Assembly (NCBI GenBank): GCA_026075535.2
Contig: AP026545.1
Coordinates: 682,001 to 746,000, forward strand
Origin: Tricholoma matsutake
Taxonomy: Eukaryota; Basidiomycota; Agaricomycetes; Agaricales; Tricholomataceae
Direction of reading: 5' to 3'
Length of the DNA: 64,000 nucleotides
Below the pieces are notes generated by a model. It made no database searches. It had not been told where the DNA came from and was given only the letters and a program-made list of their open reading frames with translations. Positions 1-64,000 of the stretch are shown here, piece by piece (the stretch's first letter is position 1; each line of letters opens with the position of its first letter). The translations under genes were made by a program, and so were the position numbers.

Positions 1-330
1 ACTTTCTTTGAACCCCGGATGGTGGAACTTACGAGAGGATCTGCATGATTGGCATTGGAATCAGGGTACAGGTCTTTCAGAAAATGTCATATGCCTGTCA
101 GGTATTTCAGTCTGGAAGTGATGAATTGAGATGAGTAAGTGAGGTAACAGGATAATGTGGTGGGTGTAGGATCCAATGGAAGAGAGTGTAAGATGCAAAA
201 ATTGATGTAGTCTCGAGCCCCAGTAGCATAGTTTTTGGATGTTGAACGTTCAATAGAGTTTACCTGCAAATAAAGAGCTCAGGCATCAAGGTCTGCCAGC
301 TCCATGGGGGGGCGAGGTACATGTGGAGTG
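1..330 (-). pseudogene. Tyrosine recombinase N-terminal domain (DIRS-like), partial
   Basis: The minus strand encodes a SAM-like N-terminal recombinase segment including the string STSKNYATGARDYINFC and, nearer the edge, HFLKDLYPD and STIRGSKK, which resemble the core-binding domain of fungal DIRS/Crypton tyrosine recombinases. The frame is open except for TGA codons at 279-281 and 87-89; each falls where an arginine would be expected (DLDA-x-ALYLQ and LTGI-x-HFLKD). The catalytic R..H.R..Y part lies outside the window. The frame differs from that of the RNase H region just upstream, so at least one indel separates them near 310-330. Role if intact: cutting and rejoining of the circular cDNA at integration. 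Confidence 0.7.
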
Positions 331-2278
331 CTCCTCTTCCCCCCCAGCACACTTGAAAGTACTCTCTCCATCGCGCTGGCAGAAGCTCCCATGGAGGAGT
401 AAAGCTCTCGACATGGTCAGCAGAGAATTTGCTTTGGTACTCATCTATGAAAAAACGAGACAGCATGTCAGCACGTACATTCTTCTTCCCTTTGATAAAC
501 CAAACACGCAGATCCATCCCCATCTGGAGGATGATATTAGCAATGGCCAGCAGTGGGGCATTGTGCAATGATTTGGCTGTATGAAGGGAGTTCAAAACGG
601 CAACAGAATCCAGACTATCAGTCCAGATGAGCACATGGCATGGGGGACATGGGAGAGAGCCCACGTGGTGAATCACTGAGGTGATGGCGAGCAATTCCAA
701 GAAAAAGATATCTACTTTAGCCCCCATAGGCAGAGGTCTAATGGGATAGACAAAGCCCTTGTTGGAGTAGACAAATGCCAGAGCATTGCGAAGACTCGCA
801 TCTGTCCACATCACCATGTCAGCATCATGATCAGGCCACATACCCATATCAGTGAAACAGATTCCAATGGTTGCAGGAATGACGCGCTTTAGCCACAGCA
901 AATCAATCCACGTTGATGGGAATTCCACGATGTGACCTAGATTTGCCGCTAATTTTGTGATACAGTTCCGTCAGGGCTGGTTGTCCCAGGGAAGCACATT
1001 TATCATGCAGTTCAGGTGACCAGCCAGGCATCGCCACGCTTGCAGGGAAGAAGAATGGTCTGGAGTAGTGAGAAAAAGATCAATTTTTGTGATGATATTG
1101 GACAGGGCGGATGGCGATAAAGATATACTGCCCACATTGACATCCACCCAAAAACCGATTATCTTCAAAACCTTGCTGTGTTCCTGCTTTTGGTCATCAA
1201 AAGGACAAGATATTGAATCCCAGAGGAGCAAAAATTGCACTTGACGATGTGGTTGAAGCTTCCCTCGGTACCAAATGAGGTTGTCGGCATAGTCCCAGCT
1301 GAAAAAGTCATCCATGTAGACATGTAAGCCAACAATACCCAACTTGTGAACACCAAGCCAGCACAGTAATCCCGACACGGCGCACCAGCATCGAGGAGAA
1401 GCACGGTTGCCAAACACAAGGCATCGAACAATGAATAATTTACCCTCGATTCTCACGATTTGACATAGTTGAAAAATGGGGTGGGCTGGCAAGTTGAGGA
1501 ACGCAGATGCAACATCTGATTTAAAGGTCACCAGATGTCACCCTGGGTTAGACATGCGAGCGTTGTGCAGATTCTGACCAAATGTTTGCATATCATCATA
1601 CTTCACCTTGGCTTCTGATTGAGGAATGCCATCGTTGATCCCAGAACGAGAGTGATCCGTGACGACACATGGTTTTTCATTTTGCCAAACCACAAACATC
1701 GGGGAAATCTTCATTCCTGGAAGCAGGTCTGTATTTTCCAGAGATTTGGACCATTGACCAGCCCCAATCTCACAGTCTTGAAAGGCTCGGATTGCCTCTG
1801 CATCTTCGATGTTCGACTCATAATCTGGTATAACCTCTTCCAATTCGATTTTCCAATCTCCTTTGTCAAAAGGCCAAAAACCTTTGTGAAGATCTTTCAT
1901 CACGGAATGTACGAAAGGTTGGTTTGGATGATCCATTAGAAGAAGCTCAAGTTTTTCCACATCAAAAGGTGTGTCAACTCTTATTGCATCACCCAATGAA
2001 TGGATGGACTCTTGGATAACAGGGTCGTCCAAAAGGTGTCGAGGTGGAGATGGTAGAGGAGGCGCAATCTCAGTGTAACAAGCCAATGGTGAAATACAAT
2101 CTGTTAAATTGTCTGTCCAAACAAACCCACAGCAAAACCTAGGGGAGTTGAGGGTATCTGGAGCTTTACATTTTAAGGATGGAGTGCTCAAAGAGATTGG
2201 CCCCTTCTCAGCAAACCTCAACACACCCTCCTGTAAGTCCAACAACTCATGATCCATTGCAAGATTGGAGGAGGGCAA
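320..2278 (-). pseudogene. DIRS-like reverse transcriptase-RNase H polyprotein, broken
   Basis: The RT part begins near 2278, with a template-grip segment (PMFVVWQNEKPCVVTDHSRS). It then has motif A (TFKSDVASAFLNLPAHP), the conserved FGNRASPRCWC segment, and the catalytic YMDD at about 1307-1318. RNase H-like sequence follows at 260-928, with WTDAS, IWTDS and ADMLSRF. A TGA at 1538-1540, just before motif A, interrupts an otherwise continuous frame; arginine is likely there. Between about 985 and 905 the homologous peptide (PALTELYHKISGK) is in a neighbouring frame and then returns to the first, so two roughly compensating indels are present. The stop at 971-973 is therefore out of the ancestral frame. 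Function if intact: cDNA synthesis and removal of the RNA template. Confidence 0.8.
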
Positions 2279-3415
2279 AGCACTGCTCGTTGTCCTTCAC
2301 TCGGTGTCCTTCACCACAAATGCAGCAAATCCCATGCTTGCAGCGATTTGGGCATATCTCGGTCTTGCACGAACTGAAGCTCCAATTATGGCAAGTCACA
2401 TCTGCACATTTCGAACTGTTGGCAGGAGCAGATGTGTGAGAAGAGACAGCTCTCTTATTCGTGTGTGGAGGATGTGGTGAAGTCGGAGAGAGCATTTGTG
2501 CAAGGAGCGGAAGGTTGAGTTGAGCCCGATTGTCAAGGCGAAAAGGCTTCTTAGAGTACTTATCACAAACTTGTACATTGAATGATATAGCAATGAGAGG
2601 ATTCACTGGTGCAGCTCGGAAAGGGTCCATAACCATCGACCGATACTCCCTAAGTTCATCTTCCTGATGAGGAAAGAAGAAGGCAACACCTGCAGACCAT
2701 GCGCCGAAAACCTGTATCCAGTCAGCTTCAGTTTGAAGAGGGCGCTTAGAGAAAGCTTGGTCCTTCTTGACCAATGCGTAGCCAGCTCCAAAATCCTTCG
2801 GATCGTCATGATGATTGTAGCCCTTGTCCATTGAGGCAAAAAGCTTTTCAAAATTGACAAAATGGTCGAGAAGAATCTTCTGCCAGACAGTTGGAGGAAG
2901 GGGGTCACTGACTGGAGCAAACTGAGCTTTGCTGATGAGGATATCTTGAGAACCTTGTGGACTGTAAACAGAGAGGAGGTCCTGAGTCTTCTCAAGATGG
3001 GGATCAGACATCAACAAATCAGACAACCTAGATAGATGTGGGGCCTTAGTGAGCACAGATGCCACGATGGTGCCTTTGACACTAGATAGTCCAAGCAGAT
3101 TTGCGAGCTCATCGGAAAGTGGTCCTCCAGAGTTCACAGCCATCTGAGGGGATGCATCCTGGAAATGATTGACCTTAGTGTGAAGCAAAGCCCAAGCGAT
3201 AGACGTGGCAGTGTCAACTGGATTTGGAATGGGCTGTCCAGAAGACAGGCCTGCGATGTCTGGTACCATAGGTTCTTGGTCCCTTCGCTGTTGCAAGATA
3301 TCGACCCAGAGATTGCATCATCCACAATCCTTTGACATGCTTCTGCCCATGCATGAATGTTGTCTTTGGTCTGGGCCACAGGGCTTGCAGTGCACAAAAT
3401 GGGAGCATTGGACAT
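2247..3415 (-). pseudogene. DIRS-like element gag/ORF1 protein
   Basis: The main frame is open from 3296 to 2247. The N-terminus (MSNAPILCTASPVAQTK, from an ATG at 3413-3415) is in a different frame and joins near 3300, so one indel is inferred there. The C-terminus is Cys/His rich (ICPNRCKHGICCICGEGH), a zinc-binding cluster typical of ORF1 in basidiomycete DIRS-like elements. The end of this ORF overlaps the start of the RT ORF (2278) by about 30 nt in another frame. It should package the element RNA. Another reading would be a non-retroviral zinc-cluster protein, but the adjacent RT makes gag much more likely. Confidence 0.6.
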
Positions 3416-3550
3416 GGAGAGAGAGAGGAGTGATGACAAACGAGAGAGTTTCCTAGAGAAGAGGATAGACAAGAGTGATAGGGGAGGAAACGATGGAGGT
3501 GTGTATGCCAAGAAAATTGAACATTTAGCTAAACAATTCAATGAAGCCTG

Positions 3551-4400
3551 TATTTGTCATGTGACTGTGTCAGGGACTCAGATAGAATGGGTAACTATAT
3601 CTGCTCACAAGTAAGATTCAACTGGGTAGAATAGCGGAGCTATAACAGTGAACCAGATGAATCCTGAAAGTGAGGACCTAGTTGAGATCAACCTGAAATG
3701 AATTGCAGAAACTCTTACAATGCGAGTAAGTGTTATTCAGATAGGTGGAGCCTTAAATAACAGTACCATGAAAGTAAGAAGCTGGCAGCAATAAGAGTGC
3801 GAAGTGCTTACCTGTGTTGCTTGCGAGTGATGGTAGTCAAGAGGAAGCAACACAGAAAGACCCCTAGCCACATTTTATCTGTCTTATACCTGGCATCTGC
3901 TAGCCCCTAGCACCAAGGTACGGATCATGCAAAAAAGGGGAAAACAAATGTGGATAGCAAAGCTAGTCACGTGAACTCAAGATGGCGCAGAGGCCTACAA
4001 AAATGCTCCTCACCCTTGGAACCCACCTTTACCACAAGATAGAATGTCTGGTGACATTCATATGGACAGGTGTGGGTGACTGATCATGTGACCTGACGTG
4101 TCCATAGAATAAACAATAATATTGACACATCCTGTGCATACAGCCTACTGCTTGGAATGTCCCCCATCCCTTCTGACAGTGACACTTTGGATTCTGACTT
4201 TGGGGGGCCTTCACTTGCTGTACCTGAACAAACTTCAAGATCTGACCCACATATCCAACAAACTGACAAATGTCAACAATTTCTAGAGGATACTGGCAAC
4301 ATTTCTGACTGTGTGCTGAAGGTTCTCAATCTGATGGATAGACTACACCTTAGTAACCACACCTTGACCTAGCACCGCCATCTGCTTCGAAAATTCCCAT
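3551..4400. other. Non-coding gap between DIRS-like element and LINE
   Basis: I see no supported gene here. Short ORFs at 4029-4372 have no recognisable features. The right end may be the 5' UTR of the LINE that follows. Confidence 0.4.
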
Positions 4401-4502
4401 GGTCTAACAGGGTTTTTTCAAGGGAGACTGCTCAACTACGCTGTAGAAAAGTGTATATACGCTCTGAAAAAGGCTAAAAACACTAAAAATACGACTATCG
4501 AC

Positions 4503-6254
4503 ATGCCAGACAACCAGGCACTGTCCGGTACCTTGGGGTTACGGCAGACGATGTTGTCGGAGAACGCCATACCAACCCAAAGAAGGTCAAACATTATGGC
4601 TGCGACTCCGGAACAGACCGCAAAAGAAAAGAACCCCATACCGCTGCAAGCGGAAAAGGGAAGGACCACAAGGCGATCGGCCACAGTTGGCCTGACAGAG
4701 AACAACTTAGGAGATATCCCTGATGCAGAGGCAGGACGCACATGGCTAGCAGCTAAGGCCTTACTAGTTTCTTCAGGCAACGCGCTGACGCTGACCTCAC
4801 TGTCTGAGGCACTTTTATTAGTAGGGACTCTGCCGAACACCCCACTACAGACATTGAATGGAATTCGGGTGGTAGCACTACTACTATGAGGGCTGGAGAC
4901 TGAGAACATAACAAAGGAAGTATCAATGGCAGTGACAAAAGAGCTGACCCCTCTCCTAAATGGAATACAGGATCCTTTTAGGGAAAAATCAGATGAGGCC
5001 GTCGCTAAACTCCAAGAAGACACCGACAAAATAATGGCTCAGGCCAAAGCTGCGACAGAAGAAATGAATAAGGTAATTAAAGGTATAGCTAACTCCATGG
5101 AAAAGGAAAGGGAAGCGAACATGACCTACTGGGATGCCCTACTCCACGGCGCAACCAGCCCACCGGTAAGGATAGACCCAAGGATCAGAGTGAGGGAGAG
5201 CATTAGGGCCAGACAATTCCTATGGACCATATTGGATGACACCCTGGGACTGAGGGCACTGGCAGCCCCACAATTACTACAGAAACTGAATGAAAAACTG
5301 ACCATGGTGGCAAAGACGACAAATGAAAACTGCAAGCTACAGTTGGCGCTATGGCTAAAAAATGGAGGGCTGCTCGTAGAGGCTGGGGACGACAAATCAG
5401 CGGCATGGCTATGCAGCGAGGCAAACATCCTACACATGGAGTGCGAGCTGGGTACCACCATCCTGAACGAGATGCGCAACTACAATGTAATGGCGTATTT
5501 TGTCCCACTAACTTTCAATGCAGCAGAAAAGACACATGTAGAAGAAGTACTGGAAACTAATGGCTTAAACAGGGACTCAATCAGCAAGTGTAGATGGGCG
5601 AAGGCCCCTGAGCATCGCAACCCGAATCAGCTGGTAGGGCATATGATTGTCACTTTTACAGACCCGGACAGCACAAACAAAGCCATTCTAAATGGGCTCG
5701 TCATCTGCAACAAGAAAGTCTCGGTATCTAAGTGTAAAAAGGAACCAGTAAGGTGCTTAAAATGTCAAGGTTACAATCATGTAGCGAATGAATGTGTAAT
5801 TCGGAGAGACATTTGCGCCAAATGTGGGGAAGACCACAGATCAAACTTATGCCAGGTGACCACCCTCAGATGCACCCCCTGCGACACACATGGGCATGTG
5901 AGTAGCGATAGGACCTGCCCCACTTTCCTCAGGAAATGTGAGGAACACAATACGAGGAACCCAGAAAACGCGTTACCCTTCTATCCATGGACAGAACCCT
6001 GGACGTGGGAAGCCATGCCACTGGGAGGACAGAGAACAGCAGTACCGGTAGGACTAGCAGATTACATGTGCCCTAAAGGAGGTGGTAGGTTGAGGCTAGC
6101 CCAGCTCACCTTTTCACAGAGACAGATAGCACCGAACGGGAGGGAACTGGAACGCCACTCATGGGACAGACACACAAGCCAAGCATTGCATTCACAACAT
6201 ATTGAAGATCAGGACAACACCCAAATGCACTCAAGAACAAATCTAAATGAATAG
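4503..6254 (+). pseudogene. LINE ORF1, zinc-knuckle nucleic-acid-binding protein
   Basis: The frame runs from 4503 to 6254 with a single TGA at 4887-4889. The parts before (to 4886) and after it are in the same frame, so they formed one protein of about 580 residues. An Ala/Lys/Glu-rich, probably coiled-coil stretch follows the stop. The C-terminal third holds CCHC-type knuckles: CLKCQGYNHVANEC, CAKCGEDHRSNLC and a related CTPCDTHGH segment. This layout is standard for LINE ORF1 proteins, which coat the element RNA. The stop codon TAG (6252-6254) lies inside the ORF2 start overlap. TGA at 4887 probably replaces CGA. Confidence 0.75.
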
Positions 6255-7824
6255 CGAACCAAATAATATGACAAAGCTGAGGATACTACAATTGAATCTA
6301 AATAAATCACTGACTGCACATTTGGAGCTTATCAACGACTCACTGGCAGCCCAATGGGATATAGTAACAATCCAGGAACCTTATATAACATTTTTCAACA
6401 GCATCAGAACCCCAAACCACTTCGTATCAGTAATGCCCACCTCAAGAACAACGCTGGACACGACAGTCCGATCCACAATATGGGTAAATACCGTGCTGAC
6501 TACTAACGATTGGAAAATACTAGATATACCAGAAAAAAACGACATAGTCGCGATAGAACTGAAGGGAGAATATGGCAGACTACAGGTCTACAGTGTATAC
6601 AATGCAGGCGAGAACTCACACACACTATCGACACTACGAAAGTATGCACTCGACAGCCAGGGAGATCCCAGAGAAGGAAGAGACTGCCACATAATCTGGG
6701 GGGGGGACTTCAATTGGCATCACCCTATGTGGGACAAGGATGAAGACACTCATCTCTTCACAGCAAAAGCGCTCGAGGATGCCAGGGAACTGATAGAGCT
6801 AGTAGCAGATACGGGAATAACAATGGTCTTACTGAAGGGAATACCAATGCTTCGACATATGGTTACGAAGCGCTACACTAGGCCAGACAACATATTCTGC
6901 ATGGACGAGCTCGCTGCCTGCATAATCAAATGCAACATGATCCCGGAAGCACAGCCAGGTAAAACTGACCATTTCCCAATAGCGATAGTCTTGGAAATCG
7001 CGCAGGGAAGGACAGGAAACAGGGAATCGAAGAATTTTAGGGCAACGAACTGGGAAGAATTCAACAAGCATCTGGAGGTGAAGCTCGCAATGATTCCAGT
7101 ACCAACAGAGATAACAATGGAGGATGAGCTAGGTAAAGAAATAACCCAACTGACGGAAGCGATACAGGAAACTATGGAAAGCAAAGTATCAAAAAACAAG
7201 CCGTGCCCTCTCTCCAAAAGGTGGTGGACAAACGACTTAAAGAAGAAGAAAAAAGAGGTAAACTGTGCGAGAGCTGAAGCTTACAAGAACCGGGCAGTAG
7301 AGGACCACCCATGTCACCAAAGGTTGAAGCAGATACGACAGGAGTACACGAAAGACATAGTCAGGACTAAAATGGCTCACTGGAACAAATTCTTGGAGAA
7401 TGCGATGAACGCAGACATATGGACAACAAACAGGTACTTATCGAACTCCACAGGAGATGGTGGACAAACAAGGATCCCGACCTTGAAGGTGAAGGACAAA
7501 GACAGAAGGGTAAAAGAGGTAAACACGAATGAGGGTAAGGCGAAGGTACTGGCAGAAGCGTTCTTCCCACCGAAGCCAATCGTCTCAGCAGTACCACATG
7601 GATACAACTACCCCGAAGCGAGTACAGAAATGCCACAGGTCATGGAAAGGCAGATATGGGTACATGTGCAGAAATTGGCGCCATACAAAGCCCCTGGACC
7701 AGACAGGATACCGAACATAGTTCTACAAAGGTCGGTAAACCTAATAATAGTGTACTTACTACCCATCTACAGGGCAATACTGGAGCGAGGCATATATTAT
7801 CGTGGCTGGCAGACAATCTTCTAG
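6247..7824 (+). pseudogene. LINE ORF2, APE endonuclease plus truncated reverse transcriptase
   Basis: The ORF begins with ATG at 6247, overlapping the ORF1 end by 8 nt (ATGAATAG), which suggests translation by termination-reinitiation. Residues 1 to about 260 are an exonuclease-endonuclease-phosphatase domain: LQLNLNKS near 15-21, QEPY at 43-46, GGDFNWHHPMW near 155 and TDHFP near 245, the usual metal-binding and catalytic positions. A Lys-rich linker follows. Only the first RT motif is present (YKAPGPDRIPN, near residue 480). A full ORF2 normally exceeds 1000 residues; this one has 525, so it cannot reverse transcribe. The endonuclease reading frame itself is uninterrupted. Confidence 0.85.
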
Positions 7825-8020
7825 CAACCACAGGACTTTGAAAGGGTAGGCTTTGGGGCAAAGTGCTGGTTGGTTTCCTGCTGAAGAGATGGCACTTTGC
7901 TGCTGAGAAATTGAGTCGCTTGGGGAGATGGAAGGGGTGGGAGACCAGTCTTGTGTGCTTCCAGAGCCCGGTTGACTAAACAGATTCAGACTGAATAAAA
8001 ATGATAGCTGGGGTACTTAC

Positions 8021-8307
8021 AGCGCACTGGCACCATTCATCCAGGCTGCTTCTCCAGGAAAACCTTGAGCTTGAACCCTTGAGCTCAACACCTGAATTTT
8101 GGCCTTGAGGCATTTATTTTCTTCACTAAGTTGCATTTGCTGTGCAATAAGTTGAATGTATGTGGCCACATCGGTGATGATCTGGTTTGTTGCTTGTCTG
8201 AGGTCAGCCTGAAGGGTGTGCACAAATGGATGGTTGACAACATAGTCTGGAGCTCCATCAAGAGGATCAGGGGGAAGGGAAACCATAGCAGCACCAACAG
8301 ACGACAT
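8021..8307 (-). pseudogene. First exon of an unrecognised spliced family (copy 1)
   Basis: A 95-residue exon starts at ATG 8305-8307 and ends at 8021, directly before a consensus donor GTAAGT on the minus strand. It contains NHPFVHTLQADLRQATNQI followed by a leucine/lysine-rich, probably coiled-coil segment (LSEENKCLKAKIQVLSSRV). The same pattern (NPLVLQMYEHARQAASQVM, then KENRNLM) begins the gene at 17628, so both belong to one family. I do not recognise its function. No later exons were found in 7825-8010, so this copy looks truncated where the LINE ends. Confidence 0.5.
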
Positions 8308-8309
8308 GC

Positions 8310-9150
8310 TAAGAATGTCTGAGGAAAGTCTGTGACACTGTGACAGAAGTTATTACTAAGAATGCACAAACAAATATTGATCTCATTATCATGATAACAT
8401 CTTGACTCTTATCTACCATGTCTTCAATGCCTTCCTATTGCACACAATGCTTCCCCCAGAGAGATCTTGCTCAAAAAACCATTGCTTTACATACAAAGGC
8501 TGACTGACAGCTGTTATACAGTGGGCAACAACATTCACCAAGTGCTGACTGGCATATTTGTGATTGCATTACACATAACGAAGCATCTTTAGCAGCAGAA
8601 AGTCAGTACATTATGATTTAAATTTATAAGACAATTCTAATTACAAAGACAGGAAAGAGGAGAGTAGACCAAGTTACTGGTATTTCTTTCTGCCAAGCTT
8701 TCCAATGATCGAAGCTTATTCTTGGCTTGGATATAGAACAAGATGTGCAGGAAGCCACAGGAAGCAATACCAATGTAATTCATGCAGAAGAATACAGTAA
8801 GTGGCCTGGTTTTTATGACATTAATACTTATTTCTAACTTAGCTTTCACCAAACTTGAAGACAGAGTATCAGGTATGTTCTGATTGTTATGTAGTTCATT
8901 ATACATAATAAAATAATGAATTTGAAACGATGGTAATATAGAGATGAATGATATCTCTTTACACAGTGAGCTCCATAGCACTCTGAGTTTTGAAATTGCT
9001 TATCCTACTTTAGATAATGCTCCAGACAGTTTTGCACAATTCCAGGGTAAGAATTAGCCACTAATATTAAATATCTGCTGTATAATTATATGTTTAAAGC
9101 AGAGCTTCAGGATGGCACTATGGATAGTAAGCTCTGTTATTCTGATATAG
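8310..9150. other. AT-rich non-coding stretch
   Basis: No supported gene. The 8637-8981 ORF on the minus strand has no recognisable motif. The stretch may include the 5' region of the Plavaka element that follows, but I could not place its end. Confidence 0.35.
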
Positions 9151-9159
9151 GAACTCTTA

Positions 9160-12100
9160 ATGATTGAAGACCTCCTAGTTTTGCAGAGTGAGGATGAGGA
9201 TGAGGATGAGGATGAGGATGAGGATGAGGATGAGGATGAGGATGGATCCACTGACAGCAAAGAAGCAGAAACAGAAAGTGGATTTCCACAGAAGGAGTCT
9301 CTTTCCTGGAAGAAACTGGATAGGATGAGAGCAGAGTTGTTAAATGGCTACTCTCTGCCATCAAAACCTCCAGCTACACATCACAAGGGACGGGATTTGT
9401 CTGTGTCTGAACAGACATCACTTAAGCATTATATTGCCTGGAGCAAATCCAGAGGAACCATTCGTGCATACAAGTTGCATGCTACAGTTTTACATGATGC
9501 ATCTGGCATTGACATTCTATCATTGTACAATGTCAGAAAGCTTGCCAGTTCTTTGACAGGTTTAGAACCCACATATGTGGATATATGTTCTCAAAGCTGT
9601 ATTGCATATGTTGGTGACTATGCAAACCTCACCACTTGCCCAGTCAAGATGGAAAAACTGTATGTGGAACCCCACATTACAAACCTAGCCCACCTGGATC
9701 TACAACAAAAAAGCCCAAAGCAAGAATGTTAACATTTTCCATTCTTACATGGATTGAGGCATTGTTTGCTAATGTAGAGTCCTCAATGCAATTGAGACAA
9801 AGAGATGCTACTTTACAACAAGTTATACAGCTGGCAAGCACCAAACCTTTTCTGATTTTAGTGATTCAATAGTTCATCAGTCTCACTATATGGACAAGGG
9901 TCTCTTCAAAGAGCCACAAGATATAGCTTTTGCACTTTCAACAGATGGTGCTCAGCTTACTCTCAAGAAGCAATCTAACACATGGATTGTAATCATACAA
10001 TTGCTTTCCATGCCAGGTGATTCAAGGTACAAATCAGATGCCTATTGGATTCCCTTAGCCACTCCAGGTTCAAATGCTCCTGGTGACATTGAATCATTTT
10101 TATGGACTGTGTTTGCAGATCTTGCAAAAGCTAGTGAAGGGATTTGGATGTGGGATGCTGCAAAGTCTTCATATTTTGTGCTTTGAGGTCATTTGTGTAT
10201 GGTGCTTGGAGATATGTTAGGATCGGCAAAACTCAGTGGCATGGCAGGTCATTCTGTAGTTTATGGGGATCATTTCAGTCTGGTCAAAGGAGCACACTCA
10301 AGTCTAGAGAAGCATGCAAAATCCTAATACTGTTGAAATTAAACCCTGAGATACATGCTGCATACATGAGGCAATACATGCAGCATACACATGTTACTGT
10401 GCTTACTGCACATACATGTGGTAAACACATTCCTGAGTCATGTGACATCCTTATTATTATGTATATAAGGAGAACCTGTACCGTAGTAGGAATACAGTGT
10501 TCTTACCTCTGCTAACCCTAGCTGTAAGTCTAACTAAACCCCAGGTAGGTTGTAAGGAATGTGTTGTCTCTTCCCCTGTGCAGCATATATAGTCTGCTCC
10601 AACAAATACTATCCAATAGCACTAGTCAACAATGAAAAAAAAGAATTCAATCCACAATGAGAAGTTTACAATCTTGATAATTTGCCTATGCGGAGTGAGG
10701 AGCACTATTGGAATACCATTGAAGCTCTTCAAATGGCCTCACCTGGCAAAAACAAAGCAAAAATTGTAAAGAATACTAGAATTTTACATTTGCCTATGTG
10801 TGCCACAAGTCAAGCATTCCTGCATCCAAGCTTCTTCCCTCTTGATCCATTTCATTTGTTCTATGAGAACTGCATGGCCTTCATCTGGGGTCTGTGGATG
10901 AAAAGCCAACCAATGGACTGGTTCTATATCCCTTCAGACAAGCTTAAAAGATGTGGTGAATTAGTGGCTCAAGCAAGCTTGTCAACTCTTCCCGCTTCTT
11001 TTTGTGGATCTGTTCATGACCCATTCTTGAAGAGTACCAGCCAGTACAAAATCTATGAATGGATGGCACTACTACATTGGTACATTATACCAATTGGTAT
11101 TGAACTTCAATTCAATGAATCAGTGCTATCCAATTTTGTGCATTTTGTTTATATCGTGGAATTTGCTATGACAATCACACCCCAGTCTGAAGATGATCTA
11201 AAAGGGCTTCATCATGAAACTGTAAAATTTCTGGAGGGATTTCAGGCATTATATGTTGGAAATGATCCAACATAAATCTCAAGAGCTCACTTATGCATAT
11301 TCCAACTTATTCATGTTCCACAGCACATTGCATGGAATGGATCAATAAGGCTCAGTTCTCAAGCTACTTGTGAAAGAACCATAGGAGAAATGGGCTGCAG
11401 AATTTGGTCCAGAAAAGCTGTGTTTGCCAACCTTTCAAATCAAATAAAGGAGAGAGAGCTGCTGAAGTTGATGCTGTTATATTATCCAACACTAGATTCT
11501 AGCAAGAAGAATTTGAATTCTTCCTGGAATACTATCAAAGGGATGTCAATTGTCAGAATTTTACAATGGGAGAAGGTTCCTGGCACAACCTTTGCTCAGC
11601 ACATGGATGTAATTTGTTTATTCATTGACCACAACTTGAACCTTCAGAAGTGTACATCTGAAATTATCAGATGGGGAAAAGTCTGTATTGGCAAGGGAAT
11701 AGTTATTCCCAGTATATTGAGTGAATCTAGATCACAATCATCCACATTCAAACATGCCTGCTGGTTTGAGGTACATAAATTACTGCTCTTATCTCCAATT
11801 GGTTAATGACATAATTTATTTTTCATTATCTAGGCACATCAGAAACAATCAAATGGCTTGAACTCAACTATATGGGGTGAAGCACAGGCTTACTATGAAT
11901 ATAACAAACAGTTGTTTGTTGTGTACAGACCTTTTCTAGGTGCAGAGTCTATCTTGAAGGTTTCCTGCAGAGGACATTGGTCTACTGAAGTTAAGGTATT
12001 AGAAGTCAGCAACATATTAAACAAAGTTGCAACTTTTAGTATGCCAGAGACACAGAAAAATGTTTGGATCATACGAAAGCATCCAGGTTTAGCAATGCTA

Positions 12101-12160
12101 AATGCAGAAGAAACTGGAGAAACTGCTGATAAGACAGGTGATGATGATGATGCATACTAG
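9160..12160 (+). pseudogene. Plavaka-type transposase, decayed
   Basis: Pieces in three frames follow the order of Plavaka transposases of Agaricomycetes. An acidic N-terminus is followed by a Cys-containing segment (LEPTYVDICSQSCIAYVGDYA), then the DIAFALSTDGAQL block (9890-10186). The GDMLGSAKLSGMAGHS block comes after a TGA at 10184-10186. A long C-terminal part is at 10682-11275 (PLDPFHLFYEN, STLPASFCGSVHDPF) and its tail at 11390-12160. The shifts near 9660 and 9860 and the TGA show the copy is dead. Plavaka proteins are cut-and-paste transposases. I could not identify the terminal inverted repeats. A small intron near 11800-11830 is possible (TAG acceptor before GCACATC). Confidence 0.75.
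9190..9243 (+). repeat. (GAGGAT)9 microsatellite encoding Glu-Asp repeats
   Basis: Nine perfect GAGGAT units in frame with the Plavaka N-terminal segment give an uninterrupted Glu-Asp tract. Perfect repetition suggests recent slippage. Confidence 0.95.
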
Positions 12161-12267
12161 TAATTACTATGACTTGCCTACTGAAAGAATGTATTTATAT
12201 ACCTGTACTTCATATCAATTGTAAATAAATTATGTAACATCATACTGATGCCCAAGTTTGGTCCAGA

Positions 12268-12372
12268 ACCTCAGTTTGAACCCTGAACACCTGAACCAAA
12301 CCTAAGGTTCAGGTTCAGTCCAGTTCAGGTTCTCTCTTTTGAGGGTAGGTTCAGTTCATGGTTCTGGCCTTG
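12268..12372. repeat. Degenerate GAACC/GGTTC array
   Basis: The motif GGTTCAGG and its complement CCTGAACC recur many times in about 100 bp, so the segment can fold on itself. It lies just past the end of the Plavaka coding region and may mark an element terminus or a separate degenerate repeat. Confidence 0.6.
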
Positions 12373-12401
12373 GGCTGTAGGTTTGAACCTGTTCTGGAAA
12401 A

Positions 12402-12470
12402 GCCCCTGCTTCCACTGCCACTGCTTCCAAAGCCCCCGCAAAAACTACAGAGGGTGTGGAATGCATGAAG
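12402..12470 (+). pseudogene. Histone H2B N-terminal tail fragment
   Basis: About 70 bp encode KAPASTATASKAPAKTTEGV, nearly the same as part of the H2B tail at 13048-13227 (about 90% alike by eye). Nothing of the histone fold follows, so this is a partial duplicate. Confidence 0.65.
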
Positions 12471-12715
12471 AAGACTGTCAATACTCCCCATGCCTGTTGT
12501 GTCCCTCCCCTGTGCAAAAATCACACTTGTACACTGGCAGGATGTGGTTTGATTTCACTGATGCAAGCTGCAGCCGAGATCACAGCTGATGGCAGTGATT
12601 GACAGCTTCCCACATGCAACAACTGACAGCTTGGAAAAGCCAAGGATAAATGGATAGATTAAGTATACACTGATGTACAAGCTGAGATAATAATAACTCC
12701 AAATAAACATAAACC

Positions 12716-13003
12716 CTACTTTGCCCCCACAGAAGAGAACTTTGTCACTGACTTGGTACCTTCTGAGATCGCATGCTTGGCCAACTCTCTTGGCATGATC
12801 AGCTGCACTGATGTCTGAATTTTGCGTGAGGAGATTATGGACTCTTTGGAGTATGCTGCTAGCTTAGATGCTTCTGTGGCAATACACTCAAAGATATCAT
12901 TGACAAAGGAATTCAGGATTGCCATTGTTTTTTTGGAGATACCAATATCAGGGTGGACCTGCTTGAGGACCTTGTAGATGTATGAAGAGTAACTCTGCTT
13001 TGC
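12716..13003 (-). pseudogene. Histone H2B C-terminal half (histone fold)
   Basis: The minus strand encodes the H2B fold from [20 protein letters not shown] through [20 protein letters not shown] to [15 protein letters not shown] and a natural C-terminus with TAG at 12716-12718. Compared with the near-invariant H2B sequence there are several unusual changes (ERIATEA to [13 protein letters not shown] to SRKIQT, a G to R before ELAKHA). Most fit CpG-type C to T or G to A changes. The N-terminal tail is not upstream on this strand but lies on the opposite strand directly next to it. H2B packages DNA in the nucleosome; this copy cannot encode a full protein. Confidence 0.9.
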
Positions 13004-13047
13004 ATTATCATTGACCTCGTATCTCCCTATCTACTCATTTAATCGCA

Positions 13048-13227
13048 ATGGCACCCAAACCTGCCTCAACTGCCAGCAAAGCCCCTGCTTCCACTGCCAC
13101 TGCTTCCAAAGCCCCCACAAAAACTACAGAAGGTGTGAAATGCACAAAGAAGACTGCCAAGACAGCAGCACCTGCTGATGGAAAGAAGAAGAAGAGAAAG
13201 AAGGTGCACTCTGGGGGGCAGATCTGA
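13048..13227 (+). pseudogene. Histone H2B N-terminal half, inverted relative to its C-terminal half
   Basis: ATG at 13048 opens a 59-codon frame starting MAPKPASTASKAPAST and running through Lys-rich tail sequence to KKKKRKKVHSGGQI and a TGA at 13225-13227. Fungal H2B would continue after KKRKKV into the YSSYIYKVL fold, but here it breaks. The missing fold is found in the opposite orientation at 12716-13003. Between the two (13004-13047) is what looks like the H2B 5' leader. In-place inversion of the 5' half of a minus-strand H2B gene explains the arrangement. Confidence 0.85.
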
Positions 13228-13600
13228 ATGATATAAAGACCCATTTATACCCAGAAATTGTTATCATAACTAGCTCTCATCTCTATAAGCAAAGCATACA
13301 CTGCAACAGCACCTAACTTTGCAGTTTGAGCAAATACCTCCCACAAAAGGAAATGCTGACAAACCTGGTTGATGCCAAACAATGCCAGCAGTGGCTGCCA
13401 AATGACGCAAACAACAACAACAACCTTGAACAATGAGCTTGGTAAGTCTTTTCCTCCATACTATTCTATATCTTTACTGAGCACATAGCAGCAGGCAGGA
13501 ATGGGGGTGGAAATGATGTTTATGCCAGGTTGGGCCTCGAGATGAGTTTTTTCCTTCTTTCTTTGTTGTTTTTATGTACTGACTATCTTCTTTTTTAGAC
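13228..13600. other. Non-coding stretch after the H2B fragments
   Basis: I see nothing in this stretch beyond short AT- and CT-rich runs. Confidence 0.3.
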
Positions 13601-14230
13601 TTATAACAACACAGTCACCCCGAGAAGCACCCCCGTGCCCAACCCCCTGCACCACTGCTGCAAGCCCCTGCTTGCAGGGTGGATAACAGGATGATGAGAA
13701 ACTCAAGGAAATGACACCAGGGAGGCACTGGGAGGCCCATAAAGTTTTGAAGCAGGTACCTGCAAAGTGCGGCCTCAACACCCACCATGTCACACTGAAA
13801 ACACACCCATAGTGCATGATGGCAACAACAGATGGCACAAAGGCACCCACTGTGAATGCCATCCACATCCATGCCATGCCAACACAACTGCTCATCGGGG
13901 GATGGTACCACCACCCCACCGTGAGGTGATAGTGGGGGGAATGGAATGATGCCAAGGAGGCCAGGGAGGAGGGATAGAGATATCAAGGAGGCATCAAATG
14001 CATGCATGCCACACCTACAAGCAGCTGCTTGTAGGTTGGTTCACTGGATGCAGAGGGAATGGTGATGACAACACAGCGAACATGGCACCCACCACCACAA
14101 TGTCTATGACAGGGGAGGGGACCAGGGGCCATGTCCACCCCACAAATGCCAGCCACACCTACCACACCATCTCGCTTGCAAAGGTAGGTGGCAGTTTTAT
14201 TTTTCTTAGCACATGCTGTGACCATATACA
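13600..14230. repeat. Palindrome-rich GC stretch resembling the composite-element core
   Basis: Short inverted repeats occur every 100-200 bp, for example GCAAGCCCCTGCTTGC near 13660 and CTACAAGCAGCTGCTTGTAG near 14012-14032. They are flanked by ACC/GGT-rich sequence. The same arrangement (CACGAGCAGTTGCTCGTG inside G-rich sequence) occurs in the core of the composite element at 54130-54260. The ORFs on both strands here are compositional and are not called as genes. Confidence 0.5.
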
Positions 14231-14755
14231 GGGGCGGCTTTTGTTTTCTACATATGTTGCTTGTTTCGATTGGTTTTTTTTTGACTAAAAGTTTACAGCA
14301 CTGTAATAAATACTAATATTACTATGTACAATGTAAGTTGTAAGTTAGTTTAGCTAAATAGTTAATTGCATCCTTTGTATACTTATTTTGTTAATGCTCT
14401 TCTGCAAAAACTACTAAGTCCTTGAGGGACAGAATCATGACACAGCAGTGTATCTCAAAAAGTGTCATTGGACCACGTGCGGCCCATGTGCGCATGTGTC
14501 AAGCCTTGTCGAGCCTTGTTGGTTGGTCCCATGGCCAGTCCCATTAGTTGATCGACTTGATGCATATGTGATGCATTGATAATATTGATGGTCGTCACCC
14601 AAATGCTGTTTTTATGACAGATACACAACGATTACATGACACCACATGACACATATGTGACTTTTACATAAATTTGTTTTTACTGAGATTCACCAGACTG
14701 CTGGACCTTACAGGCCAGGTACACCATTTCAGATGACTTGACTCATCATGCTCAG

Positions 14756-15140
14756 TAAAAAAGATTGGTCACGTAAATGTATGGTTTAGGTTGTACTAAG
14801 TTGGGTCTAGTCAGGCTGTACAACCATAAGACTAAAAGTCCATGTTTTTGGACTAACACCTGACCAGTCCAGTCAAGAGCTAGTCAGGTGTAGTCAGGCC
14901 TAGTTAAGAATTTATAGTCATGTATGGCTCATATAAAGTCTAGTGATAGTCATACAAAGGTCATGTTTGTTTAATGAACAAAGTCAACTTGTTGGTGAAA
15001 GTCTTTCAAATGTCGAGGCGAAGTCAAGTTGTAGTCAGGTTGAGGTCAGGTTGTGGTCATCTCATAGTCAGGTTAGGTCAGGTTGTGGTCATGTCATGGT
15101 CATGTCATAGTCAAATTATGGTCATGTACAGGTCATATAT
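14756..15140. repeat. Degenerate tandem array of (A/G)GTCA(G/T)GT motifs
   Basis: The motifs TAGTCAGGT, GGTCAGGTT and GGTCATGTCAT recur with 10-20 bp spacing over nearly 400 bp, mostly in direct orientation. The array ends where the last exon of the minus-strand gene begins. The 14290-14750 interval before it holds no feature I can support. Confidence 0.65.
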
Positions 15141-15148
15141 ACATACCA

Positions 15149-17628
15149 TTAATCTAAAAAACACAGCGCACACATGCAGGGAGGCTGGAGGAGGCTGGAG
15201 GATGCAGAAACAAATTTGCCCATCTCAAGCAGGCTTGACACCAAGCTTGAGCTTGATCTTGAGCTTCCCTCCTTGTGCTATGTAGAAGTCATCAGTGTAC
15301 TTCCCCCACCATAGTGCCAAAAACTCACCTGTTCAAGAATACTTGCAATGCTGTCAGAGGAAGGTTGCTGGTGTGCTGGAGCAGCAAGGACTGCAGCCAC
15401 TAAGTCTGAACAATGATTCAATGTTAGTCCTTTAGCAAAGTAATCAATTTGGTGAGATTGCAGTGCTTACCATCCTTCATCCACTGTTTGTTTGTTGGCG
15501 CAACTACAAGGTTTGAATCTTTGATCAAAAATTTTAACTCTTCCTTTGTAAGTGACTGGAATGCGCATTAGCCAGTTGGAGTGCATAGCTTCCATATCAC
15601 CTACCTGGAGCCCAGTTGTCATGTATGTTGTGGCTGGCACCCTAGCATTACTGGTGCCTGTTGCATGCTCAGAAATGGGGCCTAGGATGGCTGAAGATAT
15701 CCCAGCAGTTGCACTACATGGCGGGGCTGGCAAGGGCTGGGTGGTGGCTAAGCTGGATGATGTCAGTAGAATATGTTTAAAAAACTGTCCAACGTACCCC
15801 TCCACTTTCTTCCACAAGGTCCAGAGGACCTCAATGAGGTTTTGCAGGTAGGCATCACTCAAATAACTTCCGGTAGTGATCTTCTGCTCAAAGCAGATGT
15901 GTCGAGCCACTTTGCATATCTTGATGGATGCTGCAATTAAGTGGCATGCTGTCTTGGTGCTTCCAATAGATTCCCAGGACTGTAAAACACTGGTGAGAGT
16001 CATATTTCCACTAGTGAATTGGGAGTGGCCCCAGCTAGGGCCGCTGTCATCCTCCAAAAGGTCTGCCACATAAGGATTGGCATTCTTGACTCAGGAAAGG
16101 AAATCCATTGTAAGCATTGGGGTTGGTCTGCATTTGAAGGCAACATGTTCCTCCATTGCGCTCAGAAGGTCAGTTGCATGGGGAATAGAGGGAAAGTCAT
16201 CCAAGAAGGTACCTATAGAGTAGTTCAGTGTTATTGATAAAGTGATGAATCAATGATAAAAGAGTGCATACGCTTTAGAGAAATGAAAGACATGTCAATG
16301 GTGATGAAACCCACTGAACCAGAGCAGCTGGGCAGTATGGGGGTGCTAAATTTGATGGAGGTCCAACTGCCCAGCTCCTGATTGTTGTGCTGGGAGTTCA
16401 TGACACTCACCACCTTCTCAGATCACTGTTTCTTCTTGGTGGGCTGCTCATGCAAAGTTGTTGAGGGTTCAAGCCATTTGGTGCCGCTGCCATCAACCTT
16501 GCTTGATTGCAACAATGGGATGGAAGTGTTGTCAGGTTCACCTAGATAGTTAGCTGGTAACCACAGGGATATGTTAGGCATCAGAATATATAAAGGCTTA
16601 AGTACTTACATGGGAGAATAGAACCCATTATACTCATTGCATCATCATCCTTCTTTTTTTTTTGTCTTTTTCTGCTTGTCCTTGTTCTTTTTCTTATTTG
16701 AGCAGCTGGAAGGTGCAGTGTCACCTTGAGATGCATCATCACTAGAGTCGTTGGCAATGGAGTCGTGTGCTGCGAGGAGGGTGTTGTTCAAGACATGTTT
16801 GGCTTTCCAGTTTGGTGCACACAGTGCCACCAGTGGCTGCATCTTTTTGAGTTTCTGGATTGCCTCCATCCAAGCAGCTGCATGATAAGTTCTGAAGTAC
16901 ATTTTTGATTTCACAATGTTATTGCCTTGGGACTTCAGGCGTGAATCCTGAGGTCACGGGAGTTGCCTGAGTCCGTGGCAGATCAGTTGCACCAATGTCT
17001 TGATGTTCCTCCATTCAGCTTCAGTTGCCAGCGAGCCATCAGGATGGCAAATGCACCTGCTGATGGGGGGCCATGACCAATTTGATCATTTTATGTCAAC
17101 AAGCAGGTCAGTTCAGCAATCCTCCAGATGCCAGAGAACATCTTCTGGGCATGTGGGAGGTCATGTAGCTGATCAAATGGTGGTGTCGCTGGTGGTATGA
17201 TGTTGCAAAACTGAATCACTCAGTGTGAGGGACACGGCAGGGGAAATAGTAAATGGAGTGGGTGGGCTAGAGTACAACCATTATTAGATTTTGCAAGAGA
17301 AAGGAGAACTTACAGAATGGGGCTTGTTTTGAGGGTTTGGAGTTCACTTCAAACGGACTGCAGGGTCAGCCATTAAGTTCCTGTTTTCCTTCCATAAAGA
17401 CTTGATCTCTTCACTGTCCTTCATTACTTGGGATGCTGCTTGCCGAGCATGCTCATACATTTGTAGGACAAGAGGATTCTTGAGTAGTTCAGGTAGTGAG
17501 AGAGACTTGAACTTCAGTTCGGAAGAATTTGGGTGAGAGAGACTAGAGCCATAAAAGTCTGGGAGAGATGGGCCATTGCTGAGAAATAATGGAGGGGTCG
17601 CAGTGCTAGACAGGAAGGCATTGTCCAT
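15149..17628 (-). pseudogene. Unrecognised multi-exon gene (copy 2 of the 8021 family)
   Basis: The start exon is at 17628-17344 (ATG 17626-17628). Further coding blocks are at 16914-16645 (Lys-rich end), near 16200-15605, 15555-15471, 15405-15329 and 15277-15149 (TAA). Splice sites are clear: GTAGGT at 15604 to CAG at 15556, GTAAGC at 15470 to TTCAG at 15406, and GTGAGT at 15328 to ATAG at 15278. Joined across these, the frame stays open, with TSLTKEELKFL-, TNKQWMKDD- and QHKEGSS-type junctions. A TGA at 16091-16093 lies inside a continuous frame, and exon 1 meets a TGA at 17344-17346 before its donor, so this copy is probably dead. I do not recognise the family; its two local copies suggest a multigene or element-borne origin. 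Confidence 0.5.
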
Positions 17629-17969
17629 TGACTGGGGATGGCCTACAGGCTACAAGCCTATACCAAAGAGAACAAATGTTGGATTCAGATGACATCCACA
17701 TAACATCAGTCATGTGATGCGAACTTATCAAATCAATCAGTCAATCTTATCAAGCTCTCATTCTTACTGAACTTTACACTCCCCCACAGAGTCCTGGAGG
17801 AATCCTCCAGGACTCACCAGGACTCCAGTGGGACTCACCATGAATCCAGTGGGACTCAGTACCCTAAAGTCATACCATAATGGAAAGTCAATTTGAGATA
17901 TCTTATGAGTTTCAAGTGCTTCGGACTTCATGAATTTCACAGAGTACCTACAAAATAAACTTGTTCAGA

Positions 17970-18048
17970 GCAGGGATTGAACTCTAAGAACTCATGATCA
18001 AGAATCACATGACAAACCAAACAAGTGCTTAACCAGTTGCCACAGGAG
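17970..18048 (-). other. tRNA-like unit (pol III A and B boxes), left arm of copy 1
   Basis: On the minus strand, TGGCAACTGGTTAAGC resembles an internal A box and GAGTTCAATCC (B-box core near 17975-17984) resembles the B box, about 50 nt apart as in tRNA-derived SINE heads. No complete tRNA cloverleaf is evident, so I do not call a tRNA gene. It points outward, toward 17766. Confidence 0.55.
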
Positions 18049-18154
18049 AATTATTAGCTGCCAATATAAAAGTGTATTTATACCCTCTAACTCAAACTTA
18101 GGTATATTTCTCTCTCAAAGCTCACAATTAAGATCAAATAAAATTTATTAACTA

Positions 18155-18396
18155 CATCCCTCGCATTGGACGCGAGGGATACACCATTAATTACATAAAA
18201 AAAAACCTCCCCCACACAAGGTGTGAGGGGGAGTCCTACAAATATATACATATAAAACTAATCTCCCCTTGTGGAGCACTACAATTATAAAGAAAAAGAA
18301 AGAAAAACCCTCACCCATGTAAAATGCGGGCGAGGGGGAAGGTATTACCATAAATTAAAAATGAAAAAAACTGCCCTATGCAAAATGCAGGGGCAG
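18155..18396. repeat. Series of imperfect hairpins, core of copy 1
   Basis: Four stem-loops follow each other: 18155-18180 (ATCCCTCGC...GCGAGGGAT), 18206-18233 (CTCCCCCACAC...GTGAGGGGGAG), 18308-18336 and 18371-18396. Stems are 8-11 bp and loops are A-rich or contain ATGC. The ORFs across 18271-18770 are driven by this composition. Confidence 0.7.
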
Positions 18397-19047
18397 CCTG
18401 GTGAATCGTGCCTGTTGTCCTGTCCCTGTCATCCTGGGTGCCAGGCCTTCATTGTTGCTGTCCTCATCATTGCCGTCCTGGGCATCGTTTCCATGGTGCT
18501 CCTGGTTGCTGTGCCCTTCCTGGTCATCGTTGCCATCCTGGCTGTCTCCCGCTGTGTGGTGGTGGCCATCATCGCCATTCCACCTGCAATCCACCCCATG
18601 AGCAGTGACTCATGGGGCTGGAGGTGGGTGGTGTATTGTTGGCCCTGTTGTCATCATCCATCATGGTTGGTGGCCATGCTTCGTGTTCTCGGGGTTCTGG
18701 TGCTGGTAGGGGGTTCTGGGGCTGGTAGGCAGTGGCATCATCATTGTCGTTGACTGCACACACTCACGATCCACCCTACGAGCAGAGGCTTGCAGGCGTG
18801 GGGTGGGTGTGTTGGGTTGTCTCGTGTCTGGCCATCATTGCCAGTAGAGTAGAACCTATAAAACAAAAGAAATGAGTTAGTTAGTTTATAAAAACAAAAA
18901 GCAAACAAAAAAAAATTATGTAGGGCCCATCCAGTCAGCTTGTTTGCGGGTGGTGGTGTTGTTACCAGTAGATTATAACCTGGAAAACTAAAGAAACAGG
19001 TTAGTTAGTTTATAAAAACAAAAAGCAAACAAAAAAAAACTTACATA

Positions 19048-19082
19048 GGGCCCAAACAACATGATCTGTGTCGTTTGGGCCC
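19048..19082. repeat. Palindrome with GGGCCCAAAC arms, decayed
   Basis: The arms GGGCCCAAACAACAT and GTGTCGTTTGGGCCC surround GATCT. In copy 2 the same palindrome has perfect 15-bp arms containing CG where this copy has CA or TG. Confidence 0.8.
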
Positions 19083-19337
19083 ATGTTCCATCCAGTCATT
19101 TGGGCCCATTTCCTGTGCATTGTGGCATGTTTGTTGTTGGCTAGAGGGGCAGTGGTTGATAATGGCATGGTGGTGGTGGTGAGAGAAAGGAGGGAGGGAG
19201 GGAGGTGGAGGGGGCGTTGTCAACGGTGGTGGTGGTGGTTGAATGATGAGCTGGAAATGTTGATGATGCGGCTGTATGCTTTGTCATACACAGCCACTTG
19301 ATGTGGTACTTAGATCAACTTATGTTGTATATTAGAA

Positions 19338-19414
19338 TGGCACTATGGTCTAATGGTATATTGCACCTGTTTAATTCAACCCTGAGGTCTGGGGTTCAAT
19401 CCTCAAAGGTTTCC
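19338..19414 (+). other. tRNA-like unit with T-run, right arm of copy 1
   Basis: TGGTCTAATGG (19346-19356) resembles an A box and GGTTCAATCC (19393-19402) a B box. A T6 run (19415-19420), a typical pol III terminator, follows at once. The unit points outward, toward 19730. Confidence 0.6.
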
Positions 19415-19741
19415 TTTTTTAATAGTAAGGACTCCTGGTTAAATCCCAGTGGATTCCCAGTAGAGTCCTGGTAGAGTCCTGGCAGAGTCCTGGTGGATTC
19501 CTGGTGGATTCCTGGTACCAGAGTCCTGGGGAATTCCAGGAATTCCTCCTGGAAGAGTGTAATTTACCAGGAATCAACCAGGAATCCCCCTGGAATGGGA
19601 AGAGTCAGGAATATATACTTGAGTGACAAATGGCTGGAACATTGGTTCCCAATAATCCTCCAGGATTCCTGGTCTTCCTGGCATTCCTGCCATGATTCCT
19701 CCATGATTCCTCCAGGAATACGTGGGGGAGGACGAAGACCT

Positions 19742-21928
19742 CCCTTGATGAGCTATCAGTGACCATATTTCATTTCTCATGTACTTTTTGCTGGTGACTG
19801 AGCCAGAAACTTTCCCACCTATATGGTCCAGGTCTCTAATAACTTGGAAGCATTCCTTCTCCTCTTGAGTAGATGGTTTGATAATATCCCCTTTGACATA
19901 TGATCAGCCATTGATGACAGAACATCTTGATCAAGGTTAAGAAGACACTGTGCTATGTCATCAAATTTTTTTGTTTCAGCCAGCAGAAAACCACCTGTGG
20001 TACTAGCCTTTATCTGCTCATGACTGAAAGCTACAAAGGGGAAAATGGGATCTCGCTGAAAGTGCTTGTCATGGTACATGAGGAGATGTCTCTTGTGCTC
20101 TTTATCAGACAGTGATGCAGACCCAATTCCTCCATGGCCATAGGGGAAGAGCCAAGGAAACAGCTGTGGATATAATCCAGGATTTTCATAAATTGATTCA
20201 GCATATGGGCTACAGCCAATTGCAAGAGCCTTTCCTCTATTTGACCAGTGCTGAAGAGCAATTGCCTTTTGCTCATCAATTGACTTTGTATCCAGTTGTG
20301 CACCTGTCAAGCCATGAACAATAAAAGGGCACTCTCCTGCCTCAACACCATCATCAGCTCCATTATCAAATGTGCTTGTACCCTCGGGAACCTTGTTGGA
20401 GACCTCATGACAATATTCTACAGACACAGGAGGAGAATCCTCTGGGTAGCTATTTTGATTTTTATATGAGATGTCCAAGTTCTTGTAATCAACATGGTTC
20501 AGTTTTAGCCATTCAAGTGCATTTGCTACATAGGTTCTTCTGACTAGAAGTGGTATGCATGACAGGTCCTGTTCAGGTTTTGTTTTGAAGGTCCTGTGAA
20601 TAGAATAGCAAGAACATCATCCATTTCTTCAACTGGAGGAGGCAGGGGTGTGGTATACCTTTGGGAGAGGAGATTCAAATGCAATTACATGAGCAACCAT
20701 TTTTCTGAGACCACTAGAGGTTACCTTGACAAAACAACAGTTGTGACGAATGTGAGCAATGAGAAGTCTTTCCATGAAGTTTAGATCTGACAGCACTTTG
20801 GGAACCTTACCAATCAAAAGGTTGTTAGCTAAAGCAAGGCATGGCACTTTCCCCTTTCTTATGCTCTTGTGGAAATTATCACATACTTTGTCACACTGAT
20901 AGTCAAGGACTGGACCTTTGAACTCAGAAATTACTTGAGAAGCAGTTTTGTGTTCAGTTCAAGTTACACCTGGAGCTTCTAAGACTCCAAGCATTGTCTT
21001 TATGGCTTTGAGGCAACTCAGCTGAGAAATGGGCACTAACTCACCACATACAGCACATCCAGATTCTTCAAGAGATGATGGTTTTGAATCTTTGCACCAA
21101 TCTCCAACTATTATCTCCCTCAAGGCTTCTGTTAATGGAAGAGGAGGAAAGGGAACAGATGGGTCAAGTTGGACATTGTCCACATTAGAATTTGACTGCA
21201 TCAATTTCTTTTTTTTACAGTTCACAGCTTTTTAACATTTCATTCATCCTTCTTCTCTTTTGAGAGGTTTGCAAATGTCTTACCAGAAGATATATATATT
21301 TTTTCAATTGAAGAGACATCTGTGCTTCTAAAACAGAAGTGTAATGATTGCAATTGATACAGTCATGACCTTCAAAGACCTGTACAAGTTGATCCTTAGT
21401 AAGACGCCAGTGAGAGCTAAGAGGGATTTTATGTATTCATGCAATTTTTTGGACCATCTGCTTAGAAAGATGCAGAACAATGTCAGTAAGGGACAAGTCT
21501 GCATACACATATCCATGCTCAACAGGATATGCAAGGCAACCTATTTCATCTGCATGGTCCACATATCGAAACACATGAACTGCAGACAATTGATCATTAC
21601 GTTTCTTAATAAATGAGGTGACCAATGCATGCAAAAATAAATATGGCCTCCCTCCACCTATGGGAACTGAAGCACAATCACAAGTAGGTAACCCAGATGG
21701 AAAACTTGACGGAGGACCATCAGGACTGCAGGGCATACACAGGCAATGAAATGAAAATGAGCTAAAATAAAGTGCAGAGGGAAACAATCCAATCAGATTA
21801 CTTGTCAATACTAGAATAGTCGGTCCATAAACAAGAGAGCACATGCCATGGCAAGTGAAAAAATGCTGTTGAGGGGGGTGTGGTGACATAGCAGTCCACA
21901 ATGATTGTAAGGAATAAATTATGACCAT
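19742..21928 (-). pseudogene. Helitron replication protein, N-terminal part, decayed
   Basis: Reading on the minus strand: a Cys/His segment (QLVQVFEGHDCINCNHY, near 21390) is followed by GDWCK...ESGCAVCGELVP (21225-20959). Next come ALANNLLIGKVPKVLSDLNF (20847-20629) and then the Helitron helicase-like N-terminal block at 20478-19819 (FIVHGLTGAQL, LYPQLFPWLFPYGHGG). A trace of YMRNEIWSLIAHQG continues to about 19742, where composite element copy 1 begins. Frames change several times and a TGA at 21437-21439 sits in a continuous frame (QKIA-x-IHKIPLSSHW). The Rep catalytic tyrosines and the helicase are absent. Helitrons move by rolling-circle replication. Confidence 0.75.
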
Positions 21929-22858
21929 ATAATCATGTCGGTAACATTGGTTTCATAAGAAACCAAGGGCCACACAGTAACAGCTTACCAAAACATGACA
22001 CAAAGGAAGAACATACATCCAAAGCAGTAACTGCCAATAAGCAGAAAGGTAAAATTCTAACAACCTTGCTGAAATATGTACTAAGAAAGTTGTAATGCAA
22101 CACAGAACAAAAAGCAATGTCCAATAGATTGAACTCAAAATCTCAGCACATACAAGAGAACCATTGGCAGTATCGATGAGACATGGTCTGGTCATGCCCA
22201 AACACATGGAAGTTTTGTGTTCAAAGACAGAACGGTGAATTTCAGGAGACTGCACATGCAGCTCGAGATGTTTGACAGTCAAGGTAGAACTTTCTACCAG
22301 ATGAACAAGACAGACAAATCCAAATGCGCAAGGATTGTTGTACAATGGATGACATTGAATAGTGCAAGGTAATATACACTGGTTAAAAAAGTATTGCTTA
22401 GCACAATAAGTCAAGCAGCAATACAAACCAACTTACAGTGGCAGTATACAGACCCTGTAGCAGGATAACATTGAGGCAACAGAATGCAAGCACAAGGACA
22501 TGGATAACCTGCATGATTCAGAGCTTGTGAAGGTGAGAAGCAAGATGTGATGTGTGCAGAACAAGATCAACATGATCATCAAACAATGACACGTGATCAA
22601 ACATGTGTCATGTTCATGGGCCACAGCAAGGGAGTTTTCAATGTGAACAGGATCAACTTGAATCAATCTGTCTATTGATAAGTGCCACTGGGCATGGATT
22701 TGGACAACCATTTATGTCTGCACACTATAGGAGGATCCATATACATAATGTTTCATGGTAAAGTATACAAGTTATCAAAGTGATCATTATCCAGACGAGA
22801 TGTGTTGTCATGTTCAAAGACTGTTGCCCAGGGAAATTTATGCTCAAACATGAACTTC
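21929..22858. other. Region without a recognisable gene
   Basis: The minus-strand ORF 21953-22426 contains a plausible-looking block (VKHLELHVQSPEIHRSVFEHK), but I do not recognise it and it has no clear start. It could be the outer N-terminal region of the Helitron protein. Nothing else is supported. Confidence 0.3.
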
Positions 22859-24250
22859 TCACCATTCATCCTCATCATTGCTGCACCATACTGGCGACAC
22901 AATAACAACCTGCTTGACCAATGGCATCAAGATGTGATCTAGAAACCCTGCTATCCCTGCTTTGAGTACCATTGTCAGCTTTTTCAGTTTTGGCCAATGC
23001 ACAGCTGGCCAATTGGCAGGCATATCCAAATTGTGCATGGCCAGCACCATATCCTCTAGCAATGGGTAATCAACAAGAAAGTTGTTGAAGGTTGTTGCAA
23101 AAGGTGAACCTGGTCCAAGTGGATCGGGTATATTAGGAAGGTTTTTGCAAGGGGTTCCAACCGTGAGGGATTTCAGTTTTGGAGTAAAAGTACTCCCAGT
23201 GAATGAGACGAGATGGGTGTCACTCAAAAATAACTGGGCTTTTTCAAGGCATGGAGCAAGGACCTTGACGAGTGGTTTTGGTGTTACATTATAGCCATGA
23301 TGGCTAGCACAGAGAATAAGGCTGGAAAGGATGGGGAAATGGAGCTGATCAACATCTTGCAGACTAGTGGCATTGAACAACAGTTCCAACCACATTATCC
23401 TGTCAAAAACTGCGACAAGATCTATGAACAACCTTTCTGTGCCATGCAGGACAGTGCCAAGGGTTGTTGGTGTGGGAGAATTGTGATGGTGTATTGATGA
23501 TATGAGCTTCATCTTGATAAATGTCAAGGCAGGCATGGACCTGACAGAAACTGACCAGTAGCTGTTTGTTTTAATGGAAAGGTCCTTCAACTTAGGACCT
23601 GCTAGCACAAACTTCATGTGAGATGGACTATGTGCAGAACCTGGACCTGCAATATCTCTCCCGCCAGAAGTAAACCTGTGGCTCCACAACGTGATTCCAA
23701 GGTGTGTAAGGTTTGGGAAGAATGGGAAAATGGTGTTATGAATGAATGGGGAAGTGATGTCAAGATCCAAGGAGATGAGAGTGTTGCTAATGTGTTCCTG
23801 TCTAAGAATATCGAAAATGTCCACGAGGATGGAGTCAGGTGCAAATTGCTTATTGTGTTCAAATGTTATTTGCAGTGCGATGGTGAATGGTTTGGATTTT
23901 AAAAGGTTATGCAATATCTCTGCCCATTTGGCAAGACATTTAAGAAAACATTCAGAAGCTCTTCCTTCCATAAGCTCATCATGATCGATACATGTTGCGA
24001 AGGTTTGGAATGGATTTGGTTGGTTACAAAGAACTGTGAGGAAAGCCCAAGAAGTCAAATGCAAAATCAACCACTGCAAACACAATAGAGAGTACATGGA
24101 GGAGTGGTGGGTAGTGTTGGAGGATTTGGGAAGGCTAAGCATGATGATTTCTTCAAGTAACTTGTAAGGAAGGGACCTATGCCAGGACCTGGTAGGCATG
24201 GTCAAGTTTGACAATTTGCACACAGAAATATAACTGTGAGGGCTGTTCAT
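22859..24250 (-). CDS. F-box/leucine-rich-repeat-like protein
   Basis: This is a single uninterrupted 463-codon frame. Residues 27-40 (LPYKLLEEIIMLSL) match the F-box start pattern LPxEllxeIl. The rest has irregular LRR-like strands such as LISLDLDI, LTHLGITLW, LKDLSIKT, LSSLILCA, LKSLTVGT and LKKLTMVL, with an acidic C-terminus. Such proteins form a large lineage-specific family in Agaricomycetes and are thought to be substrate receptors of SCF ubiquitin ligases; that role is inferred here from the F-box. It has no in-frame TGA, unlike its neighbours. An upstream exon cannot be excluded. The start at 24248-24250 is simply the first ATG; a second ATG lies 17 codons later, just before the F-box. 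Confidence 0.7.
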   Translation of the reverse strand: MNSPHSYISVCKLSNLTMPTRSWHRSLPYKLLEEIIMLSLPKSSNTTHHSSMYSLLCLQWLILHLTSWAFLTVLCNQPNPFQTFATCIDHDELMEGRASECFLKCLAKWAEILHNLLKSKPFTIALQITFEHNKQFAPDSILVDIFDILRQEHISNTLISLDLDITSPFIHNTIFPFFPNLTHLGITLWSHRFTSGGRDIAGPGSAHSPSHMKFVLAGPKLKDLSIKTNSYWSVSVRSMPALTFIKMKLISSIHHHNSPTPTTLGTVLHGTERLFIDLVAVFDRIMWLELLFNATSLQDVDQLHFPILSSLILCASHHGYNVTPKPLVKVLAPCLEKAQLFLSDTHLVSFTGSTFTPKLKSLTVGTPCKNLPNIPDPLGPGSPFATTFNNFLVDYPLLEDMVLAMHNLDMPANWPAVHWPKLKKLTMVLKAGIAGFLDHILMPLVKQVVIVSPVWCSNDEDEW

Positions 24251-24542
24251 TGCAGGCAGATTGGTATCAACATGCAGTGGGAGAACAGTGATTTATCCCA
24301 CAAGCTGTGAACTGGCTTATCTATCGAAGATGCACAGCACCACAGAAATGCCATCTCCAAGCCAGCTGCAGCTTTTGTACCAACATCAGACTTGAATCGG
24401 AAGTGTCAGAACCTACATTAGCATCTGTAACAGTCAATCCTTAGGGAACAAAAACTTTGAGGCCAAAACTCTATACATAAGATTTACTGCTATGCATATT
24501 TACGAACACATTTTGTCCTTAACTATTGAATCATCATCTCAT

Positions 24543-26700
24543 TCACTCGCCAGGAAGAGCAATAAGTATGACAAAGTGGAGGTTAGTCAACAGGCTCTTC
24601 GATCCACATCCCTCTTTGCCACCAAACATATTCAGCGTGTATCCAACTGACACCAAAGAATCGCATGGCAGGTCTTTTGAGCCATGTTCATACAGAGGCC
24701 AACTGTTCAACCAGGCGAAGTCCTCATTGGTGTATGTAAACTCACAGCCACCTTTGATGGGGCAGCTGTCATAGATCGGGACTGGGCAAATGTTTGCAGT
24801 CAGCAACAAACAAAGTAGTCAAAAATGCATACGACATACCACATTGGTCATAGGAATGAGATGTAACATGGTTGTCCAGCTGCCTTGCAGGAATGGGGCT
24901 CTGGACAACAGAGATAGAGCGAGACATACCCTTTTGGGGTGAGGAGGAGAGAGAACCACCTGCAACAGGCCAAGTCAACATCAGCATATGCATATGGAAA
25001 TGGTGACAAACTTCGAGAGGAGTCGAAATATGTAGGCTTTGTTCAGGTGGTGAAAACCAGGCCCTCGACAGAAATAGCTGAAGCAATACTGTGAAAATTC
25101 AACACCGTCCCCCAAAGGGTGGTGTCATGACAGATATCCTGATGAAAAGGTGCTAGGGTAACTTTGTGAACAGTCCGAAGGGAGTCAGGGGCACCAATTA
25201 ACCCTTCCGATACAATTGCACACTCAGAGATGACACCAGTCATGACACAGACAGTGACAGAGTTTGGGGAAGAAAGTTTTAACTAACCATGGTCACTGTA
25301 AAACAAACCTGGATCAGTGCAGGTGGAGTTGACAAACATGCCAGATCTTGTGAACAAAAGAGCCCGTATCCTGCAACTACCATAATGCTTAGCATTGGTA
25401 AAAGTGTCATAAATGTTCACTTACCTGATCACCTTGGTGTTAACCAGACCTTGGAGATCCTTGATAGTTATGATCACAGTTCCTATTGTTGAGACAGAAT
25501 AAAACTGCTTGATGGTATGGAAGGTCCTATCAACCAATGTTGGAACATGAATGAAGAAGTACAATGGATAACACACCCTAAATCAGGAAGACCTTCGTAG
25601 ATTGGACAAAGGTCGGGGTCTTGAACAGCCCTAAGCATAACATCGATAGAAGGATCCTCATCCACAGAACTATAAACAGAGCAGATGTCAAAACACAACC
25701 AAAAGGTAAAAAGTAAACTGAATAAATGTCAAAGGAAACTCACAGATCTTCTTTCTTGTCCGCTCCTTCTCAATCTTGACTATCAATCACATCTTTTTTA
25801 TCACCGACTTCAGAGACATTGTCATCAGTAGCATCCACACTGCCTTCTTGGGTACTGGTGGAATCTTGAACAGTTTTGTCTGCTTCAGTCGCCTCTGTAT
25901 CAATAAGGGGTGATGCTAAAAGGGCACCACCAGATTTTCTGCAAACAGAAAATTACAGTTGAGGTAGAGGCAAAAACAAGTGTACCTGCATGTATGTTGG
26001 TGTTTCAGGCCATTCTAGATCAGAGAGAATGTGGCTGGTGGCCTTCAAAAGTCTCTTTTGACCTGCCTTAACAGGAGGAGGAGACTCATTCCTGTAACAA
26101 CAAAGATAAGGAGTGTGAACCAAAGCAAGATTAGAAGAAATCATACCTGACATCATCAGCATCCTCGGAATCGAGAGCCTGTACAACTTGACTGTGACAG
26201 TCCTGAATGGGAACCATTTTTCATCTGGCAAAGAATCATTTAAGATAACACAAAAGGTAGGGTCACATACAGCGAGGCAGCTGGTTGTTCCTTGGTTGAA
26301 TTGCCTTTGGCATACTTTGCCTTTTCTGTCTTCACCTTGACTCGCCTAGAAGAGGGGTAAGTACGACAACAGGTCTGCAAGGAAAGCTGTACTCTGGGCA
26401 TGCATCCAAGCAAGTAACTGGGATTTGAGATGATCTGAGGGAGATATTTTCAGATCAAAAATTAAAAAACAAAGCTGGACACCATGACATACATCAATGC
26501 TATAGACTCTGCCATGGGGCTTGGAGGGGCAGGCTCGGGAGAAGGAGAAGCAACAGAAATACTGAATAAATAAACAGGAATGAAGGAGCAGTCATGTGTA
26601 GAATGCAACACAACAAACCAGTCAGGATTAAAAGAGGCAGCTCCTCCAGCAGCAGCCTGGAGAGTGGCCTGCACAACCTTTCTGAAATACAGGAATCATA
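24543..26700 (-). pseudogene. Unrecognised multi-exon gene, probably decaying
   Basis: Several coding blocks on the minus strand are separated by 50-70 nt introns. They include an Ala/Pro/Ser-rich block near 26680-26480 (SPEPAPPSPMAESIAL), a Lys-rich block (RRVKVKTEKAKYAKG, near 26345), and a block ending DLEWPETPTYMQ before a GTACAC donor. An acidic block at 25936-25745 follows, then 25698-25540, 25243-25043, and a final block to TGA 24543-24545. One intron is clear: donor GTATGT after DQC near 24840 and acceptor CCCAG near 24785, which joins into VPIYDSCPIKGG and an open C-terminus (LVSVGYTLNMF). The acidic exon has a TGA near 25787 within an otherwise open frame. I do not recognise the product; exon limits are approximate. 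Confidence 0.4.
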
Positions 26701-28061
26701 AGAATGGCAAGGCAGACACATCAACTAAAGTGAGAATTAGAACTCACAAAATCAACACTGGGGCAATAGCCTATAGGCTGGAGATCCTGGAGCTGGAGGT
26801 GAACTAACAGCTTTCTTTTTCTTCATCAGAGATGAAGGGACACTAATAAACTCGCTGAAAAACATCAACAAAGCTGTAGGAAAAGAACCATAGCAAAATT
26901 CACATTCTGGAGTCACCATTGTCATCCAGTTCCTTACGCTTGCTGCTACTGAAGAACATCAGGTTAGAAAGTAAAATAAGGAAAGAGAAGGATAAACATC
27001 TAATGACGCCAGAGGTCGTTGAGAGTCTATAAGTTATAAATAAGGGTCAGGAATGAATGACATAAAACAACAGGTACATACATCATATTGACACCATTAT
27101 TCCTACAACAAAAGGTTAGCAGAATGCTAAAACGAAACGTAACAAAAATCTATGGCGCACCGGACGTGACAGCTTTCGCTTTACTGGAAAACAATATTGC
27201 GAAGTCAGCAGAACAGCAAAATAACAAAATATACGACTACAGACCAAACATTGGCAGGCTTTCTGGGAGACATCGACAAACAATAGAGATGAAGTTTTGG
27301 TCTAGTGACAGAGAGTGCAGAGATAGAATTTTTTTGCTGGGAACAGAAACTGTATGGTGACGCTGTTTTTATTTGAATTTGAGGGAAACAATGGAAAAAC
27401 ACCACATCATGAGAGTAAATAGTTTGATCAGCCTGTCAATGACAATCATAGAACAGCTTAATCAAGATGGTCGGGGGCCTCAGGGTCATTTGATGAAAAA
27501 GAGAACCAACAGAGGGATCAGACAGCAACCTCAAGGCAACACTCCAATGGCAGGTATATGGTGAATGAGTCAGATGATCTTCAAAGGGTGAAGAAGTCAG
27601 TCAAAACAAATCCCAATTTTGCGAGAAGTAACCATCATTATAGAGAACTAGGCAATGCATATACAAAATGGAGAAAGAAGCAGGGATTTTGGTATCTGAT
27701 ACCTAATTGGAAAACCATTCAATGGCTTACATCCAGATTGATACCGAAGGCTTCATGATACCACAAGGCCATTTCACCCAAAAGCAGTTGAAAAAAAGCC
27801 AAACTGAGAGGTCAAGGTCAGACTGTACAAAGGAGCTTGTAACATAAGACACATTAGGCGTGTCTAACCCCTCAAAACAGGAAGATAACATTGTCAGAAT
27901 AAGGAATGCAATAACCAGCAAAATATACCACCCACATGGAACACTGGATGGACAAGAAAAACTGCACAAAGGATCAAATCTGCACAAGTCAGCTGCAAAT
28001 CTAACAAGCCAACCTTAAACACACACACCATCACTAACCACAGCCAGAAAGTGCAATGGAT
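26701..28061. other. Region without a recognisable gene
   Basis: ORFs on both strands here lack motifs. The right end of the spliced gene's upstream region may lie in this interval. Confidence 0.3.
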
Positions 28062-28131
28062 GGGTTACCATACCCATGCCTACCCATACCTGTAACCCAC
28101 ACGGGTTACCCATACCTGTGCTATTGCCTAC
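28062..28131. repeat. TACCCATACC-type degenerate array, locus 1
   Basis: GGTTACCCATACC units occur in direct and inverted forms over about 70 bp. Similar arrays are at 39866-39975 and 63888-63948. Confidence 0.7.
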
Positions 28132-28177
28132 TCATGAGAACAAGGCACATCAAACAGTAAATCATATACAGTGCCTG

Positions 28178-28412
28178 TTATACGAGACCAAGATACAAGA
28201 AGCGGATGATCTCCCAAAGCACCTTGACATGCTTAAATGATATTGTGACCGCATTAATAAATTCCCCAATGTGGAATTCCATGTTTTGGACACATGCTTC
28301 AAAGTGATTATTTTGGCATCTTTACCTTCATCTTGGCAGACTTATGTCGAACCCTATAATGGGAATGCCAATGATCCCAATGATCCGGACCCCAAACAGA
28401 GAATGTCCTTGG
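28178..28412 (+). pseudogene. Ty1/copia gag fragment
   Basis: The frame reads LYETKIQEADDLPKHLDML, a TGA (28238-28240), then YCDRINKFPN and SLPSSWQTYVEPYNG, ending PDPKQRMS. This is the conserved middle of copia gag (UBN2-type domain). It stops where the Ty3-A LTR begins at 28413, so Ty3-A probably inserted into it; the other half was not found beyond 33693. The TGA stands where related proteins have Gln or Arg. Confidence 0.75.
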
Positions 28413-28821
28413 TGTTAGGGCAACACCCACTATCTGCTAGCTAAGACTGTGCAGGTTCTCTCTACAAGAAGGGGGCGGGATCCGCGTGCGTGATGGGGAA
28501 ATTGATGGTTTTGATGCGAGGGGTTATTAATAGGTAAGTTTGTTGAGATAGGCCTTTCACACCAAAAATGTAGGTGGAATACCTAAGAGAACACTGGGGT
28601 CCCCTAGGTGTATATTTTGGGTTTATATACTATGTTACATATATTGTACATTGTTGTTACCAATGCGCGCATACAGGCACATACATAGTGATGCATGCGA
28701 AATAATATTCTCACGCTATCAAAGTGTAGCATCATTTGGCGTCATTTGGTGTAATGTAGTGTAATTCAACATAATAAAATGAAAATGAAATTTTATTAGG
28801 TAATGGGGCTGTTTCCTAACA
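28413..28821 (-). repeat. Ty3-A 3' LTR (409 bp)
   Basis: The plus strand starts TGTTAGG and ends CCTAACA, a perfect 7-bp inverted end pair with TG...CA. On the minus strand it directly follows a polypurine tract, the complement of 28822-28836 (ATAAAAGGGGGGTAA). Confidence 0.85.
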
Positions 28822-28832
28822 TTACCCCCCTT

Positions 28833-31800
28833 TTATGCCTTGACTTCCAGGCGAGAAAATATTATGTTTGTCCCCTCTGTGAAATTTTGGTAAGGCCGGA
28901 ATTTCATCCCCTCATACACCATTCTCGCAATGCGACACGGAGCATTCGGATTACATTTAAAGAATTGGGCAATCGCATTATGCGCTTGCTTACAATTCTC
29001 TTCGGGTTCCCACAAATTATTTTTGTTGGTATAGTTTTTCCACTTTATTAAGAACTCCAATTTGTTCCATCGAAGACATGAGTCTAGAATTTCTTCAACT
29101 ATGTATTCTGGAGCACCTTCTACTATTATCAGAGGTTGCAGAGTAGTTTGTTGGCCAGGAATAGTGGGCGGATGGTAAGGGCATAGGTGGGATACGTTAA
29201 TCTCAGGATCAATCTTAAATGATCGGGGTAATTTTAGCACTACCACATTAGGCGAGATCACTTTAGAGATCACATATGGGCCAACTTGTTTCTCTGTGAG
29301 TTTCTTCAAAGGTCATGGAATATTCAGGTCCTTGGTACTTAGCCATACCAAGTCACCAACTTTGTACTCTGGAGCGCGTGCTCGAGTACGATCCGCGTGT
29401 CGCATCATGTCATCACGTGCTTTCTTCAATGCTGCCTGTGCTTCCTCTTGTACCCTTTGCATCTTAGATACAAAATCTTCTACCAACTGTACTTTGACTT
29501 CCCTTCTGGGTTCTACTCCCATGCGAGGATGATATCCATAATTCGCAAAAAAGGGTGACATACGAGTAGCCAAATGGAATTTGTTATTGTGGGAAAATTC
29601 GGCAATTGCCAACCATTCTGGCCAGTCAGTTTGTCGGTAGTTGACAAACATATGTAGGTACTGCTCCAACTCCTGATTCATTCTCTCTGTCTGCCCATCA
29701 GTCTGCAGGTGATATGCCATAGATAATTTAGTTTGAATTCCCAATATGTTGTTTAGTTCTTGCATAAACGCGGAAGCAAATTGTGGTCCACAATCAGAGA
29801 TAACGGTATTGGGTAACCCATGTAACCGCCATACCTGATTTAGATAGAGGCGCGCCAAGCCCAATGATGAGGTTTCTGTAGTAGTAGGAATAATATGGAC
29901 CTCCTTTGTAAAGTGGTCGCATACTACGAATATTGCATCGTACCCTTGAGCCTCGGGTAATCCGGTAATAAAATCCACAGATATATCTCGCCACGGCACT
30001 TTAGGTATAGGGTTTGGCATTAATTTTCCTGCAGGTTTCTCTGGAAATTTCTTCCCCCTCATGCACGTATCACATCCATCCACATACCCCAACACATACT
30101 TTGAAATTCTGGGCCACCAATAATTTCTCATTACTAATTCCAACATCTTCCATCTTCCTGGGTGTCTGGCAATCGGCGTATTGTGATGTAACCGGACAAT
30201 CTCCCTTTGCAAATCCTGATCCTTCGGTACATACACTTTTCCTCGAAACAACACCAACCCTTGTTCCTCAGCCCATTCGTCTCCTTTGATATTACCTTTC
30301 TTCTCTCCCTTCAGAGCTTTCACGGCTTCCACTACTTCATTGTCCATTTCCGAACATTGTCTAATTTTAGACAACATTTCCATTTCCGAGCTATCTATTA
30401 ATAGATGCCCTTGACGCATAGCGCAAATGCGAAAGTATTCAGGTTTGAGTAAGGTAACATTTTTATTGTCCTCCTCCACCCCCCTTTTATGATCAATACA
30501 TCTGGATAAGGCATCTGCTTTCCTCATTAAGCTTCCCACTTTATGGACCAAGTGAAAGTTGAAATGTGATAGGAATAGTGCCCAATGCCCTTGCCGGCGA
30601 TTAAGCTTTTTAGTGGACATGAAGTATTGCAGATTTTGATGATCCATCCAGATCTCAATCTGATGCGTACATCCCTCCAAATAATGCCTCCACGCCTCCA
30701 ATGCTCGTATTATCCCCAACATCTCTTTGTCATGCACATCATAATTCCTCTCCACATCATTCAACCCTTTTGACAAGTATGCACAAGGATGCCATTTGTC
30801 ATCTTCACACAGCATTGATAATACTGCTCCAGTAGCAAAATCGGATGCATCAGATTCCACTCACAAAGGGCATGTGAAATCTACTGGGGCTAATATTGGT
30901 CCCTCCACAAACTTTCTCTTCAACTCCTCAAACGCTGTCTGCTGCTGCTCTCCCCACCTCCATACTACTCCCTTTCGTGTAAGGTTATGTAAGGGTGTGG
31001 CAATTTTAGAAAAATTGTGCACAAAGCAACGATAATAATTTGTGAGTCCCAAGAAGGCTTGAACCTCCTTGACACAGATGGGCGCAGGCCAATCTGTGAT
31101 CGCCTGTACCTTGATTGGATCCATTTTGATCCCGTCACCGCCGATCAATAATCCTAGGAACTTGATCTCGCTTGCCCCAAACACACACACTTCTCTGGTT
31201 TCAAAAATAGATCGTTTTCCACCAACCTCTGTAACACCTCTTGCACTATCGCTTCATGATTCTCTTCATCCTCCATGAATATCAGAATGTCATCAATAAA
31301 TATTATTACCATGCCTTTGTCTATTACATCCTTGAAAATGTCGTTCATCATATTTTGAAAGGTCGGGGGACTATTAGTCATCCCAAAAAACATGACAAGT
31401 GGCTCGAAGGATCCTCAACGCGTGGCAAATGCAGCCTTCCACTCATCTCCTTTCTTTATTCGTACATTGTTGTATCCCCATCGTAAATCCAATTTTGTAA
31501 AGACCTTGGCTTTTCCCACCTTATCAATTATTTCTGAGATCAACGGCAGGGGGTATGCATTCTTCACTGTCCACTCATTCAGATACCTATAATCAGTATA
31601 CATCTTCTTCCTTTGGTCTTTTTTGGGCACGAAGAATATTGGTGACATCTGCAGTGATTTCGAAGGTCGTACGTATCCTTTGCGCAATTGCTCCTTCAGG
31701 AATGCATCCACTTCTTCTTGTTCCATCGGAGATAATGGATATACCTTCGACTTCTTTGGCACAAACCCTGGTGTCATCTCAATCGCATGATCCCATGGCT

Positions 31801-32440
31801 TCCACACCGGCATTCGCTGAGACTCCTTCTTTTGGAACACTGACAAATGTTCATGACACACTTTTGGCACCCATTCCTCCACTGGCTTCTCCACCTTCAC
31901 GATATTCTTGTCCCACAACTGTCCTCCATGAACTGCTCTAAAGGTTTGCTTCTGCTCTTCTTTCTCGATCATGATTGGAACTTCCCCATTTGGCATTTCC
32001 TCATCCTCCACTTCCTCCATAGTAACAGAATACTTCCTCAAACGTTCTTTCTCTTTCTTTTTCCTTTTTTCTTTCTTCATCTTCCTCCCATACACATTAC
32101 ATTCCTTAGGACAACGAGTCATTTGTACTTTCCCAGTTTTCCCAAGATTGCACACTTCGAATATGGCTTGCTCCTCATGCTCCTGATACTTTAGTACCAT
32201 AGTCACCTCCTCCTTGATAGTTCCTCCACAATTGACTGTTCCGTCAATATTGTACACCATTATAGGTTGCACCAGCTTGCGTGTGTTAATACCGTTTCCG
32301 GTAATTAAGGATCAATTAATAAATAATCCTGTAGCACCACTGTCAAGCAATGCTTCCACATCAATAGCTGCATGCGTGTCCACTGTCTTCAGTCCCACAG
32401 TCAAGGTGATTTCGGGTTCTATTCGCGCAGAGCAAATAAA
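28833..32440 (-). pseudogene. Ty3-A pol: protease-RT-RNase H-integrase-chromodomain
   Basis: Protease: ALLDSGATGLFIN with a TGA right after it (32312-32314). [17 protein letters not shown], a TGA at 31415-31417 before GSFEPLVMFFG, and catalytic FIDDILIF (FIDD rather than YMDD/YIDD). A frame change near 31190 coincides with an expanded CA run that is 2 nt longer than in the second copy. RNase H begins SDASDFATGAVLS after a TGA at 30861-30863. The integrase has the HHCC finger (HHNTPIARHPG, CDTCMRGKKF) and the DDE core (SVDFITGLPEAQG, ISDCGPQFAS, QTERMNQELE). After TGA 29313-29315 the chromodomain reads YIVEEILDSCLRWNKLEFLI. Chromodomains steer insertion to marked chromatin. Confidence 0.9.
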
Positions 32441-32619
32441 GAATTTAGGGGTTTTCGGAAATGACATGTGACCATTTTCTTTGTTGCATGATTCGCAACA
32501 GTTGTACTCCTCCTCGATTTCCTTTTCTGATTTACTCTAGGTTTCCTTGGATACTAATACATTGTAACGATTCTGGGTCACCAATGGGGAAACCTTCACT
32601 GGGACTCTTCCACAAAATT

Positions 32620-33693
32620 CTCCTGCTTGCCTTCCTCCTGCTTCACTTCCTCGATTGTAGCTTCCCTGATCTTTCTCTTCTGCTTGCAATACTTAGAAAT
32701 GTGTCCTAACTGCCCACAGTTAAAACATTTAAGTGGGGCTCATCTCCCCACTTGATCAACCTCCATTGCCTCTGCTGGTGCTGCTGACTCCATAACTATA
32801 GGTGTCACTGCCATGGCCGGTGGGTGTGCCCTCGGAGCTTGCACCTGAGGCACCTTTCCTTTCTCGGACTTTCCTCCTGATGACTTTCCAAATTTACTAC
32901 TTCTGTACATCAACTTTGACTCCGCCTGTTCCTGCCAATATTGCCGGTCAAGGCGCATTGCCCAATTATACCACTCATCCAACTTCTCTGGCATAGAAGG
33001 TAGTCGGTAGATAGACTTGAATAAAGAGGGATTTAATCCTGCTTTCAAAAACTCTACCAACGTGGCTTCTCCCATGTCTGTTTGCGAAGCTTCTGCTTTG
33101 AACTGCAAAATAAATTCATCCGCCGTTAAGGAACCTTGGCGCATGGTCTTTAATATAGCATTGGCTGTCGCCTTTGGATTAGGGTCTCCAAACTGTGCCT
33201 CCAATCTCTCCAGAAATTCCTTGAAGGTTGCAAATGGTTTATTTCCCGTGGCAATTTGATTAATAGCCTTGTTTCTCCAGAACTGTGCTTTCCCCCCCTG
33301 AATATATGAGAGAGCAAACATAATCCTAGACTTGGCTGTATGAAACTCGGGCTTCCTCCCATGGATGTACAATACTATAGAGCTGATGAAGGATTTTGTA
33401 TTCTCCATGGTACCATCAAAGATTTGTGGGGGTGTGTACTCAGGTAAGCATGCTTTTCCATTTCCGGATGTCTCCACTGTCTCATCCTCCTGCAATATCC
33501 ACTCCACCATCTCCTCCATCTCATCATCTCTTTCTCCTGTTGTCTCTGGCTGTACTTCCACTTGTCTGGGCTGTGATGCTGCCAATACTGACACTAATTG
33601 CGACATTTGCGCTGTGAGCACATCAATTTTCGCCTCCAGTGCTGGTATGGGAACAGGATTAGGACCGGGATTAGAAGTTGAAGGTTCGGACAT
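32620..33693 (-). pseudogene. Ty3-A gag
   Basis: ATG at 33691-33693 opens a 317-codon frame with the retrotransposon gag core (FDGTMENTKSFISSIVLYI, AQFWRNKAINQI, FLERLEAQFGDPNPKATA). A TGA at 32740-32742 then interrupts it. The same frame continues into the zinc knuckle CFNCGQLGHISKYC. Gag forms the particle and binds RNA. Probably one codon change (arginine CGA to TGA) cut off the knuckle. Confidence 0.85.
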
Positions 33694-34080
33694 AATTGTA
33701 GAATCTGTGATGAATCACTTCTTCGACAAATTCAAAATTTTTCTTCGAGACCTCTCCAAACGTTTACGGGTCACGTGATAAGGTTCGTCGAGGTTTGTCA
33801 ATGGTTCATCATTCGTCAGGCGCCTATTTTGACACTTCGGATCAACAACCCTTCCAACAGTGCCTGATCTCGGAGATATCACTGAATTCAGCTTGTAACT
33901 AAAATAGTCATCCGAATAGAGTGATGTAAATCATAACTAAACCAGATCTGATCAGTTGTCTGGTTGCAGCTGTCCTAATGACGAGCGCTGCCTCTCGATC
34001 ACTGGCAGTCGCAATGTAAGGCGAGGCCTGGCATCAGCTTACAAAAGACAAGGTAGATTATGTATATACAAGTTAGCATA
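33694..34080. other. Non-coding junction between Ty3-A and the KDZ gene
   Basis: No gene and no copy of the Ty3-A LTR ends (TGTTAGG/CCTAACA) seen. Confidence 0.5.
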
Positions 34081-36625
34081 GGAATATTTTGCAATGGCTG
34101 GATATGCACTGGGTTTCCTCAAGTTTGAGGCCAAGAGCAACCCAGGTGGTTTCTCCCTTTCCATCACTGGTTTCATCTTCATCCTCTAGAAGGTTCATTT
34201 GAAGGTCGCTTCATGTGACCACTACCTGACCAGGGTTTATATCATAGATGTCCATTGCTTCTGGATCGGTTAGACGTGTTGCCTGAGAGTGTTTTTCCAA
34301 TTCTTTCCAGGTTGCAATCTCCTCAGGGTCTGAGTTTGCCGTGTACTGCAATAGGTCCACCTGACTTTCCTCCTCACCTGCCACAGCGGCTCTGAATCGG
34401 CGGGTGGTGGTAACCACTACATCTGGTTCCAAGTCAATCTGGCACAAGGTACAAACATGTATTCACCTATGTCCTGCATTTTTTTGAAGTTGGAATCCCC
34501 CATATGATCATCCAAGGTTTCAATCCGTCCAGAAATGGTAGCATTTTGGGTACTAGGTGAGATTTCATTCAACACTGACCACAATGATTCAAGGATTTCT
34601 CCATCCACTTGTCCGGCGCTGGGAATGAAACTCGGTGAAAAGCATGAGAAACATTGCCAGACGTGGCCACCGACATGGAAAAGACCAATACCATGCAGAA
34701 TGGCGATGCCGAGTGGTAGCTGGATATACTGACTCTCCTCCATCTGAAGTCTGAGCCTCTTCCAATACTGGCACATTATATCATAAATCAAAATGATTTT
34801 CTTGAGTCTAGTGATATTAGTGTTTTTCAAGGCTTCAGATAAAGAATAGTCCATGTTTGCTTGTCTAGAAAACATTACACAATGTCTCTCAAAATGTGAA
34901 GATATCTCACCATTCCCCTTTTTGGAAGTCAACCACTGCACTGGGGCAGAAGCAACCATGATAGCCACAAGCAGTTGCACTGACACTGGTTACATCAAGA
35001 CCCTTGTATTTGATGAAGCGGTCATTTACAGCATGATGCTCATTGCAGGTTGGTTTCTAATTTGGAGTTAGTAAATATGCTGAAAGTCTTTCAAATATCT
35101 TACCTCTGTGACTTCCTTAGCAATGGCGAGGTGTGCTTTGTAGCAATTCGGCTCAGTCATGAAAAAATCACCATGACTGAGCTTAATATCACAGTGAGCA
35201 TTTTCGCACTTCTGATGAACAGCGGTGAAGTTTCCATCCATGACAAAAGTCTGAGTGTATGCCATTCTGAGGTAAGATTACATTAAATACATTCCAATTC
35301 ATGCGATTTGACTTACTGGTCAGGATCCTCGGTCCAATTTTCCGGCATTGACACCAGGCTGAGGACATGCAGCACAGAATGTTGGGATGTCAGTCACACC
35401 ATGCATTGCAGCCACCGATGAGCTGCTGGCACTGGACTGTGGTTCTCCCCAGTGGCCTCTCCACTTCAAATGTTTCAACATTTGCCATAGCCGGCTTGCC
35501 CTGAGAAGCTCCCTGTATCGATCCTCAAGTACCAATGTCAGAGATATTGACAACTGTAGTATATCAGTCATACCTCCATGGCACTAGGAAATAAGGGTGA
35601 AGTCATGCGCCGGAGCTTCTGGTAGTATTGATAGGCTGAAGATTTACATTCCAGATTGGACAATCGCGCATCATCGAGGACTTTAAATGTGAACGTGGTC
35701 TTGATATTTTGGTAGCTGACCGGGAAAAGCCCCGATTGCAACAAGTGATTTTCCTGCTCTTGACGGGAATTAGGGCAATTACACCACTTGACCCACATAT
35801 GATGTACACCGGAAACATCAATTACTGTCAATTTGTGACAATCCATCGGCATTGGGAAAGTTGTGGGACCAAGGTCATAAACACTGGTAAACCTTTTCAT
35901 CTCCTTGACGATGTTGTTGGTTCCATCACCTTCTGTTGCATCATCCAAATCATCTTCATAATTGTTGGCCTCTTGTCCAACCACATCTGGCGCCGATGGG
36001 TGAAAGTAACTTGGGCAGGATGCACCATTGTGACCGAGATGTAAAACTAACCCGACTTGGAACAACCAAGCTGGTTCAAAATAGGAACCTGTCCAGTGGT
36101 CGATGCGGTGAAATGGGTTAGAAGCATGGTTATCACGGCAGCAGTCAGTACAGAACATGGGATTGAAAAGACAGTCTCGGCATCGCCAGGTAGCAGCATC
36201 ATCCCCACACAAATTGCATTTCATGCAATCGGGTACTTCATTGGATAGTAGTGCTTCCAAATACATGGCCTTTTTAGGCAACCATTCTTCAATGTAACCT
36301 TGAGGTGTCTGAGGGTAATATTAGCATAGTAAATGTGGTAGCCATAATAAGTCACCTTTGAAGAGGGGGGATCAAGATCTGCAATGAAATTTAGAGCATG
36401 ATGCTCAATTGGTTCATCGGACATCAGAGATGTTATATTGGTGTTGGATGTGGTCGCCAATCCTGACACTGGTGCACTTATCTTGGCCTTCTTATGCCTT
36501 GGAGTTGACTGAGGACTTTGCCGAACTGGTACAAGGCGATCCCTGGGTCCCCGCGATGTCTGGGAGCAAACGACAGTCATCTGGGTGATTCTTCCAATGA
36601 TGGTGCGAGTGTGTCCTCTAGGCAT
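34080..36625 (-). pseudogene. KDZ (Kyakuja-Dileera-Zisupton) transposase with CxC2 cysteine cluster
   Basis: Exon 1 is 36625-36356 (donor GTGACT). It joins exon 2 at 36308 (acceptor CCTCAG) and gives the junction DPPSSK/TPQGYIEEWLPKK. Exon 2 carries the CxC2 zinc cluster (CMKCNLCGD, CRDCLFNPMFCTDCCR, HLGHNGASCP). Later blocks have the KDZ core: YRELLRASRLW with FCAACPQPGVN (35571-35320), FVMDGNFTAVHQK (35265-35068), and ILIYDIMCQYWKRL, GLFHVGGH and AGQVDGEILESLW (34986-34417). The tail (DPEAMDIYDI, LKLEETQ) ends near 34080. The D, D and E catalytic positions are present. I found no certain nonsense codon in the core, so it could be near intact; full splicing was not verified, and no terminal inverted repeats were located. 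Confidence 0.75.
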
Positions 36626-36899
36626 GATGGTTTGTAGAGCGATGTAAAATTATGAACAAGCATCTCCAGGATTATATAGGCACTGTAGGCAGTGAGGAAA
36701 CATGGCAACATGGCGATGTAAATGACAATGGTACCATGTAGAGGTTACTATGGGACTGTTCTACACAGCATACTAACATGTTACCTAGGTCATACTCACA
36801 AAGCTACTGTCGATGTTTCCAATGTAAAATTACACCAGCGGTGTTTGTGATACCCATTGGTCAATAGTTTCTTACTTTTACAGCATGTCATTGCTTTTC

Positions 36900-37740
36900 G
36901 TTATCAGTGACCACTGGCGGCAATTAGTGTACAAGTCTAAGAGCTATGGGAATGATCGGTGTGACGTTGTCTTCTCCAGTGCCTGTCACTCCAATGTACT
37001 GTTTTAGCATATATTCTGCACTGGTCATTCACTTTGCTCTTGACTTGGATGCTTATCGCCACCAGTGACTTTATCACTACCGGTGCTGGTCACTGCAATG
37101 TACTGATTTTGCATATATCCTTATCCTCCCACATTCCTACAGCATACAGCATGTCACCATTCCTGCATTTGTTATCCATATTGTAGTGCACAGCAGCCGC
37201 AATTAGTATACAAGTCTTTTAAGAGCTATGTGGATGACCAGTGCTGCCTTTACCTTTTCTGGCACCAAGAGATACAGTTTGGAAATAGCTGACTGCCACA
37301 CAAGCGACAGTTGCTTTCCGGCCAGTGTCAGGATTAATCTACGTCTACTCTCATTGCACATTACTACTGTCTTCGACTAATGATTGTTCTCTTCTGTTAT
37401 GTGCCTGTGTATCTCCCTACTGGCGCTGGTCACTACAATGTACTGTTTTAGGATATATTCTTTATGATTTGTAATAACAGCAGTAATTCAAGTCCTGTAC
37501 GCTATAGTCATGTGGGCCCATACTGTTTTCCTTTTACTGTCATGGGCCCACCCAATCATTCCATCGAGCATATCATTCGTATGGGCCCATTTCCCTGTAT
37601 TATGTTAGGATGGGCCCATACGCTTTTCATAGCTCATGGGGTTCTACAATAACTGGCACCGGTCATTCACTTAGCTCTTGACCTTGGATGCTTATCGCCA
37701 CAAGTGACTTTATCACTACCGGCGCCAGTCACTACAATGT
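36900..37740. repeat. Degenerate repeats with CACTxCAATGTACTGTTTT unit
   Basis: A unit containing CAATGTACTG and GGATGCTTATCGCCAC recurs near 36995, 37040-37105, 37430 and 37642-37740. Spacing is 200-400 bp. No gene is supported in 36640-37740. Confidence 0.65.
37503..37625. repeat. Cluster of GGGCCCA motifs
   Basis: Four GGGCCCA copies lie within about 120 bp (GTGGGCCCATAC, CATGGGCCCACC, TATGGGCCCATTT, GATGGGCCCATAC). The block resembles 19073-19115 in composite element copy 1, so it may be a worn relative of that core. Confidence 0.6.
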
Positions 37741-37749
37741 TTATCTTTT

Positions 37750-38938
37750 CCTACATAGACGACTTGTTAAGTGTCAAGGTGCTCCCTAACCTGATTCTGC
37801 ACATCCTCACAGTAAGCCAACAATTTCCTGTCCTTCTGAAGTTGGGCATCATTTTCTCGGACCGTCTCAGTCATCCTTTTCCATGTTGAATGCAGGTCAT
37901 CAAAGATCTTCATCATTAATTGTATTTCGGCCAGGTCACCGGCGGCATATGGGACCGGCTGTAGGTCTTGCCAGGTGAACTGGATCTGATGAAACTTAAG
38001 ATAAATTAAAGGACAACAACATGTTACTCACCTGTGGCCGATGAACCACCAGGAAGTCATGTGGAGCGAATGGGTATGAGTCATAGTTCTCCAGATCATT
38101 CTGTTTACTCCACCAAGAATTGATATAGCTATCGACAATACGGGTGGGGTCATCAGCATCAACCTTCAAGTACCTTTGTATTGCTGGAATGTATTCTAGT
38201 TCCAGAAAATCTTTGCCCTCAGGATCATTGCGTTCCAAGTACCCCAAAGTCCCATCCTGTACCATCTTTATGGTTTCCATGACGAGCAGGGGAGTGTATG
38301 GAGCACTGCCACCCATAGAGGCATAAATTCTGGTGGCCATCAAGAATTCCTTCTAAGTTGGTATTGGTGATCAGATAATTGGCAATCACAATATGTTCAC
38401 TTACAGTCTCGAAAAATAGGCTAGACACCCACCCCAACCATGACTCTTCGTAGTCTTCATCGTTATCTACCACAAGGATCCATGCAGTGATTGCAGCACG
38501 GAGACGTGATGTTCCATACAACAGCACTTCCTGCCCATGTGCTAGATCATTCCATGCTGGTAGTAGTCCCATAGTACTCTCTCAAATGCTGAGATCATGA
38601 GCTACCTGTTGAGCAGCGATGGCCTGCTCATGGAACTCAGTAGGTTTGACTGTAGGGTGAGGGTTCTCTAGGAAATTGGCGTTCCTCTGATGCTCGACTT
38701 CTATTTGATTCAATGCGGTAGTGAGTTCACCAGCAGTAACAGGGTCAGCTTTATATGGCCAGCGAGGCACGGATTCGAGGTTTGTATAGCGGGATATCAT
38801 AACTTCAATGCAGTTGTAGATACAGAATGTTTGGATGATTAAGTAATCAATGGACAAAATTATCATCGGCGCCGGGAACAAGCACCAATGATAAGTCTGT
38901 ATGGGCCGATGTCTATAGGAAAACCAGTGGTGGGCCAA
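37750..38938 (-). pseudogene. Unrecognised spliced gene
   Basis: Minus-strand coding blocks: 38938-38585 (LESVPRWPYKADPVTAGELT, then HEQAIAAQQVAHDLSI), a TGA at 38582-38584, and the same frame on to ESWLGWVSSLFFET near 38405. A block at 38343-38020 (YASMGGSAPYTPLLVMETIK, YLKVDADDPTRIVDSYINSW) ends near a GTGAGT donor. A further block near 37975-37770 follows. It lies just upstream of the KDZ gene on the same strand and may be an accompanying element gene, but I do not recognise it. Confidence 0.4.
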
Positions 38939-39391
38939 TACAATCGTTCCCTGTCAAATGGAATCATCGCATGGGCCCATGTATATGTGGTAAGCAGTTC
39001 AAACTCTTAACTACACCCTCTGTCAAGTCAGTAAAATTGTGCGCTCATACCTCCAGATTCTGGCCCCAACATTGGGACATTCATTTATATCTAACCATAA
39101 TCTATAGCAGGACATCACATCGGTGTCTAAAACAATCGGCTAGTGTGGCATGTCCCACCGCTGCATGCATCCAACCATATGTGCTGTGACCCGACGCCAT
39201 ATGCATCCAACTGCCGATACCTACTGACCTGCTGCTGCACTTTTTCCTACCAAACCTACAATGATCATCGGCACTGGGAACCAGCACCAACAATATGTCC
39301 GTATAGGCTGATGTCTATAAGAAAACCAGTGGTGGGCCAATACAATTGTGCAGTATCACACGCATTGCATGGGCCCATGTATATGTGGTAA
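38862..39391. repeat. Direct duplication of about 130 bp
   Basis: 38862-38991 and 39259-39391 share blocks including AAAACCAGTGGTGGGCCAA and GCATGGGCCCATGTATATG, about 400 bp apart. In between is low-complexity sequence with no supported gene. Confidence 0.75.
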
Positions 39392-39865
39392 CATGTAGTA
39401 AAATGATGACCGTGCTAGCTGGCACCGTGATTCAGATGTTGCTGCCGCTGAGAATTCTTCAGTGAAGCTGTATACTGGGCCCACATGGATGCATCACACC
39501 CTGGGCCCACACGAGTCTTTCCTGATGTGGGCCCAACCCGCTACTGATGGATCTATCGTCATTTTGCAGAAATCCGCTGAACGGATATACCGTTGTTTTT
39601 TACTGAACAGTGTGAACAAAGATGTTGGCATTGAAAAAGAATGAGCAACCAAAACCCTCTCGTCTCTTTGGAACATTGAAACGACTGTATATTACATTTA
39701 ATTAAGCCTAAGATCACAGCAAATGATTGAGAACTCATCTAGATATGAGACCTTCTCTTGCTACCTCCTTTCCAACAAAGATTTTGGTATTGGACAAGAA
39801 TGAGCAAATGTGACCCTCTAGTCTCTTCGGAACATTAAAACAGCTGTAAATGAGATTAGTAAAAC

Positions 39866-39975
39866 CCATATACCCATGTGTACAGGTATGGTGTTTCACG
39901 GGTATGATAATCCCAAACCCGTACCCATACCTGTGCATACCCATGACCAGATACTCACGGTGTTACCTGTACCTG
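39866..39975. repeat. TACCCATACC-type degenerate array, locus 2
   Basis: Units such as CCCGTACCCATACCTGTG and CATACCCATG occur in both orientations over about 110 bp, as at 28062 and 63888. The interval 39400-39865 shows no gene. Confidence 0.7.
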
Positions 39976-39979
39976 TGAC

Positions 39980-40480
39980 ACTCCTTATTCATCATCAGTT
40001 TGCATGCAACTTGCTGTCTGCTTTCTGAGCCAGTCACAATGTCCAAATTCTTTTGAAACACAGAACAAACAGTGTCAAATATCACATGAGTCTTCAGAGC
40101 TGGCTTGTTATATAGTTTGTAACATACAAAAGCACTCCTCTGATTGCAGTCCCAGATTTCAAGCTGGTCATGTCTTTGTTGCAATGAAAAAGGTATGTTA
40201 CCAAATATGTAACTGTATTAATCTACTTTGCTTTTTTTTCATATGAATGTGACCTGTTTCATCATCAATAAAAGTCTTTCTTATGATCGGCCTGGGAAAA
40301 CATGCTTTGCATTTTCCCCACACATTATCTAGACATCCAGTAAATGAACATGATTTGTTTTGTGAACCATCTTTGTTCCTGTTTGTACTGCAGTGGTGAG
40401 TGTTGCATTTGAGAAGAAGATCATCAACTGTTTGTTTAAATTGTTGACACCAGGTGTTCATTGCCATTGTGTCATTCATG
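39980..40480 (-). pseudogene. Helitron replication-protein fragment
   Basis: The minus strand encodes NTWCQQFKQTVDDLLLKCN, then CLDNVWGKCKACFPRPI and TFIDDETGHIHMKK. After a frame change it continues as PALKTHVIFDTVCSVFQKN. These match the part of Helitron proteins that follows the helicase-like N-terminal domain (Cys-rich region with ARFPR-type motif, then the YITK-x-LKT region). It is adjacent to, and possibly cut by, the Ty3-A fragment at 40524. Whether it once belonged to the same element as 19742-21928 cannot be told. Confidence 0.65.
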
Positions 40481-40523
40481 GATGGTGGTGGAACAGGAAG
40501 TGTTTCAGTAGGGCCCAGTAGTC

Positions 40524-42458
40524 ACCTGATTTAGATAGAGGCATGCCAAGCCCAATGATGAGGTTTCTGTAGTAGTAGGAATAATATGGACCTCTTTTGT
40601 GAAGCAGTTGCATACTACAAATATTGCATTGTACCCTTGAGCCTCAGGTAATCTGGTAATAAAATCCACAGATAAATCTCGCCATGGCGCTTTAGGTATA
40701 GGGTTTAGCATTAATTTCCCTGCAGGTTTCTCTGGAAATTTCTTCCCCCTCATGCATGTATCACATCCATCCACATACCCCAACACATACTCAGAAATTC
40801 TGGGCCACCAATAATTTTGCATTACTAATTCCAATGTCTTCCATCTTCCCAGGTGTCCAGCCATTGGCATATTATGATGTAACCAGATGATCTCCCTTTG
40901 CAAATCCTGATCCTTCAGCACATACACCTTTCCTCAGAATAACACCAACCCTTGCTCCTCAACCCATTCATCTCCTCTACTATTACCCTTCTTCTCTTCC
41001 TTCATAGCTTTCACAGCTTCCACTACCTCATCATCCATCTCTGAACATTGTCTAATTTTAGACAACATTTCCACTTCCAAGCCATCTATTAATAGATGCC
41101 CTTGATGCATAGCATGAATGCAAAAGTATTTGGGTTTGAGTAAGGTAACATTATTATTGTCCTCCTCCACCCCCCTTTTGTGATCAATATGTCTGGATAA
41201 TGCATCTGCTTTCCTCATTAAGCTTCCTGCCTTGTTGACTAAGTGAAAATTGAAATGTGATAGGAATAGCACCCAACATGCTTGCTGGCAATTAAGCTTT
41301 TTAGTGGACATGAAGCATTGCAGATTTTGATGATCCATCCAGATCTCAATCTGATGCATACATCCCTCCAAATAATGTCTCCATGCCTCCAATGCTCGTA
41401 TTATCCCCAACATCTCTTTGTCATGCACATCATAATTCCTCTCCACATCATTCAACCCTTGGGACAAATATGCACAAGGATGCCATTTGTCATCTTCGCA
41501 CAGCATTGATAATACCGCTCCAGTAGCAAAGTCAGATGCATCAGATTCCACTCATAAAGGGTGCATGAAATCTACTGGGGCTAATATTGGTCCCTCCACA
41601 AACTTCCTCTTCAACTCCTCAAACAATGTCTGCTGCTGCTCTCCCCACCTCCACACTACTCCCTTTTGCATAAGGTTATGTAAGGGTGCAGCAATTTTGG
41701 AAAAATTATGCACAAAGTGACAATAATAGTTTGCAAGTCCTAAGAAAGCTTGAACCTCTTTGACATGGGTAGGTGCAGGCCAATCTATGATCGCCTGTAC
41801 CTTGATTGGATCCATTTTGATCCCATCAGGGCTGATCAATAATCCTAGGAACTCAATCTTGCTTGCCCTGAACATACACTTCTCTGGTTTCAAAAATAGA
41901 TCATTCTCCACCAACCTCTGCAACACCTCCTGCACTATTGCCTCATGATTTTCTTCATCCTCCGTAAATATCAGAATGTCATCAATAAATATTACTACCA
42001 TGCCCTTGTCGATTACATCCTTGAAAATGTCATTCATCATATTTTGGAAAGTTGGGGGACTATTGGAAAACATGACAAGCGGCTTGAAGGATCCTCGATG
42101 TGTGGCAAATGCAGCCTTCCACTCATCTCCTTTCCTTATTCATACATTATTGTATCCCCATTGTAAATCCAATTTTGTAAAGACTTTGGCTTTTCCCACC
42201 TTGTCAATGATTTCTGAAATCAATGGCAGGGGGTATGCATTCTTCACTGTCCACTCATTCAGATACCTGTAATCTGTACACATCCTTGTTTTCCTATCTT
42301 TCTTTGGCATGAAGAATATTGGTGACATCTGTGGTGATTTTGAAGGTCATGTACATCCTTTGCGCAATTGCTCATTCAGAAACACATCCACTTCTTCTTG
42401 TTCCATCGGAGATAATGGATATACCTTCAACTTCTTTGGCACAAACCCTGGCTTCATC
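40524..42458 (-). mobile_element. Ty3-A second copy, internal pol fragment
   Basis: This segment aligns end to end with 29833-31778 of the first copy: RT, RNase H and the N-terminal half of integrase. It has neither LTRs nor gag. Net length differs by 11 bp, matching a 9-bp deletion at 42067 (loss of three codons in the FGMTNSP region) plus a 2-bp shorter CA run near 41875. Frames are open over 41552-42073, 40934-41551 and 40505-40927. They are separated by TGA at 41552-41554 (shared with copy 1) and 40934-40936 (CGA in copy 1 at 30243-30245). CG dinucleotides of copy 1 are mostly CA or TG here. The right edge abuts the truncated Ty3-B LTR. Confidence 0.9.
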
Positions 42459-42460
42459 TG

Positions 42461-43392
42461 AATTCTTCACAATGTCCTAGGATTTCGCAAATGTTTACGA
42501 ACACCTATGAATGCATGAAACAATGACACAACACTTCAAAATGTTTTGAAAGACTTCGAACCATTTTGAATGACTTTGGCCACTGTACTCTTATCATACC
42601 AAACCTCAAACACATGTTCCCAACATTACACAGACACTGACATATCACATTTCTGCCACAACAAACATGAGGAGACACAATGGCTAGCACCTTAGCACGC
42701 ATCGAGGCGCTTCATGATTTATTGGGACAACAAGACAAGGAGATTTGATATATTATGTATATTGCACATTTCCTTCTTATCAGTTTCTCATTTACTTCGT
42801 GATTTTGACACCTTTTTCACTGCCTTATGTTTACCACATGTTTTGCCTCATGGCCTTTTACCTTTTTAGTACTATCTCTCTAAAACATATATAGTTTGGT
42901 GTATTTACTGTCGACAATGCAAGAAATCATCTTCCCATATCGCATATCATCCAACTTAAGGGTTCTGCTCTTGAGTTTTAGCTCAGTCCAAGTCCAAAAC
43001 TCTCAAGTATTCTGCAAACTTTGTCATTTTGCTACTTAGTCTCTCGAAACTATTGTCAATTGTACATCTATTCTGTCATCAATCTTCTACAATTGTCTTC
43101 ACCCATCGTCACCATCTCCTGAACTCATCAAAACCATTTCAAGGATTTTCGAATTCTTTTGCACCACAGCTAAACTCTTTCATATAGTTTTGAAACACTT
43201 CACGGTGTTCTGCACTACTTTGTACAGTTTTGCAGAACTTTGCATCACTCCTTAAAGCTTCATAACACACCTAATGGTCTTTGGTTAGCGGGGTGTATTT
43301 AGAGCCAACTTGCAACCTTCCTCTGACTCATGTTATATCTCCTAAGACCAGTTTTGTTGGTTTTGGTTGAGTTTCCGGGTTGAGCATCATCA
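42461..43392 (+). repeat. Ty3-B 5' LTR, first ~55 bp missing
   Basis: It matches 60883-61118 plus 62111-62716 and the solo LTRs, and ends GCATCATCA at 43392. Its start abuts the Ty3-A fragment. Confidence 0.8.
42886..42894 (+). promoter_or_regulatory. TATA-like box in Ty3-B LTR
   Basis: CATATATAG occurs here and at the equivalent place in the other LTR copies (near 62307 and 47231), about 500 bp before the LTR end. It is the likely element promoter. Confidence 0.45.
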
Positions 43393-43523
43393 TTCTGCAG
43401 CCCACCACGAGGGGTTTCTGAATCATTTCATTGCCTAATCCATCTTGAGTCTCCTGGCTTAGGCCAACACAAGCCAGAAACCTCTGAATCGATACTCACC
43501 ACACCTTTGAATCTCTCGAACAA

Positions 43524-44800
43524 TTGGGAGATATCCTGATTCCAGTAACCAAAGCAGAATCAATGCATCGTCGACTATTTCCCTCACCCATTCCATTGTC
43601 TTTGTCATCATCTTCTACCTCTTCATCCTCAGCTTCTACCTTGTCATTCATCTTTCCAAATACTTCGACACCGCTACCCTCTATCACCCAAGTCCTAACC
43701 CCTACTCCAAGAGCTATCGTACTCATGACTACACAAGCTACTATGCCGGCTCATGGTCATTCCACAGCTCTGAAGTTTGATCCTACTCAACCTTGAGAAC
43801 TTTGCAGATACTTTAATGAACTCAAAATGCTGTTTCCAACATGCGGAATTACCAATTCCAAAGATATGAAGAAGCACACCTGTTGATACATCGACATTGA
43901 TACTTCCAAACTTTGGGAATCAATCCCAGAATATGACACAGGGGTTTCATTCAATGAACTTTGTACTGCTATTCATAAATTGTATCCTGGATCCAAAGAC
44001 GACTGCAAGTGGTCAATCGCCGATATGGATAAACTTATCGGTGAACAACTTTGCATTGGTATCTACAATGCAAATGAATTAGGATTACATTACAGGTCCT
44101 TCTACAATATCACTAAATTCCTCACTATGAAAAATTGACTTTCAGCAGCTGAACGAAGCAGAGTGTTCATTCGTGGCTTTCAACCAGGATTATGGATGTG
44201 AATAGGGCGCCGTCTCAAACTCAAATTCCCCAATCATTACCCAGATGACCCTTATCCTCTCGATGACATCCATGCTGCTGCAAAATTTGTTTTAGCAGGC
44301 ACCACATCCTTGCAAACTCCCTCGGCCCCAACTTTGCAAGTCCCATCCTCATCTTCAACTTTGACCTCTATCCCTACTACCTCTACATCTTCTCCACAAA
44401 TCAAAGCAAAGGATTTATCAGCAATTCTTGAGAAATTTGTGACCACTCTCATCACTGCCTCAACAGGAGCTCGACCCAACAATAACAACAACAATTCCCC
44501 TCATGTTAATCAAGGGTTTTGGAGGACCAACTCGAAAATCTAGTCTGTATTTTCTGCAGTCTTTTGGGACACTTCATTAGCAATTGTTTAGTCTGTCAAA
44601 CATATATTAATGACAGAAAGTGCAAGAAGAACACTGAAGGAAAGGTCGTGCTTCTGAACAGACAGTTCACACCATGAAACATTCCTGGGTGTTGTATCAA
44701 AGATCACATTGACGAGTGGATTCATCAAAACCCAGATGTGAATATCGTCCCCACCCTCATGTACAGCACTGCACCTTCCCCCACTCCAGCTCCCGCTCCT
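43524..44800 (+). pseudogene. Ty3-B gag
   Basis: One frame carries the gag core: STALKFDPTQP, TGA, ELCRYFNELKMLFPTCGIT, KKHTC, TGA, YIDIDTSKLWESIPEY. It then reads FNELCTAIHKLYPGSKDD, later KFPNHYPDDPYPLDDIHAAA and a Pro/Thr/Ser-rich linker. A Cys/His remnant (CIFCSLLGHFISNC) in another frame follows near 44550. TGA codons at 43795, 43884, 44138 and 44200 fall in the otherwise continuous frame. This gag type (PRELRRYF...YVDIDTADLW) is common in Agaricomycete Ty3 elements. Confidence 0.75.
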
Positions 44801-44940
44801 AGGGGGATCTACCAGATCACTGACATGAATACCTCAGCCAATATTCATATTGCTCATTTAGAACAAGAATTATATGCCTTACAAAGTGGTCAAAACTTCG
44901 CCCCAGCCCAATTGCAGCTCCTGTAGCTCAGCCATCGATT

Positions 44941-45903
44941 TTGTCAGCAGCTCCATCAGCAGTACCAGTCATGCTTCCCATTCCAACCATTGCTCCACCT
45001 TCTATATTATCTACTGTGACCAATCCACCTACATCCAATATAGCACTAGCAACAGCTTCACAGACCACTTCAAATTCGCAACCCACCCCAAATTCGCAAC
45101 CTCCCATGAGTTCGCAACCCCCAGTCCATCCTTATGCCACAGCATCGGAGAACACTTACCTACTGCCTCACAAACAAAACTTCACCTCTACTAGTAAAGG
45201 TAAAGAATGCGACAATCCTTCGTACCACACAGTAGCCCCCATTCAGAATGACAAAATCACTCAGGACATATTTTTGCGTTCGATGAAAACACCAATCGTC
45301 ACCCTCACTATCGAAGAACTTCTTTTGTTATCACCCAAAGTTTGCGTGAAATGGAAGGAACAGCTAACTCCATGTCGCATTCTGAATCAGGACAGCAACA
45401 ATGTGGGGCACCTCATCAATGAAGAGGTACTTATGATCAATGACCCATACAAAACCTATATCAGCTCTCTTCAAATCAGCAATATTCCTAAACCCTTCGC
45501 CACTGCAAAGGAATCTCACTCAATCAGATCAGTTGTGATGAATGTCAATGGTAAAAACCCTGTTGTAAGTGTAGTTGATCCCAGTTCCTCGATTATCGCT
45601 ATGTCCGAAGAAGTCTGCCATGAACTAGGTCTTGCATATGATCCTTCCATCCACATTCTGATTCAATCAGCTAATGGTGGCATTGAAAAAAGTTTAGGAT
45701 TAGCACGAAATGTCCCTTGCGAAGTTGGCATGATTACAATCTACATGCAGATTCATATAATCCGAAACCCAGCCTATGACATCCTACTTGGTTGACCCTT
45801 CGATGTAGTCACCAAAAGCACCATCAAAAACTGGAGTGATGAATCTCAGACAATCACTATCTATGATCGACCTTCCCTAGGGCGACGAAACATCGAAAGG
45901 TAG
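44941..45903 (+). pseudogene. Ty3-B aspartic protease region
   Basis: An open stretch leads from a Ser/Thr/Pro-rich linker to VVDPSSSIIAMSEEVCHELG, the retropepsin active-site block. Family members have DPGS; here the glycine is serine, which should impair activity. It continues SLGLARNVPCEVG and NPAYDILLG, then a TGA (45793-45795) before PFDVVTK, where LLGRPFDV is usual. The protease would cut the polyprotein. Confidence 0.75.
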
Positions 45904-46249
45904 TTCGTGAGGATTTTTGCTATTAGAGGATGATATTTCAGAGACTAAACAGTGTGCATTCATCATTTCTTTTGACCATTTGAATTCTTCTATATTTATC
46001 AAATACACTGCAAACATTCCCAGCTTTGAATCCTCGCCTTCTTCGAATGCCACTACTACTTCGGATATTATTGCCCATCTCTATTTGACAGCTAGTGAAC
46101 AGTATGTTACATTTTTATTGGCCTCAATGGCTCCTTCTATGCCAGATTCATCTATATATTCCACACCCTATCTATCCTCCGATTCTCTATATCCTGCCTT
46201 TGCAGCCACTAAGAAGAAGTCCATGCCCATCGCATTGAAAGTATGACCA

Positions 46250-46698
46250 GTCGTCACCAACCTTCCTGATTGATTTCACATTACTCGCATGATCACAGGG
46301 GATCCTCTCAAAAAAATGCCAAAACTTAATCCTAAACCTCCAACATTTTTGCCATCTTTCCGATACACCCTCAAATGTAAAGCAATTATTGATAATAATC
46401 ATCCTTGGTGATTTTTTTTGGCCTGATGAAAAAAACTCATGCACAATTTTATTCAAAATCGCAAAACCAGTTTTGCATGGACTGAACAAGAATGAGGAAG
46501 TTTTTGCCCCGACTTCTTCCCTGCAATCAAATTCCCCATCATTCCACACACCCCCTGGATCAAACGAAATATTCCTATTCTGCCAGGGATCTACGAAGAG
46601 GTTTGCGCCATGCTCAAGAAGAAAATAGAAGCAGGCATCTACGAACCATCAAACTCATCTTATAGGTTGCATTGGTTTTGCATCACGAAGAAAGACAG
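46250..46698 (+). pseudogene. Ty3-B reverse transcriptase, 5' part
   Basis: The frame near 46590-46698 reads YEEVCAMLKKKIEAGIYEPSNSSYRLHWFCITKKD (described in parts: VCAMLKKKIEAGIYEPS then RLHWFCITKKD), the first RT block. It breaks at the solo LTR. The upstream part (46250-46580) shows several frame changes. Coding resumes at 56228. Confidence 0.75.
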
Positions 46699-47611
46699 TG
46701 ATAGGTCCACCTTGTGCTCTAAGCTCTGGGAACGTCTCCAAATGCATCGACACATTACCACCCATGCTCCCAACCCCTATGAACCTCTACAAACCCCACA
46801 AAACCAGTCCAAAACAATTTCAAATGACTTCAAACAATTTCAAACAATTTCAAACAATTTCAAATGATTTCAAACAACTTTGAACAACTTTGCAGTACCT
46901 TGAACACCTTTTGCCACCATATGCCTATCGCACTGCACCACCCTTCAGACACATGCAGCACACCTTGCATGAGTTAGTGCATTGCATATCGAGCACCACT
47001 GGGCACAAGGAGATACAACAACAGGATTTTAGGACACGATTGTGGTGCTTCAACATTTCCATGATATATTGGATCAATAGGAGAGGTGTCCTTGATACAT
47101 TGTGACTCTATACATTTCCCTTCTCATCATCTTTCATTTATTTTATTATTTGCAAAGTTCTTTATTGTTTTATATCTTGCCTCATGTATTCCTCATGTTT
47201 TATTTCCTTCTAAGTACCATCTCTTCCAAACATATATAGCCTTGTACTAGCTACTTGGAAAAAAAAGAAAAAAGAGATTGTCTTCTCACATCAATCATCT
47301 GATTTAAGCAGTAATTTACCCTCCCCCACCTATTCCGGTCAGAGTCCAGTTATTCTGGTCAGAGTCCAGTTATTCCAGTTGGAGTCCAGTTATTCCGGTT
47401 GGAGTCCAATTATTCTGGTTGGAGTCCAGTTATTCTGGTCAGAGTCCAGTTATTCCAATTGGAGTCCAGTTATTCCAGTCGGAGTCCAGTTATTCTGGTT
47501 ATTCCAACCAGATTCTGGTTACTCCAGAGCCTCAACTTAGAGTATATACCCTAATGGATAGTCAAATTTCAAGTCTTAAGTTGTCAAAGTGCCTACAAAA
47601 TATATTTGTGC

Positions 47612-47698
47612 AGAGTAAGGATTGAACTCAAGACATCTTAATTAGAGTGATCACATAACAAACCAAACATGTGTGCTTAACCAGTTGAGCCACAGGAG
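47612..47698 (-). other. tRNA-like unit, left arm of copy 2
   Basis: Minus strand: GTGGCTCAACTGGTTAAG (47676-47693) resembles an A box, and TGAGTTCAAT (47621-47630) a B box. It faces outward and is clearly related to the unit at 17970-18048 (shared GACAAACC/AACAAACC and CACAGGAGAATTATTAG). Confidence 0.6.
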
Positions 47699-47759
47699 AA
47701 TTATTAGATAGTAATATAATGTTTATTCATGACACTCTAATTTTTTTTGAAGTAGTTAA

Positions 47760-48185
47760 TGTAAGGGGACTAGGGGGGTGCCCTGTGTGTTTTTCCTATT
47801 TTTTATGTTCGTCCCATATTTTTCCCCACCTCATTTCCTTCTATTCTTCATTTTCTATGATTTTTCCGGATTTTATTACTAATTTTCCCTTGCTATCATG
47901 TTTGTACATGTTGACACTTTTATATTTAGAGGCGGAGTACCCCTTCCAACACATACCCCTTGGTATGATGTCATTCGGCGGCCTTGATCCGCCTATCTCC
48001 GCCTTTTTCTATTTTTAGGTTATATTTGATTTTTGTCGTCTTCACATATACTGGGCATCAGCAAGGGGATCCTTAGAGTTTTCTCTTCGGATTTCCCTTT
48101 GCTAGGTGCGCCCCCAATCCCTGTATTATGTAGCATAATTTTAACTTCGGATTTCCCTTTGCTAGAGGCTTAGGTTGCCCTTATA
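47760..48185 (+). repeat. Ty3-C 5' LTR (426 bp)
   Basis: It starts TGTAAGGGGAC and ends GCCCTTATA. It matches 53370-53795 except at about 47887, 47906 and 47949. Confidence 0.95.
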
Positions 48186-48351
48186 GTAGAAAACTCTCCC
48201 CTAAGGCCTGAAAATCGCGAACGCGCTGCCCAAGATAGGCAGGTACGGACTGGACGGCGCTTCCCAAAGCTCCACAGAGTCCCTACACACCGTTCCAGAT
48301 ACTCTCGCCTTTATTACGCCGCCATTTTCGCCAAACGCGCTCCCTAGCGAC

Positions 48352-49470
48352 ATGGACGCATCAGAATGCTTCGACGCGCTTGAAAGCGACATTTCCGGAA
48401 TGTGCGCGCAAATCGACTCGCTTAAATCTACGATTGAAAACTTCGTTAGGACCCTCCAGGTTAACCCTACGACCAATAGTTCCCCCTTTACGACTCCAAG
48501 CGCACCCAACAATGACGTTTTGCCAAACACGTCCACTAAGGAACGTGCCCAGATCAAACCGTCCCCCCCCGCCGAATTTAATGGTGCACGTGCGCAGGGA
48601 CGTGCATTCCTTAATTCCTGTGAGTTATACATTAGTCTCCAGTCGCATCAATTCGTCGATGAGGCTGCAAAAATTTATTGGGCCTTCACATACATGAAAT
48701 CTGAATGCACCTATCTCTATGTGGACCGTATCCTACGTCAAACTAAAGAACTTGGTTCTCTACCTTTCTCCACTTGGGGTGACTTTCGAGCTGAGTTCAT
48801 ATGCCACTTCTGCCCCCTCAATGAATGCCACCAAGCAGTGACATGACTTGAGTCATCCGCTTACCACCAGGGACGTCGATCCGTGGACGACTATATCGAT
48901 GAGTTCAAGGATTTGGTGGACATGGCAGGATATGGGAGTGGGTTACCAGTGGTGGTGAAGTTCCGACGGGGGCTCAACCGAGAAATTCAGGACCAGATTG
49001 CACAGATGTTGGAAGGGCACCCAGCGGACGATGATATCCTTGCTTGGTATGAAGCTGCTTCACTCTGTGACGAGAACCAACTCACAAATGCAGCATTTAA
49101 TGCTGCATTCCATGCTCCAACTACCACTCATACACCCTACACCTTCAATCGAAGCCTTCCCCACCCTAACCCCATTCCTGTTCGTCAAACTCCCACACCA
49201 GCCATCAATGTCCCAGTACCAATGGATGTTGATGCAGCCCGCAGCCATGCACGTAAGTTGGATCTCTGCTACCATTGTGGGGAACCTGGACACAGGGCTG
49301 GAGTGTGTCCCCATCGTCAGGATATCCGCATGCTCACCCCCAAGGGACGAGATGAACTCCTGCAAGATTTGTTGGCACTTGTAGATGTTGAGGAAGCGAA
49401 GGATCAAGTTGCAGAGGAGGTTAAGCTGGAAGTTGTAGAGGAGCAGGATTTTCCTATTCGCAGCGAGTGA
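48352..49470 (+). pseudogene. Ty3-C gag
   Basis: ATG at 48352 opens MDASECFDALESDISG, a coiled-coil-like N-terminus, then the gag core (ALAFTYMKSE-type block, FSTWGDFRAEFICHFCPLN). A TGA at 48844-48846 interrupts it (HQAVT-x-LESSAYHQGRRSVDD), where arginine is expected. The same frame then runs to 49470 with SVDDYIDEFKDLVDMAG and one zinc knuckle CYHCGEPGHRAGVCP. The TGA is the only lesion seen in gag. Confidence 0.9.
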
Positions 49471-52400
49471 ATCGTACGCCCTCACTGCCTGTCCATAACC
49501 ACTTTGAAGTCTTGTCAGTTGAATCCCCAGAGAATGAATCCATTTCTGTGACTGCTCCCCTCTCTGACCCTTCAAAGTTGGCTAAAGACATACCTGCTCT
49601 CCCCATCTCTCCTTCTACTCCACGTCCCAAAATTAAATCATGGGAGTGTAAACTACCACGCAAGTATATTGTGGCATCCACTCCCTCTGCACATTCCTTA
49701 AACCTAGCCATCGAACTGCAGACGACCGACACTGGACAGATACTCGGTGTCTCTGCGCTCCTGGACTCTGGTGCGACTGGTCTCTTCATCGATTCCCATC
49801 TGGTACAACAACATCATCTAAATACTCGCTCACTCTCACGTCCAATACCTGTATATAACGTGGATGGATCCCCAAATGAAGCTGGTGCCATCCGAGAGGT
49901 TGCAGACCTGGTTCTCCATTACAAAGATCATAGTGAGTGTGCCCTTTTTGCTGTCACTCAATTAGGAAAGCAAAAGGTGATTTTGGGATATCCATGGCTT
50001 CGAGACCATAACCCAGAGGTCGACTGGCGCACCGGGGAGGTTACCATGAGCCGATGTCCATCCCACTGTCGGACGTGTTTCACAGAAGCCAGGCAAGAAC
50101 GTCATGGACAGAAGGTGGCAATACGACGAACTCAGAAGTGTCGTGCTGGACCCCTGCCTATACCTGAAGTGGAATTGGAAGGGGTTCCTGATCTAATGCT
50201 GGACTCGGATGATGATGATGAGGACCCAGAGGAAGTGGAGGAGGGTGATCGGATCTTCTACACTGCGATTCGCTCATCGCATGAGGTGTGTGCCACATCG
50301 AACATATCCCAACGCCTCGCCGAGGCCTTCCACTGCTAACTCCTCTACTAACTCCTTACTCCCTCATCTCCATGAGTTTGAAGATGTGTTCTCCAAGGAG
50401 TCATTCGACTCTCTTCCTGCGCGTAAGCCATGGGATCACACGATCGAACTCACCCCCGGCGCAACCCCTTCATCCTGCAAGGTCTATCCTCTCTCTCCGG
50501 AAGAACAACGGCAGCTTGACCAGTTCATCGACAAGCACCTGGCCTCTGGACGTATTCAACTATTGAAGTCACCCATGGCCTCTCCCTTTTTCTTTGTCAA
50601 GAAGAAGGATGGCTCACTTCGACCGGTTCAAGACTACAGAAGACTCAACAACATCATGGTCAAAAATCGCTACCCACTACCCCTCATCTCCAAACTCGTA
50701 AACCAGCTCCATGGAGCCCGATACTTCACCAAGCTCGATGTCCATTGGGGCTATAATAATGTGAGGATAAAGGAGGGAGATGAGTGGAAGGCAGCCTTTC
50801 GTACCAACCATGGTCTTTTTGAACCGCTTGTCATGTTCTTTGGCCTTACTAATAGCCCTGCCACCTTTCAGACCATGATGAATGACATCTTCCATGACCT
50901 CATCCTCAAAGGCGTTGTCTGCATCTATCTCGACGACATCCTCATCTTCACTCGCACGGTTGAAGAGCACCATCGCATCACGTGCCTCGTCCTAGAGCGA
51001 CTTCAATGGTACAAACTCTACCTTCGTCAGGACAAATGCGAGTTCGAAAGGACCAAGATCGAGTACCTCGGCCTGATTATCTCGGAGGGTCAAGTGGAGA
51101 TGGATCCTATCAAGGTAAACGGGGTCACAGCTTGGCCGATGCCCACGAACAAGAAGGAGGTGCAGTCTTTCCTGGGCTTCATCAATTTTTATCGGTGTTT
51201 TATCAAGGATTTCTCACATCATGCATGACCACTGTTCGACTTGACAGGAAAGGAGGCATGGAGGTGGGATAATGCACAACAGGAGGCGTTCGAAAAGCTT
51301 AAGGAGATGGTCACTTCCACTCCAATCCTTACCTTTGCTGACGATTTGCATCCTTTTCATGTAGAAGCCGACAGTTCTGACTTTGCGACGGGCACCGTGT
51401 TGTCTCAGCAGTCTCCGGAGGACCAGAAGTGGCATCCTGTTGCGTTCTACTCCAAAAGCCTTAGTGCTGTAGAGAGAAACTACGAGATCCATGACAAGGA
51501 GATGTTGGCAATAATGCATGCGCTTGAGGAGTGGCGACACTTCCTCAAGGGTGCCCAACACAAGGTGGAAATTTGGACGGATCACAAGAACCTCGAGTAC
51601 TTCATGACGGCCAAGAAATTGAACCGTCGTCAAGCTCGTTGGTCCCTGTATCTATCTAGATTCGACTTCTCCTTACACCACCGTCCGGGTCGCAGCATGG
51701 GGAAGACCGATGCCCTATCCCGATGTGCAGACCATGGGGATGGCAGCGGTGACAACCAAAACATTGTGCTGTTGCAGCCAGACCTGTTCACCATTTGGGC
51801 ACTGGAAGGCATCGTACCCCAGGGCAAGGAGCGGGACATTCTACATGACATTCGTCGCGCAAACCGTAGCGGTTTACATGAGGATGTTGTCGCCCGAGCT
51901 GTTAAAGAACTGAGGAAGGGATTGACCCTTTCCTTACATGCGGCAGAGTGGGCTGAAAAGGAGGACTTGTTGTATTTCAGGGATCACATCTATGTTCCCA
52001 ATGACCCAGACCTTCGCCGGCGCATCATATCCCAACACCATGACTCACAGATTGCTGGCCACCCCGGACGCTGGAAGACCTTGGAGCTCGCCTCATGGAA
52101 CTATTGGTGGCCACAAATGTCACGACTCATTGGTCAGTATTGTCGCACTTGTGACCTTTGCTTACGCACCAAGGTCCCGCGTCGCAAGCCTATTGGTGAG
52201 CTACACCCTCTTCCTGTTCCAGAGAGTCGTTGGGATGTCATCAGCGTCGACTTTGTGGTGGAATTGCCAGAGTCAAATGGGTTTGATGCGGTGATGTGCA
52301 CAGTTGACTCAGTGGTAAAACGCGCTCACTTCATTCCCACTCACACCACTGTCAGTGCCCTAGGTGCCGCTCGACTCTACCTCCACCATGTGTGGAAATT

Positions 52401-53358
52401 ACATGGACTTCCTGGTGCCTTCCTCTCGGATCGTGGCCCTCAGTTCATGGCAGAGTTCACTTGTGAGCTGTACCGACTCCTGGGGATCAAACTCCTCGCT
52501 TCAACTGCTTATCACCCACAAACTGATGGCCAGACAGAGCGAGTCAACCAGGAACTGGAGCAGTACATCCGCCTCTTTGTCAATGAACGCCAGGACGATT
52601 GGGATGATCTCCTTCCTTTGGCCGAGTTCGGGTACAACAACCATGTCCATGCTTCCACTCAACAGACCCCTTTCCTCTTAGACACTGGACAACATCCACG
52701 CATGGGATTTGAACCTCGCCAAACTCCCTCACACATCGAGACAGTGAATGAGTTCACAGAACGCATGAGGGATAGCTTGGAGGAGGCAAGGGCAGCCATA
52801 GCAAAGGTGAAGGACAACATGGCACGATTTTACAACCAATGCCACTCCCCAACCCCTCAGTACAAGGTTGGTGATCGAGTTTATCTTGACTCCAGTGACA
52901 TCTCCACTACACGTCCATCCAAGAAACTCGCTCATCGCTTCTTGGGACCTTTCCCCATTGTCAAGTGCGTTGGAACACATGCCTATCGTCTACGCCTCCC
53001 AACCTCCATGTCCAGACTCCATCCCGTCTTCCATGTCGTCAAATTGCTTCCAGCTCCCCCAGATCCGTTCCCGGGACGCCATTCACACCCACCACCACCA
53101 CCCACAGTGATCGAGGGAGAACCCCAATATGAAGTCAAGTCAATCTTGGACAGCTGTTTGCGTCGAGGAAAACTCCAGTATTTGGTACATTGGAAGGGTT
53201 ATGGGTATGAGGAGAACTCATGGGTCGAAGAGTCTGATGTAAATGCCCCTCGGTTAATCAAGGAATTCCACCGACGGCACACTGCTGCACCGCGTCGCAT
53301 TCAAGTCACGGACTTTGGTCGTATACGATTTCGAATGCATCGGGGCGATGCATCTTAG
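49467..53358 (+). pseudogene. Ty3-C pol: protease-RT-RNase H-integrase-chromodomain
   Basis: Protease: VSALLDSGATGLFIDSHLV (49750-49800), in the -1 frame relative to gag, overlapping its end; whether this is programmed or a mutation is unknown. One extra base near 50327 (FH-t-ANSST) shifts to the RT frame. [50 protein letters not shown] at 51226-51228 (SHHA-x-PLFDLTG) leads to RNase H (VEADSSDFATGTVLSQ). Integrase: HHDSQIAGHPGR, CDLCLRTKVP, SVDFVVELPES, LSDRGPQFMAEF, QTERVNQELEQ. Chromodomain near the end: YEVKSILDSCLRRGKLQYLV. Stop at 53356-53358. Confidence 0.95.
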
Positions 53359-53369
53359 AGAGGGGGTGA

Positions 53370-53795
53370 TGTAAGGGGACTAGGGGGGTGCCCTGTGTGT
53401 TTTTCCTATTTTTTATGTTCGTCCCATATTTTTCCCCACCTCATTTCCTTCTATTCTTCATTTTCTATGATTTTTCCGGATTTTATTACTAATTTTCTCT
53501 TGCTATCATGTTTGTATATGTTGACACTTTTATATTTAGAGGCGGAGTACCCCTTCCGACACATACCCCTTGGTATGATGTCATTCGGCGGCCTTGATCC
53601 GCCTATCTCCGCCTTTTTCTATTTTTAGGTTATATTTGATTTTTGTCGTCTTCACATATACTGGGCATCAGCAAGGGGATCCTTAGAGTTTTCTCTTCGG
53701 ATTTCCCTTTGCTAGGTGCGCCCCCAATCCCTGTATTATGTAGCATAATTTTAACTTCGGATTTCCCTTTGCTAGAGGCTTAGGTTGCCCTTATA
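53370..53795 (+). repeat. Ty3-C 3' LTR (426 bp)
   Basis: Near-identical to 47760-48185; directly follows the polypurine tract at 53357-53369 and is followed by GTTAA. Confidence 0.95.
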
Positions 53796-53826
53796 GTTAA
53801 GATCAAATTTTTTTAATTAACCACAT

Positions 53827-54088
53827 CCCTCACATTGAATGCGAGGGAGTGGGGATAATTGTAATTATATACATACACAAAAAATCCTCCCTCTCACAAG
53901 ATGCGAGAGGGAGTTTTATTTATATACATAAAAAGCTAACCCCTCGCGCCGAACACGAGGGGGGAGGTAAAAATATGAAGAAAAAAATCCCTCCCCCATG
54001 CAAAATGGGGGAGGGGGGGCACAATACTAATAAATAATTAAAAATACAAAAAAAATCCCTCCCCACACGAAGTGCGGGGGAGGGGGAG
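53827..54088. repeat. Five consecutive hairpins, core of copy 2
   Basis: Stem-loops at 53827-53847, 53886-53913, 53941-53963, 53989-54017 and about 54058-54088 have CCCTC/GAGGG-type stems of 7-12 bp and short loops (often ATGCAAAAT-like or CACAAGATG). Spacing is 50-60 bp. Counterparts are at 18155-18396 in copy 1. Confidence 0.75.
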
Positions 54089-54624
54089 GGGACGCAACCC
54101 AGCTGTTGTCTGTCGTTCCACCCACATTCCACCCCACGAGCAGTTGCTTGTGAGGCTGGGGGCGGGTGGTGTGTCGTTGTCGTCTCCTCTCCCTGCACCT
54201 GGGCATCATTCCACCCATGATCCACCCCACGAGCAGTTGCTCGTGAGGCTGGGGGTGGGTGGCTTGTCATCATTCGTTGCTGTTGTCCCCTGTTTGGATT
54301 TCTGTTTTTTTCTTTTTTTTTTTGGGGGGGGGGGGGGGTTTGGGCGCGTCAGTGCGATGTGGCACAAGTGCAGAGGTGGGTGGGTGCTTGCTAGGCAGGT
54401 ACCCCCCTTCTGGGGTCTCCTGGCATCCCTCTGCACCCTCCTAGGCTATGTCGACAGCCTCCCATCCCATTTGAATGGGGAGGAGGGGATCGGGTGGGCG
54501 TGGGTGTGCGTTGTGCGTTTTTCATTGTGGCAGGTCGTCCCCAGTAGTATAGAGCCTAAAAAGCAATGAATTACAATTAGTTGATTGATAAAAACAAAAA
54601 GAAAAAAGAAAAAAACTTATCTAT

Positions 54625-55261
54625 GGCCCAAATGATGTTGCCGTCATTTGGGCCCACGTTCCGTCCAGTCGGCTGGCATTTTTCGTCGTGGCAGGTCGTC
54701 CCCAGTAGTATACAACCTAAAAAGCAATAAATTACAATTAGTTAGTTTATAAAAACAAAAAGCAAATAAAAAAAACTCGCATAGGGCCCAAACGACGCGA
54801 TCTGCGTCGTTTGGGCCCGTGTTGGCTCGTTTGCGGGTGGTGGCATCGTTACTAGTAGATTATAACCTAGAAAACTAAAAAAATGAGTTAGTTAGTTTAT
54901 TAAAACAAAAACCAAACGAAAAAAACTCACATAGGGCCCAAACGACGCGATCTGCGTCGTTTGGGCCCGTGTTGGCTCGTTTTCAGGTGGTGGCGTCGTT
55001 ACTAGTAGATTATAACCTAGAAAACTAAAAAAAATGAGTTAGTTAGTTTATTAAAACAAAAACCAAACGAAAAAAACTTACGTAGGGCCCAAACGACGCG
55101 ATCTGCGTCGCGTGTTGGCTCGTTTGCGGGTGGTGGCATCGTTACTAGTAGATTATAACCTAGAAAACTAAAAAAATGAGTTAGTTAGTTTATTAAAACA
55201 AAAACCAAACGAAAAAAACTTACATAGGGCCCAAACGATGCGATCTGCGTCGTTTGGGCCC
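54625..55261. repeat. Tandem array, ~145-150-bp unit, each with a perfect long palindrome
   Basis: Palindromes at 54785-54819, 54934-54968 and 55227-55261 have arms GGGCCCAAACGACGC and GCGTCGTTTGGGCCC around GATCT. A truncated one starts at 55086 and a diverged one at 54625. Spacing is 149, 152 and 141 bp. Between palindromes each unit has GTTACTAGTAGATTATAACC and an A-rich block ending AAACGAAAAAAACT. Copy 1 keeps about two units (18840-19082). Confidence 0.9.
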
Positions 55262-55530
55262 GCGTTCCGTCCAGTCGGCTCGTTTGAAGGTGGTGGTGAT
55301 GGTGGCATTGGGTGTGGGAATGGTGGTGGTGGGTGCGCACGCAGTGGTGGTGGTAGAGTGGAGAGGAGGAGGAGGCGGCGTTGGCGACAGTGGTGGTAGT
55401 GGTTGTGAGCTGGCAGTCACGTGTCACGTGTCATGCGTATGCATACTTATCAATTATTCCGTTAATGGCTGTGATTAACTACGTACCTTGGTTGGGTAAT
55501 AAAAGTATTAAATGTATACCAAAGAATAAT

Positions 55531-55602
55531 TCCTTGGTAGCTCCTGGTTAAGCGTGCTGTTATGTATGCAGACCTAAGGTCGAGAGTTCGATTATTGATG
55601 TG
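55531..55602 (+). other. tRNA-like unit, right arm of copy 2
   Basis: TAGCTCCTGGTTA (55538-55550) resembles an A box and GAGTTCGATTA (55583-55593) a B box, with about 32 nt between. It points outward toward 55824. It differs in sequence from the left unit. Confidence 0.6.
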
Positions 55603-56227
55603 TGTGTCAAACTTTTATTTGGGAAAGCACGTGCATTCCGGTTGTGATGAGTCCGGTCAGATTCCGGGGATTCCGGCTGTAAATTGGATCCTTATTCCGA
55701 CCGGAATTGTGCTGCATAGGGAAAACTACATACAAAAAAATTTCCACCAGATTCCAGAAATTCCGGAAATTCCGGCCGGATGAACCGGAATCCAACCAGA
55801 ATAGGTGGGGGAGTGTAAAGTACTTGATTTAAGAGCAATTCTCTTGAGTCCAAGTCTCTTGTCTTAGTCCTGAAGTTCAGTGTTTTATGCCAAACTTCTT
55901 CAAACTTCTCATACTAGCTTCTCAAAACTATTGTCTATCATCTATCCACTCTCAAGGCCTTTCGAAATCTCTATAGTCTATCCTCAGTATCCATCAAATC
56001 CATGCTCATCCTCTACAAGCCCCTCGAACATCCTTGAACTTCTTCGAAGAGCTTTGTATGCCCTCAAACATCATCAAATATTATTGGATCTCCTCATGTT
56101 TAGTTCCCTTACTCTTGGGTAACAGCGGTGATATTTAGTACCACCTCGCAACCTTCCTCCAACTAGCATTATACTATTCAAGGCCTTTTTGGGGGTTTTG
56201 TTTGGGTTTCCTGGTCGAGCATCATCA

Positions 56228-57640
56228 ATGGCAAAGCACTTCGCTCAGTCCATGGTCTCGAACAACTCAACAAAGTCACTATACAACACTCTGGTGTTGT
56301 TCCAATCCCCGAACATTTAGCTGAACAGTTTGGAGGATGCACTTGTGGAGGAATGCTAGACCTCTACATTGCCTTCAATGAATGAAAGGTAGCCCAATCA
56401 TCGCAAGACCTTACTATCTTTCAAACACCTTTCAGAGCACTTCGCATAGTCACTCTACCAATGGGTTGGACCAACTCAGTGCCCATCATGCACGATGATG
56501 TTTCATTTATCCTACAACCCGAGATTCCCCATGTTACGATCCCCTACATCAATGATGCACCCATCAAAGGTTGTAAATCATGCTACTCACTCCCCGGTGG
56601 AGACTACAAAACTATTTCACAGAACCCAGGAATTTGTTGTTTCATTTGGGAACACTTCGAAAATCTCAATTTTGTCATCCAACACATGAAATATTGCAGA
56701 GGGACATTCTCAGGACCCAAGCTATTCCTTTGCGTCCCCAAAATCACTGTTTTAGGGCATCATTGCAACATTGAAGGTCGTATGGCTGACCCAACTCAGA
56801 TCGATGCAATCAGCAAATGGGGACCTTGTCAAAATCTCACAGAAGTACAAGCCTTCTTAGGAACCATTGGAGTTTGTCACATTTTCATACAGAATTTTGC
56901 TAAACAAGCAGCTGCTCTTATCAACCTCACGTGTAAGCATGTTCCATTCAAATTTGGTCCAACACAAATCACAGCACAAGAAGATCTCAAACTCGCTCTC
57001 ATCGTGCAATCAACTACACCTCGAATGCACCCATCATCCTATCAGTTGACACTTTGCACATTGCTGTTGGATTTTTCTTGGGTCAGTGTGACCCCGAAAA
57101 TCTTCATAAATGCTATTACAGTTGTTTCGGATCTATCATGCTCAATGCCCATGAATATTGCTTTTTGCAACCCAAACTAGAACTCTACAGACTCTATCAC
57201 ATGCTTGGTGCACTTTGATTGTACGTTATCAGCATACAAAATCTCATTGTCGAAGTCAATGCCAGGTACATCAAAGGTATGCTAGCAAATCCTGACATCA
57301 CACCAAGCACGAGCATTAATCAATGGATTGTACCATTCTTACCTTTCATTTTACGCTTGTACATGTCGTTGGAACACATCATGGTCCAGATGGACTTTCA
57401 CAATGTCCTCTACAAAATGGAGATGATGCCCAACCAGACGATGGGTCCTTCGAAGATTGGATGGACCAATTACATGGTTTTATGCATCAAATCAACCTGC
57501 TCATGACTCACCCATTCCCATCGCATTTGCTCCACCCGACATTCGCCCTCCCTTCAGATTTCAGTAAGGGGGAGAACATCACTTACGAAGATGTCCCTCA
57601 TTCTGATCACACCAAACGAGATGATGAATGACTTCGTAGT
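56228..57640 (+). pseudogene. Ty3-B reverse transcriptase 3' part and RNase H
   Basis: The frame continues from the RT break as NGKALRSVHGLEQLNKVTIQ, then LAEQFGGCTCGGMLDLYIAF, a TGA (56381-56383), and PMGWTNSVPIMHDDVSFILQ. Next is PYINDAPIKG, where the family has YIDD; the first aspartate codon is AAT at 56551-56553, so the active site is lost. RH and its linker follow: LTEVQAFLGTIGVCHIFIQN, then the AVDT-like block in a shifted frame (near 57045), VEVNARYIKGMLANPDI and HHGPDGLSQCPLQ. Frame changes occur near 57040, 57220 and 57350. Confidence 0.8.
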
Positions 57641-57689
57641 GCTCAAAAATGGCTCGAAGATTTACAATGACCATCAGACCTCTCAGAAG

Positions 57690-58991
57690 CCAACTACATC
57701 ACCTTCATGAGATATTGCACCGAGTTCTTTTTAGATTCTGGAAAACTTTGGCGAAGAGATTTGCAAAGGGCCCACAAGATCATTGCTATCCCTGAACGCC
57801 GTCTCGAGATTATTCATGCAGCTCACAACAATATCAGTCACAAGATGGTGTTCACAACGAAAACCCTTGTCGCACTCCGATTTTGGTGGCCCAATATGAG
57901 AGCCAACATTGCATGGTACATTTGCTCTTGCCACCTCTGCCAACTTTGACAAACCCGAAATCTGCTTATTCCACCCATAGTGGCAACCCCAGCACCACTT
58001 TTTGGCAAAGTCTACATCGACACGGTGCAAATGCCCCCATTGAATGGATTCAAGTACATCGTTCAAGGGCGATGTTCATTAACAGCCTATCCAGAATGGC
58101 GAAAGCTTCAACATGAAAATGCCATGACCTTAGGTGACTGGATCTTCGAAGATGTCATTTGTCGATGGGGATCTCTTTATGAAATTGTGAGTGATAATGG
58201 ATCAGCATTTATTGCAGCAATGGAGTATCTCGTGAAATGATACCATATCAATCACATCCAAATCAGTGGTTACAACTCTCGAGCCAACAAAATTGTTGAA
58301 AGAGCACACTTCGATGTTTGACAATCATTATTCAAAGCAGTCAACGGAGATCAGAACAAGTGGTCAAATGGAGCACACTCTGTCTTTTGGGCAGAACATG
58401 TGACAGTTTGCAAATGCATGGGTTGTTCACCCTACTTCGCAGTTACAGGATCCCATCCCCTCATTCCACTTGACATCTCCGAAGCTACATATTTGCAGCC
58501 CGCTCTGAATTTGATACTTTTGACAACCAACCTTATTGCATGATGAGCTATTGCCTTACAAAAATGTTTGATTGACCTCAAAACCCTTTATTTGAAGGTT
58601 TTGTTGGCATGTCTCGAAGCTGCAAAATGATTTGAACAAGTCCACTAGCAGATGGTTAAAGACTACAACTTTTGCAACAGGCAATTTAGTCCTGCTTCAC
58701 AATATGGAGATTGAAAAGTCCCTTAATCGCAAAATGTGACCTCAATACTTAGGTCCCCTCATCATCATCGATCGAAACTATGGAGGAGCCTACATCCTTT
58801 GCGAACTCGACGGATCAGTACTCCATCACCCCATTGCTGCCTTTCATCTACCTCCTTATTTAGCTCGAAAATCCATTCCACTCCCTCCGAAATTCCTCGA
58901 CATTGACTCAGAACATCTCGAAACACTTTGGCAAACTTTGGACGTCGATGAAGATATTCCTGAAGACATCCCACACCCCAATGACAATTAA
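57690..58991 (+). pseudogene. Ty3-B integrase
   Basis: FFLDSGKLWRRD leads into the zinc-binding segment (HAAHNNISHKMVFTT, CSCHLCQL). The core follows: YIDTVQMPPLNGFKYI, IVSDNGSAFIAAMEYL and NKIVERAHFDV supply D, D and E. TGA codons at 57947, 58238 and 58319, all in the continuous frame, stand for Arg, Lys/Trp and Arg-like positions. The end (GAYILCELDGSVLHHPIAAF, then DEDIPEDIPHPNDN and TAA 58989-58991) has no chromodomain. Confidence 0.8.
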
Positions 58992-59594
58992 GTATTCTCT
59001 TTTTGTTGTTTGCATTTACTTATCTATGATTTCGATTTCTTTTAGTGTATCATACAAGTTGCGATATTGCATTGTAGTGTGGTTGCACAAACTCCAAAAA
59101 GGGTTTTTCAGCCATGATGATTTACTGAGCCTTTCCCTTATTTCATAATGTCATTTCCTTTCATTTTTCCTTACAATTTGTTCAGAACACTTACAACAAC
59201 AAGTCTCAGAAATGAATCTTATTTTGAACAATTTTCGGATATTTCTTTTACTCTACTTATTTCTTATATCTTTTGCTTCCGGTTCAACAAAGCACAAATT
59301 TATTATATGAAAATAGCGAAAACAGAAACAACAAAATTTTACTCTTCCCCATCCAACATTTTACCCAGTGCCGCTATCTCCTGATCCAGCATACGATGCT
59401 GCATCTTTTTCTTTGCCATCTCCTCCAAAATTATCTGTCAGTGCTGCTCTATGCCCAACATGCCCTCGTCACCTTCTCAAATTTCCTGCCCCTTCCCTTT
59501 CCTGTCTTGCTTTGACCATCCCTGCAACCTTGATGGCCCTGCCTCCGGTGCTAGCAACAGCCCGATGACTCGAATTTGAGGCACTATATAGTAT

Positions 59595-60674
59595 GAAATG
59601 TTAGCAAATACTTCGAAAAGACATCAAACAGTTGCTTACCTGGTTTTGGACACTCTGAAGCCTTTACCCCATGAACCCCCACAGTCGTCTTCCCCTTTGT
59701 CACCCCTATCCTCAAAACACCTCCCCAATAGCAGCCCTGCACCTCCTGCAGGCATTTCCGGCATTTCACAGCCCCTTTGTTGATGATACAGGCAGGGCGA
59801 CTCTTGAATTTTGCACATCTGTTGCACTACAAAGAAAATGAGCCTCCAAAACTTTGTATGAATAGAATAGCCAATGTACTGACCCCACAAACTCGAGGAG
59901 ACCAGTTTCCTCAAACTTTGCCTGCTTTGCAATGATCTCCTGCTTGTCGTCATCATCATCCTTGTCCTTGTCCTCTATTGCCTGCCACTTGTGGGGCCCC
60001 AAGGGTATGACCTCCTCGTCATTGTTTTTGTCCTCCTCTTCACTGAGCTCTAACCACTTGATGAATTTGACCTCAGCCTGCAACACTGCGCTCCACTGCC
60101 TCAACTCCTCCTTTGAGATCATCTGAGCCCAGAATTTGGATGCTAGAGTAGACCAAGCAGTATTGAGAGCCATGCATCATCCTTTGATTTTAGCAGCTTT
60201 CGCTGCAGCTAGATGTCGTTTGGCCTCCTCCGCTTCTTCATGTTGTTTGGCCTCAGCGGCATCTGCCTCCGCTCATGCCTTTGCCTCTGTTGCTTGCCCC
60301 TCTGCCTTAGCCCTCACAGCTGCCGCTTCCTGTTCCTCATGCTGTACTTGCTCCACTAACTCCAAAAATAATAGATCACTGCCCCATGAAAGCCAATCAT
60401 GACATGCCAAGGGCATGTATAAGTAGCAGGCCTCGTCAACAATCTTCTGGATGATGTCCAATCGCTCTTCTTTGAGGCTCTCCACAAGATCGTCATACTC
60501 AGCCTAAACCAATGTTAGCAATTGTTAGTACCACAAAAACGCATCAGGACTTACCATCTTCTCACAAAAACCTTTCCCCCATACTTCAAAGTTGAGTTCT
60601 TCCACCTTACCTGATTTGGGCATAGCTTTCACAAAGTTGACAATGGCTGTTTCAAAGTCTACTAAGAGCGACAT
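59595..60674 (-). pseudogene. Spliced antisense gene inside Ty3-B, between pol and 3' LTR
   Basis: Exon 1 is 60674-60555 (MSLLVDFETAIVNFVKAMPK, FEVWGKGFCEKM) with donor GTAAGT. Acceptor TTTAG gives exon 2 from 60503 (AEYDDLVESLKEERLDIIQK, LPLACHDWLSW-like LACHDWLSWGSDLLFLELVE). Exon 2 continues through an Ala/Glu/Lys-rich coiled coil to an acidic block ending EETGLLEFVG at a GTCAGT donor near 59893. A further Gly-rich exon near 59790-59640 (MPEMPAGGAGLLLGRCFEDR) is likely. TGA codons near 60271 and 60174 interrupt exon 2. I recall similar ORFs beside this type of Agaricomycete Ty3 pol but know no function. Extra genes in this position occur in other LTR elements. Confidence 0.6.
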
Positions 60675-60740
60675 GATCAGAGGAAGAGATTGACGAGTAC
60701 AACTTGGAGTGAGAGAAAAAGAGAGAGGTTTTTGAGTTAA

Positions 60741-60750
60741 CTTTATAGGT
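60741..60750 (-). promoter_or_regulatory. TATA-like box of the antisense gene
   Basis: Minus strand ACCTATAAAG lies about 70 bp before the ATG at 60674, followed by a CT-rich tract (CTCTCTCTTTTTCTCTCAC), a usual fungal core promoter layout. Confidence 0.5.
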
Positions 60751-60828
60751 TTTTCAACACGATCACAGATTCAGCACGTGACTCCAATCGGCTGACTGGG
60801 ACAGTCAGGATTTCAGTAAGGGGGAGGA

Positions 60829-62716
60829 TGATAGGTCCACTTTGGTGGCTGAGCTCTGAAAACAATACATCACACTTGGACACATTCTTCACAATGTCCT
60901 ATGATTTTGTGAATGTTTATGAATGCCTACAAATGCACAAAACAATGACATGACACTTCGAAACATTTCAAAAGACTTCGAGCCATTTTGAACAACTTCA
61001 GCCACTGTATTCTTATCGTACCGCACCTCGAACACATGTTCCCAACATTACACACACTGACATATCGCATTTCCGCCACAACAAACATGAGGAGACACAA
61101 TGGCTAGCACCTTAGCGCTGATGATGCTTGACCCAGAAACCCAAACAAAACCTTTCAGATGGTATAACACAAGTTAGAGGAAGGATGTGAGGCCCTCTAG
61201 ATGTCACCTGTCAGACCAATCATCCAATAGTCATAAAAGGACTGCTTGTCGAAGCAATTCGAAGCTAAAAGAATGTGTTTTATGGAATTTCGGAGAATTT
61301 TGTGGCTAGATTGATGAATTCGGAGTGTGCAAATATGTTCAGATGCAAGATCAGGGGACTAGACGAGTAGTAGAAGCAAAGCAAAGATGAATCAAGGGAA
61401 ACAAGAGCAAAAATAGCATAATGCGAGGATTTTCAAAGATTTTCAAAGAAGTTTAGTGTAAAACACCAGACTTTGGACTGAATAAGACTAAACTGAACTC
61501 TCAAATCACTGCGATCTGGGAGGAAGACGACAACTTTTTTTTTCTTTTCTTTGTATCTAGTACATCTTTTTATATAAAATAAAGAAACTACCTAAAAAGG
61601 CTAGAGAACATGAGGCAAACATGTGGAAAACTCGAGGCAAAAGACAATAGAAGTATATCAGAACAATAAAGCGAGACTAGAAAGGGTGAATATAACACAT
61701 GATCAAGAAATAATAAGAAAGAATAGCTAAAAGCAGACTGTCCTTGTTATAAATTGCATAAAATATCGGAAACTGCTTCGAGCGGATTGTATGCATGCAC
61801 ATGTGGTCAAATTGTGTTCAATATACTCGAGATAGTGTCCCATGTGTCCAGCATGCATCCGAACATTGTTCAAATAGGAAATACTGTGTCCAAAGATGTT
61901 TTTCGAGGTTCGAGGTTTTTTGAAGATTTTCGAAGTTTCTTCGGACTTTGTTTGTGGCCCGAAATTGGTGCGATATTGCTCGAAACTAATTCGGAACTCA
62001 TCTACGATGCTCCAAGTGTATATTCTAAGCTGTACGAAGTGTTCAAAGTCAATTGAAAGTGTGAAAACTGATATATTGGTGCTTGAACTGCGCTGGGGAC
62101 CTATTAGCGCGCATCGAGGTGCTTTTCAATGTCTTCATGATTTATTGGGACAACAATACAAGGAGATTTAATATATTATGTATATTGCATGTTTCCTTCT
62201 TATCAGTTTCTCATTTACTTTGTGATTTTGACACCTTTTTTACTGCCTTATGTTTACCACATGTTTTGCCTCATGGCCTTTTACCTTTTTAGTACTATCT
62301 CTCTAAAACATATATAGTTTGGTGTATTTACTGTTGACAATGCAGGAAATCATCTTCCCATATCGCATATTGTCTGACTTAAGGGTTCTGTTCTTGAGTT
62401 TTAGCTCAGTCCAAGTCCAAAACTCTGAAGTATTCTGCAAACTTTGTCATTTTGCTATTTAGTCTCTTGAGATTATTTTCAATTGTCCATCTATTCTGTC
62501 ATTGTCTTCTACAATCGTCTTCACCTATTGTCACCATCTCCCAAACTCATCAAAACCATTTCAAGGATTTTTGAATTCTTTTGCACCACAGCTAAACTCT
62601 TTCATATAGTTTTGAAATGCTTCGCTGTGTTTTGCACTACTTTGTACATGGTTTTGCAGAACTTTGCATCACTCCTTAAGGCTTTGTAACACACCTAACA
62701 GTCTTTGGTTAGTGCT
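60829..62716 (+). repeat. Ty3-B 3' LTR, interrupted and 3'-truncated
   Basis: Parts 60829-61118 and 62111-62716 are colinear with the 5' LTR. It starts TGATAGGTCCAC after the polypurine tract AAGGGGGAGGA. The last ~92 bp present in the 5' LTR (43300-43392) are missing, replaced by unrelated sequence. Confidence 0.85.
61119..62106 (-). mobile_element. Inverted solo LTR of Ty3-B family (988 bp)
   Basis: It reads TGATGATGC at the left (complement of the LTR end GCATCATCA) and GGACCTATTA at the right (complement of TGATAGGTCC with one change). GCGC flanks it on both sides (61115-61118, 62107-62110). The same site in the 5' LTR reads TTAGCACGCATCG near 42690, one CpG change from TTAGCGCGCATCG, and acts as the empty site. 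Confidence 0.85.
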
Positions 62717-63029
62717 GGAGTAGGGTGAGTGGTCACCTACTCCAGGTAGTCATGTGACCTTGTTGGTAGAGTCACATAGTCACATTGTTGTAGTTCAGGA
62801 TTGCTATACTATCCCATGGCCTCACCATTGGTATAGGGCACCTCTGGGGTGTCCATCTTGGTGATGAGAGTGAGATTCAACTTGCTCTAAGCTTTGTAGT
62901 CTCCTGTTTTGAGTGCCACATCACTCACTCTGCCAGGCTGGGCTTTTCTCTTGGTCTAATTTGTGTTCTGAGTCTCGTCTTGAGTTCCTGAGCTTTACCT
63001 TGCATCTCACATCTATTATCTTGTGTTTT
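62717..63029. other. Unassigned stretch before the copia 3' end
   Basis: It starts with a near-palindrome (CTGGAGTAGG...CACCTACTCCAG, 62717-62745). No coding region is supported; it may be part of a copia LTR or leader. Confidence 0.35.
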
Positions 63030-63398
63030 GTGGAGCAGCAAGAAGCAACCAATCATTACCATCTCAAGCACTGAGGCCAAATACATTGCATTAACCGTTG
63101 AAGGATATTTTATGGATTCACACATTACTTACTAAATTATCTTCTATTTTTAGTTTTACTTTACCTACAACACTTTTCTGTGACAACCAAGGTCACAATC
63201 AGACTCTCCAAAGATGCTACTTTCATGGATGCACCAAACACATTGACATTCACTTCCATTTCATCTTCCAAACTATTACCTCAGGTCACATTGCCATGCA
63301 ATACTGTCCCATGGATGACATGATTGCCAACATCTTCACCAAATCACTTGCTTGTGTTAATTATGAGAAATTCCATACTCTTCTTGGCGTTGTCTGAT
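63030..63398 (+). pseudogene. Ty1/copia RNase H, 3' end of pol
   Basis: WSSKKQPIITISSTEAKYIA, then LPTTLFCDNQGHNQTLQ, GCTKHIDIHFHF and CPMDDMIANIFTKSL match the C-terminal RNase H of copia elements (usual TKHIDIRFHFI and DIFTKALP). One frame change occurs near 63105 after VEG. The rest of the copia pol is absent from the window. Confidence 0.85.
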
Positions 63399-63421
63399 CC
63401 AGTATTCACCTCAAGGGGGAG

Positions 63422-63785
63422 TGTTAACATATTGAGGCATCACTGGAGATATCCCTGCATCCCCACACCACTGACACTCACTGCCTTATTTCATTTTTTA
63501 TACATTACATATTATTTATAGCACTATGGTAACTACATCTCATCTTATTTCAAAATCATATATATGAGACATTATATACCTCGTAGTTGTACATTTCCAC
63601 CTCAGTGTTTATCCATTCACTGAGGTGTATGTCCCCTTTCTCTATTGTATTTATTTTCTTACTTACTCTTAGTAGTCCTTGTTATTCTATTCTAGGTACT
63701 ACTGAATGCATCAGTGTTCATCCATTCACTGAGGTTCTTCATTATTTTATTCTAGTTCTGTACTTGGGCCCTGCATTCTACAAGA
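63422..63785 (+). repeat. Probable copia 3' LTR, right limit uncertain
   Basis: A polypurine tract CAAGGGGGAG (63412-63421) is followed at once by TGTTAACATATTG, a typical copia LTR start. CACTGAGG/CATTCACTGAGG recurs within it (63602-63625, 63722-63735). I could not place the right end. Confidence 0.6.
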
Positions 63786-63887
63786 TTGGCATGAAGTCAT
63801 GAAACCAAGCTCCTGCCAGTGGAACAGCCAACTGTAGACTTGGGAACATCTGCTGAAATTTGTTTCATCTAGGGATCTGCATGGGTT

Positions 63888-63948
63888 TTGTGTACCCATA
63901 TGGGTTATGGGTATGGGTACATGTGGGTATGGGTATGGGTTAAGATAG
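63888..63948. repeat. GGGTATGGGTA degenerate array, locus 3
   Basis: GTACCCATATGGG and repeated GGGTATGGGTA units over about 60 bp, as at 28062 and 39866 but in the opposite main orientation. Confidence 0.7.
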
Positions 63949-64000
63949 TCCTACCTGTGGGCTACAAAATGTCTAGATTGTTTTTGTCATTACTTACTCA

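Follow-up and report, generated by a model that had tools for sequence, protein, structure and literature searches.

Within the 64,000-nucleotide stretch of Tricholoma matsutake DNA analysed here (the window), one composite element raises the question of what kind of mobile DNA would carry a tRNA-gene-like unit inside each of its two ends. The earlier note had called the combination one that it could not name. A name for the class can now be given, as we are very confident that the window element belongs to a high-copy family of non-autonomous cut-and-paste DNA transposons with terminal inverted repeats (TIRs). This element class is known; the outward tRNA-gene-like unit inside each end is the unusual feature, and for this end architecture the note's puzzlement stands, in that titles and abstract beginnings in the open-licence literature searched gave no prior account of ends like these or of the family, and look-ups in PMC6980582, PMC12477816 and PMC6947457 turned up nothing relevant to either. 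Taken together, the best reading is very probably that of a non-autonomous cut-and-paste transposon which depends on a transposase supplied in trans and bears outward tRNA-gene-like units at its ends. The element, its borders and its one nested insertion lie as follows.

47309-55825: whole element; its last base is T here and C in 36 of 42 copies
47301-47308: left copy of the target-site duplication, 8 bp, GATTTAAG
55826-55833: right copy of the target-site duplication, 8 bp, GATTTAAG
47309-47335, plus strand: left terminal inverted repeat, 27 bp, CAGTAATTTACCCTCCCCCACCTATTC
55799-55825, minus strand: right terminal inverted repeat, 27 bp, AAGTACTTTACACTCCCCCACCTATTC read inward
47760-53795, plus strand: nested marY1-like Ty3 retroelement, 6,036 bp
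47755-47759 and 53796-53800: GTTAA on either side of the nested retroelement, its 5-bp duplication
62376-62383 (62375-62383 with the T): tentative empty site, GACTTAAG, within a related but diverged LTR

A non-coding unit of about 2475 bp with near-complementary ends had been described here, and both points hold: without the nested retroelement and one 5-bp repeat the element measures 2,476 bp, and it is bounded by the 27-bp inverted repeats. The duplication, which had been given as 9 bp, is the 8-bp GATTTAAG; the apparent ninth base arises because the last base of the element, a T, equals a T of the left flank by chance. The left terminal base is C in all 42 full copies. Nor are the inverted ends long, as had been claimed, since in the window copy the arms are homologous over only about 42 bp from the ends (83% identity), and past this point their likeness is confined to units of the arrays and to short, weak stretches, among them one at the A box. 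An empty site had been placed at 62376-62384; a candidate does exist, one base away from these coordinates and 8 bp long. In the BLAST comparison with the LTR that holds it, the left flank (47116-47239) matches 62192-62317 at 73% over 127 columns and the match ends about 60 bp before the site, while the right flank gave no collinear match to this LTR and a joined global alignment was full of gaps, so that we propose this site tentatively.

We searched the genome (161 Mb, 13 contigs) for further copies. The terminal motif was found 3,818 times with up to three mismatches, equally on both strands, and 1,241 times with at most one, compared to 35 and 0 matches for the reversed motif, and on contig C1 the 100 listed perfect ends include 32 opposed neighbour pairs. 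An 8-bp duplication with at least seven of eight bases identical flanks 35 of 42 distinct full copies (24 of them exactly) as against 2 of 1,722 mispaired flanks; a clear duplication is missing in the other seven. The duplication that the earlier note expected at the flanks of full copies is therefore present and fixed in length, at 8 bp instead of 9 bp. The left piece precedes the core and right piece, in the order of the window copy, in all 41 other full copies, of which L059 and L065 have their final 190-230 bp under the match cut. Between the same ends, L079 and L083 share with each other a core that differs from that of the window copy, and in L051 one arm is split by a solo marY1 LTR. 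Copies are mostly about 1.7-2.6 kb long, and from the end counts and a typical length of 2.2 kb we estimate a family of about 1,900 copies occupying roughly 4 Mb. The family would classify this much of a genome in which 40.9 Mb of repeats are listed as unclassified (PMC10211490, Table 2).

The tRNA-gene-like units and the arrays beside them are arranged in the window copy as listed here.

47331-47499: left subterminal tandem array, 20-bp unit repeated 8.4 times, TATTCCGGTCGGAGTCCAGT
47597-47692, minus strand: left (L) unit, outward; A box 47676-47692, B box 47619-47629, T-run about 47597-47600
55538-55616, plus strand: right (R) unit, outward; A box 55538-55553, B box 55584-55594, T-run 55613-55616
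about 55640-55800: right subterminal TTCC/GGAA-rich array

The arrays confirm the TTCC-rich repeats reported for both sides; between copies, the start of the match to the left array shifts in steps of about 20 bp. One outward tRNA-like unit per side had also been reported, and this agrees with the boxes located on both sides as well as with the family as a whole, in which an A box-B box-TTTT detector fired outwards in 91 of 104 arms and inwards in none of the 104, with one background hit in 119,102 strand-bases and none in a second background of 49,732. In the window copy the A box of the R unit is damaged, and the detector misses this unit. Of the 47 left arms, 46 carry the L unit, as do 7 arms which an end letter had placed among the right ones; of the 48 remaining right arms, 46 carry the R unit, once as a partial unit. 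Both boxes are present in 95 of the 104 arms; in 93 of these a TTTT follows 15-60 nt past the B box (661 of 4,750 for random starts), and in none of the 95 does another TTTT lie between the unit and the element end. A box, B box and T-run stand at tRNA-gene-like spacing, and inside each end the unit stops before the subterminal array. When all differences are counted, the boxes are clearly conserved. With transversions only, the conservation of the R boxes vanishes (2,149 of 5,000 random blocks were as low), and for this reason the raw contrast between boxes and flanks may largely reflect CpG decay of the flanks; among the L copies, 545 of 5,000 random blocks were as low as the boxes. In a comparison of four L subfamilies, boxes and T-run had no transversions and the flanks had 0.23.

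It could be argued from the tRNA-gene-like spacing of the A and B boxes that the locus consists of two SINEs, or of an Alu-like dimer of the megB1 type, which came to lie next to each other by chance or were retroposed jointly. Fungi of section Caligata do have the dimeric Alu-like megB1, although in this section it is described as a copy outside the rRNA gene (PMC10627285). For T. bakamatsutake, 275 predicted tRNA-Ile(TAT) genes have been reported (PMC10627285). In line with SINEs, pol III A and B boxes are present in 91 of 104 arms; against them, the duplication flanks the inverted ends. The units face apart within a transposon, end in a T-run and, judged by eye in the 18 arms printed of the 104, pass into the array without an obvious 3' tail. 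Among the listed perfect units on C1, 44 of 86 for L and 10 of 36 for R have no listed perfect end or listed perfect partner, which speaks for separate SINEs; diverged ends, absent from the lists of perfect ends, may account for these. Across the genome neither the L units (1,605) nor the R units (609) outnumber the ends that one side would contribute (about 1,909; the thresholds of these counts differ). Arms occurring mostly alone, the outcome which would have spoken against a single element, were looked for and are not seen, although some units may occur alone. We therefore consider this reading extremely improbable. Independent SINEs are rejected by the 35 of 42 full copies with a duplication outside both ends and by arms that pair an L unit at one end with an R unit at the other, and these same observations uphold the earlier view that the whole moved as one unit.

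Another reading, to which we give somewhat less than an even chance, accepts the same DNA transposon and takes the units to be remnants, with no role, of SINEs or tRNA genes that were captured and have since been copied along. It is favoured by the lack of a tRNA fold: no cloverleaf emerged from the consensus folds of R (41 units) and L (35 units), the units match no tRNA from ARAGORN in the window, and the Rfam tRNA model did not match the units in the stretches scanned, with sub-threshold rows at most (five loci, one window stretch, L014). The R boxes, not significantly conserved by transversions, and the window copy, which is whole and yet has a broken right A box, point in the same direction. 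Passengers would not, however, be expected to sit at both ends and always outwards where detected, nor to keep boxes and T-run free of transversions over four L subfamilies. A further argument against this reading comes from two diverged members, one locus each, the first being L011 and the second lying within the window.

17769-19731: second, diverged element built alike, with imperfect ends and no recognised duplication
17952-18042, minus strand: the second element's L-type unit, 81% identical to L
19346-19423, plus strand: right unit of the second element, TGGTCTAATGG ... GGGTTCAATCC ... TTTTTT

By BLAST, neither the right-end unit of L011 nor that at 19346-19423 resembles R, and the two do not resemble each other either; both keep the usual position and orientation.

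As regards the superfamily, the earlier note leaned towards Mutator-like elements (MULEs). MULEs make duplications of about 9 bp and have long inverted repeats of 100 bp or more. A non-autonomous MULE would be consistent with the subterminal repeats and with the MULE transposase domains in this genome (60 profile matches, with open frames of 414-718 aa in three of the best four), but the main ground for this leaning, the 9-bp duplication, is gone, and the reading is weakened because the duplication is 8 bp and the inverted ends, homologous over only about 42 bp, are short. None of the 10 MULE matches listed on C1 is enclosed by listed perfect ends or comes within 8 kb of one, and altogether we regard a MULE as improbable. 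KDZ and hAT profiles gave at least 165 and at least 151 matches, respectively. Of the 54 matches listed on C1 (10 MULE, 29 KDZ and 15 hAT), none falls inside any of the 32 opposed pairs among the listed perfect ends; a lone KDZ match sits 7.5 kb inward of just one listed end (C1:3003942), which is about chance expectation. A P-element profile search was uninformative, as its controls gave no signal either. By eye, no transposase was recognised in the long frames of the fetched loci or in the inserts of the long copies L072, L077, L079, L083, L084 and L064, and when five of the longest element-borne frames were compared with Pfam no family passed the cut-off, one frame having two weak rows. As setting the matches listed on C1 against the listed perfect ends turned up no transposase that shares these ends, both the superfamily and what the units do are assigned by inference. 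Inverted ends, a fixed 8-bp duplication and the lack of a recognised transposase in the fetched copies are the marks of a non-autonomous TIR element, and the superfamily is most likely one of the 8-bp-duplication type, hAT or KDZ/Zisupton-Dileera. hAT transposons prefer targets of the form nTnnnnAn; here T stands at position 2 in 15 of 42 duplications and A at position 7 in 12 of 42, so that the pattern is absent, and the family ends, C[AT]GTA and GAGTA, are likewise unlike those of hAT. The likeness to hAT lies in the 8-bp duplication, usual for this superfamily (PMC12730594), and in the abundance of the hAT dimerisation domain in the genome. Zisupton and a Dileera family, both KDZ, also make 8-bp duplications according to the same paper (PMC12730594); the KDZ transposase is abundant in this genome, but among the matches listed on C1 none is linked to these ends, and the likeness is one of duplication length.

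Like MITE-like or internally deleted TIR transposons, the family combines inverted ends, a fixed-length duplication and high copy number with common ends around variable cores and no recognised coding capacity. Typical MITEs are smaller than these copies, and the outward unit inside each end also sets the family apart from them. For the trans-mobilised transposon with outward units, we envisage that a transposase of an 8-bp-duplication superfamily would bind the inverted ends and the TTCCGG-type arrays, excise the element and insert it elsewhere. With less assurance, the units may bind TFIIIC and RNA polymerase III and give short transcripts that stop at the T-run; their likeliest use would be to keep the ends open for the transposase in a repeat-dense genome, rather than retroposition. 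That the units have a function is a tentative prediction from sequence, and we would sooner bet against it than for it. If they do work, this would be a cut-and-paste family with pol III promoters at both ends by design, linking TIR transposons with tRNA-derived SINE heads, which normally belong to separate worlds, and it would allow a direct test of TFIIIC/pol III sites as an aid to transposon accessibility in a repeat-dense, CpG-depleted genome. A bolder version, which we think rather unlikely, is a pol III-dependent DNA transposon lineage with working outward units at both ends, in which the right unit was swapped at least twice for unrelated tRNA-derived units with position and orientation kept, the units serving as open-chromatin or boundary handles, or making small RNAs, and thereby helping the non-autonomous element to compete for transposase in a heterochromatic genome.

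The core of the window copy holds three further structures.

53820-54085: hairpin run, CCTCCC...GGGAGG type
54105-54265: repeated CCACGAGCAGTTGCTCGTGAGG-type hairpin units
54738-55266: 150-bp tandem array with GGGCCCAAACGACGC-GATCT-GCGTCGTTTGGGCCC palindromes

Both the run of hairpins and the tandem array with perfect 15-bp-arm palindromes had been noted before and were recovered here. Folding of 53810-54260 gave z = -6.5, with none of 100 shuffles equally good, and the core has 5 perfect hairpins with arms of at least 10 bp compared to a shuffle mean of 0.01 (n=100; the shuffles for hairpin counts and for A/B boxes were approximate dinucleotide shuffles). Over 36 full copies the mean is 1.9 and the minimum 0 (shuffles 0.04), and hence the hairpins are not intact in every copy. 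Two of the palindromes are perfect (54784-54818 and 54934-54968) and another reaches 93% (55227-55261). The nested Ty3 element that had been reported is a marY1-like retroelement flanked by GTTAA; it is a later insertion outside the element proper, and its LTRs, of 426 bp each, are identical at 423 of 426 bases. For marY1 a length of 6,047 bp and an LTR of 426 bp have been described (PMC10211490). Another copy of the family, L089, harbours a nested Ty1/copia-like element with a frame of 1,631 aa.

In this analysis, we placed the exact limits of the main element at 47309-55825, where it is flanked on both sides by the same 8-bp sequence. The features discussed here are as follows.

47309-55825: main element, a non-coding DNA transposon copy with inverted ends
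47301-47308 and 55826-55833: two copies of the target-site duplication, GATTTAAG
47760-53795: nested marY1-like Ty3 element, 6,036 bp, 426-bp LTRs
17769-19731: second element, same architecture as the main element, diverged

The window lies on contig C8 (682001-746000) of a genome of 161,040,721 bases in 13 contigs. Full copies were gathered from this genome with the terminal motif, on contig C1, and with the core; 20 intervals and one long interval were fetched, and 42 distinct end-to-end copies, the window copy among them, were kept, a sample that is non-random since copies were picked for their similarity to the ends or the core. All eight flanking bases agree in 24 of the 42 copies, and seven of eight agree in another 11; no match was found in 7, one of which (locus L071) reads as an 8-mer shifted by two bases. 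Among 1,722 mispaired flank pairs, used as a control, 2 matched at seven or more positions. All 42 copies have C as their left terminal base; at the right terminus 36 have C and six, including the window copy, have T. The 9-bp duplication proposed in the earlier note owes its ninth base to the window copy ending in T, not C, and the duplication is 8 bp long. Two copies on C1, at 11.63 Mb (L043) and 10.04 Mb (L046), have flanking sequence and duplication in common and are probably one insertion that was duplicated later, likely by segmental duplication.

From left to right, the main element consists of a 27-bp inverted end, a TTCC array, a left-pointing tRNA-gene-like unit (L unit), a run of hairpins, a palindrome array, a right-pointing tRNA-gene-like unit (R unit), a TTCC/GGAA array and the other inverted end. 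The left TTCC array differs in length among copies in steps of about 20 bp. Collected left arms are 84-98% identical to the window copy, the first core piece is mostly about 80-94% identical, and two loci (L079 and L083) keep the family ends around a different core, common to both. In the window copy, the left arm has a CpG observed/expected ratio of 0.18, the core 0.89 and the right arm 1.0; across the set, the median is 0.21 for 47 left arms, 0.45 for 36 cores and 0.42 for 55 arms sorted as right. All 47 left arms are CpG-poor (maximum 0.47), and values of about 1.0 occur in some cores and right arms. We read the window copy as young and derived from a source whose left arm was CpG-poor already, and the family source may have arisen by recombination that joined an old left arm to a young remainder.

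A strict A-box/B-box pattern was found pointing outward in 38/47 left arms and 39/55 right-sorted arms and inward in none of these 102 arms; approximate dinucleotide shuffles gave 5/940 and 5/1,100. A wider detector (A box, B box and T-run) matched outward in 91 and inward in none of 104 arms, a set in which the left arm of the second element is counted twice, against a background of one match per 119,102 strand-bases in the window outside both elements; it gave no match on the main element's own right arm. Both boxes could be placed in 95 of the 104 arms; the A-to-B spacing is 47-49 nt in 41 of these and 65 nt in another 40. TTTT lies 15-60 nt past the B box in 93 of these 95 units and between the boxes in the other two, and a second TTTT before the outer end was found in none. 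From this box spacing and T-run placement, the units look like putative small pol III genes ending ahead of the array. They are no longer tRNAs, since ARAGORN found no tRNA in the window, no Rfam tRNA row appeared in the stretches scanned and no cloverleaf fold of the units was found.

When all differences are counted, the boxes vary less than the whole arm in R (0.077 vs 0.227), in L (0.026 vs 0.095) and across four L subfamilies (0.109 vs 0.377), with equally low values in 131-157 of 5,000 random blocks. When only transversions are counted, to take out CpG decay, R no longer shows the contrast (2,149/5,000 blocks as low), L shows it weakly (545/5,000) and the four L subfamilies keep it (109/5,000). 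Box conservation thus lends the units modest support. An exchange at the right end that keeps position and direction hints most strongly that the units matter. The R unit is present in 46 of 48 true right arms, only partially in L084, and the right arm of L037 carries an insertion. The right-arm unit of L011 shows no relation to R or L by BLAST and has equivalent boxes and a T-run. In the second element, at whose ends a duplication was not recognised, the left unit is L-type (81%), and the right unit matches no other arm in the set and has no detectable similarity to the main element's right unit. Three right-end units without detectable mutual similarity therefore occupy one position and direction, two of the three types being known from a single locus each.

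The 21-nt terminal motif has 611 + 630 genome matches with at most one mismatch (reversed control 0) and 1,911 + 1,907 with at most three (reversed control 20 + 15). The 100 perfect matches listed are all on C1, and 64 of them pair up as 32 sets of opposed neighbours less than 15 kb apart, 23 of these pairs being spaced 1.68-2.61 kb. Provided that most ends are paired, we put the family at about 1,900 copies, together roughly 4 Mb. The units are not in excess over the ends, because 1,605 L units (24-mer, at most two mismatches) and 609 R units (21-mer) compare with about 1,909 ends on each side when as many as three mismatches are allowed. Among the matches listed on C1, a perfect end in the correct orientation lies 120-900 bp outward of 36/77 L and 17/32 R units, and an end in the wrong orientation occurs within 900 bp of none of those units; 44/86 L and 10/36 R units have no listed perfect end and no listed perfect partner within 4 kb, this linkage being a lower bound as perfect matches alone were listed. 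At the fetched loci, which were mostly picked by end or core and so form a biased set, an end-like motif lies outward of 49 of 51 L units; one unit has none and one runs off its locus.

Judging from its ends, the element would be moved by cut-and-paste through a transposase acting in trans. By analogy with other transposon families, the array may be the platform to which that transposase binds; judging from their sequence, the units would recruit pol III. Profile searches of the genome gave 60 MULE, at least 165 KDZ and at least 151 hAT transposase matches, and of the 10, 29 and 15, respectively, listed on C1 none lies between the 32 listed opposed end pairs. Three of the listed C1 matches come within 8 kb of a listed end, and one of them is on the inner side, a KDZ match 7.5 kb inward of a single perfect copy of the terminal motif (C1:3003942-3011481), which is probably no more than chance expectation. 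An 8-bp duplication, given for hAT and Zisupton/Dileera in PMC12730594, fits these better than MULE.

In Tricholoma bakamatsutake, 275 of 277 predicted tRNA-Ile genes have the anticodon TAT, according to PMC10627285, and these predictions may be repeat-borne units akin to L and R. More speculatively, given its tRNA-like units, the family might be included in the 'Small RNA' repeats (2,342 copies, 1.94 Mb) of Table 2 in PMC10211490. In size (6,036 vs 6,047 bp) and LTR length (426 bp in both), the nested Ty3 element agrees with marY1 of Tricholoma matsutake, described in the same paper (PMC10211490). The two LTRs of the nested element are identical at 423 of 426 bases; it therefore inserted into the main element fairly recently. 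A solo marY1 LTR is inserted in the left arm of L051 (C9:7710105-7713967), and the copy at L089 (C1:1935670-1943795) carries a nested element, Ty1/copia-like as judged by eye, with an open 1,631-aa frame.
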